DNA of 64,000 bases, taken from the NCBI RefSeq assembly GCF_030542965.1, contig NZ_JAUAOA010000001.1, forward strand, positions 62,001-126,000. The letters run 5' to 3'. This DNA comes from Azotosporobacter soli. GTDB lineage: Bacteria > Bacillota > Negativicutes > SG130. Shown one piece after another: positions 1 through 64,000 of the stretch. The notes under the pieces are model-generated. The model had not been told where the DNA came from, made no database searches, and worked only from the letters and a program-made list of their open reading frames with translations. Position numbers and translations under genes: made by a program. Position 1 is the first letter of the stretch. Each line of letters begins with the position of its first letter.

Positions 1-227
1 ATCCGGGCCATGAATATCCGACGCAAGGCGCGGCCATTCTCGCCGGAGCGCTTGCCGGCAAGCCGTTCGGCATCATCATGCTCGGTTTGTTGATGCTGAT
101 TCTGACGCCGGTTCTGCGCGTCGGCACGTCGATCCTGATCTTCATTGCCGAACGGGACTGGGTCTACACGATTATCACCGCGATCGTCTTCGTCATCCTG
201 CTTGCCAGTCTCTACTTCGGCAAGTGA
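1..227 (+). CDS. DUF1634-type small membrane protein, C-terminal part (5' end outside window)
   Basis: The frame is open from the window edge to TGA at 225-227. The visible 74 residues hold two strongly hydrophobic segments (around GIIMLGLLMLILTPVLRV and IITAIVFVILLASLYF) joined by a short loop with RVGTSILIFIAERDW. This is how the DUF1634 family (usually about 110-130 residues, three membrane helices) ends. Such genes often sit next to a TSUP/TauE permease gene, which would lie upstream outside the window. Function is unknown. A strong hairpin terminator follows immediately. The family call rests on pattern only. Confidence 0.7.
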   Translation, partial: PGHEYPTQGAAILAGALAGKPFGIIMLGLLMLILTPVLRVGTSILIFIAERDWVYTIITAIVFVILLASLYFGK

Positions 228-233
228 CCTACG

Positions 234-281
234 CCCGCTGTACTGAAAGCGATTTGCTTCAGCGCAGCGGGTCTTTTCTTT
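234..281 (+). terminator. Intrinsic terminator of the DUF1634 gene
   Basis: CCCGCTG at 234-240 pairs with CAGCGGG at 265-271, with an inner CTGAA/TTCAG pairing. A T-rich run starts at 272. Confidence 0.85.
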
Positions 282-409
282 TTCTCTCAATTGATTTTTT
301 CGATAACTTCACCTGTTTTATTAAATAGCAAAAGGATTTTTGCGACAATTCGCGAAATTCAAATACTAGTAAGGCATTGACCGACAACGCGACGGGAGGA
401 TTTGGCTTC

Positions 410-871
410 ATGGATTATCAGGCGCTAAAGATGCAAGACAGTGAGATCCGCAACCGCATTCTGCTTAATGAGTTGGAGCCGGAAAAAAGACAGGTGCTAA
501 AAAAATATGCACTGCAGTGCAATGCTAATTTATATTGGGAGCGGCCCAAAGATAAATATCCGCAAAAGATTTTTTTCAGCCACAAGTTTGCCAAAAAATC
601 TTCGCTCGTACGGATTATTTTTTATATTTACCAGCTTTGCTTTGCGAAGGTAAAATATTTTGAACGCAACTGGGATGATTTCACGCCGCTTATTCATGAT
701 TGGCGCAAAGGTTTTATCGAATGTGAATTGTACGATATGGAATTTGTCCGTCATAAATACACCGGCATCATCTTCGACTTGCGCAATTTGCAAAAGATCA
801 CCAGCATCACCGAATTTCTTGCGCTGTGCGCGTATCTCGACGAGCAAAAGAAACGCGCCGTCGCTTCCTAA
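410..871 (+). CDS. Hypothetical protein, 153 residues, unrecognised
   Basis: I do not recognise a family. The start at 410 is chosen because GGGAGGA at 394-400 lies nine bases upstream; an in-frame TTG at 377 has no such site. The product is soluble, rich in Tyr, Phe, Lys and Arg, with no signal peptide, membrane segment or cysteine-ligand motif (MDYQALKMQDSEIRNRILLN at the N-terminus). Base composition is more AT-rich than its neighbours, with codons such as aaa, ttt and tat, which fits recent transfer or a lineage-specific gene. It stands alone between the terminator at 234-281 and the VOC gene 88 bases downstream. Confidence 0.6.
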   Translation: MDYQALKMQDSEIRNRILLNELEPEKRQVLKKYALQCNANLYWERPKDKYPQKIFFSHKFAKKSSLVRIIFYIYQLCFAKVKYFERNWDDFTPLIHDWRKGFIECELYDMEFVRHKYTGIIFDLRNLQKITSITEFLALCAYLDEQKKRAVAS

Positions 872-959
872 AGACATGGCATACGCTCGCATTATCGTTT
901 ATGATTAACAGGAAGAGCTTTTTCTTCAGGCCCAGATAAACGAAAGTGAGGCGGACACA

Positions 960-1346
960 ATGAAAATTGAGCACATTGCGTTATATACGCAACGTCTGGA
1001 AGAAATGAAAAATTTTTATACGCGCTATTTCTCCGGCCAGTCCAATGACAAGTACGTCAACGCCCGCAAAGGTTTCAGCTCGTACTTCATTTCCTTTTCT
1101 TCCGGCGCCCGCCTGGAATTAATGCAGCAGGAAGGCATCACGCCTGCCGCAACCAACAACAAACAGCGGCTCGGCCTGATCCATTTTGCTTTTTCCGTCG
1201 GCAGTCGCGCAGCAGTCGATGCACTGACCGAAACGTTGCGTACGCAGGGCTTTAAAGTCACCGGCGAACCGCGCAGCACCGGCGACGGCTATTACGAAAG
1301 CTGCATTGCCGATCCTGACGGTAATCTGGTTGAAATCACCGAGTAA
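960..1346 (+). CDS. VOC (glyoxalase/dioxygenase superfamily) protein
   Basis: A single vicinal-oxygen-chelate protein of 128 residues. The two beta-alpha-beta-beta-beta modules carry putative metal ligands at the canonical places: His5 (IEHIALYT), Glu53 (ARLELM), His75 (LIHFAFSV) and Glu126 (NLVEITE). This pattern is that of glyoxalase I-like proteins, although the closing segment DPDGNLVEI is shared by many VOC enzymes of unknown substrate. The start has weak ribosome-binding sequence (GTGAGGCGG). It is monocistronic, ended by a terminator at 1352-1393. Substrate cannot be assigned; methylglyoxal detoxification is one option. Confidence 0.8.
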   Translation: MKIEHIALYTQRLEEMKNFYTRYFSGQSNDKYVNARKGFSSYFISFSSGARLELMQQEGITPAATNNKQRLGLIHFAFSVGSRAAVDALTETLRTQGFKVTGEPRSTGDGYYESCIADPDGNLVEITE

Positions 1347-1351
1347 ATGAT

Positions 1352-1393
1352 AAATGCGAGCCGCTCCAGTCTTGGACGGTCTCGCATTTTTTA
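1352..1393 (+). terminator. Intrinsic terminator of the VOC gene
   Basis: ATGCGAG near 1352 pairs with CTCGCAT ending at about 1387, followed by six T residues. Confidence 0.8.
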
Positions 1394-1454
1394 ATCAACC
1401 ACGCCCTCTCATTTGACATTCCACTTAAAAAACTTTAAAATTACAACTGAAGAT

Positions 1455-1645
1455 AGGAACGCGACAACTGCATAGTTCAAAAGACAGGCGCCCAGAAGGG
1501 CTTACGAACTGAAGAATAACTGCCTGCCTAGCAATCGCCGCTGCTGCCTAAGGGAGATAGGAAGGAGGTCATGTCTCGGTTCTGAAGGATCGGTCGTCTG
1601 TTGGCATGCATCCTCAGCAAAGGCTGAGTTTTTTTATTTTGTCGG
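1455..1645 (+). promoter_or_regulatory. Structured leader RNA with terminator upstream of a chemoreceptor; possible unidentified riboswitch
   Basis: This gene-free stretch of about 360 bases lies between the VOC terminator and the chemoreceptor start at 1710. It ends in a clear intrinsic terminator: CTCAGC, AAAG, GCTGAG and then seven T residues near 1612-1637, about 70 bases before the gene. Upstream, GTTC pairs with GAAC around a GCCC-AGAA-GGGC hairpin, while CAGGC inside that loop can pair with GCCTG beyond it. That arrangement is pseudoknot-like. A long, structured, terminator-ended leader suggests transcription attenuation. It does not match the c-di-GMP-I consensus seen at 47.9 kb, nor any other class I could recall. 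Confidence 0.5.
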
Positions 1646-1709
1646 GACGGCTTGCACCGCTTCTTAACCACACTAGCAACAATTCATTAGTTTGGGGAGG
1701 AATTTCACG

Positions 1710-3425
1710 ATGCAATGGTTTCATGATTTAAAACTGTTTTCAAAATTGATGTTGGCCGTATTGGTTGCGGTGGCTTCCATGGCCGTAGCCGGAGCTTTCG
1801 GTTACTATTACACGCACGCGGTCAGTCAAAATATGGACCGCATGTATGAAGAACATTTACAGCCGATCAAACAATTGAATGAAGTACGCGCCAATTTTAT
1901 CATTGTTCACGTGATGGTCGGTCAATTGATTGACGAACACCTGTCGCCGCAAAAACAGCAACAGCTGCAAGCAAAGATTCAAGACTTGTCGGCGCTTACG
2001 AATACGACTTTGGCGACCTATGAAAAGGGCAACCGCTCCACCGAAGAACGAAAGCATCTGGAAAAGCTAAAAACGGCCATTGAAGCGTACCGCAGTAGCC
2101 GGGAAAAAGCGCTCGCGCTTGCCAAGAGCGGCAAGAACGCCGATGCCGTCGCTTACATGAATCAGTACGTAACGGAAGATTCGATGCAGTGTACCGAGAT
2201 CTTAAATGAACTGGTCAATATCAGCGCGCAGGCCAGCGAAAAAATGAACGAACAAAGCAAAGCCGCCGCGCAAACGGCGGAGCGGGTTCTCATTTCCGTG
2301 ACCTTCGCCGCCCTGCTGCTCTTGACGAGCGGCGGCTGGCTGATGGCCCGCAGCCTGGCACGCCGTTTGGAAAGAGTCGGCGCAGTACTCGAAGGAATTG
2401 CCGAGGGTGATCTGACCAAAGACGTCGCGGTTTCCGGTCGCGATGAAATCGGAGAACTGGGACGCCACCTTAACGCGATGCGTAAACAACTGCATGATTT
2501 GGTAAAACAAATCTCGCTCTCCGCGCATCAGGTGACCGGCGCGGTGCAAGACATCAACCACAGCTCAGAATTGTCCGCGCAGGCGGGCGGCCAAATCTCT
2601 CTCGCCATTTCGCGCGTCGCCGAAGGCGCCGAAGATCAGCTGCGCCAAACCGACGAAACGCTGCATGCGGTCGAAGACATCTCGAACGGCATCCGTCAGG
2701 CCGCCGCAAACACGCAGGTGATCAGCCAGGCGGCCGACCGCACCGGCAACGCCGTTTCGCAGGGCGTGCAGGCGGTCGATAAGGCGGTCGGTCAGATGGA
2801 TCTGATCCGCTCGACCGTCGATCTTTCGGCGCAGTGCGTCGCCAAGCTCGGCCAACGTTCGGAAGAAATCGGCCTGATCGTCGATACGATTTCCGGCATC
2901 GCCGGACAGACCAATCTGCTCGCGCTCAACGCGGCGATCGAAGCGGCCCGTGCGGGCGAGATGGGACGCGGCTTTGCGGTCGTCGCCGAGGAAGTGCGCA
3001 AGCTGGCCGAGCAATCGCAGGAATCGACCAAGCAGATTGCCCAGTTGATCGGCGATATCCAGACCGATACCAACGCGGCCGTCAGCGCGATGGAAAAAGG
3101 CACGCAGGAAGTCTCGACCGGCTACCAGGTGGTGCAGGGAGCGGGCCATTCGTTCGAAGAAATTTCCGCAATGATCGAAGAAATGGTCGGTCAGGTTTCC
3201 GAAGCGTCGCAGGTGATGGATACGATCGCCAAGCGCAGCCAGCGCGTGGTGACCGCGATGCAGGCGATCGACAAAGTCAGCCGCGCCAGCGCCGGACAGA
3301 GTCAGGAAGTCTCCGCAGCCACGCAAGAGCAATCCGCCTCGCTCGAAGAGCTGGCCTCGCTCAGCGAAGGCCTGGCCAGTATGGCGCAGGAGATGGAAAA
3401 AGGCATCCGCGCTTTCCGCGTCTAA
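1710..3425 (+). CDS. Methyl-accepting chemotaxis protein with four-helix-bundle sensor
   Basis: Transmembrane chemoreceptor of 571 residues. An N-terminal membrane helix (about 13-35) leads to a periplasmic/extracellular helical domain of the 4HB_MCP type. A second helix (about 188-210, [19 protein letters not shown]) is followed by HAMP and the long cytoplasmic signalling coiled coil. The hairpin tip carries the conserved [21 protein letters not shown] signature that contacts CheA/CheW. There is no C-terminal CheR-tethering pentapeptide. Start 1710 is preferred over an earlier in-frame start because GGGGAGGA precedes it. Expression is probably controlled by the structured leader at 1455-1645. 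The ligand is unknown. Confidence 0.93.
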
Positions 3426-3442
3426 TTTCACTAAAACAAATG

Positions 3443-3486
3443 AAAACCAGGCGATTTCCTGCTGCAGGATCGCCTGGTTTTCTTCT
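3443..3486 (+). terminator. Intrinsic terminator of the chemoreceptor gene
   Basis: AAAACCAGGCGAT pairs with ATCGCCTGGTTTT around a CCTGCTGCAGG inner stem, followed by a T-rich run. Confidence 0.9.
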
Positions 3487-3523
3487 TTCGTTTCTATATT
3501 CTCATCAATGAACCAAGCGCGAT

Positions 3524-4993
3524 TTATTGCCCGAACGGCAGCGCCGCATCATACTGCGCTTCCACCAGCATCCGCCCATCAAGACGTAGATAGCCCCATT
3601 GTCCTTTTATTTTCACAGCTGCCGCACCGGCGTGAAAATTGCGCAGTTCCTCATAGGCCGCATTAGGAGGAATGATGAATTTTCCTCTCGCATCGATCAC
3701 GCCCCAAGCGCCGCTTTGCTTGACCACTGCAACCTGTTCGCTAAACGGCTGCGCCGCTTCGAAACGTCCCTTGAACGGCAGATACCCCTCATGATTCATG
3801 TAGCCCCACTCGTCACCCAACTTGATTGCGGCCAAGCCGCAGCTGAAATTTCCGCCGTCGCTAAACAACAAGCGGCTGATCCGCTGATTTTGTTTATTGA
3901 TGTAATTCCACTTTTCATCCTTTTTGACAACGGCCAGACCTTCGTTAAACGCGCCGAGTTCATCATAGACAGCCGGGATCACAAACTCACCCTGACGATT
4001 CACATATCCCCTTTTTTCCTTAATGATGACCAATGCCAGACCGTCTTTAAATTCGCCGGCCCCATCATACGTCAGCGGCACGATCTGCTTTCCCGTCTTA
4101 TCAATAAAACCGCGCCTTACTATTTTTTGCGTCAAATCCAGCGGATTCACAATCACGCTGCCGCTGGCTACTTTCGCCGCGGTTAACAGGACGCCGCTCC
4201 AGGAAACATTGCGCTGCTGCACACGCACTTCCGCCAACCCATTCGTAAAAGGATAGACCTGATCGTAGGGCGCTGCGATTGCCAGATTCCCCTGCCGATC
4301 AATATATTGGCAGCCGTTTTCTTCTTTCACCACCGCTAAACCTTCTGTGAACGGCTGCAGATACTTGCTAAACTTTTCCGCTATCACCATTTTTCCTGTC
4401 TTATCAATGAATCCCCACTTGTCATTCAACTTCACCGCCGACAACGCTTCGGAAAAATCAGCGGCCTCCTTATAAAGGTAAGGCAAGACCGTTTTTCCCT
4501 GAAGATCGATATAACCCCAGCGATCATTCTTTTTTACCCGCGCCAAGCCTTCGCAAAATACGCCTGCATCCGTAAATGGACCGGCGAGCCTATTCTTTTC
4601 ATAGGCTTTGTAATAATTCCACTCCTCGCCCTGCTTCGCTGCCAACAAGCCATTGCCAGCCGCTCTGACTTCGTCATATTCCAGCGCCAACGCTATTTTG
4701 CCGTTTCGATCATAGACGCCTTTTTTGCCGTTCAGCGTCACGCCGACAAAACCGTCCGATAGCGGCGCAATGGAGTCAAACAATAACGGCAGTATTATTT
4801 TTCCCGTTTGATCCAACAGGCCATGCTTACCGGATTTCTGCACCTCACTCAGTACCTGATTTTGACTGTTTTCCGCTGCGACAACAGGCTGTATCGCTTC
4901 TTCCGCTGCCAAGGCAAAAGCGCCGCTACAGCACAGCCACGCCGCAACGATTGCCATTCCCATCAACAAGCCGATCTTAGCACGCAAAATCAA
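3524..4993 (-). CDS. Exported WG-repeat protein
   Basis: 489 residues with an N-terminal signal peptide (hydrophobic stretch about 7-30, ending GAFALAAEE). The rest is made of roughly ten to twelve WG/KWG repeats of about 35-45 residues, each of the form G(L/F)(I/V)D..GK.(V/I).P..YD......GLA.V....KWG(Y/F)(I/V). Examples are DKWGFIDKTGKMVIAEKF and DEWGYMNHEGYLPFKGRF. Such repeats form beta-rich, likely propeller or solenoid, extracellular modules of unknown binding specificity. It lies convergent to the chemoreceptor gene. Its own promoter lies upstream of 4993, next to the bidirectional terminator at 5052-5111. Confidence 0.9.
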   Translation of the reverse strand: MILRAKIGLLMGMAIVAAWLCCSGAFALAAEEAIQPVVAAENSQNQVLSEVQKSGKHGLLDQTGKIILPLLFDSIAPLSDGFVGVTLNGKKGVYDRNGKIALALEYDEVRAAGNGLLAAKQGEEWNYYKAYEKNRLAGPFTDAGVFCEGLARVKKNDRWGYIDLQGKTVLPYLYKEAADFSEALSAVKLNDKWGFIDKTGKMVIAEKFSKYLQPFTEGLAVVKEENGCQYIDRQGNLAIAAPYDQVYPFTNGLAEVRVQQRNVSWSGVLLTAAKVASGSVIVNPLDLTQKIVRRGFIDKTGKQIVPLTYDGAGEFKDGLALVIIKEKRGYVNRQGEFVIPAVYDELGAFNEGLAVVKKDEKWNYINKQNQRISRLLFSDGGNFSCGLAAIKLGDEWGYMNHEGYLPFKGRFEAAQPFSEQVAVVKQSGAWGVIDARGKFIIPPNAAYEELRNFHAGAAAVKIKGQWGYLRLDGRMLVEAQYDAALPFGQ

Positions 4994-5051
4994 CCGCCCC
5001 CTCTTTTCCTTTATATGGAAATCATATCACGCATCGCCTTTCTTTGCCATC

Positions 5052-5111
5052 GTCGTAATAATAAATAAGAGCGTCCGTCATTGCTGACGGACGCTCTTAT
5101 TTATTATTACG
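5052..5111. terminator. Bidirectional terminator, near-perfect inverted repeat
   Basis: TAATAATAAATAAGAGCGTC and its complement flank a short CGTCATTGCTGACG loop region. T-rich ends are present on both strands. On the minus strand it would end transcription of the DJ-1/PfpI gene. Confidence 0.85.
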
Positions 5112-5120
5112 CTTTTCTTC

Positions 5121-5783
5121 TTACTTGCTTTCAATGAAACGGATCAGCGCTTCCACCGTTGCTTTGCTAGACGGCGGGTTTTGTCCGGTAATCAGATTGC
5201 CGTCGGCAACCACATGAACCGCAAAATTATCTTTCTTGCTGAACAGGCCTCCCTGTTCACGCAAACGCGTTTCCAGCATGAACGGCACCAGGTGGTCGAG
5301 CGCCACCGCGACTTCTTCGCTGTTGGTGAAGGAAGTGATGTTGCGTCCTTCGACAATCGGACGGCCCTGCTCGTTCAATACGCCGACCAAACCGGCCACG
5401 CCGTGGCAGACCGAAGCAATGCCGCGTCCCTCTTTGTTCAGCTTGCGCAGCGCGATTTTCAGATCGGCGCTGGCCGGAAAGTCAAACATCGTGCCATGTC
5501 CGCCGGAGAGGAAAATGCCGTCAAAATCGAGCGGGTTGATTTCGCTCAGCGCAAGCGTGTTTTCCAGCAACGCCGCTTCGGAAATTCCTGCAATGCCGTC
5601 TTCGATCGAGCGCGCGTCGAGCGGCGATTTGCCGCCTTTCGGACTGGCTACGACGACTTCATAACCGGCGCTTTTCAACGCACGGTACGGTTCGAGAAAT
5701 TCTTCCAGCCAGAGGCCGGATACATGTTGATCATCGATTCTGTCATGATTGGTAACCACTAAAAGTACTTTTTTATTCGCCAT
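5121..5783 (-). CDS. DJ-1/PfpI family protein (Hsp31-like class I glutamine amidotransferase fold)
   Basis: 220 residues from ATG at 5783, chosen because GAGGG lies eight bases upstream; two in-frame starts further upstream lack a site. The fold is that of DJ-1/Hsp31: strand MANKKVLLVVTNHD, Gly-rich LSGGHGTMFDFP, and the nucleophile elbow GIASVCHGVAGLVG with Cys126-His127. The extended N-terminal region around Trp25-Glu28 fits Hsp31/YhbO-type glyoxalase III or deglycase-like proteins rather than PfpI proteases. Function is probably protection against reactive carbonyls. The TetR gene directly upstream on the same strand (126 bases) is the likely regulator. Confidence 0.85.
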   Translation of the reverse strand: MANKKVLLVVTNHDRIDDQHVSGLWLEEFLEPYRALKSAGYEVVVASPKGGKSPLDARSIEDGIAGISEAALLENTLALSEINPLDFDGIFLSGGHGTMFDFPASADLKIALRKLNKEGRGIASVCHGVAGLVGVLNEQGRPIVEGRNITSFTNSEEVAVALDHLVPFMLETRLREQGGLFSKKDNFAVHVVADGNLITGQNPPSSKATVEALIRFIESK

Positions 5784-5909
5784 TTTTTTAACCCTCGCAT
5801 TCATTTTTGTTCTTAAGTGACCATTCGTCTTTAATTTGTCAAAAAAATTTGTCACAGGATTTGTTGTCCGGATAAGGCGTTTCGCCTTATCCGGCATCCC
5901 TTCGCTCCG

Positions 5910-6515
5910 CTACGGCAGCAGCAGGCGATGAAAGAGACTTTCCAAATTCGTTCTGACCGGTTCGGCCGATTTTTCAATCTTCATGCGCAGCAAGCTGCCC
6001 TGCCAGCAATCCCAAACCAAATCAGCCAATTGCTGCGCGGACAAATCCTGCCGGACTTTCCCCGCCTGTTGTCCCGCCGCCAATCGTTCGGCCAAAATTT
6101 CTTTGAATTCGCGTACCGCTTCCGCTAACGCCATGCGGCATTCTTCACTGGCTTCGCTGATTTCCGCAGCCAGGTTGCCGAGAAGACAGCCTTTTTTTAC
6201 CGCCGCACATTCATAGCGTTCGGTAACTTCTACGAAGACCGTGCTTAAAGCCTGATAAGAACCCTCCGTCTCTGCCGCCGCCAGCATATTTTTCCATCGT
6301 CCAATGCTCGCTTCCGTATAAAAGCGAATGACTGCAACGCAAAAGTCTTCTTTACTATTGAAATAGTTATAAAAAGAACCTTTGGGCACATTGGCCAATG
6401 TGGCGATCTCTTGGATACCGGTCGCATTGAATCCTTTTTGCTCAAAGAGAGCGAGGCCGACTTCCAGGATAGTCTGTTTTGTTTTTTCTAAGTCTGCACT
6501 TTTTTTTCTTGCCAT
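5910..6515 (-). CDS. TetR family transcriptional regulator
   Basis: 201 residues. An N-terminal helix-turn-helix (about 11-57) reads ILEVGLALFEQKGFNATGIQEIATLANVPKGSFYNYFNSKEDF, the standard TetR DNA-binding pattern. The C-terminal ligand domain resembles the LmrA/YxaF-like group. Start 6515 is preferred over an upstream in-frame ATG because the promoter's -10 box lies only six bases before it. That spacing would make the message leaderless. The gene is followed by the DJ-1/PfpI gene, so it probably represses that gene in response to a reactive aldehyde or quinone-like ligand (inference). Confidence 0.88.
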   Translation of the reverse strand: MARKKSADLEKTKQTILEVGLALFEQKGFNATGIQEIATLANVPKGSFYNYFNSKEDFCVAVIRFYTEASIGRWKNMLAAAETEGSYQALSTVFVEVTERYECAAVKKGCLLGNLAAEISEASEECRMALAEAVREFKEILAERLAAGQQAGKVRQDLSAQQLADLVWDCWQGSLLRMKIEKSAEPVRTNLESLFHRLLLP

Positions 6516-6550
6516 GGCTTTATTATACAACTGGTCATATTGTTTATCAA
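6516..6550 (-). promoter_or_regulatory. Consensus sigma-A promoter of the TetR gene, apparently leaderless
   Basis: On the minus strand TTGATA (6550-6545) is separated by 17 bases from TATAAT (6527-6522). The expected start of transcription is at or within two bases of the ATG at 6515. The spacer contains ATATGACCAGTTGTAT, a possible operator resembling LmrA/YxaF boxes. Confidence 0.75.
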
Positions 6551-6567
6551 GTCTTTTTTACATTTTT

Positions 6568-7467
6568 TTATGATGCGGTCGTAAGACTGTTTGCCAGCAT
6601 ACCGATTACAATCACCAACAAGCCGATGCAGCCCAGCGTCGTCGGGAGCGCATCGCCCAAAAGCAGGCAGCCGCCCAGCAGCGAAAAAACGACTTCGCCC
6701 GCTTGCGTCGCTTCGATCACCGCCAGTTTTTTTGCATTGTGCATGACCATTGTAGTCGCTTTGAAAAACAAAAGCGTCGCCACGACACCGGAAAAAAGCG
6801 CGACGATCAACGATTGCATCGCCTGCGACCAACTGAAGAGCCCGCTTTGCAAAAGCGCCGCGCCAGCGGTGAGCAGCCAGAACGGCATACTGCAGAGCGT
6901 CATGCCGAATACGCGCTGCGTCGTGTTGAGTTCATCGCGGCACAGCAGCATCATTTTCCGGTTGCCGAGCGGATAGGCGACCGCCGCCACCAGTACCGCC
7001 AAAATATAAAGGTAATTTTGCCCCATGTTTTCTCCTGCCGCTTTTTCCATCTGCAGGACAAAGACGCCGATCAGGATAAAAGCGGCAATCGCGAGATTTT
7101 TTCCCGGGATGCGCACGCCCCAGAGCGGACTCAGCAAAATTCCGGCCACAATCGTACATTGCCAAAGTCCGGCGATCAGCCAGGATTCGCCGTAATTGGC
7201 CGCAAAGGTCAGCGGCAGGTAAAAGAGGCCGAAACCGACGCTGCTCCAGAGCAGCCAAGCCGCCGGTTCATTCTTTATCGCCCGGTAGACTTGCGTTGTT
7301 TGCCTGCGCCGATATACAATCAGAAAGAGAAAAGGCAACATGAACAGATAGCGCAGCGCCGCGCTCCACAGATAACTGTCGCCGGCCGCGTTCATGCTTC
7401 GATTTAAAATAAAAGTCACCGCAAAAAATAAAGATGCCAAAATTCCGTAGCCGATTGCCTGTTTCAT
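6568..7467 (-). CDS. DMT superfamily multidrug-type transporter (ten membrane helices)
   Basis: 299 residues from ATG at 7467, preceded by GGAGGCG; a longer upstream in-frame start has no site. Ten hydrophobic helices are visible in the two-fold repeat typical of the drug/metabolite transporter superfamily. The N-terminus (GYGILASLFFAVTFILNRSMNAAGDSYLW) matches the group often labelled multidrug resistance efflux transporter. It is an inner-membrane exporter of small molecules with unknown substrate. It diverges from the XRE-cupin regulator at 7546; two 17-bp direct repeats in the shared 78-bp region are candidate operators. Confidence 0.85.
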   Translation of the reverse strand: MKQAIGYGILASLFFAVTFILNRSMNAAGDSYLWSAALRYLFMLPFLFLIVYRRRQTTQVYRAIKNEPAAWLLWSSVGFGLFYLPLTFAANYGESWLIAGLWQCTIVAGILLSPLWGVRIPGKNLAIAAFILIGVFVLQMEKAAGENMGQNYLYILAVLVAAVAYPLGNRKMMLLCRDELNTTQRVFGMTLCSMPFWLLTAGAALLQSGLFSWSQAMQSLIVALFSGVVATLLFFKATTMVMHNAKKLAVIEATQAGEVVFSLLGGCLLLGDALPTTLGCIGLLVIVIGMLANSLTTAS

Positions 7468-7494
7468 TTTCGCCTCCGCATTTTTATTTTTGTT

Positions 7495-7531
7495 CATCAT
7501 AACATACAAAACTACATCATACAATACAAAA
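7495..7531. promoter_or_regulatory. Two direct repeats between divergent DMT exporter and XRE-cupin genes
   Basis: CATCATAACATACAAAA (7495-7511) and CATCATACAATACAAAA (7515-7531) match at 15 of 17 bases. Their 20-bp offset is two helical turns. On the minus strand they include TTGTAT and TATGTT boxes 17 bases apart. They are probable binding sites for the XRE-cupin regulator. Confidence 0.55.
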
Positions 7532-7545
7532 GGATGGTTTCACGC

Positions 7546-8100
7546 ATGGATGATATTACCTTACTCGTCGGCCGCAATTTGAAAAAACTGCGCAGCAAAC
7601 ACGACTTGAGTCTTGACGCGATCAGCGAAGCGACCGGAATCAGCAAGGCCATGCTCAGCCAGATCGAGCGGGGCAAATCGAACCCGACCGTGTCGACGCT
7701 TTGGAAAATCGCCACCGGTCTGAAGGTTCCGTTCTCGACGTTTATGGAACAAAGCGACCTCAGCTACGAAATCATTTCCGCGGATACGCTCACGCCGGTT
7801 TTGGAATGCGACGGGCTGATGAAAATTTATTCCTTTTTCCCCTTTGACGCCAACAAGCATTTTGAAATTCTTTCGATTGAACTGCAGCCGGGCGCGACGC
7901 ATCATTCGCCCAACCACGCCGAGGGCGTCGAGGAATATATCTTCGTTTTTGCCGGCACGCTGCAAATCGGACTGGGCGCGGAAAAAATCACGCTGCAAAG
8001 CGGACAGGCGTTAAAGTTCCTCGCCAACCAACCGCACGCATACGCCAACACGCAAGACACGCTGTGCCGCTTTCAAAATTTGATTGTTTATCAGAAATAA
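7546..8100 (+). CDS. XRE family regulator with C-terminal cupin domain
   Basis: 184 residues. The N-terminal helix-turn-helix (about 8-62) reads LKKLRSKHDLSLDAISEATGISKAMLSQIERGKSNPTVSTLWKIATGL. The C-terminal cupin (about 105-180) has GATHHSPNHAEGVEEYIFVFAGTLQIGLG and the closing LANQPHAYAN, with several potential metal-binding His and Glu residues. This architecture is that of small-ligand-sensing repressors such as PuuR/SutR. The start at 7546 has AAAGGA about a dozen bases upstream; ATG 7534 overlaps that site. The divergent DMT exporter is the likely target. Confidence 0.88.
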   Translation: MDDITLLVGRNLKKLRSKHDLSLDAISEATGISKAMLSQIERGKSNPTVSTLWKIATGLKVPFSTFMEQSDLSYEIISADTLTPVLECDGLMKIYSFFPFDANKHFEILSIELQPGATHHSPNHAEGVEEYIFVFAGTLQIGLGAEKITLQSGQALKFLANQPHAYANTQDTLCRFQNLIVYQK

Positions 8101-8102
8101 GA

Positions 8103-8160
8103 GAGGCTGTCTCAAAATAGGTTTTCCGCCTATTTTGAGACAGCCTCATTCTTTTTGTTT
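8103..8160 (+). terminator. Intrinsic terminator of the XRE-cupin gene
   Basis: GAGGCTGTCTCAAAATAGG (8103-8121) pairs with its exact complement (8129-8147) and is followed by a T-rich tract. Confidence 0.92.
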
Positions 8161-8244
8161 TATTCAGGTTGCTTAAAAGGAGTCTGCTTAGCAAATCAAA
8201 CTTGATCATGTTGTATTCATTCTGAGTTTTAGCTCTATCCGCAA

Positions 8245-8439
8245 CAGTGGTTTTTCCAGAACGAAAGGGCTTCGTGGCAGACATGGCCGAAATAGCCTGC
8301 ACCAGCCACCATTCCAGACACAATGCGCCATCCGGGCGCAGTGTCTGCTCGCGGCGTCCATGCCGCGAGTACTGTCTGATTTGTCTATTTCAACCTGTCT
8401 GCCGATATACTCGCCCTAAACGTTCTCAAAAAACCACTG
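8245..8439. repeat. 195-bp foldback (MITE-like) element with 19-bp terminal inverted repeats
   Basis: The ends are CAGTGGTTTTTCCAGAACG (8245-8263) and CGTTCTCAAAAAACCACTG (8421-8439), 17 of 19 complementary. Inside them GGCAGACA (8276-8283) pairs with TGTCTGCC (8396-8403), and GAAATAG (8289-8295) pairs with CTATTTC (8385-8391). The centre holds two compact hairpins. One is CAGACACAATGCGCC/GGGCGCAGTGTCTG at 8315-8347; the other is CTCGCGGC/GCCGCGAG at 8348-8369. No gene is credible in the 450 bases between 8101 and 8552. No target-site duplication is obvious. It could be a non-autonomous transposon relic or a structured RNA. Confidence 0.65.
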
Positions 8440-8552
8440 CCGCGGGGCTTGGTAGGCCGACGTAACAACGCGAAAGGATTGCTTCGCAAAATCCTGATGA
8501 TGTAAGAAAACTTCGTAAAACGCTTATCGAGTTAATACGAATAAACGCTGCA

Positions 8553-9332
8553 TCATTGATGCAATTTTATCTCTTCCAATAAATCATCGCACAGCAGACT
8601 TTCTTTAAAACGTGCGCGATTGATTTCAAGATCCACGACCTTGGCAATTTCTTTTTGCTCTTCCCCTTCGGCCAGCATCTGGCCGTCGGGATTTACAATC
8701 AAACTTTTCCCGATAAACTCCGCATCCATATCCGCTTCCTGTTCAAAGCCGATGCGATTGCAGAGAACCAGCGCCGTCCTGTTTTCAAGCGCTCTCACCC
8801 GCGCAATCTCCTGCGTTGTCGCTGCGCCGAAATTCGCCAGTACGCAAAGCAGATCGGCGCCTTGCAAAACAAGCTCCCGCGACATTTCCGGAAACCACAG
8901 GTCGTAGCAGACTTGAACGCCGAGACGAATACCGGCGACGTTAAAGACGGGGCGTTCGTGCCCGCGGCTAAAAAACTTTTTCTCATAGCGGGTGAGATGA
9001 ATCTTCCGGTATTTGCCGACATAGCCGTTACGATCGACCACCACGACGCTGTTAAAAAGTTCGCCGTTTTCTTCTTCCGCGACTCCGGCGACGATTGCGC
9101 ACGAATAGGTTTTCGCAATTTCGATCAGTGAATTCGTAGTCGGTCCGCCGGGAATCGCTTCCGCATACGCAAGGGCCTCTGCTTTTGATTCATATAAATA
9201 ACCGGTTGTACAAAGTTCCGGCAACACCAAAATATCGACTACCGCCTGCTTCAGAACTTTCACTATTTTTTTCAGGTTTTCCGCTTTATTTTTTCGCAGC
9301 ACCTGTTGTTGAAAAAAAGCCACTCGTTTCAA
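8553..9332 (-). CDS. Carbon-nitrogen hydrolase (nitrilase superfamily)
   Basis: 259 residues if TTG at 9332 is used, preceded by GGTGGAG five bases away; ATG at 9347 is in frame but has no ribosome site. The catalytic triad of the nitrilase superfamily is visible: Glu39 (ILVLPELCTTGY), Lys110 (KYRKIHLT) and Cys142 (VQVCYDLWFPE). The last motif, with Tyr-Asp after Cys, fits amidases acting on omega-amides, deaminated glutathione or N-carbamoyl compounds. The substrate is not determinable here. It is soluble, with its own promoter; the emrB gene follows downstream in the same direction. Confidence 0.88.
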   Translation of the reverse strand: MKRVAFFQQQVLRKNKAENLKKIVKVLKQAVVDILVLPELCTTGYLYESKAEALAYAEAIPGGPTTNSLIEIAKTYSCAIVAGVAEEENGELFNSVVVVDRNGYVGKYRKIHLTRYEKKFFSRGHERPVFNVAGIRLGVQVCYDLWFPEMSRELVLQGADLLCVLANFGAATTQEIARVRALENRTALVLCNRIGFEQEADMDAEFIGKSLIVNPDGQMLAEGEEQKEIAKVVDLEINRARFKESLLCDDLLEEIKLHQ

Positions 9333-9401
9333 ACCGTCTCCACCCATCGCCGTTTTTCTTTACTATATCACAGCAAGCGATAAAAACGGTATGGCGTAAT
9401 T

Positions 9402-10967
9402 TTAATGCGCGGCAACAGACGCATTTTTCTTGTGCAACACATTGCCAGGCATAAATAGCGCGATAACGGCAAGCGCCAACAAAATCCAGGCGACAAAATG
9501 GTACGCGTCGCGGTACGCCAAAATGCTGGCCTGATGCATCAATTCCTGATAAATGTGCCCCAGCGCGGCATTGGACGCCTGCGCCGCGGGCATACCCGAC
9601 TGAACATAGGTTTGCACATACGCGGCCAGCGCGCTGGCGTAGCCGGGATCGGCACTGGTCAAATGCTGTACCAGCGCCGACTGTTCGACTTGCTGGCTAT
9701 GAATCAGCTGATTGGTCACCAGTGAAATGCCGATGCTGCCGCCGAGATTGCGCATCAGCGAAACAATCGCCGACGCATTGCTGCTGTCTTCGGCGCTGAC
9801 TTCGGAAAACGCCAACGTACTGGCGGGAACAAAAAGAAACGGCAGCCCGATCGTCTGCAGCATCCGTACCAGCACAAACGTCGCATAATCGGTCTGCGGC
9901 GTCACCATGCCGGTAGCCCACATGCCGACCGCACTGATCAGCATGCCGAAAGAAATCAGATACTTGGCCTTGACTCGCGTGACCAACTTTCCTACCACCG
10001 GCATCATCAAGAGCGTCACGGCGCCCGCAGGCGATAAAACAAGTCCGGCTAACGTTGCATTGTAGCCATAATTCGACTGCACCAGCATCGGCAAGAGCGT
10101 CGCACTGGAATAGAGTGCAAAGCCGACAAAGAAGATCATGATGCAGGGCATCGAAAAACTCGGTTTGGCAAACAGACTCAGTTTAACGATTGGTTCCTTT
10201 TGCTGACGCAGCCAGAGAATGGACAGAATCAACCCGGCGGCGGCAATCGCTGCAAAAATCAGGATAAAGGAGCTGTCAAACCAGTCTTCCTGCTGTCCCT
10301 TGTCGAGAACGATTTGCAGCGCGCCAAGTCCCAGCGCAATCAAACCAAGACCGATATAATCGACCGAGCCTACGTCACGCTTTTGCGCGCTCGGCGGATC
10401 CTCCACCAGTAACTTCACCAGAAAGACCGCAAGCAAGCCGATCGGCACATTCATAAAAAATATCCAGCGCCAACTGAAATTGTCGGTGATGTAACCGCCG
10501 AGGCTCGGCCCGAGAATCGGCGCGAGCAGCGTCGTGATCCCAGTGATGGCAAAAGCCATGCCCAGTTTGGCCGGTGGAAAGCTATCCTTGATGATCGCTT
10601 GTTGCGCCGGTTGCAAGCCGCCGCCCGCCAAGCCCTGCAGCAAACGGAAGACGATCAGCATCGGCAGCGAATTGGCGATGCCGCACATAAACGAAGTAAA
10701 GGTGAAACCGATGATGCAGGCGATGAAAAATGCCTTGCGTCCCATCAAACCGGACAGCCAGCCGGAGAGAGGCAGGACAATGCCGTTCGAAACGAGATAG
10801 GAGGTTAAAACCCAGGTACTTTCCTCCGAACTTGCGCCCAGCGAACCGGCAATGCTGGAGAGCGCAACATTGGCAATCGTCGTATCGAGCACTTCCATAA
10901 ACGCGGCAATCGAAACGACCAGCGAGACAAGAATCGGATTGGACGATGTTTGTTCGGCTTCCGTCAT
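9402..10967 (-). CDS. emrB: MFS drug:H+ antiporter, DHA2 family (EmrB-like)
   Basis: 521 residues with 14 predicted membrane helices, the hallmark of the DHA2 (QacA/EmrB) family. Conserved motif C-like sequence SYLVSNGIVLPLSGWLSGLMGRKAFF and GPSLGGYITDNFSWRWIFFMNVPIG are present. It forms a tripartite-like or two-component efflux unit with the HlyD-type protein encoded just upstream; their coding regions overlap by four bases (ATGA at 10964-10967). The pair is under the TetR gene at 12112-12714. The exported compounds are unknown; the symbol reflects family only. Confidence 0.92.
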   Translation of the reverse strand: MTEAEQTSSNPILVSLVVSIAAFMEVLDTTIANVALSSIAGSLGASSEESTWVLTSYLVSNGIVLPLSGWLSGLMGRKAFFIACIIGFTFTSFMCGIANSLPMLIVFRLLQGLAGGGLQPAQQAIIKDSFPPAKLGMAFAITGITTLLAPILGPSLGGYITDNFSWRWIFFMNVPIGLLAVFLVKLLVEDPPSAQKRDVGSVDYIGLGLIALGLGALQIVLDKGQQEDWFDSSFILIFAAIAAAGLILSILWLRQQKEPIVKLSLFAKPSFSMPCIMIFFVGFALYSSATLLPMLVQSNYGYNATLAGLVLSPAGAVTLLMMPVVGKLVTRVKAKYLISFGMLISAVGMWATGMVTPQTDYATFVLVRMLQTIGLPFLFVPASTLAFSEVSAEDSSNASAIVSLMRNLGGSIGISLVTNQLIHSQQVEQSALVQHLTSADPGYASALAAYVQTYVQSGMPAAQASNAALGHIYQELMHQASILAYRDAYHFVAWILLALAVIALFMPGNVLHKKNASVAAH

Positions 10968-12019
10968 AACAATCTTCCTGCCTTGGCCGTGTGTACCGTC
11001 GGAATGACCGACATGCCCGGCCCAAGGTGAATACCGTCGTCCGGCAACGTATCGAGCGTAATTTTGATCGGCACCCGCTGCACAGTCTTCACAAAATTTC
11101 CGGTGGCATTTTCAGCCGGGAATAAAGAAAAGCGCGCGCCGGTTCCGGCCTGAAAGCTGTCGATTTTTCCCTGCAATTTTACGTCTGGGTAGGCATCGAT
11201 CACAATATCGACCGTTTGTCCGGGGCGCATTTGTTCGAGTTGCGTTTCCTTGAAATTAGCCGTTACCCATAGCTCCGTTCCAACAAGCGAACCCAGTTGC
11301 TGACCGATTTGCACATAATTTCCCGCTTCTACGCTGCGTTTCGTGATCCGTCCGTCAATCGGCGCAACGATCTTCGTGTTCGCCAAATCGGATTCCGCCT
11401 GCGCCAGATCGGCTTCCGCCTGTTTCACCTGCGCCATCGCTTGCGCACTGCTGCCTTGCGCTGCGCCAACTACGCTGCCTGCCGTATTCGCAGAGCGGTA
11501 ATTAGCCGCCACTTTGTCGAGCGAAGCGCGATCCGATTGCTCGGAAGCCACCGCCTGATCCAACTGTTGACGCGAGCAGGCGCCGGTCGAAAACAACTGT
11601 TCCATACGCTGCCGATCCGCCGCCGATTTTTTCCAGACGGCTTCGGCCGCGGCAACCTGCGCTTCCGCCGAATCGACATTGGACGGCGCGGCAACCACGG
11701 TCGTCTTCAAATTGTTTTGCGTGACATCCGCCGCCGCACGCGCCGCCGTCAGCGCCGCCAACGCACGGTCACGCTTGATCAGATAATCGGTCGGATCGAT
11801 TTCCAAAAGGACATCGCCCGCTTTTACCATTTGATTGTCGTTAATATTCAAGGTTTTGACGTAGCCTTGCACCTTCGGCATGATTACGATATTGCGTCCT
11901 TCAATCGCCGCATCATCAGTTGAAATTTCACCACGGTGAAGATAGGAATAGCCGCCTCCGGCGGCAGCCGTTATGAGTAGAACAATAATTATTTTCATCA
12001 GTTTTGGCGATAGTTTCAT
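10964..12019 (-). CDS. emrA: HlyD/EmrA family membrane fusion protein
   Basis: 351 residues from ATG at 12019, preceded by AGAGGATG; a longer upstream reading is unlikely. One N-terminal membrane anchor (IIIVLLITAAAGGGYSYL) precedes a split biotinyl-lipoyl domain (GYVKTLNINDNQMVKAGDVLLEID ... APIDGRITKRSVEAGNYVQIGQ). Between these lies a long alpha-helical hairpin rich in Ala, Gln and Glu, and a beta-barrel follows. It couples to the EmrB-like antiporter. The operator palindrome at 12064-12077 lies 45 bases upstream of its start. Confidence 0.92.
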   Translation of the reverse strand: MKLSPKLMKIIIVLLITAAAGGGYSYLHRGEISTDDAAIEGRNIVIMPKVQGYVKTLNINDNQMVKAGDVLLEIDPTDYLIKRDRALAALTAARAAADVTQNNLKTTVVAAPSNVDSAEAQVAAAEAVWKKSAADRQRMEQLFSTGACSRQQLDQAVASEQSDRASLDKVAANYRSANTAGSVVGAAQGSSAQAMAQVKQAEADLAQAESDLANTKIVAPIDGRITKRSVEAGNYVQIGQQLGSLVGTELWVTANFKETQLEQMRPGQTVDIVIDAYPDVKLQGKIDSFQAGTGARFSLFPAENATGNFVKTVQRVPIKITLDTLPDDGIHLGPGMSVIPTVHTAKAGRLL

Positions 12020-12063
12020 CTTACATCCTCTTTTCCGCTTCCGTTCTCTTCTATTTAAACAAA

Positions 12064-12077
12064 CAAACGATTGTTTG
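12064..12077. promoter_or_regulatory. TetR operator palindrome upstream of emrAB
   Basis: CAAACGATTGTTTG here is identical to 12734-12747 upstream of the TetR gene. Arms CAAAC and GTTTG are fully complementary. Confidence 0.8.
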
Positions 12078-12088
12078 ATGCATCCTGT

Positions 12089-12127
12089 AAAAAAAAGCCG
12101 TCGCCTCGGTTTCACCTGGCGGACGGC
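12089..12127 (-). terminator. Terminator overlapping the end of the TetR gene
   Basis: On the minus strand GCCGTC and GACGGC form the outer stem, with further pairing of AGGTGAAACC, followed by eight T residues. The stem overlaps the last codons of the regulator. emrAB therefore probably depends on the promoter at the 12064 operator. Confidence 0.7.
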
Positions 12128-12714
12128 ATAATGCCGCGTAGATAGAGTGCAAATGCATGCGTCGTGTATTCGTTGTTGGCCTCTGCACCAAGCGGCAGGA
12201 ATTTTTGCAATAGCGGTTTGGCAATAAAAAAAAAGTTCAAGATTCCGGCCAATGAAACGGCGGCGTAGGTAATGTTCAAATCCGCACGGAAATCGCCGCG
12301 CTCGATCCCTTCTTGCAACGCATCGGTAATAAATTGATAGGCTTGCGACAAATGCTGTTCTATAATCGGTCCGCCATAGCCGGTCGGATTCGTTAGTTCG
12401 CCATTCATAAAGCGGGAGAGAAAGGGGCTGTTGGCGTGAATTTGTGCAATATTTCCGGCATACAGCGTAAGGCGCTGCACCGGTGAAATATCTTTCTGCT
12501 CACGTACGAATGCCACCGCATTCAAAATCGGCGCTAATTGTTCCGTCAAAACCGCCTGATAAAGCCCTTCCTTACTCGCAAAATAATAGGATATCGCCGA
12601 GACGTTGATTTGAGCCTCTTTCGTCACTTCCCGTACCGAAACACCGGCAAAACCTTTTCTTGCAAACAGTGCAGTGGCCACTTCAATGATTTTCTTCCGG
12701 CTGTCCAACTCCAT
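12112..12714 (-). CDS. TetR family regulator of the EmrAB pump
   Basis: 200 residues from ATG at 12714, with AAGAGGTG seven bases upstream. The helix-turn-helix region (about 6-52) reads IIEVATALFARKGFAGVSVREVTKEAQINVSAISYYFASKEGLY. The C-terminal part resembles the CerR/DUF1956-like ligand domain. Identical palindromes CAAACGATTGTTTG occur upstream of this gene and of emrA. Autoregulation plus control of the pump is therefore a well-supported inference. Confidence 0.9.
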   Translation of the reverse strand: MELDSRKKIIEVATALFARKGFAGVSVREVTKEAQINVSAISYYFASKEGLYQAVLTEQLAPILNAVAFVREQKDISPVQRLTLYAGNIAQIHANSPFLSRFMNGELTNPTGYGGPIIEQHLSQAYQFITDALQEGIERGDFRADLNITYAAVSLAGILNFFFIAKPLLQKFLPLGAEANNEYTTHAFALYLRGIMPSAR

Positions 12715-12733
12715 GCAAGCACCTCTTCTCAAG

Positions 12734-12747
12734 CAAACGATTGTTTG
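12734..12747. promoter_or_regulatory. TetR autoregulatory operator palindrome
   Basis: CAAACGATTGTTTG, 20 bases upstream of the TetR start and identical to the emrA-proximal copy at 12064-12077. Confidence 0.8.
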
Positions 12748-12798
12748 AATTGATCGTATCATACTTATCTTCGCTTGTAAATCCTTTCATACAAGAAG

Positions 12799-12846
12799 AA
12801 AAACCGGCTATATTGCCTCACTTTAAGCAACATAGCCGGTTTTTGT
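12799..12846. terminator. Terminator of the UroD-type methyltransferase gene
   Basis: AAACCGGCTAT pairs with ATAGCCGGTTT around a loop of about 20 bases. T-rich tails exist on both strands; on the minus strand it follows the gene ending at 12854. Confidence 0.85.
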
Positions 12847-12853
12847 CATTTGA

Positions 12854-13924
12854 CTACTCGAAAAGCGCCGGGTTTAACGGCCATTTTCCATAGGTGCGCG
12901 CGGCATCCATCAAAGCGATTACATTTTCCGTCGGCGTACCGAGCGACAAACCGCAGCCGCTGGAGAGCATGAAGCCTTTCGGGCTGCCGTACGTCTCGCG
13001 CAAGCATTCTTTCGCTTCGCGCATCACGTCGTCCGGCGTTCCCTTCCAGAGCGTGTACGGTTTGACATTGCCGGCTAGGCAGGCTTTGTCGCCGACCTGT
13101 CGTTTGGCCTCGGCCAGATCGATCTGATTGTCGAGGCTCAGCACACTGGCTTTTGCATCGACCATATCCTGCCACAGTTTGCTGGTGTCGCCGCAGATAT
13201 GGACGAACGGCCCGCTGCCGAAGCGTTTAATAATATGTTCGGCATACTGCGTCAGATAGGGTTTGGCGAATTCGCGAAAATGCCGTTCGCTGATCAGGCT
13301 GCCGGACGCGGTCGGTTCGGCAATGCTCGGCTTGATGCCCAGTTCCCAAAGCGCATCGATAAAACGGATCACGTTATCGGTGGCAAACTGCAGCAATTTA
13401 TGCACGTTCTCGGGCTGGCGGCGTATGTCTTTAAGAAAATTGTCGGTGCCGCGTACGGCAGCGGCGGTCGTGATCGGGCCGCCGACCGAACAGCCGACGC
13501 CGGCCCGGTCTTTGACGCGCTCCTGCATAATGCGCAGCGCCTTCAGCATCAGCGGCAAACGCCCTGACTTCGCCGGATCGATCAACTCCATGCTTTCCAG
13601 CTGCGCATAGTCTTTTAAGACCGGTTCGGAAACGAACGGCATACTGCGTTCCGGAAAGGTCAGTTTCGTACCGATCGCTTCGGCAATTCCAAACAAGCCG
13701 GGTCCGGAACCGACCGAATCGCATTCGTACGTTTCAAACGCATGCACCTGCGCTTCGGCCATCAGTTCGGCCGAATGATAATAGCGCGACATATCGCCGC
13801 CCATAAAAAAATAAGCCTGATCCGTAACCAGCGGCATACAGGGTATCCGGTCGATTGCTTCGCCGCGCGCAAAGGCCGCCATCCGTTCTTTCGGCGTCAT
13901 TTCATCTCGCCAAGTCATTTTCAT
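12854..13924 (-). CDS. UroD-fold zinc methyltransferase (MtaA/CmuA family), divergent member
   Basis: 356 residues, start at 13924 preceded by GGAGGTCAC. It has the uroporphyrinogen decarboxylase fold, but carries the zinc signature of cobamide methyltransferases: His242 and Cys244 (FVHICGDTSKLW) plus Cys324 (SSGCGLSLG). These residues activate a thiol or bind the methyl donor/acceptor in MtaA, MtbA and CmuA. N-terminal TPKERMAAFARGEAIDRIP is typical of the family. It is divergent from the corrinoid protein gene at 14084, with a shared 159-bp control region. It is the probable substrate-specific (MT I) or second-step partner of that protein; heme synthesis is unlikely. Confidence 0.87.
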   Translation of the reverse strand: MKMTWRDEMTPKERMAAFARGEAIDRIPCMPLVTDQAYFFMGGDMSRYYHSAELMAEAQVHAFETYECDSVGSGPGLFGIAEAIGTKLTFPERSMPFVSEPVLKDYAQLESMELIDPAKSGRLPLMLKALRIMQERVKDRAGVGCSVGGPITTAAAVRGTDNFLKDIRRQPENVHKLLQFATDNVIRFIDALWELGIKPSIAEPTASGSLISERHFREFAKPYLTQYAEHIIKRFGSGPFVHICGDTSKLWQDMVDAKASVLSLDNQIDLAEAKRQVGDKACLAGNVKPYTLWKGTPDDVMREAKECLRETYGSPKGFMLSSGCGLSLGTPTENVIALMDAARTYGKWPLNPALFE

Positions 13925-14083
13925 TTTGTGACCTCCTGTTTTTTTCGCAACAAGCGGTAAATTTATAGAAAATTACGATATACTATATAGAGTAATTGTA
14001 TGTTAATCGGAAAAATCCTTCCCGGTTGGACAAAGTAAGAAAAAGAAGTGTCAACAAAAACAAAGACGAGGGGGACAATCATC

Positions 14084-14758
14084 ATGTCGAAAAGTAATGC
14101 CACCTTATTGCAGGAATTATCGGATGCGGTCGTCGAGATGGAGGAAGACCGTGCAGTGGCTGCGGCACATGCGCTAATCGATGCGGGCGTTGACGCCGCA
14201 CTTGGCATTGAGCAGGGCTTGGCCGACGGTATGGAGCGGGCCGGAAAATTGTTCGAAGAAGAAGAATATTTTATTCCTGAACTATTGCTCTGCTCGGATG
14301 CAATGTATGCCGGTTTGGAAATATTAAAACCGCATCTAAAAAAGACGACGGCTAAGAAAGCGAAAGTCGTAATCGGCGTCATCAAAGGCGATACGCATGA
14401 TATCGGCAAGAACATCGTAAAGATCATGCTGGAAACGGCCGGGTATGAACTGATCGATCTGGGACGCGATGTGCCGCCCGCCGATTTTGTCAGCGAAGCG
14501 GTGGCAAAAGAAGCGCAGATCATCGCGGTCGGCACCTTAATGACGACGACAATGTCCGGCATGGAAGAAATCATCCGCTTGCTGACGCAGAAAAAAAACC
14601 GTGATAAATTCCAAGTCCTAGTCGGCGGCGGGCCGATTTCGCAGGCCTTTGCCGATTCGATCGGCGCTGACGCCTATGCGGTCAACGCCGCCGACGCGGT
14701 ACGCAAAGTCCGCGCACTGTTGTCGGAAAGCGAACTGCCCGAGGCATCGATATGTTAA
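14084..14758 (+). CDS. Corrinoid protein (MtaC/MtbC-type methyl carrier)
   Basis: 224 residues from ATG 14084, preceded by GAGGGGGA. The N-terminal helical cap (about 5-85) is B12-binding_2-like (ALIDAGVDAALGIEQGLADGMERAGKLFEEEEYFIPELLLCSDAM). The C-terminal Rossmann-like half has the cobalamin-binding signature Asp103-x-His105-x-x-Gly108 (KGDTHDIGKNIV), where His105 is the lower axial ligand. Further along come VGTLMTTTMSGM and VGGGPISQAFADSIGADAYA. It carries the methyl group between two methyltransferases. It overlaps the next gene by seven bases, indicating translational coupling. Confidence 0.93.
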   Translation: MSKSNATLLQELSDAVVEMEEDRAVAAAHALIDAGVDAALGIEQGLADGMERAGKLFEEEEYFIPELLLCSDAMYAGLEILKPHLKKTTAKKAKVVIGVIKGDTHDIGKNIVKIMLETAGYELIDLGRDVPPADFVSEAVAKEAQIIAVGTLMTTTMSGMEEIIRLLTQKKNRDKFQVLVGGGPISQAFADSIGADAYAVNAADAVRKVRALLSESELPEASIC

Positions 14759-15768
14759 CGCCGAAAGAACGACTGCTTGCCAAGCTGAATGGCCGGAAAA
14801 CCGACAGACCGCCGGTTATCTGTACCGGCGGCATGATGAATGCCGCGATTGTTGAAATCATGCAGCAAAGCGGACATACGCTGCCCGAAGCGCATACGGA
14901 TGCCGCCTTGATGGCGGATCTGGCCGGCGCAATCTATGAACAGACCGGTTTTGAAAACATCGGCATTCCGTTTTGCATGACGGTCGAAGCCGAAGTGCTC
15001 GGCAGCGACGTCACCTATGGCACGCTGGAGTGCGAACCGAAGATCACCCGCGAGCTGTTCGCCGCGCCGCGCGACGTGACGCCGAAAAACATCGCCGCTA
15101 TGCTGGCCGACGGTCGCATCGCCACGGTGGTCGCGGCAGCTGATCTGTTGGCCAAGCGCTACCCTGATGTTCCGGTGATCGGCAATATTACCGGGCCGGT
15201 AAGTGCAGCCGCTTCGCTGGTGGACCCGGTCGAACTGTTGAAACAGTACCGCAAGGATCCGGCCGAATGCCACCGCGTGATGCGTTACATCTCTGACCTC
15301 TTGATCGCTTTTGCCCGCCAAATGGCGGAAAGCGGCGTCAATGCCATTTCGATCGGCGATCCTACCGCAACCGGGGAAATCCTCGGGCCCAAAATCTTTC
15401 GCGAGTTTGCCGCTTTTTATCTCAACCAGGTCATCGATGCGCTGCATGCCAGCGACATTCCTGTCATCGTCCATATCTGCGGCAACATGAACACAGTACG
15501 GCCGCAGCTTCCGACGCTGCATGCCAACGCCATCAGCACCGACGCGATGGTCAATCTGAAGCAACTGAAAACGGATTTTCCTGAAATTACGACGATGGGC
15601 AACCTCAGTACCTATCTGCTTGAACTGGGTTCGGCCGCGCAAGTGGCCGAGCAGACGCGGCGACTGGTGGCGGACGGCATTGACATCATCTCGCCGGCCT
15701 GCGGTCTCAGCACCTCCACTTCGCTCGAACTGATTCGCGCGATGACCGGCTCGGTCAAGGAGGGCTGA
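14752..15768 (+). CDS. UroD-fold zinc methyltransferase (MtaA/MtbA family)
   Basis: 338 residues. It has the same fold and zinc motif as the divergent gene at 12854: His241 and Cys243 (VHICGNMNTVR) and Cys317 (SPACGLSTSTS). Start is the ATG at 14752 inside the corrinoid gene. GITGPVSAAASLVDP-like and SIGDPTATGEILGP segments line the barrel. Position directly after the corrinoid protein suggests it moves methyl between that cofactor and a donor or thiol acceptor. Methylene- or methyltetrahydrofolate acceptor enzymes of the MtrH type are not seen in this locus. Which of the two paralogues is methyl donor-side is unknown. Confidence 0.9.
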   Translation: MLTPKERLLAKLNGRKTDRPPVICTGGMMNAAIVEIMQQSGHTLPEAHTDAALMADLAGAIYEQTGFENIGIPFCMTVEAEVLGSDVTYGTLECEPKITRELFAAPRDVTPKNIAAMLADGRIATVVAAADLLAKRYPDVPVIGNITGPVSAAASLVDPVELLKQYRKDPAECHRVMRYISDLLIAFARQMAESGVNAISIGDPTATGEILGPKIFREFAAFYLNQVIDALHASDIPVIVHICGNMNTVRPQLPTLHANAISTDAMVNLKQLKTDFPEITTMGNLSTYLLELGSAAQVAEQTRRLVADGIDIISPACGLSTSTSLELIRAMTGSVKEG

Positions 15769-15770
15769 CG

Positions 15771-17375
15771 TTGGCGGAACTTATTTTTCTCCAGAACGGC
15801 AAGCACACGAGCGTGAGCGCAGCGCCCCAGGAAACGATTCTGGCCGCCGCCCGAAAAGCCGGTTTGCTCTTGGAATCACCCTGCAACGGCAACGGCACCT
15901 GCGGCAAATGTCGCATCACGCTGACGGATGCCTGCGGTGCGAAAAAAAACGTGCTTGCCTGCACCACGCTTGCGGAAACGGATGCCACGATTTCTTTTAT
16001 CGACCGCGCCGATGGGCATGCGCTGCAAATCAAGCAGGATGGCCCGGTTCAAACGTTTCAACTGGACGGCGCGATACGCAAAACCTATCTGCCGCAGCAG
16101 AACCGGACGGTTGTCCATCACTTTGAGCAATCCATTGCCGAAGAAGTCGGCGATACCTGTAAGGAAGCCTATGGTCTTTTGGTCGATGTCGGCACAACGA
16201 CGCTCGTGGCTGCCGTCGTCGATCTGCTCAGCGGCGAAGAACTTGCTTCGACCGGAGCGCTGAATCCGCAAAGCAGGTTGGCCCAGGATGTCTTGTCGCG
16301 CATCCGTTACGCCTCGTCAGCAAACGGCTTAGCCGAAATGCAACGTCTGCTCATCGCTGAACTGAACCGCATGCTGGACAACTTGACGGCGCAATCCGGC
16401 ATCCTTCGTGAGCGCATTTACGAAGTGGTGCTAAGCGGCAATACCTGCATGCTTCATCTGGCAGCCCGCATCAACCCCCAACCGCTGGGCGCTTCCCCGT
16501 ACACCCCCGGCACAAGCGGCGATGAATACCGCCTGGCAAGCGAGCTTGGCCTCGTCGTTTCTCCCGCTGCCAAGGTCTATCTGCCGCCGATCATTTCCGC
16601 CTATGTCGGCGCCGACATCACGTCCGGCCTGCTGGCAACCGATTTAGCCGCGCAACGCGGCATTCAGCTGTTTGTCGACATCGGCACCAACGGCGAAATC
16701 GTCTTGGCTGTGAACGGAACATTGTCCGCAACTTCGACTGCCGCCGGGCCGGCTTTTGAGGGCATGAACATTTCGCAGGGGATGCGCGCCGCGCCGGGCG
16801 CAATCGAAGCGTTTCGCCTCACTGCCGACGGACAGCGCGAGGTACGTACGATCGGCAACCAGCCTGCGCTCGGCCTTTGCGGCAGCGGTCTGCTTGACGT
16901 GGCGGCGCAATTGGTGCAGCATAAGCTGATCGGCAAAACGGGCCGCTTCAATAAAGAAGCGCCTGGCCTGTCTTCGCTCGACGGCAAATTAACCTTTACC
17001 GTCAGCGGCGACATTCGCCTGACGCAGCAGGACGTCCGCCAGCTTCAGCTGGCGAAAGGCGCGATCCGCTCCGGCATCGAGGCGCTGCTCGCTGCGCAAA
17101 ACATCGCCGCCTCTGCGGTTGATCGCGTATTAATCGCCGGTTCCTTCGGCTATCATCTAAACGAAGAAAGTCTGCTCGCGATCGGCTTGCTGCCGGACGC
17201 CTTTCGCGGCAAAGTCGACTTTATCGGCAACACTTCAAAAAGCGGTGCGCAGGTTTTGCTGCTCAGCCAAGCAGCTCGTCGCCAGGCAGCGGCAACAGCC
17301 GCCAGCGTATCCGTACTCGAGCTCGCACAGGAAAAAGACTTCGATAAACTGTTCGTCAGCTGTCTTGCCTTTTAA
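15771..17375 (+). CDS. Corrinoid reductive activase: 2Fe-2S plus ASKHA domain (RACo/RamA-like role)
   Basis: 534 residues, TTG start at 15771 three bases after the previous stop. The N-terminal ferredoxin-like domain has the plant-type 2Fe-2S pattern Cys38-x5-Cys44-x2-Cys47 ... Cys64. A linker precedes a C-terminal actin-like ATPase region (about 125-500): LLVDVGTTTLVAAVVDLLSG, FVDIGTNGEIVLA and AGSFGYHLNEESLLAIGLLP (DUF4445). Such proteins use ATP to return inactive Co(II) corrinoid to Co(I). Placement directly behind the corrinoid protein and methyltransferase fits that role. No transmembrane part. Confidence 0.92.
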   Translation: MAELIFLQNGKHTSVSAAPQETILAAARKAGLLLESPCNGNGTCGKCRITLTDACGAKKNVLACTTLAETDATISFIDRADGHALQIKQDGPVQTFQLDGAIRKTYLPQQNRTVVHHFEQSIAEEVGDTCKEAYGLLVDVGTTTLVAAVVDLLSGEELASTGALNPQSRLAQDVLSRIRYASSANGLAEMQRLLIAELNRMLDNLTAQSGILRERIYEVVLSGNTCMLHLAARINPQPLGASPYTPGTSGDEYRLASELGLVVSPAAKVYLPPIISAYVGADITSGLLATDLAAQRGIQLFVDIGTNGEIVLAVNGTLSATSTAAGPAFEGMNISQGMRAAPGAIEAFRLTADGQREVRTIGNQPALGLCGSGLLDVAAQLVQHKLIGKTGRFNKEAPGLSSLDGKLTFTVSGDIRLTQQDVRQLQLAKGAIRSGIEALLAAQNIAASAVDRVLIAGSFGYHLNEESLLAIGLLPDAFRGKVDFIGNTSKSGAQVLLLSQAARRQAAATAASVSVLELAQEKDFDKLFVSCLAF

Positions 17376-17416
17376 TTTATCTTCTGCCAAACTTGTCTGA
17401 AACGGAGGAAACAGCC

Positions 17417-18196
17417 ATGTCCGACAAAGAAACGTCAAACGCTTGCTGTCCGGCCACTTGCTGCGCTTCGCCTGCGGAGACTCATTTGCAAAACTGCATG
17501 GTTTGCGGCGGCCAATTACTTTATCAAAGTCATGCCGAAGAGAAAACCTGCAACTATTGCGGCGCACTTTCAGCGACGTCTGTGTTTTGTCCCGACGGCC
17601 ATTATGTTTGTGAAGCCTGCCACGGTGCGGGCTACTACGCTTTCTTGCAGCAGTACGCACTAAATACAAGCAGTCGCGATCCGATGTCCATTGCCGAAGC
17701 GCTTTTGCAGAGTCCGGCCTTGCCTTCACTCGGCGGCGAGCATCATCCGCTTGTCGCAGCAGCACTGCTCGGCGCGTTGAAAAATCACGGCGAATTTCTC
17801 CTGCCGGATGGCACAAGACGCTGCATAACCGATGCAGATATCTTGGAAGGCATGCGCCGGATGAAGCAGATTCCTTCCTGCAGTTGCGCTTATCATGGAG
17901 CCTGCGGCGCAGGTTTGGCTGTTGGCACAACGTTCAGTCTTCTGCTTGGCGCAACCTGCGCGAACGACATGGAACGGACGCTCGCAATGCGCGCTACTAA
18001 TGCCGCCCTTGCCGCGATTGCGGATTGCGGCGGTCCCGCCTGCTGCAAGCAAAGCGTGCGGACAGCCATTCTGAGCGGCGTCGGCTTACTGAAAGAATTA
18101 TTTCGCATTCATCTCCCGCTTAGCCGCAGTCGCTGCTTTCATCAAAAAGACACCTCGCATGGCTGCAAAGGAATGGCCTGCCGTTTCAGTCGGTAA
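17417..18196 (+). CDS. DUF5714 cysteine-rich protein
   Basis: 259 residues from ATG 17417, with GGAGGA upstream. It starts with many cysteines, among them two CxxC knuckles (CMVCGG, CNYCGA) and CEAC, consistent with a zinc ribbon. A helical domain follows with IPSCSCAYHGACGAGLAVG and a late DCGGPACCKQSV motif. This arrangement belongs to the DUF5714 family, which occurs next to corrinoid methyltransferase and related radical-SAM genes in anaerobes. The biochemical role is unknown. It is the last gene of the cluster; the MATE gene converges 12 bases away with no strong terminator between. Confidence 0.8.
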   Translation: MSDKETSNACCPATCCASPAETHLQNCMVCGGQLLYQSHAEEKTCNYCGALSATSVFCPDGHYVCEACHGAGYYAFLQQYALNTSSRDPMSIAEALLQSPALPSLGGEHHPLVAAALLGALKNHGEFLLPDGTRRCITDADILEGMRRMKQIPSCSCAYHGACGAGLAVGTTFSLLLGATCANDMERTLAMRATNAALAAIADCGGPACCKQSVRTAILSGVGLLKELFRIHLPLSRSRCFHQKDTSHGCKGMACRFSR

Positions 18197-18208
18197 GAGA
18201 ACTTACTC

Positions 18209-19591
18209 TTAAATCAGTTCTTGCCCGCCAGCCTTCCCGACTTGTTGCTCAGACGCGAAAAGGCCATACGCCCTCTCTCTGCAGCGCTGCAATAATCGAT
18301 AGGCAATGACAAGCGTTATCGCCTCCGTCAATGGCATCGTAATCCAGATGCCCAGTTCGCCAAGCAAGCGCGGCAAGAGAAGTATGAAAAGCGCGACCAG
18401 AGCCAGGCTGCGCAGTACCGATATCGCTGCCGCTGTTTTTGCCTGGCCGATCGAAGTGAAGAAAACCGTCGCAATGATGTTATACCCGGTCAGAATAAAG
18501 GCGGTGGAAAACCAACGCAGCCCGAGTTGGCCAATCTGAATGAGTTCTTCGTTGCCGTTGGCAAAGAGGCCGATTATCGCTTCGGCAGCGACAAACGACA
18601 AGCTGCCGAGTACGCCGCCGACAAGGATCACCGCCTTCACGGCCATTGCCAAAAACGCGTTTATCTTTTCCCTATTTCGTGCGCCAAAGTGGTAACTGAT
18701 CAGCGGATGAACGCCGATTGCAATTCCGGTAATGACCATGCTGTGCAAAAACAGCACATAACCAATAACGGTCAGCGCAGCCACGCCATTCACGCCGAGC
18801 CGCTCCAGCAGCACTATATTGTATAAAAAAGTGGTAAGCGAAACAGAAATCTGCGCAATAAATTCCGCCGTACCGTTTAACGCTATATTTTTCAAGTCCA
18901 CCCACTTAACCTGGCATTTGCAAAAGCAGTACGCTGATTTTCGCCTGACAAAATAAGCCAAGCCGACGATAAACGGCAGCAGCACCGCCAGGCCAGACGC
19001 CATGGCAGCGCCGCGCATTCCCCAATCCAATCCGACAACAAACCAATAATCAAGCACGATATTAAGAATGTTTCCAGCCACGCCGAACAGCAAGGCCAGC
19101 TGCGGTTTGCCTTCGGCTCGGATAAACATCGAGAAGGCCATATTCAGCATAATAAAAAGGTAAAAGTACTGCAAAACACCGAGAAATTCCAACGCGTACT
19201 GCTTCGTGATGCCGCTCGCGCCTAACGCCAGGACAACCTCATCCAAAAATGCCGCCAAACAACTGACCAATACGACGTTGACAAGCGCGACGGCCGTCAG
19301 CGAAAGCGTGAAAAAATAATTAGCCCTCTCCGTTTGCCTTGCACCGCGGCTCTGTGTAGCGAGCGTTACGCCGCCCACGCCGAGCAAAAGAGTGACGGCC
19401 AAGAGCAAATATAATATCGGCAAGGTAAAATTCACTGCGGCAAGTCCATGCTCGCCCACTTTCCAGCCAATAAAAAAGCCGTCTACGATCACAATAAACG
19501 ACGTAAGAAACATCGTTATAATACAGGGAATGGTATACTGCAAAAAAGTTTTAACTACACTTGTTTCCTTGCTTATCTTTACTTCCTTCAT
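18209..19591 (-). CDS. MATE family efflux transporter
   Basis: 460 residues from ATG 19591, preceded by GGAGGGG. Twelve membrane helices in two similar bundles of six, with the N-terminal FLQYTIPCIITMFLTSFIVIVDGFFIGWKVGEHGLAAVNF typical of bacterial MATE Na+/H+-coupled drug exporters. The AraC gene lies 84 bases upstream on the same strand and is its likely regulator. Substrate is unknown. Confidence 0.92.
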   Translation of the reverse strand: MKEVKISKETSVVKTFLQYTIPCIITMFLTSFIVIVDGFFIGWKVGEHGLAAVNFTLPILYLLLAVTLLLGVGGVTLATQSRGARQTERANYFFTLSLTAVALVNVVLVSCLAAFLDEVVLALGASGITKQYALEFLGVLQYFYLFIMLNMAFSMFIRAEGKPQLALLFGVAGNILNIVLDYWFVVGLDWGMRGAAMASGLAVLLPFIVGLAYFVRRKSAYCFCKCQVKWVDLKNIALNGTAEFIAQISVSLTTFLYNIVLLERLGVNGVAALTVIGYVLFLHSMVITGIAIGVHPLISYHFGARNREKINAFLAMAVKAVILVGGVLGSLSFVAAEAIIGLFANGNEELIQIGQLGLRWFSTAFILTGYNIIATVFFTSIGQAKTAAAISVLRSLALVALFILLLPRLLGELGIWITMPLTEAITLVIAYRLLQRCRERAYGLFASEQQVGKAGGQELI

Positions 19592-19675
19592 TCGAATCCC
19601 CTCCGCCAGCAATCTTTTCCTATGAGCAGTCTATCTTTTTTGCCGCCGGGATTCTTCTGAATTCGGGCTTTTATT

Positions 19676-20545
19676 TTAACCGTTTTTGATGGGAATGCAA
19701 ATTTCCAGGCTGATCTTGCCGTCTTCGTCTATGCCGGACCGGTATATTTCCAAAGTCGGCTTATCCTCTAATTCATAACGGCAAAACGGCAGCCACAAGG
19801 AAAAAATTTCATTGAACGTCAAGATCAGCTTTGCCGCTTCGTCCTGAAACGCATAGCATGCATACAAGCCTTCTTTAATGTTGTGCTCATCATATCCTGC
19901 CGTTTCCTCGAGCGCGACACACATATCATAGATGCAACGGTCTTCATCCACCGTCAGCAGCGGATCATCATAAGAAATGCCGATAAAGCATGTGTTTTCC
20001 TTCAGCAATTGTTTTTCTTCCAGTTCCGTGCAAAAACTGCACCATGCAGTCTCCAGGTCGCGCGTATAATTGCAAATGACCCGCTTATAGGAGAGATTCA
20101 ATTCTGCGATTCGTTTCAGTTTTATTTTTTTATCCAGTTCTTTAAAGATATGCTCATTCTTTTTCAAATTCTGAATGTGTTGTATGACAATGGAAAATGA
20201 ATCTTTTAACGGCATTTGCTGCTCTCGCCGAAACGCGGATGCACTTACGCCAAAATATTGCCTAAAAGCCGACGCAAAGTTAGAAGAACTGTAGCCGGCC
20301 TCGACGGCAATATCAGTTATCGACTTATGCGGTGCGGTCTTTAGCATGAACGCGGCCCGCTCCAACTTCATTCGTTTAATAAACGAATAAATATTTTCTC
20401 CAACGCTGCCCTTGAACACGCGATTAAAATGATATTTTGAAAAATAGCCTTGTGCGGCAATTTCTTCTACGCTCAAGTTTTTATCCAGATTCGCATAAAT
20501 GTAATTGATCGCTTTATTTATGTTCATCATATGGCGGCTAGACAA
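19676..20545 (-). CDS. AraC family regulator with GyrI-like effector domain
   Basis: 289 residues. The TTG at 20545 is used because GGGGGGA lies about eight bases upstream; ATG eleven bases later lacks spacing. Two helix-turn-helix units occupy residues about 8-105 (LDKNLSVEEIAAQGYFSKYHFNRVFKGSVGENIYSFIKRMKLERA ... SITDIAVEAGYSSSNFASAFRQYFGVS). The remaining half is a GyrI/Rob-like small-molecule-binding domain ending LEICIPIKNG. This layout is typical of Rob/BmrR-type activators of multidrug pumps, and the MATE gene follows immediately. Confidence 0.9.
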   Translation of the reverse strand: MSSRHMMNINKAINYIYANLDKNLSVEEIAAQGYFSKYHFNRVFKGSVGENIYSFIKRMKLERAAFMLKTAPHKSITDIAVEAGYSSSNFASAFRQYFGVSASAFRREQQMPLKDSFSIVIQHIQNLKKNEHIFKELDKKIKLKRIAELNLSYKRVICNYTRDLETAWCSFCTELEEKQLLKENTCFIGISYDDPLLTVDEDRCIYDMCVALEETAGYDEHNIKEGLYACYAFQDEAAKLILTFNEIFSLWLPFCRYELEDKPTLEIYRSGIDEDGKISLEICIPIKNG

Positions 20546-20594
20546 AAAAGAATCCCCCCTTGTAATTTTCCTGACGCGAGTGACTCACAAAAGA

Positions 20595-20636
20595 AAAATG
20601 GCAAGACGTCGATTACTTCGACCGCCTTGCTCTTTT
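20595..20636 (-). terminator. Terminator of the hemerythrin gene
   Basis: GCAAG and CTTGC arms with inner TCGA pairing, followed on the minus strand by TTTTTC. It lies just downstream of the stop at 20637. Confidence 0.75.
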
Positions 20637-21053
20637 TTATATTATCTTATCTTTGTATGCATTATATTCGCCTAATTTTTTGTCAAACTCCAAAACATGG
20701 CGATCCAATTTTTCCACCACTTGCGCCAAGACGATGCCGCAAAGCCGGTTTTCCGCTTGCTCCTGCAGTACCGTTGTCAGCTCCGTCAGCGAACGTTCGT
20801 GTTCACGCCGGTGCTCTTCATAATCAGGAAACTCCTTCTCCTGCATCCAGCTTTCCTCATGTTGGTAATGTTCTTTAATTTTTTGCAGCAAGTCGCTCGC
20901 CATTTCGGCCGGAATGCTGTTCAGCGTTTTTTCTTTGGGGTCGTTCAACAGCGCTCTTGCCAACGCCGAAACTTCTTTAAACAAGCGTTCATGCTCTTCA
21001 TCGATCGATTCGATGCCAAGCACGTACTCTTTTCGCCACTCTAAGAGCCCCAT
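20637..21053 (-). CDS. Bacteriohemerythrin
   Basis: 138 residues from ATG 21053. A four-helix O2-binding diiron protein. Ligand motifs of bacteriohemerythrin are in order: SIDEEHERLF, HYQHEESWMQEKEFPDYEEHRREHERS and LDRHVLEFDKKLGEY. Together these supply the five His and two carboxylates needed. It probably stores or senses oxygen, as in other anaerobes with many chemoreceptors. A second copy is at 48115-48537, about 30 percent identical by eye. Confidence 0.93.
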   Translation of the reverse strand: MGLLEWRKEYVLGIESIDEEHERLFKEVSALARALLNDPKEKTLNSIPAEMASDLLQKIKEHYQHEESWMQEKEFPDYEEHRREHERSLTELTTVLQEQAENRLCGIVLAQVVEKLDRHVLEFDKKLGEYNAYKDKII

Positions 21054-21201
21054 TGCAATCAACACCCTTTGCAAAATTCTTTCGCCGTTCTCTCTTTATT
21101 TCGCCAATCTTTTCCAGATTCCTATCCACGCCGCTTACTTTGTAAAATTCCCCTTTGTCTTTCAAAAAGCATACTTTTATCTGACGCCAACCTATAAAGC
21201 G

Positions 21202-21241
21202 AAAAAAGAAAAGCAGGACGCCGATTTTCAAGCGCCCTGCT
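21202..21241 (-). terminator. Terminator of the nitroreductase operon
   Basis: AGCAGG pairs with CCTGCT around a loop containing GCGC and CGGC, followed on the minus strand by TTTTCTTTTTT. Confidence 0.8.
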
Positions 21242-21263
21242 CTCTGCTCTACAGCTTTTCTTT

Positions 21264-21863
21264 TTAGCGATACACGCGCAGCCTCGTTTCCAGCGGCTGA
21301 AATTCTTTTTCGCCCGGTTGTGCGGTTGGCTGGCCAAAAGGCATTTCAGCCAACAGTTTCCACTCGGCCGGTATATTCCAGCGTTCTTTTACCGCATTAT
21401 CAATCAGCGGATTGTAATGTTGCAGCGATGCGCCCAAGCCTTCGCCTTCCAGCGCGGTCCAGATCACATGTTGCAGCATGCCGGAAGACTGTAGCGACCA
21501 GATCGGGAAATTCTCGCTGTAAAGCGGGAATTTGTTTTGCAGCCCCTCGATCACGCTCATATCTTCAAAATAGAGCACCGTTCCATACCCGGCGGCAAAG
21601 GAATCGATCTTCGCTTCCGTCGCGGCAAAGCTGTCCGCTGGGACCACCTTGCGCAGCGCATCCTTTGTCAGATTCCATAGCGCATCGTGCTGTGCGCCGA
21701 AGAGCACGACCACGCGCGCGCTTTGCGAATTAAACGAGGACGGCGTATGTTTGACCGCTTCTTCAATCAGCGAGCTGATCCTCTCTTCGCCTACCTTGAT
21801 CTCTTTGCCGATGCCATAAAACGTCCGGCGTTCTTTCACTGCTTGCATAAATTCACGTGTCAT
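21264..21863 (-). CDS. Nitroreductase family protein (HBN1/FRM2-like)
   Basis: 199 residues. Short nitroreductase with N-terminal FMN-binding RRTFYGIGKEI and HTPSSFNSQSARVVVLFG, matching the fatty-acid-repression/HBN1 subgroup. It ends with EMPFGQPTAQPGEKEFQPLETRLRV. It would reduce nitro compounds or quinones with NAD(P)H. The pirin gene lies 31 bases upstream in the same operon under the MarR regulator's operator. Confidence 0.88.
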   Translation of the reverse strand: MTREFMQAVKERRTFYGIGKEIKVGEERISSLIEEAVKHTPSSFNSQSARVVVLFGAQHDALWNLTKDALRKVVPADSFAATEAKIDSFAAGYGTVLYFEDMSVIEGLQNKFPLYSENFPIWSLQSSGMLQHVIWTALEGEGLGASLQHYNPLIDNAVKERWNIPAEWKLLAEMPFGQPTAQPGEKEFQPLETRLRVYR

Positions 21864-21894
21864 TTTCTTTTCCCCCTTTATTTTTTACTATATA

Positions 21895-22593
21895 TTAGTC
21901 TTTGGCCATTTCAATCACTAGGAAATGTGAGTCCTCGCTGCTGCGAAGCGCCAAATCTTCTGCGACGCTTTCCAGCGCGTCGCGCGCTTTAAGCTCCACG
22001 CCGTTGACTTCAAGGTTTCCTTCCAGCAACAGCAAATACGCTTGCCGCTCTTTTTTCACCGACACATTCAATGTTTTTCCGGCGTCTAGCGTTGCCGCAT
22101 ACAGATTGGCGTCCGCGCCGATTTCCACCGGAGCCCCGCCGCCTTGCGGCGCTGCCAGATGCAAGAGACGATTTTCTCTCGCCTGCCACAAAAAGCGTTG
22201 ATCGCCATAACGCGGTTCGAGTCCGGTCTGCTGCGGCACGATCCAAATCTGCACAAAACGCAGCGTGTCCTTACCCTGGTTGTATTCACTGTGCAGCACG
22301 CCGCTGCCGGCGCTCATATATTGAATCTCGCCCCGCCCGATCGTATTGCGGTTTCCCAAACTGTCGCCGTGCGTCAGTTCGCCGTCCACGACGTACGAAA
22401 TGATCTCCATGTTCCGGTGCGGATGCATGTCGAATCCGCCACCCGACGTCAACAAATCGTCATTCACGACGCGCAGCGCGCCGAACTGCATGCGCTCCGG
22501 ATTATGATAATCGGCAAAGGAAAAATGAAATAGACTTTTCAACCAGCCGTGGTCGGCCTTGCCGTGCTCCGCTGCCGGATATCGTTTTAGCAT
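21895..22593 (-). CDS. Pirin family bicupin (YhhW-like)
   Basis: 232 residues. The N-terminal cupin carries the pirin metal site: HPHRNMEIISYVVDGELTHGDSLG and GSGVLHSEYN. The C-terminal half has the weak second cupin. Many bacterial pirins oxidise quercetin-like flavonoids; others are transcription partners. Its start is 30 bases downstream of the operator core at 22623-22634. Grouping with a nitroreductase and a MarR gene suggests a quinone/phenolic stress response. Confidence 0.9.
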   Translation of the reverse strand: MLKRYPAAEHGKADHGWLKSLFHFSFADYHNPERMQFGALRVVNDDLLTSGGGFDMHPHRNMEIISYVVDGELTHGDSLGNRNTIGRGEIQYMSAGSGVLHSEYNQGKDTLRFVQIWIVPQQTGLEPRYGDQRFLWQARENRLLHLAAPQGGGAPVEIGADANLYAATLDAGKTLNVSVKKERQAYLLLLEGNLEVNGVELKARDALESVAEDLALRSSEDSHFLVIEMAKD

Positions 22594-22622
22594 CGCTGCC
22601 GCCTCCTTCGCTCTCCTTTTAG

Positions 22623-22639
22623 CACTAATTAGTGATATT
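22623..22639. promoter_or_regulatory. MarR operator upstream of the pirin-nitroreductase operon
   Basis: CACTAATTAGTG (22623-22634) is a perfect 12-bp palindrome whose right side continues as in the perfect copy at 23109-23134 (TTAGTGATATT). Confidence 0.8.
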
Positions 22640-22655
22640 CATCTAACAAAATAGC

Positions 22656-23102
22656 TTACACGCCGTTCAACTTTTTCAGCAGCATGCTGAGTTGCTCCTT
22701 TTCAGCAGCAGCCAAATTTTCCAACGTCTTATCAAGATCCGTAAGATGAACCGGGAAAATTTCTTCAAGTAATGCCTGTCCGCGTTCCGTGATGCAAACG
22801 AAACAAGCTCTGCGATCTTCCGGATCGCTACGCCGACTAACCCAGCCGTCTTGTTCGAGGTTTTTTATAACCACCGTCATATTGCCGCTGGTCGACAACG
22901 TCTTTTCAATGATCTCGCCGATCTTCAGATCGCCCAGATGGTAGAGCGCTTCCAGTACGCCAAACTGCGCCACCGTCAAGCCGTAAGCGGCCATCAGTTT
23001 TTGCGTGTTGCGATTCAAGCGAAAGTACGAACGGTAAAGTCCCACCACAACGCGCAAATTCATTTGGTTGGCTTCGCTATATTGTTTGCTTTTCTTGTTC
23101 AT
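22656..23102 (-). CDS. MarR family regulator
   Basis: 148 residues. A winged helix-turn-helix region (about 55-110) reads LGDLKIGEIIEKTLSTSGNMTVVIKNLEQDGWVSRRSDPEDRRACFVCITERG, the MarR signature with wing DPEDRR. Palindromes of the same sequence before this gene and before the pirin gene indicate autoregulation and control of the pirin-nitroreductase pair. No cysteine at the OhrR sensing position is evident, so a small-molecule ligand is more likely than thiol oxidation. Confidence 0.92.
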   Translation of the reverse strand: MNKKSKQYSEANQMNLRVVVGLYRSYFRLNRNTQKLMAAYGLTVAQFGVLEALYHLGDLKIGEIIEKTLSTSGNMTVVIKNLEQDGWVSRRSDPEDRRACFVCITERGQALLEEIFPVHLTDLDKTLENLAAAEKEQLSMLLKKLNGV

Positions 23103-23108
23103 GCTTCA

Positions 23109-23134
23109 ACAATATCACTAATTAGTGATATTGT
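23109..23134. promoter_or_regulatory. Perfect 26-bp MarR operator palindrome
   Basis: The half-site ACAATATCACTAA is followed directly by its exact complement. It lies seven bases upstream of the MarR start codon. Confidence 0.88.
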
Positions 23135-23248
23135 CAATTGCTTTTCTTTTCCAGTTCTGATTCGTATAAACTACCTATCCATGCTATAATTTTACTTGAT
23201 TTTTATGACTCGCCTTGCAGCAGCTTTTCCGTTGCAAGCATTTGATAA

Positions 23249-24691
<1,443 letters not shown>

Positions 24692-24704
24692 AAGCCAAAA
24701 GAAA

Positions 24705-24733
24705 GGCGGAGCGTCATTTGATGACGTTCCGCC
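24705..24733 (+). terminator. Hairpin after the GH1 gene
   Basis: GGCGGAGCGTCAT pairs with ATGACGTTCCGCC with one mismatch. There is no T tract, so termination efficiency is uncertain. Confidence 0.5.
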
Positions 24734-24777
24734 TCAGAGTATAAAGAGAAGGACTAAAAGGATGAAAGGAGACGGTA

Positions 24778-24912
24778 ACACGAAGAAGCGAAGCGGGCCG
24801 ATGTATCGGCCCGGCGAGAAGAAAGGAAGAAGAATAAAAAATCTTCCTGCCTTCCTTTCTTCAACTCTTCGTGTAAAAACGGCCCCTTTAATTTCGTTTT
24901 GTCGACAGTCTC
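24778..24912. repeat. Dispersed foldback element, copy 1
   Basis: ACACGAAGA at 24778-24786 is repeated in inverted form, TCTTCGTGT, at 24866-24874. Between them lie GGGCCGAT/ATCGGCCC and GGAAGAA/TTCTTCC-type internal pairings. The conserved sequence continues to GTTTTGTCGACAGTCTC at 24896-24912. A close copy is at 41490-41628. The right end of this copy overlaps the stop codon of the pentapeptide-repeat gene. Confidence 0.8.
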
Positions 24913-26089
24913 ATTTTTGATGACTTTTCCGCTCCGCCTTGCGCAGCACATTGGCCGCATAGACGCCGGGCTGCTGCATCCGGTTTTGCGGATTGGGCGA
25001 ATGCGCCGCAATCGCCGCCACAATGTCTTCGCTGAAATAGCCCTGCTGCAGCATCGCTTGCGCAATTTTTCCGTCCACTTCGGCGTTCACTTCGCTGCCC
25101 ATGTAGCGCGCCGTGAACAGCGTGATCTCGCGCTGATACTCCGCCAGCGCCGCCTGCGCCTGATCGACCGGCAGCACGACCGGCGTTGCGTCTTTTGTTG
25201 CGCCCGCCGCCTTCTGCCGCACTTCGGGCGGCAAGCCTTTGGCTGTCGCTATATCCACTTCATACAGATTTGAATCCTCGCTGAAGCTGGCGCCGGTAAA
25301 GTCAGTCTCCGCCATGCTTACATTGCGAAATTCATTGACGCTGCTTAAAGAGGCGTCTTTAAAATTCGCACCGTCCAAATTGCTGTCGGAAAAACTGCCG
25401 TAGGCAATTTCAGCCTGTTCAAAGTCGGCATCGTTTAGCTGCGTTTCTTTGAACATCACATTTTCAATCTTGGCCGTTGCCAGAATTGATTTGTCCATCT
25501 TGCAATCGACGAACGCCACCGAATACATCGATGAATTGGCCAGCGACGCCTCGGTAAAATTGCAGTTCATCAGTTGGCTTTCGCTAATGCTCGAATCGGC
25601 CAGATTCGCCTTTTCAAAGTTGATTTTCTCGCCGGAAAACCAGCCGATTTTCGTGCCGCTCAAGTCAGCGCCATGCAAATTAACGTCCTTAAAAACATTG
25701 GCATCGCTGTATTCGATCTCGCTGCTTTTTAAGGAAGCGTTGGCCAGGTTGCTTTCTTTGATGCCGACGCCTTCAATGCGAACATGTGACAAATTGACTT
25801 TCTGCATCGCACAACCGATGAATTCGACATTGACCAAATCCGCTTTTTCGAAATTCACGCCGATTAAGAGGCAATTTTTAAACTCACCGATTTCAATCAC
25901 CGTACTGCTTAAATCGACGTCATTCAGATTGCAATCTTCAAAAATAATGCTGGCAAATTTTTTTCCCGATAGATCCAACCCGTTCAAATCACAGTTTTTA
26001 AAATGAAGTTGCACTCCATTTTGATGCGCGGCAAACGATTGGTTAAAATCGGCCTGCGTTATTTTTTTTAAAGGAATACGTCTCCCCAT
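24911..26089 (-). CDS. Pentapeptide-repeat protein with C-terminal helical extension
   Basis: 392 residues. About residues 25-285 form consecutive pentapeptide repeats A(D/N)LXX (for example SNLANASLKSSEIEY, ADLSGTKIG, ANLADSSISESQL), enough for a long right-handed quadrilateral beta-helix. The C-terminal 90 residues (PEVRQKAAGATKD onward) are non-repetitive, Ala/Gln-rich and helical, with SPNPQNRMQQPGVYAANVLRKAER. No signal peptide. Function is unknown; related proteins protect gyrase or act as scaffolds. The stop codon lies inside the last bases of the dispersed repeat, so the C-terminus may have been altered by its insertion. Confidence 0.9.
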   Translation of the reverse strand: MGRRIPLKKITQADFNQSFAAHQNGVQLHFKNCDLNGLDLSGKKFASIIFEDCNLNDVDLSSTVIEIGEFKNCLLIGVNFEKADLVNVEFIGCAMQKVNLSHVRIEGVGIKESNLANASLKSSEIEYSDANVFKDVNLHGADLSGTKIGWFSGEKINFEKANLADSSISESQLMNCNFTEASLANSSMYSVAFVDCKMDKSILATAKIENVMFKETQLNDADFEQAEIAYGSFSDSNLDGANFKDASLSSVNEFRNVSMAETDFTGASFSEDSNLYEVDIATAKGLPPEVRQKAAGATKDATPVVLPVDQAQAALAEYQREITLFTARYMGSEVNAEVDGKIAQAMLQQGYFSEDIVAAIAAHSPNPQNRMQQPGVYAANVLRKAERKSHQK

Positions 26090-26281
26090 CTTCCTTCAAC
26101 CTCCCCTATCCTCCGCTGTACCGCTCCGTCTGAAACCATTTATCTGCGTACTTTCTTTTTCTCTGTCTTGTCTTTCGTCTTTGAAGCCGATCAAACGACC
26201 CACCTGGGTTATTTCGCTACGCAGCTCCTTTTCCCCTTTATCTAGACTGATATTAAATCGTCCTTGTCCGGCAAAACAAAT

Positions 26282-26336
26282 AAAGGCAGAAAGAGCAAGG
26301 CTTCCGGCGAAGGAAGCCTTGCTCTTTCTGCCTTTA
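26282..26336. terminator. Long perfect-stem terminator of the dehydrogenase gene
   Basis: AAAGGCAGAAAGAGCAAGG and more pairs with its complement across a five-base loop; 24 bp in all. On the minus strand it follows the stop at 26360. Confidence 0.9.
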
Positions 26337-26359
26337 TCATACGATCGGGCCGTTCCTCT

Positions 26360-27316
26360 TTATGCGAGACCAACCGACTGCAACACTTGCGTGAGATTCG
26401 CCGCGCTACTCTTCAATCGTTCAATTTCCTCTGCCTGAAGCGGCACTTCGAGCCTGCGGCTGACGCCTCGCGCATCGACGACGCAGGGAAGGCTGAGCGC
26501 CACATTGCGGATGCCGTATTCGCCCTCAAGCGTCGTAGAGACCGGAAAGACGGTCTTTTCGTCGTAGAGCACCGCACGCGCGATCCGGCAGGCGACCATC
26601 GCAATGCCGGAGTTGGTGCAGCCTTTGTTGTTCAAGACTTCATAGGCGACTTGAACCACTTGCGAACCAACCTTTTCCTTGTCAAGCTTATCCGGCGCAG
26701 CAAAATAGTCGTCCAGTTTTTCGGCCGGAATGCCGGCCACATTGATCAGGCTCCAGGCCGGGAACGCCGAATTGCCGTGTTCGCCCAACATATAGCCGTG
26801 CACATTTTTCGGATCGACGCAGTAGCGATCCGCCAAAATCCGTCTAAGGCGGGCGGTCTCGAGCGTCGTACCGGTGCCGAGGATTTTTTCTTTCGGATAG
26901 CCAAATGCATTTTGCGCATAAAACAGCGTCACATCGAGCGGATTGGTGATCATGATGATCACCGCCTCTTTCGTATACTGCGTGATTTGCGTCATCACGT
27001 CCTTGATCGTCTTTACGTTCCGCTCGGCCAAGAGCAGGCGGTCCGTTTTTTCGCCCGGCATGATGCTTGGCCCCGCCGCGATGATGATCACATCGGCATC
27101 CTTGCATTCTTCAAAGCCTCCGGCATGCACATGTACACTCGGACTGTAGGTGAACGGCGTTCCATGCGCCGCATCGAGCGCCTCGCCGATTGCCTTTTTT
27201 TCAATGATGTCAATTAGTGCAATATCCGCCGCCAAATTAAAAGACAGCGCACAGTTTAATACCGCCGTGCCGACATTCCCCACGCCGACGATGGCCAATT
27301 TGTTTCGTTTCTGCAT
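26360..27316 (-). CDS. NAD-dependent L-2-hydroxyacid dehydrogenase (lactate/malate dehydrogenase family)
   Basis: 318 residues from ATG 27316 with AGGGAG upstream. N-terminal Rossmann motif IVGVGNVGTAVL, catalytic His180 in GEHGNSAFP, and ITNPLDV are present. Two positions differ from ordinary L-lactate dehydrogenase. The substrate-specificity loop reads GPSIMPGEKTDRLLLAERN, with neither Gln (lactate) nor Arg (malate) at the usual spot. The Asp that pairs with the catalytic His is Glu in LETARLRR. This fits L-2-hydroxyisocaproate-type or other hydroxyacid dehydrogenases. Monocistronic. Confidence 0.85.
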   Translation of the reverse strand: MQKRNKLAIVGVGNVGTAVLNCALSFNLAADIALIDIIEKKAIGEALDAAHGTPFTYSPSVHVHAGGFEECKDADVIIIAAGPSIMPGEKTDRLLLAERNVKTIKDVMTQITQYTKEAVIIMITNPLDVTLFYAQNAFGYPKEKILGTGTTLETARLRRILADRYCVDPKNVHGYMLGEHGNSAFPAWSLINVAGIPAEKLDDYFAAPDKLDKEKVGSQVVQVAYEVLNNKGCTNSGIAMVACRIARAVLYDEKTVFPVSTTLEGEYGIRNVALSLPCVVDARGVSRRLEVPLQAEEIERLKSSAANLTQVLQSVGLA

Positions 27317-27552
27317 CGTATCCACTCCCTGCTTACTTTTTCCCCTATTGTCTTAGGATATACTGCTTCTATTCAGGCGTCAAACGCCAGGATAGTCTAA
27401 TATTGCTCAATTTCATCATTTACATGTTTTTTCTTCTTTTTTGTGTTATAATTCACTAACGTAATATTTCGTCTTTATTATTTTTTCATTGTCCTCCCCT
27501 CAAAAACATTTTAAGTGTTTTGTCAAACTAAAATCAAGAAGAGGTGTTGCTT

Positions 27553-28836
27553 TTGAAACCGTCTCAATTCCGCTGGAAATTAGCCGCTTTGATGTTCCTG
27601 ATCAGTTTTATCGCCTATATGGACCGCGTCAACTTATCGGTCGCCACCCCGCTCCTAATGAAAGAATTTGCCTTCACTAAAATGGACATGGGTATGATTC
27701 AAACGGCCTTTTTTATCGGTTATTCGATTATGCAGATTCCCGGCGGCATCATGGCCGAATATTTTGGTCATCGCCGCATTGTTGCGATCGCGGTCATCTG
27801 GTGGTCGTTGTTTACCTCGCTGACGATCGTCGGTCACAGCCTCTTTTCTTTTATCATCATCCGCGCCCTCTTCGGCATGGGCGAAGGCCCGGTTTTTCCC
27901 GCTTTCAGCAATTTTGTCTACAAATGGTTCAACAAATCGGAAAAAGGTACTGGCATGTCTTATACGCTGGTCGGCGCTTTCATCGGCCCGGTCTTCGGCC
28001 CGGCCGCAACGGTCGCCCTGACGCTCGCCTGGGGCTGGCAGGCCTCGTTCCTCGTCTTCGGGCTAATCGGACTGCTTCTCGCCGGAGCCTGGTATTATTT
28101 TGCGCCCAATACGCCGCGTTCCAGCCGTTTTGTCAACGAAGCCGAACTGCAGCACATCGAGGACGGCGTGGATACGCAGGAAGCAGAGAAAAAGGAACTC
28201 GCACCCTGGAAAGACTTCCTGACTTCGAGTCAATTCTGGGCGATCGGCATTCAATATTTCATCACCGACTACATCATGTACGTCTTTTTGGCCTGGCTGC
28301 CGCTTTACCTGATGGAAGCGCAAAATTTCTCACTGGCTAAGATGGGCATGGCCGCTTCACTCCCCTGGGCGCTCTTGTGCATCTTCACCTTCGGCAGCGG
28401 CTATCTCAGCGACAAGCTGATCGCGCGCGGTCTCGCCAAATCGAAGGCACGCACGCTGTTCGGCTCGGTCGGCCTGCTCTTTTGCTGCATCGCGCTCTAT
28501 CTCGGCGCGGTTGCAACCGATCCGTATATGAACGTCCTTTGGCTGACGCTCTCACTCGGTTCGCTCGGTTTTACCTTTAGCGCCTCCTGGGCGGCCTGTA
28601 TCGACATCGGCGGCAAGTTTTCCGGTTCGGTGTCCGGCTGGATGAATTTTTGGGGCAACGTCGGCGGCATCGCCGCACCGACCGCAACCGCCTGGATTGC
28701 GACGAACTACGGCTGGCAGGCGGCCATCTTGGCTACCGCGGCGTCCGCAGTAATCGGCATCCTGGCCTGGTTAGCCGTAAAGCCAGATATCCCGCTCGTT
28801 CGCAAAGAACAACCTTCCTGGGAAAAAGCCGTGTAA
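27553..28836 (+). CDS. MFS transporter, anion:cation symporter (ACS) family
   Basis: 427 residues if the TTG at 27553 is used (GAGGTG six bases upstream); GTG 27544 and TTG 27547 are alternatives. Twelve membrane helices. ACS features are RWKLAALMFLISFIAYMDRVNLSVA at the start and GMGEGPVFPAFSNFVYKWF in helix 4-5. Members import hexuronates, glucarate, galactonate or phthalate-like acids by proton symport; the substrate here cannot be assigned. It is divergent from the hydroxyacid dehydrogenase, so uptake of a hydroxy acid is plausible. Confidence 0.9.
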   Translation: MKPSQFRWKLAALMFLISFIAYMDRVNLSVATPLLMKEFAFTKMDMGMIQTAFFIGYSIMQIPGGIMAEYFGHRRIVAIAVIWWSLFTSLTIVGHSLFSFIIIRALFGMGEGPVFPAFSNFVYKWFNKSEKGTGMSYTLVGAFIGPVFGPAATVALTLAWGWQASFLVFGLIGLLLAGAWYYFAPNTPRSSRFVNEAELQHIEDGVDTQEAEKKELAPWKDFLTSSQFWAIGIQYFITDYIMYVFLAWLPLYLMEAQNFSLAKMGMAASLPWALLCIFTFGSGYLSDKLIARGLAKSKARTLFGSVGLLFCCIALYLGAVATDPYMNVLWLTLSLGSLGFTFSASWAACIDIGGKFSGSVSGWMNFWGNVGGIAAPTATAWIATNYGWQAAILATAASAVIGILAWLAVKPDIPLVRKEQPSWEKAV

Positions 28837-28841
28837 AAAGC

Positions 28842-28890
28842 AAAACGCCTCAGCGGTTTTCCATCAGGAAAACTGCGAGGCGTTTTTTTC
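28842..28890. terminator. Terminator between the convergent MFS and YdcZ genes
   Basis: AAAACGCCTC pairs with GAGGCGTTTT and GGTTTTCC with GGAAAAC, with seven T residues on the plus side. Confidence 0.9.
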
Positions 28891-28892
28891 TC

Positions 28893-29327
28893 TCAGTCCT
28901 TATAAAAAAGATACGTCGCCAACAGCATCAACCCAAGCGCTACGATTCGGCTGCCGTTTACCGGCGTGAGCGCATTGCCGAACAGGCCGAAATGGTCGAT
29001 GACCGTGCTCAAAAAAAGCTGTCCGGCAATGGTCGCGATGATCGCCGGCGCAACGCCGATCTTGGGCACGGAGAGCACGATAATAAAGATATACGTCGCG
29101 CCCAGCAGACCGGCAAACCATTTCCATTTCGGCAGCGTCAATAACGCCGCAAAATTTCCCTGACCGCCGAAATAAACCGCCGCGGCCAGCGCTAGCGTAC
29201 CGACGCCATAGGCAAGACAGGCCACTTCGAGCGTACCGATTCTTCGTCCGACTTCGCTGTTCACGCTCGCCTGAAACGCAAGCGCCGCTCCGCCGATAAA
29301 ACAAACAAGCAGATACAATCCGTTCAT
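28893..29327 (-). CDS. YdcZ/DUF606 family membrane protein
   Basis: 144 residues from ATG 29327. Five membrane helices (NGLYLLVCFIGGAALAFQASVNSEVGRRIG, VACLAYGVGTLALAAAVYF, FAGLLGATYIFIIVLSVPKIGVAPA, IIATIAGQLFLSTVIDHFG, IVALGLMLLATYLFY). This matches the five-helix half-size DMT relatives that usually act as homodimers or pairs. Substrate unknown. Its partner, if any, is not adjacent. Confidence 0.88.
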   Translation of the reverse strand: MNGLYLLVCFIGGAALAFQASVNSEVGRRIGTLEVACLAYGVGTLALAAAVYFGGQGNFAALLTLPKWKWFAGLLGATYIFIIVLSVPKIGVAPAIIATIAGQLFLSTVIDHFGLFGNALTPVNGSRIVALGLMLLATYLFYKD

Positions 29328-29363
29328 CCCATCACCGCTTTGCATTTATTTGGCGTTGCAATG

Positions 29364-29831
29364 CTATTTCTTTTTTTCCAGCAACGCTTTTACTTCATTG
29401 TTATATTCCGTCGTCAATCGATTGATTTCCTGCTGTTTCCGATTGATTCCGTTTAGCTGTTCCGGCGTCAGACTGTCGGTCTCCAGTGCCTGAATCAGTT
29501 CGTCAAACATGCCGAGCGTGATATTCAGTACGCTAAGCGCTTTGTTATGAATTGCAATCACTTCCGGCGTTTTCGGCTCGTAGGCTTTTTGTTTTTCGGC
29601 GATCGCCAGCATTTTTTGCATGCCTTCATTCAATATTCTCAGTTTTTCCGCTTTGTCCGCTGCAACGTTCGCCTTAGCGATAAACTCGGCGCTGAAGCTG
29701 CTCATCTCTTTATTGGCGCTTTGTTCAAATTTCACATACGCTTCCAGATCGCTTTTCACCGGATCATTGAAACAACCACTGCAAATTGCCATAATTATAA
29801 GTGCCATGACTACTAACAATTTCTTTTTCAT
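29364..29831 (-). CDS. Lipoprotein of unknown function
   Basis: 155 residues. A lipoprotein signal peptide with lipobox ICSGC (Cys20). The mature part is wholly helical and charged, with repeated Lys/Glu heptad-like spacing (FEQSANKEMSSFSAEFIAKANVAADKAEKLRILNEGMQKMLAIAEK), suggesting a coiled-coil bundle on the outer face of the membrane. I do not recognise the family. It lies between the YdcZ gene and a 39-residue peptide gene in opposite orientation. No clear RBS beyond GAGGAAGC. Confidence 0.8.
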   Translation of the reverse strand: MKKKLLVVMALIIMAICSGCFNDPVKSDLEAYVKFEQSANKEMSSFSAEFIAKANVAADKAEKLRILNEGMQKMLAIAEKQKAYEPKTPEVIAIHNKALSVLNITLGMFDELIQALETDSLTPEQLNGINRKQQEINRLTTEYNNEVKALLEKKK

Positions 29832-30080
29832 TGCTTCCTCTCCCGTTTCGCTTCGTTTGCTGCAGCGACAGATACCCTCGCGCTGCTGTTTTTCCGTTCT
29901 AAAAATAACACGCTAAATGATACCTTATCTGTCCTCTTTAAGCAATAAAGCAATTTGCTCGTCTTGTGAAAATAATACTTTCGTCCTACCTTTCGAGGTC
30001 TATGTCTCTCTATTGCCAAACCGCCTTCTATGCTATCATTAAAAATACATTTATTTTCAAAGCTAGAAAGGAGACATAGC

Positions 30081-30200
30081 ATGACTATCTCAAATATTGT
30101 CGGCATTGTTATCGGCGCAGGCGCAGTCTTCTATTTTGCAAACAAGCGACGTCAAAAACAAGCCGCCGAAAAAGAAAACGCTGCCAAAGAAGAAAACTAA
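30081..30200 (+). CDS. Small single-pass membrane peptide, 39 residues
   Basis: ATG at 30081, with AAAGGAG ten bases upstream, runs to TAA at 30200. The product MTISNIVGIVIGAGAVFYFA is one hydrophobic helix, followed by a short charged tail (NKRRQKQAAEKENAAKEEN). A strong hairpin terminator follows at 30213-30258, and TTGCCA/TATCAT promoter-like boxes lie upstream around 30013-30039. The compact promoter-RBS-ORF-terminator unit supports a real gene. It resembles the many short membrane peptides of unknown function. Confidence 0.7.
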   Translation: MTISNIVGIVIGAGAVFYFANKRRQKQAAEKENAAKEEN

Positions 30201-30212
30201 GCAAGCGCAGCA

Positions 30213-30258
30213 GAGACGGAGTCAGACCGGCATAGACCGTTTGACTCCGTCTCTTTTC
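30213..30258. terminator. Terminator of the small peptide gene
   Basis: GAGACGGAGTCA pairs with TGACTCCGTCTC, then TTTTCTTTT. Confidence 0.9.
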
Positions 30259-30268
30259 TTTTATCGTC

Positions 30269-31153
30269 TCAGCGGCAGTCCTGCGTTTCGATTTGGATCG
30301 CCTGATAACGGATCTGAAACGATTCTTTGATCAGGGTGCGCGCCTGCCGCAAAATCGTTTGCCCGTCTTCTCCTGGTTCGATCAGCAAGTGGCAGGCAAG
30401 CGAATCCACGCCGGACGTCAGCGTCCAGATGCGCAGTTCATGCACCGCAACGACGCCGTCAATCGTTGCGATCCTGTTTTCAATCTCCTTGGCATCCAGA
30501 TGAAGCGGCACGCCTTCCATTAAAATATGCAGCGACTCTTTGATTACACGCCAAGCGCCTTTCAGGATAATCAGCGCCACGATCACGCTGATAATGGGAT
30601 CGGCCAGATACCATTGATAATAATACATCAGCAAACCGGCAACGATTGCGCCTACGGAACCCAATGCGTCTCCGACGATATGCAGGTATGCACTGCGCAC
30701 GTTGATGTTGTTCTTTGCATCGCCGCGTCGCAAGAGCACCGCCGCGCTGACCAGGTTGGCCGCCAGACCGATCGCCGCGATCAGCATCATCATTTCGCTG
30801 GCCACCGCCTGCGGCTCGAGAAAACGTACATAGGCTTCTTTGCCGATCAGAACGGCAATGATAAATAACGCCAGTCCATTAAAGAGCGCCGTCAATATTT
30901 CGCTGCGCTGATAGCCGAACAGATTGCGCGCCGACGGCGGCTTGGCCGCAAACCAAACGGCAAATAGACTGAGCGCCAGTGAAAGTAAATCGCTTAGCAT
31001 ATGTCCGGCGTCGGATAACAGCGCCAAACTGTTGGTCGCAAGGCCGCCGAAAAATTCGACGAACATGATACCTCCGGTGATCAAAGCGGCAATCAGCAAG
31101 CCGCTTTGATTGCCGCTGCTCCGCCTGTCCTCATGATGATGCAACAAAACCAC
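30269..31153 (-). CDS. Cation diffusion facilitator (Zn/Co/Cd efflux)
   Basis: 294 residues. N-terminal His stretch (HHHED), then six membrane helices; helix 2 carries SLALLSDAGHMLSDLLSL and helix 5 carries GDALGSVGAIVAG, the HxxxD metal-site pattern of CDF transporters. The cytoplasmic C-terminal domain includes EIENRIATIDGVVAVHELRIWTLTSG. It exports divalent metals in exchange for protons. GTG at 31153 has GGAG five bases upstream; TTG nine bases later is also possible. It is just eight bases downstream of the MarR gene, forming one operon. Confidence 0.92.
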   Translation of the reverse strand: MVLLHHHEDRRSSGNQSGLLIAALITGGIMFVEFFGGLATNSLALLSDAGHMLSDLLSLALSLFAVWFAAKPPSARNLFGYQRSEILTALFNGLALFIIAVLIGKEAYVRFLEPQAVASEMMMLIAAIGLAANLVSAAVLLRRGDAKNNINVRSAYLHIVGDALGSVGAIVAGLLMYYYQWYLADPIISVIVALIILKGAWRVIKESLHILMEGVPLHLDAKEIENRIATIDGVVAVHELRIWTLTSGVDSLACHLLIEPGEDGQTILRQARTLIKESFQIRYQAIQIETQDCR

Positions 31154-31161
31154 CTCTTCTC

Positions 31162-31578
31162 CTAAAATACTTCCCGGTTAATTTTTTGCAATAAAGAATG
31201 GAGTTGCGTAACTTCCTCTACCGACAACACCGCTGCGATCTGCTCCGTCAGCTGCACATGGTAGCGGTGATGTTCGAGAAACGCCTGCTTGCCTTTTTCC
31301 GAAAGAGAAATCAGATTCACTCGCCGGTCTTCTTTTAACGCTTCGCGCCGCGCATAGTCTTTGCGCTCCAGACGGTCGACCGTCACCGTCGTCGTTCCTG
31401 TCGTGACGCCGAGCTTCTCGGCCAGCGTCTTCATATTCATCCGGCCATGCTCGCCAAGAATTTCAATCGCATGCGCTTCTGATACCGACAGGTCACTGGC
31501 CCGGATCACCGAGCTTTCCCAGGTTGAAAAGCCATTATAAAACTCGAACAACTGCTCTGTAAGTTCTTCCATTGCCAA
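31162..31578 (-). CDS. MarR family regulator of the CDF gene
   Basis: 138 residues from TTG at 31578 (GGCGGTG seven bases upstream) or ATG six bases later. The winged helix region reads LSVSEAHAIEILGEHGRMNMKTLAEKLGVTTGTTTVTVDRLERKDYARREALKEDRRVNLISLSEKG. The promoter and a GTTTGA-TCG-TCAAAC operator lie directly upstream, consistent with autoregulation and control of the metal exporter. It may be metal- or ligand-responsive; no obvious cysteine metal site is present. Confidence 0.9.
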   Translation of the reverse strand: MAMEELTEQLFEFYNGFSTWESSVIRASDLSVSEAHAIEILGEHGRMNMKTLAEKLGVTTGTTTVTVDRLERKDYARREALKEDRRVNLISLSEKGKQAFLEHHRYHVQLTEQIAAVLSVEEVTQLHSLLQKINREVF

Positions 31579-31614
31579 CGCGGTTCACCGCCTTATTCCT
31601 TTGATTCTAGATTT

Positions 31615-31645
31615 ATTTTATATTCAAATTGTTTGATCGTCAAAC
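31615..31645 (-). promoter_or_regulatory. Promoter with overlapping inverted repeat for the MarR-CDF operon
   Basis: On the minus strand TTGACG (31643-31638) and TAAAAT (31620-31615) are 17 bases apart. The inverted repeat GTTTGA-TCG-TCAAAC at 31631-31645 covers the -35 box. Confidence 0.8.
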
Positions 31646-31654
31646 TTTCTTGGT

Positions 31655-31696
31655 TTAAAAACAGCAACGCGCTCGTTTTTGACCGCGTTGCTGTTT
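31655..31696 (-). terminator. Terminator of the ABC importer operon
   Basis: CAGCAACGCG pairs with CGCGTTGCTG. On the minus strand it is followed by TTTTTAAACC. Confidence 0.8.
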
Positions 31697-31707
31697 GTCT
31701 GCCGCTT

Positions 31708-32454
31708 CTATTTATACTGCCAGGCGCAGCAGCGTTTCTCCAGTTCATCAAGCAGCGCGAAGAGCACCAGCCCCATGCTGCTCAGCACGACAATGCCCGA
31801 ATACATCTCGAGATAATCGACGCGCATCCAGGCATCCATGATGAAATAGCCCATTCCGTACTGCGTACCGAACGTCTCGGTAAAAAACAGCACCGATATC
31901 GCGGTCGCCATCGCAATGCGCAGCGAGGTCAGAAATTTCGGCAGCGACGCCGGAATCAAGATCTCGCGCAGGATCGCCGCATAGCCTGCGCCCAACGAAT
32001 AGAGCGGATAATAGGTTTCTTTCGGAATGCCTTTCACACTGTCGCGCACCGCGATCACGACCTGAAAGACGATGATAAGAAATATCATCAAAATCTTCGA
32101 CGTTTCCCCTAAGCCGCAAAGCAGCATCAGAACCGGCAGCATTGCAATCTTCGGCACCGGATAGGTCAGATAAACAAGCGGCGACAGCGCCCGATCCCAA
32201 CTGGGGAAGTAGCCCATACCAAGGCCGAGCGGAATGCCGATCAGCACCGACAGGACAACGCCGGCGACGATCCGCCATAAACTGTACACGCTGTGCAGCG
32301 CGATTTTCGCGAAAAAAATTCCGGCCAGATTCTCCAGCACGACCCAGGGCGACGGGATGATTGGCTGCTGCAACGCGGCGGCGACCGCATACCAAACGCC
32401 GAAAAAGATTACGATGCCGTAGAGATGCCAAATGCCCGTTATTGGTTTCTTCAT
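31708..32454 (-). CDS. ABC transporter permease, nitrate/sulfonate/taurine type
   Basis: 248 residues from ATG 32454, which overlaps the ATPase stop (ATGA). Six membrane helices and the EAA loop (RDSVKGIPKETYYPLYSLGAGYAAILREILIPASLPKFLTSLRIAMA) that docks to the ATPase mark a SsuC/TauC-type permease. It forms the translocation pore with the ATPase and lipoprotein encoded upstream in the same operon. Confidence 0.92.
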   Translation of the reverse strand: MKKPITGIWHLYGIVIFFGVWYAVAAALQQPIIPSPWVVLENLAGIFFAKIALHSVYSLWRIVAGVVLSVLIGIPLGLGMGYFPSWDRALSPLVYLTYPVPKIAMLPVLMLLCGLGETSKILMIFLIIVFQVVIAVRDSVKGIPKETYYPLYSLGAGYAAILREILIPASLPKFLTSLRIAMATAISVLFFTETFGTQYGMGYFIMDAWMRVDYLEMYSGIVVLSSMGLVLFALLDELEKRCCAWQYK

Positions 32455-33203
32455 TTTGCCCAGTCCTCTTTCACCGTCTTGCGCAGCGACGAACAAAGCG
32501 CAAAAAACGACGGCTGATTTCGAATATCGTCCAAGCCGAAGAGCGGATTGTCGATCACCTTATGAATTCGTCCCGGCGACGGCGACAGGACGACGATCTT
32601 CTGGCCCAGATAAACCGCTTCCTCCACCTGATGCGTGACCAGAACGGTCGAAACCGCATGTTTGCGCCAAACGCGCAGAAACAAATCCTGTATCTCTTCA
32701 CGGCTCATCGCATCGAGCGCGGAAAAAGGTTCGTCCATCAGCAACAAATCCGGTCGCAGCAAAAAACTGCGCGCCAACGCGACCCGCTGCTGTTGTCCGC
32801 CGCTCAATTCGCCGGGATAACGCTTTTCAAGGCCGCTTAAACCAAGCTGCTGCAGCAGATTTTCGAGACGCCGCGGCGTTTCGTCGTTCCACTGCCGTTT
32901 CAATTTCACGCCGAGGCAACTGTTTTCATACACATTGCGCCACGGCAGCAAGCCATAATCCTGCGGAATAAAACCGATTTTCTGCTGTTGCGGCCGGACC
33001 GCCTGACCGTCGATCTCGACGCTGCCCTGGTATTGCGTGATAATGCCGGCCAGTACCTTGAGTAGCGTCGATTTGCCGCTGCCGGACGGGCCGATGATGG
33101 CGCAGGTTTCCCCTGCCGCCAGTGCGAAATCAATCGCGTCCAGCGCGGTATGCAGCTCACCGTCCGCCGGGTACGACACCGTCAAATTACGAATCTGGAT
33201 CAT
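32451..33203 (-). CDS. ABC transporter ATP-binding protein (SsuB/TauB type)
   Basis: 250 residues. Walker A GPSGSGKST, signature LSGGQQQRVALARSF, Walker B LLLMDEPFSALD and the His switch VLVTHQVEEAVYLG are all present. Four bases separate it from the upstream lipoprotein gene, and it overlaps the downstream permease by four bases. It energises import of an oxyanion- or sulfonate-like solute. Confidence 0.95.
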   Translation of the reverse strand: MIQIRNLTVSYPADGELHTALDAIDFALAAGETCAIIGPSGSGKSTLLKVLAGIITQYQGSVEIDGQAVRPQQQKIGFIPQDYGLLPWRNVYENSCLGVKLKRQWNDETPRRLENLLQQLGLSGLEKRYPGELSGGQQQRVALARSFLLRPDLLLMDEPFSALDAMSREEIQDLFLRVWRKHAVSTVLVTHQVEEAVYLGQKIVVLSPSPGRIHKVIDNPLFGLDDIRNQPSFFALCSSLRKTVKEDWAK

Positions 33204-33207
33204 CTGC

Positions 33208-34155
33208 TTACCTCACAAACCGGTCGTCAACCAATTCCTGATATGAATACGTCGTCGTCAAGAGCTGCCGTTCCTTTAACCAGGCACCGACCGCCTCGAT
33301 ATCCTTCGCCTGCGGCGCGCTCGGTTTCTTGTATTGCGGCAAAACCAATGCATCCTTTACCTCTTTGGGAAAGCCGCCTTTTTCAATCAGCAAGTCGATA
33401 TAAGCGCTCATCGGTTCTTTCTCCAAATAGGCGACCGCTTTGGCATAAGCGCGGTATACGGCGCGGATCTCCTGTTCCTTATCGTTCACCGACTGGCGCG
33501 TAAAGAGCATCACGCCCGGATTGATTCCCAGTTGATCCGAGCTTTGCAAGACCCGCCCGCCGTTCTTAACGGCGACGCTGGCCAGAGGTTCCGGCAGCGT
33601 CGCTGCCGCGATTTTGCCGTTTTGCAGCATTTCAAGCCGGGTCGGTATTTGCGGAATCGCGATTTTGTTGAATTCGCCGGACGACAGCTTACCTTCGGCC
33701 GCCACCTTGTCGGTCACATATTCAATGATCGTGTTTTTCGAGATTGCAACGTCTTTGCCCTTCAAGTCCTGTATCGACGCAGCCGTTTCATTCTTGCCGA
33801 CAATCAGCTTGTAGCTGCCGGTCGTCAGCGAGGTAATCACGGTATCAAAGCCGCCTTTCCTGGCAAAGTTCTCCGCCAGCATGTCCGAAATCACGCCGTC
33901 CAGATTGCCGCTTTGCAGTGCGCTGTCGCGTTCGACCGCACTCTTGAAGAATTTCAGCGTCACCGTGACGCCTTCTTCCTTAAAGTAGCCTTTTTCCTGT
34001 GCAATAATGAACGGAATCGAATCCACATCCGGCATCACGCCGATCGTGACGCTTTTCGCGCTCGCAGCAGGCTTCTGTTCCTTATTCGCATCGCCGCAGC
34101 CGCCGAGCAGCGCCAACGCGCTAACCGCCAGGAGCAGCAGGATCATTTTCTTCAT
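33208..34155 (-). CDS. ABC transporter substrate-binding lipoprotein (NMT1/SsuA-like)
   Basis: 315 residues with signal peptide and lipobox LLGGC (Cys20). The mature domain has VTIGVMPDVDSIPFIIAQEKGYFKEEGVTVTLKFFKSAVERDSALQSGNLDGVISD, typical of periplasmic/extracellular binding proteins for nitrate, sulfonates or thiamine precursors. First gene of a three-gene operon (substrate-binding protein, ATPase, permease). The substrate is open: ThiY-like precursors or aliphatic sulfonates are both possible from sequence. Confidence 0.9.
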   Translation of the reverse strand: MKKMILLLLAVSALALLGGCGDANKEQKPAASAKSVTIGVMPDVDSIPFIIAQEKGYFKEEGVTVTLKFFKSAVERDSALQSGNLDGVISDMLAENFARKGGFDTVITSLTTGSYKLIVGKNETAASIQDLKGKDVAISKNTIIEYVTDKVAAEGKLSSGEFNKIAIPQIPTRLEMLQNGKIAAATLPEPLASVAVKNGGRVLQSSDQLGINPGVMLFTRQSVNDKEQEIRAVYRAYAKAVAYLEKEPMSAYIDLLIEKGGFPKEVKDALVLPQYKKPSAPQAKDIEAVGAWLKERQLLTTTYSYQELVDDRFVR

Positions 34156-34238
34156 TCGTTTCGCCCTCTTTCTTTTTTCGCACGTTTTTTCACACTCGTT
34201 TTATCGTAACAAGAGCGCTTCAATAAGTCAAACGCGAT

Positions 34239-34697
34239 TCAACGCTGCCAGTTCTGCAACTCGACGATGTTTCCTTCCGGATCGCGTGCATAGACGACCG
34301 TCAGCACGCCGAGCTCGCCGTAATCCTTCTTTACCAGCGCCCCGAGTTGGCTTCCGCCATGTTCCAGCAGATTGGCCAACACGTCTTCGACCGAATCCAC
34401 CTGAAACGCAAGATGTCCCAGGCCGCAGCGATTGACCGCGCCAAATGCACCGGACTCTTCTTCCGGCTCATAGCTGAATATCTCGAGCGTAGTCCCTGCG
34501 TCGCAGCCCGGCAAGCGCAGATGCATGCCCCGAATCGTCGCATTACTCAGCGTCGTCAATTGATCGACCCACTGCCCGGACAGATTTCTCTCCGGCGGCA
34601 ACGCTTCGCAGTCGAAGACCGCGACATAAAAATCGACCAGCTTCCGCCAGTCGCGGGCAATGATATTGGTGTGCACGTAACGGATGTCGTTTTTCAT
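34239..34697 (-). CDS. VOC family protein
   Basis: 152 residues. A vicinal-oxygen-chelate fold with motifs RYVHTNIIARDWRKLVDFYVAVFDCE, GTTLEIFSYEPEE, GLGHLAFQVDSVEDVLANLLEHGG and DPEGNIVELQNW. Putative metal ligands are the N-terminal His, the Glu in LEIFSY, the His in GHLAF and the Glu in VELQ. Related proteins include glyoxalase-like and catechol dioxygenase-like enzymes of unassigned function. Single gene with its own start at 34697. Confidence 0.85.
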   Translation of the reverse strand: MKNDIRYVHTNIIARDWRKLVDFYVAVFDCEALPPERNLSGQWVDQLTTLSNATIRGMHLRLPGCDAGTTLEIFSYEPEEESGAFGAVNRCGLGHLAFQVDSVEDVLANLLEHGGSQLGALVKKDYGELGVLTVVYARDPEGNIVELQNWQR

Positions 34698-34823
34698 CTT
34701 TTCCGCCTCTTTCCGTTTTTTCTTTTTCTTTTATCCTATCATAAAAAATTTGTTGCGTTTTATTTTTTCAGCGCATCGAATGCAGCGCAGCAACTTTCTC
34801 GTTTCCTTTACTTTGCACCGCGC

Positions 34824-34868
34824 AAAAAAAGAACAAGGCTCCGCCGAAGCGAACGCCTTGCCCTTTTT
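34824..34868 (-). terminator. Terminator of the flavodoxin-like reductase gene
   Basis: CAAGGC and GCCTTG arms with T-rich tracts on both strands. Confidence 0.75.
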
Positions 34869-35579
34869 TCACTGACCGCTCAAGACGCGGTCGAAATATT
34901 GATTCGCCTGTTCGATATACACCTCGTCCGGCAAAAACGACTGCGCCAGCGCTTCTTTCGTTTCCTTTGACAGCGCCTGTCCCTGCACGAGTTCGCCGCC
35001 TGCTTTGTTCAGCCATTGCAAATAGGTTGCAACGGACGGCAACTCCATACTCAGCATGCCGCCTTGCGAAGCATAAATTTCATCGAGCTGTTCCGTTTCC
35101 ATATGCAGTGCGACCCGCTGCACCCAGTGCGACATCGCCTGAAAGTGCGAGCGTTCCGGAAAACCGCAATTTGACAGCATCACCAATCGCGGCGCTTTTG
35201 CTCCCGCTTTCTTAGTATGGCGCGACTCACCGCTCGCAGTTTTGGCAAAATGCGGATCGCCGTTGACGATTAAGCGATCCATGAACACCTTCAGCATACC
35301 GGAAATCGTGTGAAAATAAAGCGGGCTAGCCAGAATCAACACATCCGCGCCTTCGATCGCCTCAAGGACTCCTGCCATGTCGTCTTTGATCGCGCAGCGG
35401 CCCGGCGTTTTCAGCCAGCAGGTAAAACAGCCAAGGCAGTGCTTGATTTCTTTTTCCGCCAAGAACACGTTTACCGTTTCCGCGCCCGCCGCTTGCGCGC
35501 CTTTTAATAACGCATCCGCCATGATCTGCGTATTGCTGCTTTTTCCTCGCGGACTTCCGTTGACCACAACAATTTTCAT
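34869..35579 (-). CDS. NADPH-dependent FMN reductase/flavodoxin-like protein
   Basis: 236 residues. N-terminal phosphate-binding loop VVNGSPRGKSSNTQIMADALLKGAQAAGAE and the CLGCFTCWLKTPGRCAIKDDM cysteine segment place it with the iron-sulfur flavoprotein-like NAD(P)H dehydrogenase/flavodoxin-2 group. ILASPLYFHTISGMLKVFMDRL is the second FMN loop. It would transfer electrons from NAD(P)H to a small acceptor or act in redox sensing. The HTH-desulfoferrodoxin gene lies 17 bases upstream on the same strand, so the two are probably co-transcribed. Confidence 0.88.
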   Translation of the reverse strand: MKIVVVNGSPRGKSSNTQIMADALLKGAQAAGAETVNVFLAEKEIKHCLGCFTCWLKTPGRCAIKDDMAGVLEAIEGADVLILASPLYFHTISGMLKVFMDRLIVNGDPHFAKTASGESRHTKKAGAKAPRLVMLSNCGFPERSHFQAMSHWVQRVALHMETEQLDEIYASQGGMLSMELPSVATYLQWLNKAGGELVQGQALSKETKEALAQSFLPDEVYIEQANQYFDRVLSGQ

Positions 35580-35596
35580 TTTTCTTCCCCCCTCTT

Positions 35597-36187
35597 TTAG
35601 ATCAGCTGGTAGAACAGCCCATGCCTGGAACAGTGAAAATACAAGAGTCCGTGATTATATTTGTGAAACCAGAATTGAAGATTCCACTCCGGATATTGCT
35701 TCACAATAAACGCCTTATCACCGGTGACATAGGCCGCAAACGAAATATAATGCGCCTTCGTCATCTCATGCTGCGACGAAACATACACTTCGCCATCTTG
35801 CGGTTCGATCTGCAAACGGTGGCTTTCGTCCGCTTTTGCCGCAACCAGCGCATCTAGCCGCTTGCCGCAACAGGAAATGTTCGCCTCGCCGGTCGCGGTC
35901 ATTAAGTTTTTGCATTGTGGGCAGACGTAAAATTTTAACTTCTTCATATTTCCTCCTACTGCCTCATTGGGGACGAGTTCGCCCGCCAACATGTCTTCGA
36001 TATTGACGCCCAGCACTTGCGACAGTTCCGGCAGCAGCGACACGTCGGGGCAGCCCAGGCCGCGCTCCCATTTGCTGATCGCTTTATCGCTAATGTTCAA
36101 GAGATCCGCCACTTGCTTTTGCGTCATATCTTTTTCTTTCCGCAAACCGTAAATCAGTTTGCCGATTTTTTCGCAATCCAAATTCAT
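35597..36187 (-). CDS. XRE helix-turn-helix fused to a desulfoferrodoxin-like domain
   Basis: 196 residues from ATG 36187, with AAGGAG seven bases upstream. Residues about 5-65 form an XRE DNA-binding domain (LRKEKDMTQKQVADLLNISDKAISKWERGLGCPDVSLLPEL). From residue 81 the sequence follows desulfoferrodoxin (superoxide reductase). A rubredoxin-like centre I has Cys89-x2-Cys92 and Cys106-Cys107. A centre II pattern has Glu121, His123, His140 (QHEM), His146 (AHYISF), Cys186 and His189 (HCSRHG). All five expected iron ligands are present; the usual Lys after Glu121 is Ser. It is likely a superoxide/redox-sensing regulator, perhaps of the flavoprotein gene that follows. Confidence 0.82.
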   Translation of the reverse strand: MNLDCEKIGKLIYGLRKEKDMTQKQVADLLNISDKAISKWERGLGCPDVSLLPELSQVLGVNIEDMLAGELVPNEAVGGNMKKLKFYVCPQCKNLMTATGEANISCCGKRLDALVAAKADESHRLQIEPQDGEVYVSSQHEMTKAHYISFAAYVTGDKAFIVKQYPEWNLQFWFHKYNHGLLYFHCSRHGLFYQLI

Positions 36188-36440
36188 CACCTCGCTCCTT
36201 CAGTGTAGACGGCAGTAGGTTACCACGCAATAAACGAACCGTAGAGTTTCTTTTCTACTTTTCCCCTCTCTCTAACTTCTAACTTTGCGCTGCAAAAACC
36301 TGTTTAATTTTTCACCAAAGTCAAAAAGTCAAAGATTTCTTTTGTCCGCATGAGCTATTTTTTTAAAAACAGTTTTCTTCGCGTTAAATAAAGAAATTTG
36401 CGCTGTATCGTCCATTGCAGAGCGCTTTTATTTTTCGTAT
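36188..36440. other. AT-rich spacer upstream of the hsp20 promoter
   Basis: No gene is evident. The right part holds AGTCAAAAAGTCAAAG near 36319, two CtsR-like hexads with wrong spacing. The left part contains the control region of the XRE-desulfoferrodoxin gene. Confidence 0.5.
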
Positions 36441-36480
36441 TATAATAACAAGATTAGCACTCGCCGGTCGAGAGTGCTAA
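36441..36480 (+). promoter_or_regulatory. hsp20 promoter with CIRCE operator
   Basis: TATAAT at 36441-36446. TTAGCACTC at 36454-36462 and GAGTGCTAA at 36472-36480 are separated by exactly nine bases, the CIRCE consensus bound by HrcA. Confidence 0.95.
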
Positions 36481-36512
36481 TAAAGCAAATTCTGTACAGG
36501 GAGGAGATCATC

Positions 36513-36977
36513 ATGACAAATCTGATTCGTAGAGAAGAGTACAATACCCCTTCTTTATTCCGAAAAGGGATCAATGACATGTTTGAGAACTTTTTCGGTA
36601 CGGGCGTATTGTCACCGCTTAGCAACCTCTCGCAGTCTGGTTGGGCAACGGTCGTGCCGATCGACGTGATTGACAACGGCTCCGAGTATCGGCTGAAAGC
36701 AAACCTGCCGGGCCTTGAAAAGAAAGACGTCGATATCCAGTTAACGGACAACGTTCTGACGATTCGCGGCTCTTACGAGCAAAGCAACGAAGACAAGAAC
36801 AATCGTTATCTCCTGCAGGAACGGCGTTCGGGTTCTTTTTCCCGTTCCATCGCGTTCCATGAGGAAATCGTCAGCGATAAAATCACCGCCTGCTTCAAAG
36901 ACGGCATCCTCGAAGTCACAATTCCGAAAGCAGAGCAAAAGCAAAATCAATCCATTAAGATCGAGATTGCCGACTAA
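36513..36977 (+). CDS. Small heat-shock protein Hsp20
   Basis: 154 residues from ATG 36513 with GGGAGGAGA upstream. The alpha-crystallin domain (about 50-145) includes VPIDVIDNGSEYRLKANLPGLEKKDVDIQLTDNVLTIRGSYEQ and FKDGILEVTIPKAEQ. It is an ATP-independent holdase. A CIRCE element next to its -10 shows HrcA control, as is common in Firmicutes. Single gene ended by the terminator at 36992-37043. Confidence 0.95.
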   Translation: MTNLIRREEYNTPSLFRKGINDMFENFFGTGVLSPLSNLSQSGWATVVPIDVIDNGSEYRLKANLPGLEKKDVDIQLTDNVLTIRGSYEQSNEDKNNRYLLQERRSGSFSRSIAFHEEIVSDKITACFKDGILEVTIPKAEQKQNQSIKIEIAD

Positions 36978-36991
36978 TAGGCTGCCCCGAC

Positions 36992-37046
36992 AAAAGGGCT
37001 GTCTCAACAGGATTTTTACTATCCTGTTTGAGACAGCCCTTTTAAA
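36992..37046. terminator. Bidirectional terminator after hsp20
   Basis: AAAAGGGCTGTCTCA plus ACAGGAT pairs with ATCCTGTTTGAGACAGCCC and TTTT; T-rich tails on both sides. Confidence 0.88.
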
Positions 37047-37055
37047 ATACGTTTT

Positions 37056-37376
37056 TCAATAGCGGTCTTTCTGATTAAAAAAAGTCATGTCTGCATAGCC
37101 CGCATGTATTTTCCCCGCATGCTTGACGTCTTGCGGAATAAAATAACGCTCGCCTTTGCAAAAAACTTGTTTTACGCCGTCGATCGTTAGCTCGATCTTC
37201 CCTTCCAGGACAATGCCCCATTGTGCGGCATGAGAATGTTCCGGCAGCTCGACGTCTTCGCTGAATTCCATGAAAATGATTTGATGCGTCTCGCCTTGCG
37301 ACAGATAGGCCGTCAAGCCTTTTAGCGGAATATTCGCTTTCGGTAACGCAAGAATCGGTTCAGGAAAAAGACTCAT
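37056..37376 (-). CDS. Cupin-domain protein
   Basis: 106 residues. A single cupin beta-barrel: LPEHSHAAQWGIVLEGKIELTIDGVKQVFCKGERYFIPQDVKHAGKIHAGY, where HSH, Gln/Glu and the late His can bind a metal. Small stand-alone cupins of this kind have no reliable function. Located downstream of the GGCT-like and C39-like genes on the same strand and 20 bases from the former, so an operon of three is likely. Confidence 0.85.
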   Translation of the reverse strand: MSLFPEPILALPKANIPLKGLTAYLSQGETHQIIFMEFSEDVELPEHSHAAQWGIVLEGKIELTIDGVKQVFCKGERYFIPQDVKHAGKIHAGYADMTFFNQKDRY

Positions 37377-37396
37377 CTCTATTCGCTCCCCATCGA

Positions 37397-37852
37397 TTAT
37401 TTTTCCAGCGCTGTCTTCGCAATCTGCATCGCCGCCGCTAAGAGAGGATGTTCATCAATGCCATGCTCGCGGTACCCTTGTCGGATAATTTTTAAATACG
37501 CGGCGTCCGGCATTGCGGGCGTCGACGCATAAGGCTCCGCCATCCGGTATAACATCGCACGCTCTTCGCCTGCGTCCGTCACAATCGAAACCAGTTCTTT
37601 TCCGTACAGCGTCGGATAATTTTCATATACGTCGAGTGCCCTCTCGCACTCTTCACTGATCTTCCACAGCACTACCGGTACATGGCCGTGTTCGTCCGGT
37701 TCCACATTGGCAAAGCCTTCCCCATCGCCGCAAAACGTCAAGCGGTAACCGCGCAGTTCTCCCTGTCCGGTCACGCGCGCCTGCGGACAACGTTTTTGCA
37801 TTTCCGCCACATTCATATTGCTGCCGAATGCGGCATAACTCCTCCCGTTCAT
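37397..37852 (-). CDS. Gamma-glutamylcyclotransferase-like (AIG2/GGCT fold) protein
   Basis: 151 residues. Begins SYAAFGSNMN, the (Y)GSN phosphate/substrate loop of the GGCT fold, and contains LTFCGDGEGFANVEPDEHGHVPVVLWKISEECERALDVYENYPTLYGKE. The Glu in the ALDVYE segment sits where the catalytic Glu of this superfamily is found. It may cyclise gamma-glutamyl or related amines. It lies 20 bases downstream of the C39-like gene. Confidence 0.85.
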   Translation of the reverse strand: MNGRSYAAFGSNMNVAEMQKRCPQARVTGQGELRGYRLTFCGDGEGFANVEPDEHGHVPVVLWKISEECERALDVYENYPTLYGKELVSIVTDAGEERAMLYRMAEPYASTPAMPDAAYLKIIRQGYREHGIDEHPLLAAAMQIAKTALEK

Positions 37853-37872
37853 GCTCCCATTTCTCCCCTTCC

Positions 37873-38487
37873 TTATACTTTAACGTAGGCAAAACCGCCG
37901 CCCAAGCGGGTTGTTTCCAGCCATAAAGCCAAATCAAACGTAATCGCTCGTCCGCTGTCGTAGCAGGTAGCCCGCCATTCGTCTCTTTTTAACTCCAGCC
38001 CCACCAGAACCGTCCAATGCCAACTGTCCATCGCGGTCGCTTTTCCCTTATGCAGGTTTAAAAAAGCGACCGGACAATCGGCGGTGAACGCGTCCGTTAA
38101 AAACGCAGTCACTTTTTCGATCGACGGTCGTCTAAACGAAGCCGCCGCAACGGACAGACGGCGACAATTCCAAGTCAGTTCATGTTCGCGCAGCAGGCGA
38201 TTCATGCCGCGGCAAAACGCCTTTGTACTATGCAGTCCGAGCAGCCGCCCCGGCGTGACAAACCGCCAGACCTGTTCCATCGTTTCCGTAATTGCCGGGA
38301 TATCGTGATCCCGATACGGCAGCGCTTCGGCTTCGCGCCGGTTCAAATACGAGAGCAGCATCGACGCCGTCGTCGGACCGCAGCCTCTCGTTTGTTGATA
38401 GGACGTCTTATACCATTCCTGATTATAACCGTATAACGGCCCTGCTTCGCCTGCAATCTGCAGCCAATCCGGATGTTTGATCTTCAT
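37873..38487 (-). CDS. Papain-like (C39/transglutaminase-like fold) protein, putative peptidase
   Basis: 204 residues, no signal peptide. The N-terminal TRGCGPTTASMLLSYLNRRE holds Cys36 in the GCGPT motif of papain-fold C39-like enzymes. Later DSWHWTVLVGLEL supplies His157 and CYDSGRAI supplies Asp177, together a Cys-His-Asp triad. Secreted bacteriocin-processing C39 domains differ because this protein is not attached to an ABC transporter. It is probably cytoplasmic, and its target is unknown. First gene of the C39-GGCT-cupin run. Confidence 0.78.
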   Translation of the reverse strand: MKIKHPDWLQIAGEAGPLYGYNQEWYKTSYQQTRGCGPTTASMLLSYLNRREAEALPYRDHDIPAITETMEQVWRFVTPGRLLGLHSTKAFCRGMNRLLREHELTWNCRRLSVAAASFRRPSIEKVTAFLTDAFTADCPVAFLNLHKGKATAMDSWHWTVLVGLELKRDEWRATCYDSGRAITFDLALWLETTRLGGGFAYVKV

Positions 38488-38579
38488 CTTGCACCTCCTT
38501 GCCGGCCTTGCTTCACTCCGGCTCCGAATGCTTTTCGCTTATTATATCTCATTCTCTGCAACAAAACATCGTTTTGCGC

Positions 38580-38641
38580 AAAAAAACACCGGCAAATTCG
38601 GTCTATTTTTCTTAAAGAAAATCATCCGAACCTGCCGGTGA
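38580..38641 (-). terminator. Terminator of the citrate lyase operon
   Basis: CACCGGCA pairs with TGCCGGTG and CGG with CCG inside. On the minus strand seven T residues follow. Confidence 0.85.
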
Positions 38642-38646
38642 AATTT

Positions 38647-40185
38647 TTATTCCGGACGGCGAATCACATCGATTACCGTACCGTCCCGGTACTCGACGAC
38701 GCCGACAATTTTATCGCTGACCGGAACCGAATCCGGCACGCCAGTCAATTCCAGCGCCTTGCGCTGCAGATCTTCAATCGCCATCACTTCAAGCGGCGAA
38801 TCCTTGAGCCGCGCCAAAATATCCTGGCGGCGCGGATTGACCGCCACGCCGTAGTCGGTGACAATCACATCCACCGTTTCGCCTGGCGTGACCACGGTAT
38901 GAACGCGTTCCCGTACGATCGGCAAACGACCGCGCAAGAGCGGCGCACAAACCACCGTCAGCTTAGCGCCTGCCGCGGTATCCGACTGCCCGCCCGATGC
39001 GCCCATCACCATGCCGTTCGAATCGGTCAAACCATTGACGTTAAAGTCCACGTCGACTTCGGTCGCGCCGAGAAACACCATATCCAACCGATTGACCAGC
39101 GGCCCTTTCGTATGCGGATTGGCATATTGCGACGCCGAAATTTCCAAGTGGTTCGGATTCTTTTTCAACGATTCCACCGCCGCCAGATCGAAGCTTTGCG
39201 CATCGAAAGCCATGCGAAACAAGCCTTCTTCCATCATTTGCGCAAATACGCCGCCGATGCCGCCGAGGCCAAAGCCGCCGCTGATCTTATGCGCCAGCAT
39301 CTTTTCCTTAATGTAACGGGCCACCGCCATCGACGCGCCGCCGCCGCCCAGCTGGAAGGAAAAGCCGTCTTGAAAGAGACCCGAATGTTCCATCACCGCA
39401 GCCGCCCGCTGCGCGATCAACAGCTCGCGCGGATCGGTCGTAAAGCGCAGCACCTTGGTGGCAATCTTTGCCGGATCGCCGATGCTGTCGACTTCCACGA
39501 TGAAATCGACCTGATCCTGCGGAATACTGATTGGAAAAATCGGCTGCTGTACCAGATTGTCGGTAATCGCCACCACCTTGTCGGCATGCGCGGCGTCCAC
39601 CATCGCATAACCAAGCGAGCCGCAGGCCGATTTACCGTGCACGCCGTTAATGTTGCCGTAAATATCGCAGGTCGGCGCGCCAAGAAACGCCACATCGACA
39701 ACCAGTTCGCCGCTGGCCAACGCGCGGGGACGACCGCCGTGCGAACGGAAAATCGTCGGCTTTGCCAAACGTCCGTGCGTAATATAGCGTCCGACCTCGC
39801 CCCGCCCGCCGCTGGTCTGGATTGCCGTGACAACGCCCTGCTCCAACAAAGGAATCAAGATATCGCTGTTTTCATGCAGCGAACTCGGCGCGAGCGTCAA
39901 GTTGCGAATCCCTTTGCGCGCAATCGCGGCAAGCACTAAACCCGGCACATGATCGCCGCTGCGAAAATGATGATGAAAGGATATCGTCATGCCGTCCTGC
40001 AAGCCAACCGCCTCAATTGCCTGATCGATCGAACGGAGCAGTTTTTCCGAATGCGGCACATCGAGCGCGATCTTTCCGCCGCTGCGCCGTCCGCTGGGCG
40101 CTGTGGCAAACGGCCCCCGGTACGGTTTTACCGGACCATAGCCTTCGATAAAATCGGGTAAATTTCGCTTTGCCTCGTTACTCAT
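38647..40185 (-). CDS. citF: Citrate lyase alpha subunit (citrate:acetyl-ACP transferase)
   Basis: 512 residues, full length. Glycine-rich motifs of the CoA-transferase-like alpha subunit are present (TSGGRGEVGRYITHGRLAKP, HGGRPRALASGEL, LGGIGGVFAQMMEEGLFRMAFDAQSFDL). It exchanges acetyl for citryl on the acyl carrier protein, first step of citrate cleavage to oxaloacetate and acetate. It overlaps citE by eight bases. Gene order citD-citE-citF is the usual one. The ligase citC and prosthetic-group genes citX and citG are not in the window. Confidence 0.95.
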   Translation of the reverse strand: MSNEAKRNLPDFIEGYGPVKPYRGPFATAPSGRRSGGKIALDVPHSEKLLRSIDQAIEAVGLQDGMTISFHHHFRSGDHVPGLVLAAIARKGIRNLTLAPSSLHENSDILIPLLEQGVVTAIQTSGGRGEVGRYITHGRLAKPTIFRSHGGRPRALASGELVVDVAFLGAPTCDIYGNINGVHGKSACGSLGYAMVDAAHADKVVAITDNLVQQPIFPISIPQDQVDFIVEVDSIGDPAKIATKVLRFTTDPRELLIAQRAAAVMEHSGLFQDGFSFQLGGGGASMAVARYIKEKMLAHKISGGFGLGGIGGVFAQMMEEGLFRMAFDAQSFDLAAVESLKKNPNHLEISASQYANPHTKGPLVNRLDMVFLGATEVDVDFNVNGLTDSNGMVMGASGGQSDTAAGAKLTVVCAPLLRGRLPIVRERVHTVVTPGETVDVIVTDYGVAVNPRRQDILARLKDSPLEVMAIEDLQRKALELTGVPDSVPVSDKIVGVVEYRDGTVIDVIRRPE

Positions 40186-41068
40186 CGGCGTCCTCCTTGT
40201 TCATGCCCACAACCGCCGCGTAGGCAATGATTCGCTCGGCCCGCGTAATAATCGGACCGTCCACCATTTTTCCATCCACTGCGATGACGCCGGATTTTCT
40301 CTCCAGCGCCAGCTTGATGCCGTCAAGGATGCGCCGCGCCTGCGCCACTTCCTTGGCCGTCGGCGTATAGACCTTGTGCATCAGTTCCACCTGGCGCGGA
40401 TGGACGCAGGATTTTCCGTCGAAGCCCAATTGCTTAATCATGCGGGCTTCACGCAAAAATGCCTCATCGTCATTTAAAATCGTCGAAACCGAGTCGATGG
40501 CATGAATTTTCGCGACCCGCGCCGCAACGACGATCTGCGAACGGGCATACGCCAGCTCCGCGCCATCCGCGCTGCGCGTCGTGTTCAAGTCGGCGATAAA
40601 ATCCTCGCCGCCCAGTGCGATCGCCGCCATCCTCGGATCCGCTTTGGCGATCGCACAGGCATTGACCAATCCCTGCGCCGATTCAATCGAGGCCATCATC
40701 TTGATCGATCCGGCCGGATAACCGTATTTAGCCTCGGCCCGGCCGATCAGATCGGCGATTACCTTTATTTCTTCCGGGTATTCGGCCTTGGGCAGACGAA
40801 TCATATCCGGCTTCGCTTCCAAAATACAACGCAAATCATCATGGCCAAACGGCGTGCTGATATGGTTGATCCGCACCGCTACTTCGCAAGGATAGCGAAT
40901 GTCGCGCACCGCGCTGGCAACAAGATCGCGCGCCGCATCCTTTTCCGTCACCGCTACCGCATCTTCCAAATCGAAAATGATCGAATCCGCGCCGTAAATA
41001 CCGGCGCTTTGCAGCTTGCCCGGATTGTTGCCGGGCACATACATCATCGTCCTGCGCAGCCGATTCAT
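40178..41068 (-). CDS. citE: Citrate lyase beta subunit (citryl-ACP lyase)
   Basis: 296 residues. The HpcH/HpaI aldolase fold begins RRTMMYVPGNNPGKLQSAGIYGADSIIFDLEDAVA. It holds Mg2+ ligands (Glu and Asp in the IESAQGLVN and ALGGEDFIADLNTTRS segments) and FDGKSCVHPRQVELMH. It cleaves citryl-thioester to acetyl-thioester and oxaloacetate. It overlaps citD by four bases and citF by eight, so the three subunits are translationally coupled. Confidence 0.95.
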   Translation of the reverse strand: MNRLRRTMMYVPGNNPGKLQSAGIYGADSIIFDLEDAVAVTEKDAARDLVASAVRDIRYPCEVAVRINHISTPFGHDDLRCILEAKPDMIRLPKAEYPEEIKVIADLIGRAEAKYGYPAGSIKMMASIESAQGLVNACAIAKADPRMAAIALGGEDFIADLNTTRSADGAELAYARSQIVVAARVAKIHAIDSVSTILNDDEAFLREARMIKQLGFDGKSCVHPRQVELMHKVYTPTAKEVAQARRILDGIKLALERKSGVIAVDGKMVDGPIITRAERIIAYAAVVGMNKEDADE

Positions 41069-41352
41069 GCTTTCACCTCTTCCTCTAGCGCGCGGTTCAG
41101 CGCCGTCTTCAGCCGGGCGCGAATCGTACAGTCCAGCGCCCCCTTGTCATTGGCGTATACCTTTGCCGCAGCAACGCCTGCTTCCTGCAGCGCCGTTTCC
41201 AACACCTTGCGAATTTGTCGGCCAAACTGCCGCAACACCGGACTCTCCAGTTCAATTTCAATCCCGCTGCCCGCTTCCACCGGCGAAAGCGTGATCATGA
41301 TATCGCTCGACTCTACGGTTCCCGCTTGGGCAACACGCCTGATTACAGCCAA
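41065..41352 (-). CDS. citD: Citrate lyase acyl carrier protein (gamma subunit)
   Basis: 95 residues. MAVIRRVAQAGTVESSDIMITLSP is the conserved N-terminus; Ser15 or Ser16 is the attachment site of the phosphoribosyl-dephospho-CoA prosthetic group. The RKVLETALQEAGVAAAKVYANDKGALDCTIRARLKTALNRAL segment matches the rest of the family. The first gene of the operon; control region at 41353-41674 shared with the LysR gene. Confidence 0.95.
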   Translation of the reverse strand: MAVIRRVAQAGTVESSDIMITLSPVEAGSGIEIELESPVLRQFGRQIRKVLETALQEAGVAAAKVYANDKGALDCTIRARLKTALNRALEEEVKA

Positions 41353-41434
41353 ACCAATCCCTCCCTTGTTTTTCTCTCTCCTCCTGTTGTATCATGAAAG
41401 CACTCATAGGTCTAATATCATTATCACTATCTTC

Positions 41435-41456
41435 GGCATAGTATTTATACTATGCC
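41435..41456. promoter_or_regulatory. Palindrome upstream of citD (LysR-type box)
   Basis: GGCATAGTA, TTTA, TACTATGCC. It closely resembles the palindrome at 41630-41647, and both are likely sites for the divergent LysR regulator. Confidence 0.75.
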
Positions 41457-41489
41457 AGAGTGTAGACAATTGAAAAAGAGAGTGCGATA

Positions 41490-41628
41490 ACACGAAGAAG
41501 CGAAGCGGGCCGATCGCATCGGCCCGGCGGGAAGAAAGGAAGAAAAATTTAAAAACTCTTTCAGTCTTCCATTCTTCGACTCTTCGTGTAAAAAACGTCC
41601 CACTTGAATTTGTTTTGTCGACAGTCTC
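41490..41628. repeat. Dispersed foldback element, copy 2, inside the cit-LysR control region
   Basis: ACACGAAGA at 41490-41498 and TCTTCGTGT at 41581-41589 are the inverted ends of the hairpin; the conserved right flank runs to GTCGACAGTCTC near 41628. Most of the first half is identical to 24778-24912 (CGAAGCGGGCCGAT, ATCGGCCCGGCG, AGAAAGGAAGAA). It separates the two LysR-box palindromes. Confidence 0.8.
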
Positions 41629-41629
41629 T

Positions 41630-41647
41630 CATAGCATTTATGCTATG
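41630..41647. promoter_or_regulatory. Palindrome upstream of the LysR gene
   Basis: CATAGCA, TTTA, TGCTATG lies 28 bases before the LysR start. It shares the CATAG-N-A-TTTA core with 41435-41456. Confidence 0.75.
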
Positions 41648-41674
41648 TCATTATTTTGAAAGGAGTTTGCCCGC

Positions 41675-42589
41675 ATGAATCTTCGCCAAATGCGTTACAT
41701 CCTGGCCATCGCCGAAGAACAAAACCTTTCCGCCGCGGCCAAAAAGCTCTACATCGCGCAGCCATCGCTCAGTCAGTTGCTGCAAAAAGTCGAAGAGCAG
41801 CTGGGCACGCTGCTCTTCGATCGCAGCGCAACACCGCTGCGTCCCACCTATGCCGGAGAGCTGTATCTGTCCGCCGCACGAAAAACACTCGACCTGAGCG
41901 ACCAACTACGTAAGCAGCTTGACGATATCGACAATTTAAAGCAAGGCCGCATCACACTCGGCATTTCGCCGTTCCGCAGCATTCATTTCCTGCCGCGCGT
42001 CCTGCCGACCTTCCAGCGCCGCTACCCCGGCATCGAAGTCCGTTTGCTGGAAGGGCAGATGGATGAGATCGAAGCCTTCATGGCCAAAGGCGTCACCGAC
42101 CTTTCGCTCATGACTTTACCGGTGCAAAACGAACTCTTCGCTTATGAGGCGCTGCTGCACGAAACGATTTTGGCCGTGTTGCCGTCGGATCACCGGCTTT
42201 GCCGCCAACTTGCGTCGACCACTTCAGGCACAGAGGCGCAGCTGCCGCTTAGTGCACTGCGCGATGAACCATTCATTTTGTTAAAACCCGGCCAGCGCAT
42301 GCGACAATTCAGTCTGGAGCTTTGCCGTCAGGCCGGTTTCACGCCCCGCATCGTCATGGAAACGGAAAACATCGAGGCCGCGCATGCTTTGGCCGCCGCC
42401 GGGCTCGGCGTCACGTTAGCGCCCGACACGCTGCAGAGCGTCCGCACACCGACGCCGCCCTGCTATGCGTCGCTTGGCGATCCGCCTCCCAGTCGCACGT
42501 TAGTCATCGCCTACCGGAAAAACGCCTATCTCTCGCAAGCCGCGCAAGCCTTCATCGCGGTTGCACAAGAAAGCGTCGGCAAAGGATAA
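41675..42589 (+). CDS. LysR family regulator, probably of citrate lyase genes
   Basis: 304 residues. The N-terminal winged helix (about 1-60) reads MNLRQMRYILAIAEEQNLSAAAKKLYIAQPSLSQLLQKVEEQLGTLLFDRS. The C-terminal effector domain includes GRITLGISPFRSIHFLPRVLPTFQRRYPGIEVRLLEGQ. It is divergent from citDEF, and paired palindromes lie between them, so control of citrate lyase is a reasonable inference; citrate or a related acid may be the ligand. RBS GAAAGGAG. Confidence 0.9.
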   Translation: MNLRQMRYILAIAEEQNLSAAAKKLYIAQPSLSQLLQKVEEQLGTLLFDRSATPLRPTYAGELYLSAARKTLDLSDQLRKQLDDIDNLKQGRITLGISPFRSIHFLPRVLPTFQRRYPGIEVRLLEGQMDEIEAFMAKGVTDLSLMTLPVQNELFAYEALLHETILAVLPSDHRLCRQLASTTSGTEAQLPLSALRDEPFILLKPGQRMRQFSLELCRQAGFTPRIVMETENIEAAHALAAAGLGVTLAPDTLQSVRTPTPPCYASLGDPPPSRTLVIAYRKNAYLSQAAQAFIAVAQESVGKG

Positions 42590-42634
42590 GGAAAAGAGCT
42601 GTTGCCAATCCTGCGACAGCTCTTTTCCTTTTCA
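42588..42634 (+). terminator. Terminator of the LysR gene
   Basis: AAGGAAAAGAGCTGT pairs with ACAGCTCTTTTCCTT, overlapping the stop codon. Confidence 0.88.
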
Positions 42635-42807
42635 CAACAGCATTCTCCAGCATCACGCAGGCAAGACATTTGAACGAACCAAAGTTTCATTAATTTACAC
42701 TCTTATCGCATTTATTTGCTTTGTTGCGCATTTTTGTAAGCGCACTTCGTGAAAAAAGCGTATAATAAGTTCATTCGCAAACAACAAGACTGGGAGTGAT
42801 GATTTAC

Positions 42808-43767
42808 ATGGACAAACTGAACTCATTTATTGCACGAATCACAAAACTCTTTCCCGTTTGGGTCATTCTCTTCGCCGCTGTGGCGTTTTTTTCGCCCGAC
42901 CCGTTCAAGCCGCTTGGCAAATACGTGCCCTATTTACTCGGCCTGATCATGCTCGGCATGGGTCTTACGATGAGTTTGGAAGACTTCAAACTGGTTCTTA
43001 CCCGGCCGAAAGATGTTCTGTACGGCGTCGTACTGCGCTGCCTGATCATGCCAGGCGTCGCCTTTTCCATCGCCAAACTGCTTGATTTACCGCCTTCACT
43101 GGCCGCCGGTCTGATTCTGGTCGGAGCCTGCCCAAGCGGCACCGCTTCCAATGTGATGACTTTCATCGCCAAAGGCGACACCGCGCTATCGGTGACTGTC
43201 TCCAGCATCAACACGATTCTCGCGCCGCTTCTCACGCCGTACATCTTCCTCTTTTTTGCCGGTACGCTGATTCCGATTGATGCGGGCGCGTTGTTGTTCG
43301 ACATCTTAAAGATCGTCCTCTTCCCGATCAGCATCGGCATTTTGCTGCGCATGTTTGCCGGGCAATTGGTCGAGCGCATCGCGCAATTGATTCCGTTCGT
43401 TTCCGTCGTCTCGATCATCGCGATCATTGCCATCGTCGTCGGTCTCAGCGCCGCCAAACTGGCAACGGTCGCGGGCATTGCTTTTGCCGCTGTGGCGCTG
43501 CATAACGGTCTTGGCCTTACTCTCGGCTATAGCACGTCACGCTTCGTCGGAATCAATCACCGCAAAGCCAAAGCGATTTGCTTTGAGATCGGCATGGAAA
43601 ATTCCGGTTTGGCGGTCGCGCTGGCGATCGCCCATCTCGATCCGATCGCCGCGATTCCCGGCGCCATCTTCAGCGTTTGGCACAATTTCACCGGTTCCCT
43701 GTTAGCCGGTTACTGGGGAGCGCGCGACGGAAACGAAGCGCCCCGCTTAAAGAACCGCGCCGGTTAA
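42808..43767 (+). CDS. Bile acid:sodium symporter (BASS/PanS) family transporter
   Basis: 319 residues from ATG 42808; ATG 42799 is also in frame and closer to GGGAG. Ten membrane helices. Family motifs are LGLIMLGMGLTMSLEDF, LILVGACPSGTASNVMTFIAKGD and ICFEIGMENSGLAVALAIAH, the last with the Na+-site Glu/Asn. Related proteins move pantothenate, pyruvate, ketopantoate or branched-chain keto acids, as well as bile acids. Substrate unknown; its position by the citrate cluster is only suggestive. Confidence 0.92.
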   Translation: MDKLNSFIARITKLFPVWVILFAAVAFFSPDPFKPLGKYVPYLLGLIMLGMGLTMSLEDFKLVLTRPKDVLYGVVLRCLIMPGVAFSIAKLLDLPPSLAAGLILVGACPSGTASNVMTFIAKGDTALSVTVSSINTILAPLLTPYIFLFFAGTLIPIDAGALLFDILKIVLFPISIGILLRMFAGQLVERIAQLIPFVSVVSIIAIIAIVVGLSAAKLATVAGIAFAAVALHNGLGLTLGYSTSRFVGINHRKAKAICFEIGMENSGLAVALAIAHLDPIAAIPGAIFSVWHNFTGSLLAGYWGARDGNEAPRLKNRAG

Positions 43768-43793
43768 GTTAACGCTTACCTCTCCTCAACTAA

Positions 43794-43854
43794 ATAAGAA
43801 GGGGCTGTTGTAAAACGAGATTATGCTCTCATTTTGCAACAGCCCCTTCTTATG
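43794..43854. terminator. Bidirectional terminator
   Basis: ATAAGAAGGGGCTGTTG pairs with CAACAGCCCCTTCTTAT, with a 20-base inner region that also pairs. Confidence 0.9.
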
Positions 43855-43862
43855 CCTTGCAG

Positions 43863-45068
43863 TTAACCTGCATCCGAAACAGCTTCCTTGACCTGTTTTT
43901 TCGCCATATGCTTTAGCAGCACAAAAATCCCCACCAGAATCAGCAAGCTCCCGGTAAAGAAAAATACCGGCCGGATGCCAAACGCCGAACTGATCAGTCC
44001 GCCAATCAACGGCCCGGTCATCGAGCCGAACTGGTTGGCGGTCGTCGTAAGGCCAAAAATCCGGCCTTGAAATCCGGCGTCGCTCGACGTGACCGCGAGC
44101 GTATTGATTGCCGGATAGACGCCGACGACAAAGAGACCGAAGAAAAATTGCAGCAGCGCAAAGCGATACAAATCCGGCGCAAAATATTGTCCTACGTTAA
44201 AGAGTCCCGCACCGATAAAGCCGATTGTCAAAATGCGAAAAAAACCTTTCGCCTGCCCCAGCCTGCCCCACGTCGGCGCGGCGATCGCCCCTGCAATGCC
44301 CGCCAGACTGTAGATAATCCCCGCCGCCAGCGCCGCGCCTTCCATTTGTCCCTGCAGTTGCGCGACATAGAGGGTAATCAGCGGTTGAATCGCCATCGTT
44401 GCCATCTGGACAACGAACATCAGCGCCAGCATTTCCATCAAGCGCGCATTGCCGAACGCCGTTTTAAAATCTTCCCGTATCGTAGTGCTCGGCGCAACCT
44501 CTTTCTCCGGCGGCTCGACGACAAAATGACGTACCGCCAGCGTACCAAGCGAAATTACCAGCGCGGCAATGACGAACGAAGCGCGCATGCCGAAAAGATG
44601 CGACAATACGCCGCCTGCCAATGGGCCGATGATCGTGCCGATCAACAATGTCGTTTGCATCAAACCGAGACTGGACCCCAACTTCACCGACGGAACCGAC
44701 GTCGCAACGATTGCGAGCGATGCCGGGACAAAACCGTTGGCAACCCCTTGCAGGATTCTGACGCCCAGAAGCTGCAGCGGACTTTGCACAAACGCGCCTA
44801 AAAAATAAACCGCCGCCAGACTAAAGCCGGCGCGCAGCACCATGCGTCGTTTGCCGCTCTTGTCGGCTTGTCGTCCCCAATAGGGCGCCAATAAAGCCGC
44901 AACTAAAAATGTCGCCGAGAAAATAACGCCCGACCAAAGATTCACATTCTTCTCGTCAACCCCAATATCAAGCAAATACAGCGGCAAAAAAGGAATTACC
45001 ATCGTATAACTTGAAGCGGACAGCATCGAACCCAGCGCCAGCGCCCAAAGATTTCGCCGCCAATTCAT
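43863..45068 (-). CDS. MFS multidrug efflux transporter (DHA1 type)
   Basis: 401 residues from ATG 45068, with GGGGAGG seven bases upstream; a longer reading adds a non-conserved leader. Twelve membrane helices. Motif A is seen as APYWGRQADKSGKRRMVLRAGF, and motif C as LIGTIIGPLAGGVLSHLFG, the antiporter signature of helix 5. An exporter of small hydrophobic compounds; substrate unknown. The last residues KHMAKKQVKEAVSDAG are charged and cytoplasmic. Confidence 0.9.
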   Translation of the reverse strand: MNWRRNLWALALGSMLSASSYTMVIPFLPLYLLDIGVDEKNVNLWSGVIFSATFLVAALLAPYWGRQADKSGKRRMVLRAGFSLAAVYFLGAFVQSPLQLLGVRILQGVANGFVPASLAIVATSVPSVKLGSSLGLMQTTLLIGTIIGPLAGGVLSHLFGMRASFVIAALVISLGTLAVRHFVVEPPEKEVAPSTTIREDFKTAFGNARLMEMLALMFVVQMATMAIQPLITLYVAQLQGQMEGAALAAGIIYSLAGIAGAIAAPTWGRLGQAKGFFRILTIGFIGAGLFNVGQYFAPDLYRFALLQFFFGLFVVGVYPAINTLAVTSSDAGFQGRIFGLTTTANQFGSMTGPLIGGLISSAFGIRPVFFFTGSLLILVGIFVLLKHMAKKQVKEAVSDAG

Positions 45069-45350
45069 AAACATGCCTCCCCATTCTTCCCTTGCTTCCC
45101 CCACCGACGCGTTTGCAGCGCGATTGATCCGGCGCGGATTATAAAAACAGTTTCTGCGTAATAGATGTATCGTAACAAACTTACGCAAAGCGATGCAACT
45201 GCGACCTGTCGCCATATTTACGGCTACGGCACGTCAAGACCGCCTCTGGCTTCATTAGAAAGCTTTCCCAGAAACTTACAAGCTTATTAACGTTTTTTTG
45301 CTACAGCCCTTGCTAACAATTTCAAGCACAATTTTTTTCTAAGCAATAGC
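45069..45350. other. Gene-free region upstream of the MFS exporter
   Basis: No gene is evident in the roughly 340 bases between 45069 and 45411. On the minus strand TATAAT (near 45140) can serve the MFS gene. GCGTAA and TTACGC around 45156-45185 form an inverted repeat, and AAGCTT occurs twice near 45260-45290. I see no recognised RNA family. Confidence 0.45.
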
Positions 45351-45400
45351 AAAAATAAAAAGAGCAAGGCTTTTCATTTTGCAGGCCTTGATCTTTTCAC
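45351..45400 (-). terminator. Terminator of the CheY-like regulator gene
   Basis: CAAGGC and GCCTTG with a 12-base loop; on the minus strand TTTTTATTTTT follows. Confidence 0.82.
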
Positions 45401-45411
45401 TGTTGCTCATT

Positions 45412-45978
45412 CTATTTTTTCGCTGCCGCATAATCCTGATCCAATTCCGCTTGCGTAACCAAAACATTAGAGAGCGGTCCGATTTTCATACAAGTTTGCG
45501 GACAGAAGAAACTGACCATGTCGATGGAGTCGACCTCGACCATTTTAGCATCGCAAACGTGGCATTTCGCGCTCCATTCTCCCGAAACTTCACGCGGCAA
45601 GTCCAAAATCCGACGCAAAACCTTGTCAAACGTTTCCGAGCGGTAGGGTTTCACGATGAATGCATCGATGCCTAGACGGACAATTTCTTTAATCACATCT
45701 TCCGAATTCGTGCCGCTGCACATGATGATCTTGGCATCGGGCTGCGTCTTCTTCACTTCTTTCAATACCGCAATTCCGTCAATCCCGGTCATGATGATGT
45801 CCAATATAAACAGTTCGAAACGTGTCGTCTGCATTTGGACAACCGCCTCTTCACCGCTTGCAGCCTGTTTTATTTGTTGATTTTCAATGCCGGCCCGATT
45901 TAATTCTTTGCCGATCAATGTTCGCGAAAAGCCGGAATCATCAACCACCAACACCTTTATACCCGATTGCGTTTCCAC
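45412..45978 (-). CDS. CheY-like response regulator with Cys4 C-terminal extension
   Basis: 188 residues. The receiver domain (about 6-125) has acidic pair Asp13-Asp14 (VVDDSGFSR), phosphorylation site Asp60 (LFILDIIMTG), Ser88 (MCSGT) and Lys110 (IVKPY). The extra tail (130-188) contains Cys139-x2-Cys142 and Cys159-x3-Cys163 (KCHVCDAK ... FFCPQTC), a likely zinc or iron binding knuckle. It has no DNA-binding output. It lies downstream of a chemoreceptor gene in the same direction, so a chemotaxis or redox-adapted role is possible. The tail is uncommon for CheY. Confidence 0.88.
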   Translation of the reverse strand: METQSGIKVLVVDDSGFSRTLIGKELNRAGIENQQIKQAASGEEAVVQMQTTRFELFILDIIMTGIDGIAVLKEVKKTQPDAKIIMCSGTNSEDVIKEIVRLGIDAFIVKPYRSETFDKVLRRILDLPREVSGEWSAKCHVCDAKMVEVDSIDMVSFFCPQTCMKIGPLSNVLVTQAELDQDYAAAKK

Positions 45979-46052
45979 TTTAAATCACTCCTCTCTCGCA
46001 TAGTCAGTTTATCGTCTTCTCGCGAAACCTGCAATACGTCTTTTACAATATT

Positions 46053-46084
46053 GACCGCCTGCGCAAATGGTCGCACAGGCGGTC
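46053..46084. terminator. Hairpin after the chemoreceptor gene
   Basis: GACCGCCTG pairs with CAGGCGGTC. On the minus strand there is no T tract, so read-through into the CheY-like gene is possible. Confidence 0.5.
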
Positions 46085-46098
46085 TCCTATTTTTCAAA

Positions 46099-47814
46099 TC
46101 ACACCTGAAACTTGCTAACCTCCGTTCGCAAATCCATTGCCAGATGTGCCAACGCCTGGCTGGCAGCGGCAATTTCCTGCATTGAGGCCGATTGTTCTTC
46201 GGTCGCAGCCGATACGGTTTGCGCACCTTGCGCGCCGTGCTTGCTCAATTCGTCAATTTGGTTGACGGAGCCGACAATTTGCTGGCTGCCGCTCGCCATT
46301 TGCTCAATCGCACTCGACATATCCTGAATTTGTCCCGATACCTGCGTTACCAGTTTGGCAATTTCAGCAAACGCGACGCCGGATGCATTAACAGTTTGCG
46401 TGCCCAGTTTGACTTCCTGCGATCCGCTCTGCATTGCAACGACGGCTTTTTCGGTATCGATTTGCGTTTCGCCAATTAACGTCGCGATTTGCTTGGCTGC
46501 ACCTTCCGACTGTTCGGCCAGCTTACGCACTTCTTCCGCTACGACCGCAAAGCCGCGCCCCTGTTCCCCCGCGCGCGCCGCTTCAATCGCGGCATTGAGC
46601 GCGAGCAAATTGGTTTGTCCGGCAATGCCGGCTATCGTATCGACAATTTGGCCGATCTCTTTTGACCGTTCCCCCAGCTTGGCAACGATTTCAGCCGATG
46701 CGGCCACGGTTTGTTCGATCGAATTCATTTGTCGCACCGCTTTATCAGCCGATGCATTGCCGTCTGTCGCCTTCGTCGCAGCCAGCGAAGATTGCGTCGT
46801 TACCTCATGCGCATTGGCGGCAAGTTCCTCAATCCCGGCAGACATTTGCCGAATCACGACGGACGCATCGCCGGTCACGCGCAACTGTTCGGCCATTCCC
46901 TGCGCCACTTCGGCAATCGATCCGGCTACGTGCGTAGCGGCTTGCGCCGATTGATCGGCGCTTGCCGTCAACTCTTCCGAAGAAGCCGCCACCTGTTCGA
47001 CCGAACCGTCAATTTTCTTCATCAGAGCCTGCACCTTATTGCGCATCTCAATCAGCGAATCGGCCACTTTGCCAATCTCATCGGCCCGCATGAACGGGCG
47101 TGGCTTATTGCGAAAATCACCGCCCGCCAGTTCATCACAGACCGCGACCAACGCGGCGAGCGGCTGCGTGATGATTTTTGTTATGTACCAACCGCTGACG
47201 CCCAGGACGATAAACGCAATGAGCAGCGTTGCGACGCTAATTTGATTGGCCCTTGCAAACGCTCTTTGATTTTCTTCGTCCATCTTCTTGGACAGTTCCG
47301 TGTAATAATCGCTAAACTCACGCATTGCCTCGATGTACTCGGCCGCCGGTTTATCAACATTGGCGACATAGGCTGCATACGCTTCCGCATTCTTATTCTG
47401 CAGGGCCAAATCAATCACCTTGGCCCTGGCATCACGGTACTTTCCTCTGACATCGACCACCTTACCCAGCATAGCACGCGCCTTGGCATCGAGTGGCATT
47501 TTTTCGATTTCATCGAGATTGGCCGCCGCCCGTTTTGCGGTGTCGTCAATGATCCCCTTGAGCTCTTTGTTCTTATTTTCATCCGTCGTCAGCATTAATT
47601 CCATCGTCGCGCCATTCGCGCGCGCAATGTGCATCCGGTTTTCGTTCAAATCCTTTATCGGCAGCAAACGCTCTTTATAGAGAGTGTTGATCGTCGTATT
47701 CGACTCCTGCAGGTAATAATAACCGGAATAACCGATAACCCCTAATGCGATAAAAGCCAGCAAAAGTAAAACGCCTAATTTGTACATCACTTTCATGTCA
47801 TTAAAAAATTTCAT
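46099..47814 (-). CDS. Methyl-accepting chemotaxis protein under c-di-GMP riboswitch
   Basis: 571 residues from the second ATG at 47814 (GGAG nine bases upstream). Membrane helix about 10-30, a 4HB_MCP-type extracellular domain, a second helix about 188-212, HAMP, then a signalling coiled coil with the conserved tip [27 protein letters not shown]. No C-terminal pentapeptide. Similar in layout to the receptor at 1710. The 5' leader is a c-di-GMP-I riboswitch followed by a terminator, so cellular c-di-GMP tunes its amount. Confidence 0.95.
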
Positions 47815-47843
47815 TTGCATTGACTCCTTACTTTTTTGTATAT

Positions 47844-47892
47844 AAAAAGACTGCCAGGGACATCACCAATTGAGCGATGCAACCTGGCAGTC
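47844..47892 (-). terminator. Riboswitch expression platform (terminator hairpin)
   Basis: GACTGCCAGG pairs with CCTGGCAGTC, followed on the minus strand by five T residues. GACTGCCAGG also forms the 3' part of the aptamer, so aptamer and terminator compete. Confidence 0.85.
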
Positions 47893-47985
47893 ATGGATAT
47901 TGCTATCGTTAGACCCACGGCTTTGCGTCCTTATCTTTCGATAAGTTTGCCTCTTCAATTTCCGTTGTGCCAAAAGCGGCTCTCC
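47877..47985 (-). promoter_or_regulatory. Cyclic di-GMP-I (GEMM-I) riboswitch aptamer
   Basis: On the minus strand the order is GAGGCAAAC, a GAAA-tetraloop stem (TTATCGAAAGATAAG), the invariant GGACGCAAAGCC, GGGTCTA, then ATGACTGCCAGGTTGC. These are the landmark positions of the class I c-di-GMP aptamer, including the tetraloop and its receptor. It lies about 60 bases upstream of the chemoreceptor gene. Because the terminator shares the aptamer's 3' strand, ligand binding should favour read-through (inference). Confidence 0.95.
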
Positions 47986-48114
47986 CCCGCCTTCACACCT
48001 CCTTATTATACCACCAATCGACTTATTTCGCGCATAAAAACAAAAAAAGAGAGTAAGTTAACACTTCTTACAAAAAGTTAACTCGATCCCTTTTTTCACA
48101 ATTCTTATGCATTG

Positions 48115-48537
48115 TTATTTTTCGTGCTTCTGCTCTGCAAGCTGCAAAAACGCACCCAGCTTTTTATCGCAGACTAAAATATGCTCTTCCAGCCACTTTT
48201 TCATTACCATCAGCGCATCAAAGGAAAAGCCGCCTTTACCTTGCTGCGATTCCGCTAAAATCCGCTGCGCCTCGGTCATTAATATTTCATGCTCCCGTTT
48301 ATGTTCAGCAATCTCCGGATAATTATATTGCTGCATATAACCTTCCTCTTCCTGAAGGTGGTTTGCCGTATAGGCGACCAGCTCCGCCAAAGCGGCTTCG
48401 GTTATCTGCCGCTCCTTTTCAATATCTTCGCAGCGCAAAATGTTAACTACCAAGTCATTGGCCAGTTCGATGATCCTGTTATGCTGCTTATCCAGCACCG
48501 GCACCCCGATATGATAAACCACATCCCACTTCAACAT
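48115..48537 (-). CDS. Bacteriohemerythrin
   Basis: 140 residues from ATG 48537 with GGGGAGGC upstream. Diiron four-helix protein: PVLDKQHNRIIELAND, HLQEEEGYMQQYNYPEIAEHKREHEILM and KKWLEEHILVCDKKLGAFL carry the His and acidic ligands in the usual spacing. It binds O2 reversibly and may supply or sense oxygen. It is the second hemerythrin here (see 20637). Confidence 0.93.
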   Translation of the reverse strand: MLKWDVVYHIGVPVLDKQHNRIIELANDLVVNILRCEDIEKERQITEAALAELVAYTANHLQEEEGYMQQYNYPEIAEHKREHEILMTEAQRILAESQQGKGGFSFDALMVMKKWLEEHILVCDKKLGAFLQLAEQKHEK

Positions 48538-48898
48538 CAAAAACGCCTCCCCATTTTTCCTCGCAGAAACCGTTTTCCTCATCTTTTATCTATTCCGCAT
48601 ATGCGAAAGCAAAACCTGCCAACATTTTTCAAAACCACTGCACTGCATGCGTTATTTTTTTTGCAGTTTGACAAAGTCGATAGGCTTGAACAGGACAGCA
48701 ACATTCAGACTGCTGCCGGAATCTATTTACAATGGTTGGTGAGACTTTCTCTCCGCAATGTAGCACAAGTTGCAAAATCCGCAACAACGCTGAGGATAAA
48801 CGCTCTACTTTCGTCGACGGCGGCAAAGACGGCAGTACAGCGGGAATTAACCGCGAGTAATCCAAATCACCCTTATTTTTTTCATGAAATAAGTGAAG
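48538..48898. other. Gene-free region upstream of hemerythrin, possible degraded sequence
   Basis: A plus-strand frame over 48289-48948 stays open, but its first half is antisense to hemerythrin and its second half has no start or RBS. I see no confident gene; the sequence includes the hemerythrin promoter region. It could be a gene remnant. Confidence 0.35.
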
Positions 48899-48946
48899 AA
48901 AAACGAGCCCCTTTCGATCACTTGGGTCGAGAGAGGCTCGTTTTTT
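48899..48946. terminator. Terminator of the PTS EIIA gene
   Basis: AAAAACGAGCC pairs with GGCTCGTTTTT around a loop containing CCCTTTCGATCAC and TCGAGAGA. T-rich on both strands. Confidence 0.88.
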
Positions 48947-49005
48947 AATGAAAGAAATTGATTTTCGCTTCAAGTTTCCGGCAATGCCGTTTGCTCTGCA
49001 ATCCG

Positions 49006-49440
49006 CTAGCGCCAGTCTAAAATTTTTCTCACCTGTTCTTCGTTCTCGGCGCGGCATAAACGTTCCATTTGTCCGGGACAGGAAAGAAGCGTACCGATCT
49101 CGTCAATCTGGCTCAAATGTTCTGCTGTATCCTGCGCCGCCAGCGCTACGACTAATCGTACCGATTCGCTTGCTTCAAAACCGAATCGCACCGGCTTTTT
49201 TAGCGTAAGCACCCCTACGCCGTTTTTTTTAACCAGTTCCGGGTCGCGAAGATGCACTACCGCCAGCCATGGTGCAATGACCATGCAAACTTCTTCACCA
49301 TAATTTTGACTTACCGCATCGACATAGCGCGGCGTGACGCAGCCAGAATCGACCAACAGTCGCCCCGCTTCCTTTACCGCCTGACTTCGGTTCGCTGCTG
49401 CAACGCCGAGTTTCACAAGGCATTGGGATAATCTCTTCAT
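49006..49440 (-). CDS. Stand-alone PTS EIIA domain protein (fructose/ascorbate type)
   Basis: 144 residues. The PTS_EIIA_2 fold: AVKEAGRLLVDSGCVTPRYVDAVSQNYGEEVCMVIAPWLAVVHLRDPELVKKNGVGVLTLKKPVRFG. His63 in the APxxAxxHxR segment aligns with the phosphorylated His of UlaC-like EIIA proteins. No EIIB, EIIC or other sugar-PTS gene is next to it, so it may act in regulation or serve a distant permease. Terminators flank it on both sides. Confidence 0.83.
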   Translation of the reverse strand: MKRLSQCLVKLGVAAANRSQAVKEAGRLLVDSGCVTPRYVDAVSQNYGEEVCMVIAPWLAVVHLRDPELVKKNGVGVLTLKKPVRFGFEASESVRLVVALAAQDTAEHLSQIDEIGTLLSCPGQMERLCRAENEEQVRKILDWR

Positions 49441-49865
49441 ACTCTATTCCCCCCTTTATTTTCCCAGTGATAAAAGAAAGGCAGCGATCCTCTTGCCTGG
49501 GATCGCTGCTTTCTCAATCTTCCTACCTCATGGTGCGTTTACGGAAATAACTGGATGCGATATAATAACTATATGTATCTCTATATCGTTTTACTGCAAC
49601 GTCAGTAGGATTTGGCTCTAGCCCAGATACTTTTTATATTTTGCTCTGCCAATCGAGCCGCGTTTGTGCTGCATTTATTATTACTTCGCATGATGCACAC
49701 CCTCAGTCAACGAATCGCTTTGCTTGCCGGCGACGATTCGTTTTCCATTCATGCCTCACAGTGCTGCGTTAATTGCTCTCCATTTTAAAATGACCGATTC
49801 TTCTTGCCTTGTTTTCTAAAAAGGTATTTCCCCTCTCCTTTCTTTAAAAATCCCTTGCGCAAAAT
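49441..49865. other. Long gene-free AT-rich spacer
   Basis: No gene. Contains a bidirectional hairpin GCAGCGATCC/GGATCGCTGC near 49485-49511 with T-rich ends, and CGAATCG/CGATTCG near 49709-49731. Nothing else is recognised. Confidence 0.5.
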
Positions 49866-49912
49866 CTACTAATAGTAGGCTTTGACTTTATTTTAAACTA
49901 CTTTAAGTAGTT
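49866..49912. promoter_or_regulatory. Two palindromes upstream of an XRE regulator
   Basis: CTACTAATAGTAG (49866-49878) and AACTACTT-T-AAGTAGTT (49896-49912) share the CTACT half-site. TTGACT at 49882 lies between them as a possible -35. Likely autoregulatory operators. Confidence 0.65.
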
Positions 49913-49930
49913 CGTCAAGGAGTGATTTCT

Positions 49931-50266
49931 ATGTTTCAAAAAGAAATATTAGCGCAACGCTTAAAAGAAGAACGTCTTGCCCATAAACTGACCCAAGATC
50001 AAGTGGGGCAGCTGCTCGGCGTCGTCAAGCAAACCGTCGGCCATTGGGAAACCGGCCTGCGCCTGCCCACCATCGATAGCTTAGTCGCCATGGCCGACTA
50101 CTATAATGTATCGCTCGATTATCTTACCGGCCGAAAAAACGACCCTGCCCGCACCAAAATCAAAGCAGCATCCTCATTCAAGTATCCGCCGCTTGCCAAA
50201 GAACCTCGTTCCGTCGCAGAAAACTCAAATGCAAGTGAAGAGAAAAAGAAGGATCAACTTTATTAA
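49931..50266 (+). CDS. XRE family helix-turn-helix regulator
   Basis: 111 residues from ATG 49931, with AAGGAG eight bases upstream. DNA-binding region about 5-60: LAQRLKEERLAHKLTQDQVGQLLGVVKQTVGHWETGLRLPTIDSLVAMADYYNVSLDYLTGR, the phage-repressor-like type. The tail is polar and unstructured (EENSNASEEKKKD). It may be an autorepressor; palindromes with arms CTACT lie in its promoter. No nearby partner; it could be a transferred regulator. Confidence 0.85.
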   Translation: MFQKEILAQRLKEERLAHKLTQDQVGQLLGVVKQTVGHWETGLRLPTIDSLVAMADYYNVSLDYLTGRKNDPARTKIKAASSFKYPPLAKEPRSVAENSNASEEKKKDQLY

Positions 50267-50278
50267 CGACAACATACA

Positions 50279-50328
50279 AAAAGCCGCCCCCTTTGATCAC
50301 CTTGGTCGAGATGGGCGGCTTCTTGTAT
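50279..50328. terminator. Terminator of the XRE gene
   Basis: AAGCCGCCC pairs with GGGCGGCTT around a loop with GATCACCTTGGTCGAG. Confidence 0.85.
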
Positions 50329-50348
50329 TTATCCTCTTTCTTGCGAAT

Positions 50349-50897
50349 CTATTTAAGATTTTGCGCAAAAGCTTCCACTCTATTTAATCCGTCTGTTTTT
50401 AAAACGTCTTCTTTGTCATGTAATCCCGGCACGATGACTACGCCCCGGTCCTGCCAATTTTGAAATTGAGCAATTCGTTTATACGATGCAACAATACCGT
50501 CAAATAACGCTTCATCCGGTACGCCGCCGCTGACAAGCATTGCGCATTCTTTTATCTTGAGCGGTTTTTCCGCAATCAAATACGCATACATCTTATCAAT
50601 CGCCGCTTTCAGTTTGGCCGGAAAGGAAAACCAATACATCGGCGTGGCAATCACCAACATATCCGCTTCCTCAAGTAAAGGAGCCAGCGTATTAAAATCA
50701 TCGGGAATCGAACAGGCGCGTCCTTTGCTAAAGCACATTTTGCAGTCAATACAGCCTTTTATGTTCTTATCCGATGTTGTATAGATTGTCGTCTTATGTC
50801 CGGCCTGCTGCGCTCCGGAAATAAACGCATTCGTTAATTTCTCAGTGTTGCCGTTTTTCCTTGGGCTACCTGTTAGAATCAGTATATTTTTCGCCAC
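50349..50897 (-). CDS. Flavodoxin-like NAD(P)H-dependent oxidoreductase
   Basis: 182 residues. N-terminal [28 protein letters not shown] and the cysteine loop [25 protein letters not shown] are those of the iron-sulfur flavoprotein-like/NADPH-FMN reductase family, though no full FeS ligand set is evident. [19 protein letters not shown] is the FMN loop. It is divergent from the HxlR regulator at 51041, which is its likely controller. Confidence 0.88.
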
Positions 50898-51040
50898 TGC
50901 TTCTCATCTCCTGTCTTTTGTTTTCATTTCCTGTGCACAGGATTCATGCTATAATACTATTCACTAATACACCCATTAGCAAGTATGCACTTATTTGTGC
51001 CATAGTTCCCTTTTATATACCAAGCAAAAGGAGCTTCACT

Positions 51041-51403
51041 ATGATTCGATTTTTAAATAATGAATATCACTGTCCGTTGGAATTAACCTTAAGCATCATC
51101 GGAGGCAAATGGAAAGCCTTGATTTTGTGGCATTTAGGCGAAAACACGCTGCGCTTTAGCGAATTAAGAAAGACTTTACCACAGATCACGCAAAAAATGT
51201 TGACGCAACAGCTGCGCGAATTAGAAGCGAACGGCTTAATCACGCGTTTCGTTTATACGCAAGTACCGCCCAAAGTCGAATATTCTCTTACCGACACAGG
51301 CAAAACATTGTTGCCTGTTTTAGCTTCGATTACCCAATGGGGTGTTGGCTATGCCAAAAATGCGGATCCAACTTGCGAAATTCCGCCCTGCCCGCACGAC
51401 TGA
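51041..51403 (+). CDS. HxlR family regulator
   Basis: 120 residues from ATG 51041 (AAAAGGAG). Cys11 in [82 protein letters not shown] matches the HxlR/HypR group, whose conserved N-terminal Cys can sense oxidants or electrophiles. It is divergent from the flavodoxin-like reductase over a 143-bp gap, a common pair in quinone/diamide response. Confidence 0.92.
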
Positions 51404-51558
51404 ACGAAGAAGAGCACGCGTTGATCAGCAACCCAGATGTGCAACAACGCTTCAACTCGCCTCTTGTTTTTCGCACGCGAAACATTTTCCTTTTTATGGA
51501 ATATGACGTATAATGGAAATACGCATATCTGAAAATTTATCGCAAAGGAGTGTTTCGC

Positions 51559-51993
51559 ATGAATCTTGATTTTGCCAAATTGCCAGCCATCGGCTCCTCC
51601 GGCATCGCCCAACGGACAATCGAGCACGCAGACTCCTCCTTGTACCATGGTCACGGTAAACTAAAAGACCTCTTGGCAAGCCCCGTCTATATCGACCTCA
51701 TCATTCGCGCTGCCGTCAGCGCCGTAGACCCTCACCTGCCGGAGGAATTCGCAACGATCGGAACCAGCTTCGAATTTCGCCATGAAAAACCGACCGTAGT
51801 CGGCATGTCCGTCACCATAAAGGCAACACTGACCGCAATCGAAGGAAGCAATTTGACGTTTTCCGTGACAGCCGCCGATGAGCTCGGTGAAATCGGGCGC
51901 GGTACGCACACGCGCAGCATCATCCAAACCGATCGCTTTCTGGCTAAAGTCAACGAACGCGTCAAATTGATCAAACCGATTCCATTTAAATGA
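51559..51993 (+). CDS. FlK-like hot-dog thioesterase family protein
   Basis: 144 residues from ATG 51559 with AAAGGAG upstream. Hot-dog fold similar to FlK-type acyl-CoA thioesterases: LASPVYIDLIIRAAVSAVDPHLPEEFATIGTSFEFRHEKPTVVGMSVTIKATL. The catalytic His (FRHEKP) aligns. The usual Thr appears as Ser (ASP), and the usual Glu in the ALMEAAA segment seems to be Ile. That suggests altered or lost esterase activity, or binding only. Monocistronic with its own terminator. Confidence 0.75.
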   Translation: MNLDFAKLPAIGSSGIAQRTIEHADSSLYHGHGKLKDLLASPVYIDLIIRAAVSAVDPHLPEEFATIGTSFEFRHEKPTVVGMSVTIKATLTAIEGSNLTFSVTAADELGEIGRGTHTRSIIQTDRFLAKVNERVKLIKPIPFK

Positions 51994-52007
51994 TTTTCGC
52001 AGAATAA

Positions 52008-52057
52008 ATAAAAAAGCTGCCTCTTTCGATTCTTTGATCGATTGAGGCAGCTTTTAT
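52008..52057. terminator. Terminator after the thioesterase-like gene
   Basis: AAAAAGCTGCCTC pairs with GAGGCAGCTTTT, with TCGAT/ATCGA inside. T-rich ends. Confidence 0.9.
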
Positions 52058-52132
52058 TCCGGCATCCATAGAAAAGGATTTTATCTTTTCCCGCCGAAGA
52101 AACTATCAAACTTCTTTTTCTTGGAGGACTGC

Positions 52133-53209
52133 ATGAAGCATCAAATTCTCGCTCAATACCGCGAACAGATCGATTTATACCGCGATTTCACGCAGCAGCT
52201 GCTGACTTTGGTTGCCGATCTTCTGAAGGCGGAAGGCATTCGCATTCATTCCCTCACTGCACGGACAAAGGAAGAAGACAGCCTGGAAGAAAAAATCGCC
52301 AAGAACCCCGGCAAATACTTTTGCCTCGAAGACATCACCGACATTGCCGGGCTTCGCATCACCACTTACTTTGAAGATGACGTCGACCGGGTCGCCGCGA
52401 TCATCCAGCGCGAATTTTATATCGACGAACTCAATTCGATCGACAAGCGCCTCTTAATCGACCCGGATCGCTTCGGTTATCTCTCCTTGCATTACGTCGC
52501 TTCGCTGGCCGCGAGCCGTTATGCGCTGCCGGAATACGAGAAATTCAAGGACTGTAAGGTGGAATTTCAAATCCGCTCCATCCTGCAGCATGCCTGGGCC
52601 GAGATCGAACATGACCTCGGTTACAAATACCAGTTTTCCATCCCGCGCGAGATACGGCGCAGTTTCTCCCGTTTGGCCGGCCTGCTCGAAATCGCCGACC
52701 AGGAATTTCGCAACATCCGCACCTCACTGGCAGACTATGAACAGGATATCGCACGACGGATCAGCGACGCGCCGGAAAAAGTCTTCCTTGATCGCGTCTC
52801 TTTGTCCGCTTTTTTGGAGCGCAGCCTGATCGTCGACGAATTGAACCGCGACATTTTGTCGGTCAAAACCTCTTACGAAATCTATCCGGCTTATCAACTG
52901 GACAGTTTCATTAGCCAGCTGCATTTCTTCCAAATCGAATCGATCGCACAATTAGAAAAAGCGCTGCGCGAAAACCGCAGTTCCATCCTAAGCCTGGCTC
53001 ATTCGTTTCTCAAAAAAGATTCCAACACCGCAGCGGACGAATTCACCGAGCTGCCGAATACGATCAGCATTTTTTATTTATGCTATGCCCTGATCGGAAA
53101 AAAAGGCTCCGTAGCCTCTGCTCTCGCATTCCTCTCTGAATACAGCATCGGCAACGCGACAGAGCGAGAAAGCCTTGCGCATTATTTGATTGAGTTTCAA
53201 CTGGAATAA
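52133..53209 (+). CDS. Alarmone ((p)ppGpp) synthetase-domain protein with C-terminal extension
   Basis: 358 residues from ATG 52133 (GGAGG upstream). The RelA/SpoT synthetase domain spans about 20-205. EDITDIAGLRI lies near the substrate site, RFGYLSLHYV is the G-loop region with Tyr-x-Ser-x-His, and KVEFQIRSILQHAWAEIEHDLGYK gives the catalytic Glu-x-Gln-x-Arg and the HAWAEIEHDL motif. No hydrolase (HD), TGS or ACT domain, so it is a small alarmone synthetase. The extra 150 residues at the C-terminus (SAFLERSLIVDELN to end) are helical and unrecognised. Product may be (p)ppGpp or a related nucleotide. Confidence 0.88.
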   Translation: MKHQILAQYREQIDLYRDFTQQLLTLVADLLKAEGIRIHSLTARTKEEDSLEEKIAKNPGKYFCLEDITDIAGLRITTYFEDDVDRVAAIIQREFYIDELNSIDKRLLIDPDRFGYLSLHYVASLAASRYALPEYEKFKDCKVEFQIRSILQHAWAEIEHDLGYKYQFSIPREIRRSFSRLAGLLEIADQEFRNIRTSLADYEQDIARRISDAPEKVFLDRVSLSAFLERSLIVDELNRDILSVKTSYEIYPAYQLDSFISQLHFFQIESIAQLEKALRENRSSILSLAHSFLKKDSNTAADEFTELPNTISIFYLCYALIGKKGSVASALAFLSEYSIGNATERESLAHYLIEFQLE

Positions 53210-53344
53210 CGCCTGACTTGTGCAAAATACTCTCTTGTTATGTTATGGAAAAAATGATTTACACTCTACAGGAAATCTTACTTTCTCTCACGTCGCACAA
53301 GCAGTAGAATAAGCATATTCATTGTATCGGGAGGTTCACGTGGC

Positions 53345-53989
53345 ATGACCAAAGAAATCTTTTTTACGCTGTTAGCAGTACTGATTGTCGGCGCACTCCT
53401 CTGGCATTTCCGCTCAGGTTTCGCCGGAGAAAGTCCAACTACCGCCAACATCGATGCCTTATTGCGTAATGAGGCAACTCGCAACGGAGGTCAACTTATA
53501 CGACTAGAAAATACCATGTGGGGTAAAGTCGATCAGCAAAAATATGACGTTTCTTATTTTGAGGTGAATGTGAACCGACGCCCAGAATTGCTGGCGCAAT
53601 TAAAGAAAAAATGCAATGGAAGTGCTCGGCAAGTCTTTTACAGCAGTTTATCTTTTAAGGATTCACCAGAGCGAATTTGCATTATCAAAAGCCAAGACCC
53701 GTATGATATTATTCGTGTCATGGGAACCGACGGCACAAACTATGATATTAACAACGAGCAAATCATTAAAAAACTTAAAGAGTGGGATGAACGCTACGGA
53801 ATCATTATCAAAGGAGCCGATGGCGATTGGGTCGATGTGCAGTTTAAAGTGATGCCATCAGATATGAAAAAATTTGCTGAAGAAGTGTACGTGTTTTGTC
53901 CTGATGCTGTTGAGCAAAACGCTGGCAGTATTGAAGCGCTAGTGGTAGAAATGAACAAATATCATGGCGTATTTTTATGGTGGGATTAA
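53345..53989 (+). CDS. DUF4253 protein with N-terminal membrane anchor
   Basis: 214 residues. The start ATG 53345 is ten bases after GGGAGG. A hydrophobic segment (EIFFTLLAVLIVGALLWHF) anchors it or acts as an uncleaved signal. The C-terminal 100 residues read QDPYDIIRVMGTDGTNYDINNEQIIKKLKEWDERYGIIIKGADGDWVDVQFKVMPSDMKKFAEEVYVFCPDAVEQ, the DUF4253 signature. Function unknown; such proteins occur in clusters of paralogues and with polymorphic toxin immunity. It is more AT-rich than its neighbours, suggesting separate origin. Confidence 0.82.
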   Translation: MTKEIFFTLLAVLIVGALLWHFRSGFAGESPTTANIDALLRNEATRNGGQLIRLENTMWGKVDQQKYDVSYFEVNVNRRPELLAQLKKKCNGSARQVFYSSLSFKDSPERICIIKSQDPYDIIRVMGTDGTNYDINNEQIIKKLKEWDERYGIIIKGADGDWVDVQFKVMPSDMKKFAEEVYVFCPDAVEQNAGSIEALVVEMNKYHGVFLWWD

Positions 53990-54038
53990 AATATCCGCTT
54001 TTCCTTTCTTCCTAATTTCAACCAATAAAATAAAACCA

Positions 54039-54076
54039 ACCGCCCGCTTCAATCACGCGAAGCGAGCGGTTTTCTT
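54039..54076. terminator. Terminator between the DUF4253 and EamA genes
   Basis: AACCGCCCGCTTC pairs with GAAGCGAGCGGTT; T-rich on both strands. Confidence 0.85.
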
Positions 54077-54092
54077 TTTGCATCCGGCAGCG

Positions 54093-54980
54093 TTACTTTT
54101 TCGCATACTGAAACAGCACGCCCGAAACGATCACGACGGCCCCGGCAATTGCGCTGGGAAGAATCGGTTCGTTTAGAAACAGGGCGATATAAAGCAATGA
54201 AATAAACGGCGTTACATACAATAAGTTCGATAGGATATGCGTTTCGCCGCCCGCCAGCGCTTTGAACCAAAAGACATAAGATATGCCATTTACAAAGACG
54301 CCGTTAAAAATGATCCAAGGCCATACGTCGCTGCCGGGCAGCGGAATCGTTGAAAAAGCCAGCACGGTCGGCACGATGGCCATGAACGCCGAGAGAAAAT
54401 AGATAAAGACGCTGATAATTTTATCGAAATCAAACCGCTTCGCAAGGACGGAAAAAAGCGCGAAAACGAACGCGCCGACAATCGCAAGCAAATCGCCGTT
54501 GAGATTTGTCAGATTGAATTGCGTCAGCTCTCCCTGGGTCGTGATGATAATGATGCCGCAAAAACTGACCAGCATCCCCGCAAGTTTTTTTACGGTCAGC
54601 TTGTCCGTTCCGAAGACAACGGAGAGCAGCAACACCAAAATCGGCCACGTGTAAGCAAGAATGAAGCCTTCGGCTGCCGTCGTTTTACTCAACGCGCCAT
54701 AGAGAAAAAGGTAATAAAGATAATTCCCCAGCAGACCAAGTCCGGCCATGATCGCATATTCTTTCTTGCCGTATTGCCTCCAGTCGGCCGCTTTTTTCCG
54801 GCTCAGCGCCAAAATCGCCATCACAAGCGTCGAAAGCGCTGTCGAATAGAATAAGATTTGCAGGCTGTTCAGTTCAAGCAGCATTTTTTTTGTAATCACC
54901 GGTATCGACGCCCAAAGCAATATGCAAAGCGCCAGATTGACGTATGCATTTTTCCGTCCCGCCCCAGAGCATGCTTTCAT
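54093..54980 (-). CDS. EamA/DMT family transporter
   Basis: 295 residues. Ten membrane helices in two EamA repeats (AYVNLALCILLWASIPVITKKMLLELNSLQILFYSTALSTLVMAILA and LNGDLLAIVGAFVFALFSVLAKRFDF). It is a probable amino acid or metabolite exporter of unknown substrate. The AraC gene lies upstream on the same strand, separated by a terminator, and may regulate it. Confidence 0.88.
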   Translation of the reverse strand: MKACSGAGRKNAYVNLALCILLWASIPVITKKMLLELNSLQILFYSTALSTLVMAILALSRKKAADWRQYGKKEYAIMAGLGLLGNYLYYLFLYGALSKTTAAEGFILAYTWPILVLLLSVVFGTDKLTVKKLAGMLVSFCGIIIITTQGELTQFNLTNLNGDLLAIVGAFVFALFSVLAKRFDFDKIISVFIYFLSAFMAIVPTVLAFSTIPLPGSDVWPWIIFNGVFVNGISYVFWFKALAGGETHILSNLLYVTPFISLLYIALFLNEPILPSAIAGAVVIVSGVLFQYAKK

Positions 54981-55007
54981 TGTTCATTCCCCTTTTGCAA
55001 TAAAAAT

Positions 55008-55036
55008 AAGGAACCATCTTCACAGTTCCTTACTAC
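55008..55036 (-). terminator. Terminator of the AraC gene
   Basis: AAGGAAC pairs with GTTCCTT. On the minus strand ATTTTTATT follows. Confidence 0.75.
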
Positions 55037-55096
55037 CAGTATACCGTTTTCCCGACTGCGTTCTTTGCCGCTTCACAGGTAATTCTTAGCCGCATC

Positions 55097-55801
55097 TCAG
55101 TTTTTCTTGCGAAAATCGACTGGCGTCATTTTTTCGACGTCCTTGAACGCCCGGCTTAAAGAAGAATGATGGCTGTAGCCCGTCATATGCGCAATCTGAA
55201 TGATCGGCAAGCGCGTGTTTGCCAACAGTTCCTTCGCCTTGTTCAACCGTACGCGCTGTATATATTCAAGCGGCGATACGCCCATGTTTTTCTTAAACCA
55301 CTCGCTGTAATAGCCGACAGTATAATGTTCAATCTCGGCCAGTTTCCTCAAATCAAGTTCCTCCGCATAATGCGCCTGAATATGGCGCACCGAAGCAGGC
55401 AGGCACTCCTCCAGCAACATGGAGTACGCATAGGCAAACAAGTGGTTGATCGCGCCGGAGCGCGTCGTCCTTCCCGCCTCATTCAACAGCAGCTGACGGA
55501 TCGCCTGCCAGCGTTCGTCAAAGCAGTATTCGCTTCCGCCTGCCAGCTTTTCCAAATCCTGTTTGACAAACAGGGCGTCCGGTATATCCAAAATCAAAAA
55601 TTCGTTGCGCCTCTCCGCTCGAAAGGTATGGTCACAGTCCGGCGGGAGAAAAAAGAGCCGCGCCTCGTCAACCAGCACTCGCTTAGTTTCCGTTTCAATC
55701 TCCAACCGCCCGTTAAGAGGCATAATCAACTGAGCATACGCATGCGCATGGGTGCTAAAGGTACATTCATACCGCCTGCGTTCACACTGTATGTTGTCCA
55801 A
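55097..55801 (-). CDS. AraC family regulator with N-terminal cupin
   Basis: 234 residues from TTG 55801, with GTGAGG close upstream. The N-terminal part is a cupin-like ligand fold (FSTHAHAYAQLIMPLNGRLEIETETKRVLVDEARLFFLPPDCDHTF). The C-terminal two helix-turn-helices read DLRKLAEIEHYTVGYYSEWFKKNMGVSPLEYIQRVRLNKAKELLANTRLPIIQIAHMTGYSHHSSLSRAFKDVEKMTPVDFRK. It is likely an activator of the EamA exporter that follows. Shorter than most AraC regulators (about 280), but complete. Confidence 0.88.
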   Translation of the reverse strand: MDNIQCERRRYECTFSTHAHAYAQLIMPLNGRLEIETETKRVLVDEARLFFLPPDCDHTFRAERRNEFLILDIPDALFVKQDLEKLAGGSEYCFDERWQAIRQLLLNEAGRTTRSGAINHLFAYAYSMLLEECLPASVRHIQAHYAEELDLRKLAEIEHYTVGYYSEWFKKNMGVSPLEYIQRVRLNKAKELLANTRLPIIQIAHMTGYSHHSSLSRAFKDVEKMTPVDFRKKN

Positions 55802-56067
55802 TTATCCTCACCCTTTTCAGCGTTATCTTTCATCCATTATACTCTCCCGTAGGCAATAAAGAAATCTTCGCTTTAAGGCAAGCGCAACATCGCAAAAGCA
55901 TAGAACACCGTTAAGACAAAGTGGAAACGATTTTTCAGAAACTCCTTTTGATTTTTCAAACCATTCTTTTTTCGCAATTCATTGCTCACTCCCCCTTAAA
56001 CGCGCAGGATTCTACTGTAAAAAATGGAATTTTATTCTTATGAGCTTTATATAAGGAGTGATCTATT

Positions 56068-57363
56068 ATGTCGGTGACCGCCCCCGCTTCAAAAACATCG
56101 CCATTTTCCGGCGGCTATGTACACGAAGAAGCCGCCAATTTCATTGAATTCTGCATTGAACTCAACAATCAGGACAACCGTTTTCAACTGAAGGACAGCA
56201 ATGACGCCGCACAACTTCAGAAATTCGAAGCCGCTATCGATCCCGCGCTTTGGAATCCGGTACCGCTTTTTGACAGCCGCAAGCAAGTGGCAGCCGACTA
56301 TATCCGTTTTCGCACTTCACCGTCCGCGCCGGAGCAGGGCGAAGACGATCTGTCGCATTGGGAAAAGCTCTTCACAGAGCTTGAAGCTCGCGCCGCCGCA
56401 AAGAACCTTACGCCGCTTACCCAAGAGCTAATTGAAAGCAGCCCGGATCTCAACGGTTTTGGCCCCTGGCAAAATGCCTGGCTGCTCTATCAGGGCGTCG
56501 GGTCAAATGCAGGCCGTTACGCCATTGCGATTCGCGGCACAGTATTCAGCAATTCCCCAAGCGCGATTGAGGACGCTTTCTTTCAGCCCGTCCAAGCCCG
56601 TCGCTTCTTAAGCGACGCCGTATCCTTCGCCGCTTCCGACGCAGCCGCGCTGCACAGCGGTTTTGCCCATGCAACCTTCACCACGTTGTTTGACCTGCGT
56701 TACGGCATCCTGCAAATTCTTAACGAACAACAGCTTCCCACAGATGCTGTTTTGTACATTGTCGGCCACAGCCAGGGCGCCTCCATGGCAACATTGATTC
56801 ATTCTTTTTTTCATCATGCGATGCAGTCTGCCGAAACAACTGGCGAAGATCCTTTCGCCCTGAAAGACACGCGCTATCATCTTAAATCCTACGCCTTCGC
56901 CCAACCCAAACCGGGCACCCCTTCCTTCGCCAGCGATTTTGCCCGCATTACGCAACAATACGACAACGCCGTCGTAATTAACAACGACCTCGATTCCATT
57001 CCCAAAGTTCCTTTGACGCTCGAAAGCATGAGCGATCTTGAAACCGCATTTCCTCCGGCAAGCATCGCCACTCGCCTGTTACGCTTTATCAGCGGTTTCT
57101 CCTCCGGGTTCCGTTCACTCGTCGGCGCGGTCATCGAGCCTCACGTTCGTAAGAGCGCGCAAAATTACGGCTACTTCTATCGCTACGATTCGCTTAAGCC
57201 GCTGCGCAGCATCGCAACCGATTCCTCCTGGTGCTTCGAGCCAGCCGGCCAGGTCTTATTCGTCTTCGGCACGCCAACGCCGCCGCAGTTCGCAGACGAT
57301 CTTTTTTATCAGCACCATGCCACCACCTACCGCGAGCTGATTCGTGCGCAGTTGGGAGAATAG
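56068..57363 (+). CDS. Class 3 lipase-like alpha/beta hydrolase
   Basis: 431 residues; RBS AAGGAGTGAT. The nucleophile elbow VLYIVGHSQGASMATLI gives Ser235 in GHSQG. The Asp in NNDLDSIPKVP and His in FYQHHATTYREL are plausible catalytic partners. YAIAIRGTVFSNSPSAIEDAFF, with Arg-Gly, is the class 3 lipase oxyanion segment. No signal peptide, so an intracellular esterase or lipase. Isolated gene with unknown substrate. Confidence 0.85.
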   Translation: MSVTAPASKTSPFSGGYVHEEAANFIEFCIELNNQDNRFQLKDSNDAAQLQKFEAAIDPALWNPVPLFDSRKQVAADYIRFRTSPSAPEQGEDDLSHWEKLFTELEARAAAKNLTPLTQELIESSPDLNGFGPWQNAWLLYQGVGSNAGRYAIAIRGTVFSNSPSAIEDAFFQPVQARRFLSDAVSFAASDAAALHSGFAHATFTTLFDLRYGILQILNEQQLPTDAVLYIVGHSQGASMATLIHSFFHHAMQSAETTGEDPFALKDTRYHLKSYAFAQPKPGTPSFASDFARITQQYDNAVVINNDLDSIPKVPLTLESMSDLETAFPPASIATRLLRFISGFSSGFRSLVGAVIEPHVRKSAQNYGYFYRYDSLKPLRSIATDSSWCFEPAGQVLFVFGTPTPPQFADDLFYQHHATTYRELIRAQLGE

Positions 57364-57440
57364 TCGCGGAAAATTTTCTTTAAACAAAATTCTTCTAAAA
57401 TGATACCGCGTTTTGTCATCGAAACACATACAACAACTCA

Positions 57441-57505
57441 CAAAAAGCCGCCCCATCCAATCACTTGATCAAATTATCATCTGGATTGAATAGGACGGCT
57501 TTGTT
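57441..57505. terminator. Terminator of the lipase-like gene
   Basis: AAAGCCG pairs with CGGCTTT and CCATCCAATC with GATTGAATAGG, with T-rich end. Confidence 0.8.
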
Positions 57506-57639
57506 GTGAAAACACACTGGCACATTTTTTTGTTTTCAATACAATACTTTTTTCATTTGATGGAAAGCCATTTCAGCGCCTGAAAGATAGACGATATTCA
57601 CTACCTTCTACTTATTTTTCCTGTCTCTAATGCAACTGT

Positions 57640-58404
57640 TCACGCTTTAATTCCGACCGGACATGTCTTTAGACAGTTATAACACATGTATTGATTGCCC
57701 AAATAGGCGGCCTGTTTCAAGCGTGCGTACTCTTGATCCATCAGCATATTTTTTTGTTCTTCCGGCGAACTGCCTAGACGCTGCAGCTGAAATGTAATAT
57801 CGCCAACCAAGCCATACGGCTGCGAATGAGCGTAACATTTCATGACATCGGTTTGCCCTTTTGTTGCCAACGCCTGTGACGGGCAGTTTTTTACGCACAG
57901 GTCGCAATGAATGCACAAGTCTTCCTCGCATTTAGGCTTGGGTTGCAACGCTAAGTTCGTGATGATGCTGGTAAATTGAATTCTGGTGCCAAAGCGCGGA
58001 TGAATAACCAGGTTATGGCGGCCAAACGTTCCGAGTCCGGCGGCAACCGCTGCATGGCGCTGCGAAAAATCCGCTATCGCTTTGCGGTCATTATGTATCT
58101 CCATCGGATAGGAAATGCCGAAGGTCGCTGTTTTCGCAGCATACTTGCGCTCCAGGAAGCGTGAAATTTGATAGCTCGAGGTTCGGGCAAACGAAGCCAA
58201 ATCCAAATAGCCGTTTTGCGCCGTCGTCACACTGGGACTTTCACAACTTGTCAGCACTTTGAAGCCCAAGACAATAATCGACTTGGCATCCGGCAAAAAT
58301 TTGCTGATTTCATAAGATTTCGGGCTATGGTAATCCTGCACCGCAGCAATACCGAAATCATCAACCCCCAACGCCGAAATGTAATTTGCAATTTCTTTTT
58401 CCAT
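57640..58404 (-). CDS. Epoxyqueuosine reductase-like iron-sulfur protein
   Basis: 254 residues. The corrinoid/QueG-like domain carries AAGLGTFGRHNLVIHPRFGTRIQFTSI. Two 4Fe-4S motifs follow: Cys164-x2-Cys167-x2-Cys170-x3-Cys174-Pro (CIHCDLCVKNCP) and the C-terminal CYNCLKTCPVG. It is shorter than QueG (about 370) and lacks the HEAT repeats that bind tRNA. It is thus probably a reductase for another substrate, regulated by the adjacent TetR. RBS AAGGAGTG. Conserved operator half-sites lie upstream of it and of the TetR gene. Confidence 0.82.
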   Translation of the reverse strand: MEKEIANYISALGVDDFGIAAVQDYHSPKSYEISKFLPDAKSIIVLGFKVLTSCESPSVTTAQNGYLDLASFARTSSYQISRFLERKYAAKTATFGISYPMEIHNDRKAIADFSQRHAAVAAGLGTFGRHNLVIHPRFGTRIQFTSIITNLALQPKPKCEEDLCIHCDLCVKNCPSQALATKGQTDVMKCYAHSQPYGLVGDITFQLQRLGSSPEEQKNMLMDQEYARLKQAAYLGNQYMCYNCLKTCPVGIKA

Positions 58405-58428
58405 TCCTTCATCACTCCTTATATTTTA

Positions 58429-58440
58429 GAACGTTCATTC
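58429..58440. promoter_or_regulatory. Operator-like site upstream of the Fe-S protein gene
   Basis: GAACGTTCATTC, 25 bases upstream of the start at 58404. It matches GAACGATCGGTC at 59073-59084 at nine of twelve positions. Confidence 0.6.
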
Positions 58441-58458
58441 TAATTCATGCAAAAAAAT

Positions 58459-59037
58459 TCAATCATGCAATATTGCTAACGAACATTCCGCAATACGACG
58501 CAATTTTTCTTTATCGGCTGCATTTCTTACCATCACCCGAATGCCAAGCAACGTTGTGTGTAAATGTTCGGCCAGCACTTGTGCGTCATAGGTCGCAGTG
58601 AATTCAGCCGCCTGCTGTCCGCGGCGAATCAATGCGGCAAGAAGTTGCTCCAATTGATGAAAGGCTGCTTGCGTCTTTTCTGCGACCGCCTCATCGTGAG
58701 GCGCCATTTCCGTGGCCGCATTTACAAACAGGCAGCCCCAGGGCCGGTCCGCTCTGCCTTCGATCATATACTCAAAGATGCAGCGTATCGCTTCTTCGGC
58801 CGTCGCGCAGCGTGAAACATCCGCCGTCAGTTTTTCTTTTATCTGTGCGCCGAAAAAATCGATTGCTTTCAAAAACAAGCTGTGTTTATCGCCAAAAGTA
58901 TCGTATAAACTTCTGCGGTGGATTCCCATATGAGCCACCAGGTCGCTCAACGATGTTTTTTCATAGCCTTGACGCCAAAACAATTCCATCGCTTTTTCAA
59001 GCACTATACTTTCTTCAAATTCTCTACTGCGTCCCAT
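58459..59037 (-). CDS. TetR family regulator
   Basis: 192 residues. Helix-turn-helix about 8-52: FEESIVLEKAMELFWRQGYEKTSLSDLVAHMGIHRRSLYDTFGDKHSLFLKAIDFF. C-terminal half is typical of the AcrR/YcdC-like ligand domain with PWGCLFVNAATEMA. The adjacent Fe-S protein gene, 54 bases downstream in the same direction, and the two related operator sites suggest control of both genes. Ligand unknown. Confidence 0.92.
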   Translation of the reverse strand: MGRSREFEESIVLEKAMELFWRQGYEKTSLSDLVAHMGIHRRSLYDTFGDKHSLFLKAIDFFGAQIKEKLTADVSRCATAEEAIRCIFEYMIEGRADRPWGCLFVNAATEMAPHDEAVAEKTQAAFHQLEQLLAALIRRGQQAAEFTATYDAQVLAEHLHTTLLGIRVMVRNAADKEKLRRIAECSLAILHD

Positions 59038-59072
59038 TATTATCCCTCCTGTTAGAAATAATAATCTTTCGA

Positions 59073-59084
59073 GAACGATCGGTC
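59073..59084. promoter_or_regulatory. Operator-like site upstream of the TetR gene
   Basis: GAACGATCGGTC around a CGATCG core, 35 bases upstream of the TetR start. Confidence 0.6.
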
Positions 59085-59105
59085 AAGAATTTTTTTACGC
59101 ATGAC

Positions 59106-59153
59106 AAAAGCCGCCCCATTCATTTGCTTAGCACAAACAGGGCGGCATTTGCC
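59106..59153. terminator. Terminator between TetR and the chemoreceptor
   Basis: AAAGCCGCCC pairs with GGGCGGCATTT with one mismatch. On the minus strand it follows the chemoreceptor stop. Confidence 0.78.
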
Positions 59154-59169
59154 ATTTGAGAATCTTTTT

Positions 59170-61140
59170 TTACAGCTTAAACCGTTTTACCGCGCCCTGC
59201 AGTTCTTCCGCCATTTTGACGAGCGCCTGGCTGGCGCTGGCGATTTCTTGCATTGAAGCGGCTTGTTCTTCGGTTGCAGCCGATACGGTTTGTGTATGTC
59301 CGGCTGCGGCTTTGCTGATGGTGTCGATGTCATGCACCGAGTCAACGATCAGTTCGCTCTCCGAGGCCATTTGCTGCATCGCCGCCGAGATTCCTTTGAC
59401 CTGTCCGGACACCCGTTCCACAAACCCAATGATTTCGCCGAACGCCTGCCCTGCAGTATGCACAACCTCGCTGCCGATCTTAACTTCCCGTGTTCCGTTA
59501 TTCATCGCAACGACTGCTTTTTCCGTCTCGCTTTGCACTTCGATGATCAGCGCTGCGATCTGCTTGGCCGCTTCCTGCGATTGTTCCGCAAGTTTGCGCA
59601 CTTCCTCGGCGACGACCGCAAAACCGCGGCCCTGTTCACCGGCGCGCGCCGCTTCAATCGCCGCATTTAAGGCCAGCAAATTTGTCTGCCCGGCGATGCC
59701 GGATATGGTTTCGACAATCTGTCCTATCATTTGCGAACGCTCGCCCAGTTGCGCGACCGCTTGCGCCGAAGTGGTCACCGTTTTTTCAATCGTACCCATC
59801 TGCGACATAACGGCTTCGACCGATTTTCCGCCGCCGCTTGCGGACTCGGAAGCCTGCTCGGCAATGCTCGTCATGGTAATCGCATTTGCGGATACTTCTT
59901 CAATCCCGGCCGACATTTGTTCCACAACGGCGGAGGCTTTTTCAATCGAACCCACTTGTTTGTCCGCGCCTTCAGCCAGTTCGCCAATCGTATTCGCCAC
60001 CAGGCCGGTCGCCTGCGCCGATTGCTCAGCACTGGCCGTAAGCTCTTCCGAAGCGGCCGATACCTGATCGGATGAAACCATAATCCCCTGAATGATGCTG
60101 CGCAAATCTTCGCGCATGCGATCCAGCGAGCGGGAAAGTTCATTGACTTCTTCCACGCCGGACACTTCGATTTTACGCGTCAAATCGCCGCCGGCAATCG
60201 CTCCCGCGCCAGCGACTAATTGATGCAGTGGACGGGCTAGGCCTTTTGCCGCAAACATCGCCGTGGCCGCAGCAATCAGCAGGACAAAGAGCACTAAGAT
60301 CGCCATCACCAGTATGCTGTGTTGCACCACGCTGTTGATTTCGCTTTTCGGCAAATAGGTAATTACGCCCCACTTGTAGCTGGCAACCGGTGCATACGCG
60401 ATTAAGGAAGCAACGCCGACGGAGGACGCGCCTTCCATCGTGCCCGACTTGCCGTCATTGATCACCACTTGTATATATTTTTCCTGCGCAATGCTTGCCT
60501 GCTTTTTCACCTTTTCTTCGTCCCGGTGCGCCAAAAGCACGCCTTTTTGATCGACTACGTCCACATAGCCGGTTTTGCCAATGGCAATTTTCCCGGCCAG
60601 TTCACTGATGACTTTAAGACTGACGTCGCCTGCCAATACGCCGATTGTTTTGCCTGACGCATCCTTGATCGGAGCGGAAATGGTAACAGTCGGCGCATTC
60701 GTCAGCTGCGAAATATAGGAATCCGTCAAATAGGTTTTGCCTTGCATCGCATTTTTGAAATAGTCTTTGTCTGCTTTATTGTTCAAAGCGCTATTGGTTG
60801 TTTTCGCAATTTGCATGCCGCTCTGGTTCATCACATAGATTGTCTCAAACTCCGGATTTTTCTTCTGCGCCGTGATGATCATTTCCCGGAATTTGGCTGC
60901 ATCCATCGAGTATGCGGTGGGCGAAAGAGCCAGCGTTTCGAGCAGCGTCTGATCATTATTGACAAAGCGTTCAATCTCATTGGCAATCTGCGTCGTAATT
61001 GTCTGGTTGCTGTTCAGTGCATTTTCCTTTGTCGCTGTAGCGCTAATATAGGAACTCACGCTGCCGATGCCGAGCGCTGCCAAAAAGGAAAAGGCAACCA
61101 GCAAAATCGTCAGACGGATTTGCAAAGTATTTTTCAGCAT
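59170..61140 (-). CDS. Methyl-accepting chemotaxis protein with dCache sensor
   Basis: 656 residues. N-terminal helix about 8-30, then a large extracellular dCache_1 domain (about 35-275) with [78 protein letters not shown]. Next come a second helix, HAMP and the signalling hairpin with [27 protein letters not shown]. dCache receptors usually bind amino acids, amines or carboxylates directly. The gene follows patB by 41 bases in the same direction, so it may belong to a dcuC-DUF1847-patB-receptor unit. Confidence 0.94.
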
Positions 61141-61181
61141 ATCAAATCTCCTTTACAGTACCCCCATTATAGAAAGCACGG

Positions 61182-62345
61182 TTAGCTATTGACGGCCGCT
61201 TCGATCCGCGTCAGGGCTTCTTCCAGGCGAGAGCGAGGGCAGGCGATGTTCATGCGCATAAACCCGGCGCCGCCCGGGCCAAACGTCGAGCCTTCGTTCA
61301 TCGCGACTTTTGCTTTTTCCAGGAAGAAGGCATGCAGTTCTTTCGGCGACAGCTGCAGTTCCCGGCAGTCGAGCCAAATGAGGTAGGTGGCTTGCGGGTT
61401 GCCGATTTTAATTTGCGGGATGCGCTCCGCAACGAATTTTTTAAGATAGGCCAGATTGCCTTCCAAATACTCCAGCATTTGATCGGCGTAGTAGTCGCAC
61501 TCATTGTACGCGACTTCAATCGGCAGCGTGCCGAAGATGGTTCTGCCGTACGCTTTGTTGTCTTCGAGCGGCGCGTAGAAACGATCGTGATTGTGACGAT
61601 TCGGAATTACGACCGCTCCGGTTCTCACACCGGCGATGTTAAACGTCTTGCTTGGATTCACACACACCACGCAGTTATCCGCCGCTGCTTGCGAAAGACT
61701 GCCGAACGGAATATGCCGATTGCCTTTATAAATGATGTCCGAATGAATTTCGTCCGACACGACGAACACATTATGCTTGAGGCAAAGTTCCGAGATGCGG
61801 CTCAGCTCTTCGCGCGTAAAACACTTGCCGACAGGATTGTGCGGACTGCAAAGCAAAAACATCGTCGTTCGTTTTTTGCTCAGCAGTTCTTCCAGATTTT
61901 CAAAGTCGATCGCATAACTGCCGTCGTCTTTGCGAATCAGCTGATTGCCCAGGATGTGCCGTCCGTTATTGGGAATGATATCGTGGAACGGATGGTAGGC
62001 CGGCATTTGAATTACGATATTGTCGCCCGGATTCGTAAAGGCGCGCATCGCATAGACGATTGCAGGAATAACGGCAGGCGTATACTCGACCCAGTCCACT
62101 TCCACATCCCAATTAAAGCGCTTCTTTTGCCAGTTAACAATCGACTGCTCAAAGGTTTTGACGTTCATCGGATAGCCGTAAACGCCATGTTGTACGCGTT
62201 CCAGCATCGCATCAATCACCGGTTGCGGACATTTGAAATCCGTATCCGCAATCCAAAGCGGCATTACATCGTCCTTATAGGTATCCCACTTTTTACAATC
62301 GGTTCCCTTGCGATCGATCAGTTCGTCAAAATCATGCTGCATCAT
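61182..62345 (-). CDS. patB: PatB/MalY-type PLP C-S lyase aminotransferase
   Basis: 387 residues from ATG 62345, preceded by GGATGGTGGA; a longer upstream frame is not conserved. Fold type I PLP enzyme with the Schiff-base Lys233 (NPSKTFNIAG). The N-terminal FDELIDRKGTDCKKWDTYKDDVMPLWIADTDF motif defines the MalY/PatB cystathionine beta-lyase group. It would cleave cystathionine or cysteine conjugates to a thiol, pyruvate and ammonia. It follows the DUF1847 gene by 44 bases. Confidence 0.93.
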   Translation of the reverse strand: MMQHDFDELIDRKGTDCKKWDTYKDDVMPLWIADTDFKCPQPVIDAMLERVQHGVYGYPMNVKTFEQSIVNWQKKRFNWDVEVDWVEYTPAVIPAIVYAMRAFTNPGDNIVIQMPAYHPFHDIIPNNGRHILGNQLIRKDDGSYAIDFENLEELLSKKRTTMFLLCSPHNPVGKCFTREELSRISELCLKHNVFVVSDEIHSDIIYKGNRHIPFGSLSQAAADNCVVCVNPSKTFNIAGVRTGAVVIPNRHNHDRFYAPLEDNKAYGRTIFGTLPIEVAYNECDYYADQMLEYLEGNLAYLKKFVAERIPQIKIGNPQATYLIWLDCRELQLSPKELHAFFLEKAKVAMNEGSTFGPGGAGFMRMNIACPRSRLEEALTRIEAAVNS

Positions 62346-62389
62346 TTCGTCCACCATCCTCAACATTTTTTGTCTGCCAAAAGGCGCGA

Positions 62390-62983
62390 TCAGACTTGTC
62401 CTTCGGGATTGATGCCGAGTTTCCGACGCCAGTAGCGCGAATACACTGCGCCCAGCGGATTGTGGGCCAGCACTCTGTCTTTTGCCACGAGGCAGGTAAC
62501 CGGCGTCGTGCACGCGCTGTTAAACAGTGCGTCATGTCCGACGCACAGGCCCACCGTGACGCAAAATTCCGCATGGTTGTCTGCAAGAACTTTCGCCTGC
62601 ATCACAGGATTGCACATCGTTTCGTGCACGCCTTCTTTAATTTGTTCCAGGCCCAGCTTGTCTTTGCCGACGCCGCAGACCTTGCAGCAGACCGATTCGA
62701 CTTCAAAGAACTTGGCAAAATATTTTTCGATCAATTCGGCTTCTTGATTGAGACCAATGCAAAAAGCCAGGCCGATTTTTTTGTAGCCCATGAATTTACA
62801 AAACTCAACCGTTTCCTCTAAGCGGGTAAGCTCGTTATAAAAGCGCCCTTCCGTGCAGGCCGCCGCCTTCATGATTTCAAAACGCTCGCCTTCATAGGCG
62901 CCCTTCACTTCTTCCTCGCCGATTTTAGTACAGTTTTGACCTTCCAAATAACATTTTCTGTGAGTACATTTTGCACATTTCAA
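62390..62983 (-). CDS. DUF1847 cysteine-rich metal-binding protein
   Basis: 197 residues. MKCAKCTHRKCYLEGQNC supplies an N-terminal Cys cluster. Further Cys pairs are spread through the protein (KAAACTEGRF, ESVCCKVCGVGKDKLG, NPVMQAKVL, CVTVGLCVGHDALF, TTPVTCLVAKDRVLAHNPLGA). This is the DUF1847 family of anaerobes, with probable metal or Fe-S binding. It sits between dcuC and patB, an arrangement that suggests sulfur or C4-acid metabolism, but no function is proven. Confidence 0.88.
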   Translation of the reverse strand: MKCAKCTHRKCYLEGQNCTKIGEEEVKGAYEGERFEIMKAAACTEGRFYNELTRLEETVEFCKFMGYKKIGLAFCIGLNQEAELIEKYFAKFFEVESVCCKVCGVGKDKLGLEQIKEGVHETMCNPVMQAKVLADNHAEFCVTVGLCVGHDALFNSACTTPVTCLVAKDRVLAHNPLGAVYSRYWRRKLGINPEGQV

Positions 62984-62998
62984 AATAAAACATCTCCT

Positions 62999-64000
62999 TT
63001 ATGAATTGATAAAGATAAATGCCACGTTAATTATCGCGGCGACCAGCATAGGGATAGCCGTTCTCTTTACGACCTGAACCGGGGATACCCCCGCCACACC
63101 GGCAATGGCGACGATCGCCGCGGTGATCGGCGATACGACGCGGCCAAAGCTTGTCATAATCTGCATCGGCAGGAGCAGCGTGATGACCTCGATCTTAAGC
63201 GTCGCAGCAATTTTAGGCGCAAGCGCCGCAAACGAGAAGAACGCCGCATTGCCTGATCCCATCAAAAACGCACAACCGGCAATGACAATGCAGAACAGGA
63301 TAATCAGCCCATGAATGCCAAGACCCAAGTTTTGTGCGCCTGACGTCAGCGCATCGACTGCGCCGATTTTCGTCAGGCCGCCGGCAAACACTTCACCGGC
63401 CACGATTAAGGTTACCACCGTGGCGAAGCTGTTGCCCATGCCTTCATATAAGTATTTCAAACTTTGCAGCGTAGCGCGAATGTCGCGCGTACGTACATAC
63501 TCGAACGCCATGCTGATGAAGGTACTCAAAAACATCGCGGTGACGACGTCCATCTTGATTTTACTGTGAAAAAGCGGGCTGAAACCAAGAATGAAGAGCA
63601 TCGGAATAATCGGCAGAATCGCATAAATGAGCGGCGGACGCGTTTCATCTTCTTCGGCAAAATCAGCCAGCGCGTCATTGCCGGTAAAGCCTTCTTTCTT
63701 GTCCCACCACTTTTGCACGAAATAATGCGTAATGCCGAGAAGCAGCGTCGTCACGACGAAGATCGGCAGCTGATAAGTAACGAAATATACCGCCGGATCC
63801 AGCTTGCAGATGTTGGCCGCCAGAATCGCATTGCCCGAACCGGGGCCGACATCCATATACTGTGCGCAGCCAATCACTCCCAAAGCCGATAATTTGCTGA
63901 CGCCAGCGCGGATCAAAATAGGATACAACATCACCATTAAGAGCAAGCCAAGCCCGGCATGACTCGGAATAAAGAGCACCAGGAACTGGCTTAAGAAAAA
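62999..64000 (-). CDS. dcuC: DcuC-type C4-dicarboxylate carrier (5' end outside window)
   Basis: About 333 residues are visible; the frame is open through the window edge, so the N-terminus is missing. Multiple membrane helices and a charged central loop (KKEGFTGNDALADFAEEDETRP) occur. Motifs of the DcuC family are visible, such as GLTKIGAVDALTSGAQNLG, CAFLMGSGNAAFFSFAALAPKIA and SFGRVVSPITAAIVAIAGVAG. It exchanges succinate, fumarate, aspartate or malate. It is upstream of DUF1847, patB and a chemoreceptor in one run. Confidence 0.88.
   Translation of the reverse strand, partial: FFLSQFLVLFIPSHAGLGLLLMVMLYPILIRAGVSKLSALGVIGCAQYMDVGPGSGNAILAANICKLDPAVYFVTYQLPIFVVTTLLLGITHYFVQKWWDKKEGFTGNDALADFAEEDETRPPLIYAILPIIPMLFILGFSPLFHSKIKMDVVTAMFLSTFISMAFEYVRTRDIRATLQSLKYLYEGMGNSFATVVTLIVAGEVFAGGLTKIGAVDALTSGAQNLGLGIHGLIILFCIVIAGCAFLMGSGNAAFFSFAALAPKIAATLKIEVITLLLPMQIMTSFGRVVSPITAAIVAIAGVAGVSPVQVVKRTAIPMLVAAIINVAFIFINS

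Follow-up and report, generated by a model that had tools for sequence, protein, structure and literature searches.

A helix-turn-helix domain fused to a divergent desulfoferrodoxin: a probable autoregulated sensor with a conserved promoter element

When the fold of an oxygen-defence enzyme is found joined to a DNA-binding domain, does the gene encode an enzyme or a gene switch? The question is raised by a 196-residue open reading frame of Azotosporobacter soli, in which an XRE/HTH_3 domain is connected through a linker to a two-centre desulfoferrodoxin fold. The frame lies in the window, the whole stretch of 64,000 nucleotides that was analysed (contig NZ_JAUAOA010000001.1, positions 62,001 to 126,000), and its features are collected in Table 1. 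Fusions of a helix-turn-helix (HTH) domain to a superoxide reductase (SOR) are not new: the class HTH-Dx-SOR was named in 2011 in SORGOdb, with 19 proteins carrying an N-terminal HTH before Dx-SOR (Lucchetti-Miganeh et al. 2011, PMC3116461). As described there, the class was sorted by domain only, with the centre I pattern quoted as CX2CX15CC. The window protein fits the definition (N-terminal HTH, CXXC...CC, and the His and Cys residues of centre II), though its centre I spacing, CX2CX13CC, is two residues shorter. Relative to that class description, the additions made here are the putative operator, the probable regulon, the loss of the Glu-Lys (EK) pair and of centre II ligands, and a possible internal ribosome-binding (SD) site. 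Our literature search returned no functional study of HTH-Dx-SOR proteins and no paper containing the operator string; Treponema denticola TrtA and Clostridium acetobutylicum Cap0037 were set aside as not belonging to the class.

Table 1. Features of the fused gene and its operon, in window coordinates
Feature	Coordinates	Strand	Remarks
HTH-Dx-SOR gene	35597..36187	-	196 aa from ATG 36187; 194 aa if TTG 36181
XRE/HTH_3 DNA-binding domain, residues 5-68	35984..36175	-	Pfam HTH_3 4e-14 (match to residues 15-65); five helices in model; repressor matches
Centre I (desulforedoxin-like), CX2CX13CC, Cys89/92/106/107	35867..35923	-	kept in 71/71 fused homologues
Centre II domain: Glu121, Ser122 (Lys in enzymes), His123, His140, His146, Cys186, His189	35600..35833	-	five ligands complete in 47/71 homologues
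Putative operator ACTCTACGGTTCGTTTATTG, extending into the -35 box	36228..36247	-	70/71 homologues; sole intergenic 0-1 mismatch site in genome
Promoter TTGCGT-17-TACACT	36202..36230	-	-35 at 36225-36230, -10 at 36202-36207; homologue spacing, read from sequence
Internal GGAGG (35952-35956) and ATG (35945-35947) in GGNM linker	35945..35956	-	candidate second start, 116-aa Dx-SOR without HTH
Flavodoxin-fold NADPH-dependent FMN reductase, CX2CX2CX7C (iron-sulfur-flavoprotein-like)	34869..35579	-	FMN_red 2.8e-23; operon gene two, 17 bp downstream
Intrinsic terminator-like CAAGGC...GCCTTG TTCTTTTTTT, closing the two-gene operon	34824..34860	-	read from sequence; scan gives shorter stems there

Domain architecture and predicted fold

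A sequence-only reading of this locus had described an XRE domain fused to a complete desulfoferrodoxin-like protein, and the open reading frame, the HTH_3 match and the predicted structure all agree with that description. In the AlphaFold model (mean pLDDT 89.9), residues 80-196 superpose on solved SORs at Z 13.2-14.5, with 114 residues aligned and an rmsd of 2.0-2.8 Å. Residues 2-71 superpose on the phage P22 c2 repressor at Z 12.2-12.4, and matches of the HTH part to P22 c2, SinR and the 434 repressor fall at Z of about 10-12. This superposition, together with the recurrence of the same architecture in 71 non-identical homologues, argues that the fusion is not a chance arrangement. The SOR domain is divergent, since Pfam PF01880 (Desulfoferrodox) gives no match to the window protein at E 0.1 and the NCBIfam dfx_rbo match (residues 83-166, 8.7e-6) is weak, lying under its cut-off; the Clostridial homologue L054 barely passes the PF01880 gathering cut-off (23.2 vs 22.2 bits).

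All ten residues that the same reading had assigned to the two iron centres (Cys89, Cys92, Cys106, Cys107, Glu121, His123, His140, His146, Cys186 and His189) stand where it placed them, and the replaced Lys after the Glu, also noted there, is confirmed as Ser122, giving a catalytic loop of E-S-H, not Glu-Lys-His. Four His and one Cys (His123, 140, 146 and 189, and Cys186) align with the centre II ligands of stand-alone SORs. Structure prediction, which had been proposed as a check on the centres, returned the SOR fold, and clustering of the iron ligands within it is implied by the superposition and by column equivalence with stand-alone SORs. The two-iron SORs (desulfoferrodoxins) 1dfx, 2ji1 and 1vzg and the Treponema pallidum SOR 1y07 have the fold and all centre I and II ligands in common with the window protein, which differs from them in its added HTH, Ser for Lys48, CX2CX13CC spacing, 19-24% identity and failure to reach Pfam Desulfoferrodox. 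With single-domain XRE repressors (P22 c2, SinR, 434 repressor) it shares the HTH fold and a partly palindromic promoter operator, whereas its C-terminal part is an iron-protein domain and theirs are peptidase-like or oligomerisation domains. HppE-type HTH-cupin enzymes, listed by VIA and Foldseek, were rejected as relatives, having the HTH alone in common.

Translation may begin two codons inside ATG 36187, at TTG 36181-36179, because relatives start at the equivalent codon, with GGAGGTGAT-like sites in front of it.

Conservation of the iron ligands among fused homologues

Homologues were gathered from 60 relatives and from a scan of a genome collection whose patterns did not touch the cysteines. 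Matches were found in 64 of 300 genomes at E 1e-15 in a survey of the class, some through a single domain, and in 29 of 398 genomes at E 1e-40 in a survey of the phylum. Centre I is complete in every one of the 71 non-identical full-length fusions analysed, a set chosen by a pattern demanding the four cysteines; among all 85 loci listed, no full-length fusion lacks them. In a tree of SOR domains, one strong branch (100/99) splits fused proteins from stand-alone SORs, consistent with a single fusion event. Four stand-alone Clostridial SORs (L087-L090) carry the canonical EKH, yet also a VKLYPEQEAQARF stretch characteristic of the fused proteins; they are a possible link between the two groups, and the tree places them with the stand-alone proteins. 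In one genome (G012), a second HTH-Dx-SOR-like copy (C2:130960-131473) shows a frame change at about 131290-131310 and is probably a pseudogene, with an intact copy on C5.

The EK pair is needed for fast superoxide reduction. It is kept in 3 of the 71 fused homologues, against EKH in 8 of 8 stand-alone SORs. All five centre II ligands are present in 47 of the 71 (26 of 42 window-type proteins and 21 of 29 others). We conclude that the invariant part of the protein is centre I, or whatever fold or dimer it holds together, since centre II is incomplete in 24/71 and centre I in none. The proposal that the iron centres form a sensor controlling DNA binding consequently survives in part: the protein is better read as a regulator that senses, but use of both centres as the sensor finds no support across the family. 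Absence of the Cys/His pattern from homologues had been named as evidence against the proposal; several lineages have indeed lost it for centre II, and the window protein itself is intact. Three fused homologues (L047, L049 and L060) have Ser in place of the axial Cys of centre II. Several of its His are gone as well (WYSAKEGLLYQ), and centre I and the operator element are kept; such natural centre-I-only variants are of experimental use.

Carriers of the fusion commonly encode another SOR. Of 23 carrier genomes tested, 20 have a separate SOR above the Pfam cut-off, including this genome, in which it is a one-iron protein with canonical EKH and without the operator in front. The fused proteins of two genomes (G003 and G034) also score weakly in the SOR search, but separate SORs are present there too. 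As most carriers have a separate SOR, the fused protein is not needed as an enzyme. Loss of the EK pair, a separate canonical SOR in the genome and the conserved operator element described below make the fused protein look like a sensor and not an enzyme.

A conserved promoter element, the operon and recurrent candidate target genes

A 20-bp consensus, ACTCTACGnnnCGTnnrTTG, lies upstream of 70 of the 71 fused genes. Scored with a matrix from which the gene's own site had been excluded, it outranks 99% of the shuffled upstream regions, and the best shuffles are far lower. Its final TTG doubles as the first three bases of the -35 box, a TATAAT-like -10 hexamer stands downstream at normal distance, and in one clade (e.g. 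L021 and L073) the element is a clean palindrome, CTACGnnnCGTAG. The sole site without mismatch in the window genome is the regulator's own promoter. Sites with 0-1 mismatch occur in 21 of 24 carrier genomes, compared to two chance-like sites in 24 class relatives without the gene. This co-occurrence across genomes ties the element to the protein and is the strongest new result. Conservation of the element further suggests that the HTH works on DNA, and from these sequence comparisons we regard the element as very probably the autoregulatory operator of the HTH-Dx-SOR protein.

Only sites with 0-1 mismatch were used, because those with 2-3 mismatches in the window genome (54) equal a reversed-pattern control (62). 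A slack -35 pattern likewise gives 17 matches in the window against 14.6 expected, and the site without mismatch alone counts. Little is claimed for a Clostridial regulon, since in these genomes the relaxed pattern is found about as often as its control. The only site with a single mismatch in the window genome (C10:25309) was dismissed as chance because it lies inside a multicopper oxidase reading frame, as were coding-sequence sites in G010, G019, G005 and G043 (transporter, EF-G and peroxiredoxin-like genes).

The FMN reductase is directly downstream of the regulator in the window and at five further loci (together L001, L014, L020, L098, L118 and L120), and most Clostridial members have none adjoining. 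The motif of Isf proteins is of the compact CX2CX2CX4-7C type. Isf and NADPH-dependent FMN reductases share the FMN_red fold and a compact Cys motif with the operon partner, in which cluster binding is putative; its PDB sequence matches are 7d38 (Cd1) and 1rli alone. Additional intergenic sites of the element precede FMN reductases with CX2CX2CX7C in six genomes (G005, G043, G009, G044, G026 and G114). Genes for small GIY-YIG-like proteins are preceded by the element in G005, G043, G114 and G302; the G302 copy matches Pfam at 8.4e-4, under the cut-off, and the G005 copy, without a match, was grouped by eye.

Some of these target operons seem to be copies in which the regulator was lost and the operator kept, because fragments of the HTH gene remain after the promoter. 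At L157 (G005) and L248 (G114), operator and promoter are retained before FMN reductase or GIY-YIG-like genes, with HTH scraps reading MQNNRVGNIII and MNISDK, respectively. Such operons fit control in trans by the remaining copy, but several target sites resemble the surviving promoters of decayed HTH-Dx-SOR copies, and some could be relics.

The surroundings of the operon hold other systems. Downstream, beyond a glyoxalase-like gene (34239-34697), and separated from the operon by the terminator, lies a nitrate/taurine-type ABC transporter (31708-34155; substrate-binding protein, ATPase and permease). On the other side, an intergenic perfect CIRCE element, TTAGCACTC-N9-GAGTGCTAA (36454-36480; the HrcA operator), adjoins the regulator gene and precedes a divergent small heat-shock (Hsp20-like) gene (36474-36977, forward strand), whose real start is likely ATG 36510.

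Proposed mechanism, competing readings and a possible second product

We hypothesize, and consider it fairly probable, that the HTH-Dx-SOR protein is an autoregulated transcription factor, likely a repressor, with a small regulon and a SOR fold turned from enzyme to sensor. Its XRE domain would bind the partly palindromic CTACGnnnCGTAG-like operator, which abuts and overlaps its own -35 box, and would most likely repress its own promoter. The regulon would comprise its own operon and the FMN reductase with the ISF-like motif, which lies in cis in the window but in trans in relatives, as well as the GIY-YIG-like protein in some genomes. The Fe(Cys)4 centre I would be the indispensable element of the sensor, and the His4Cys centre II, where kept, could let the protein react with superoxide, peroxide or O2. 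Candidate signals are O2, superoxide, NO and iron. If the iron is oxidised or lost, this may then rearrange the two HTH domains of a dimer and release the promoter, with the flavoprotein acting as an electron donor or an O2 scavenger. If true, an oxygen-defence enzyme fold has been converted to a gene switch in strict anaerobes. The 20-bp element, conserved across families of anaerobes, the short target list and the split between centres I and II make this function addressable by simple binding and reporter tests.

The window protein has kept Glu121, His123 and an intact centre II and may thus retain some SOR activity; it might be a functioning superoxide reductase and, at the same time, the regulator of its own gene, receiving electrons from the partner flavoprotein. 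The operon shared with a flavin reductase, and the retention of Glu121 and of all centre II ligands in the window protein, would suit such a dual role, but almost no member keeps the Lys, 24/71 have an incomplete set of centre II ligands, and the genome encodes a separate canonical SOR; we judge this reading improbable. We give just as little weight to the two centres being a sensor of metal status (iron or zinc), or a mere structural dimerisation module, for which the signal would be iron availability and not an oxygen species. An invariant centre I beside a dispensable reactive centre II accords with that idea, against which stand the facts that two thirds of the members have kept centre II despite deep divergence and that the target is a flavoprotein, not an iron-uptake gene. 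As to the sign of control, the operator abuts the -35 box with its centre near -44, and several -10/-35 boxes are weak, as would be expected of an activator in class II position whose iron form turns the operon on. However, the conserved TTG of the -35 box belongs to the putative bound element itself, and many copies have good promoters (TTGAAT-17-TACAAT) needing no activator, so that we find activation rather unlikely and prefer repression.

The linker between the domains may carry a second translation start. In the 42 window-type genes it reads G-G-N-M, encoded nearly always by GGAGG-N-AAT/AAC-ATG, and GGAGG stands just before the linker codon in 37 of the 42, against 0 of 29 others. The first linker Gly (Gly78) is GGA in 36 of 40 genes vs 14.5 expected from codon usage, relatedness inflating such column counts; the only more extreme columns are two of Ser, whose codon blocks are unlinked by single changes. 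The SD is kept despite changed amino acids in L071 (Glu-Gly, GCGGAGGGTAATATG) and L058 (Glu-Ile, AAGGAGATCAATATG), and the linker Met falls where stand-alone SORs begin. Conversely, a gap of 4 nt between SD and ATG is short, synonymous shuffles gene by gene mostly fall short of significance, and the per-gene hybridisation-energy test carries little weight, Gly-Gly-Asn being encoded by G-rich codons in any case; an open mRNA at the linker was discarded as evidence for a start, being seen in both subfamilies. The window-type linker state looks ancestral, and the internal GGAGG-ATG may therefore be a leftover of the fusion, kept in place by the protein sequence. We suggest, tentatively, that the gene might make two proteins: the full HTH-Dx-SOR and a 116-residue HTH-less Dx-SOR from the internal GGAGG-N4-ATG. 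The short form, if made, could pair with the regulator to tune or poison DNA binding, or be a redox-active partner.
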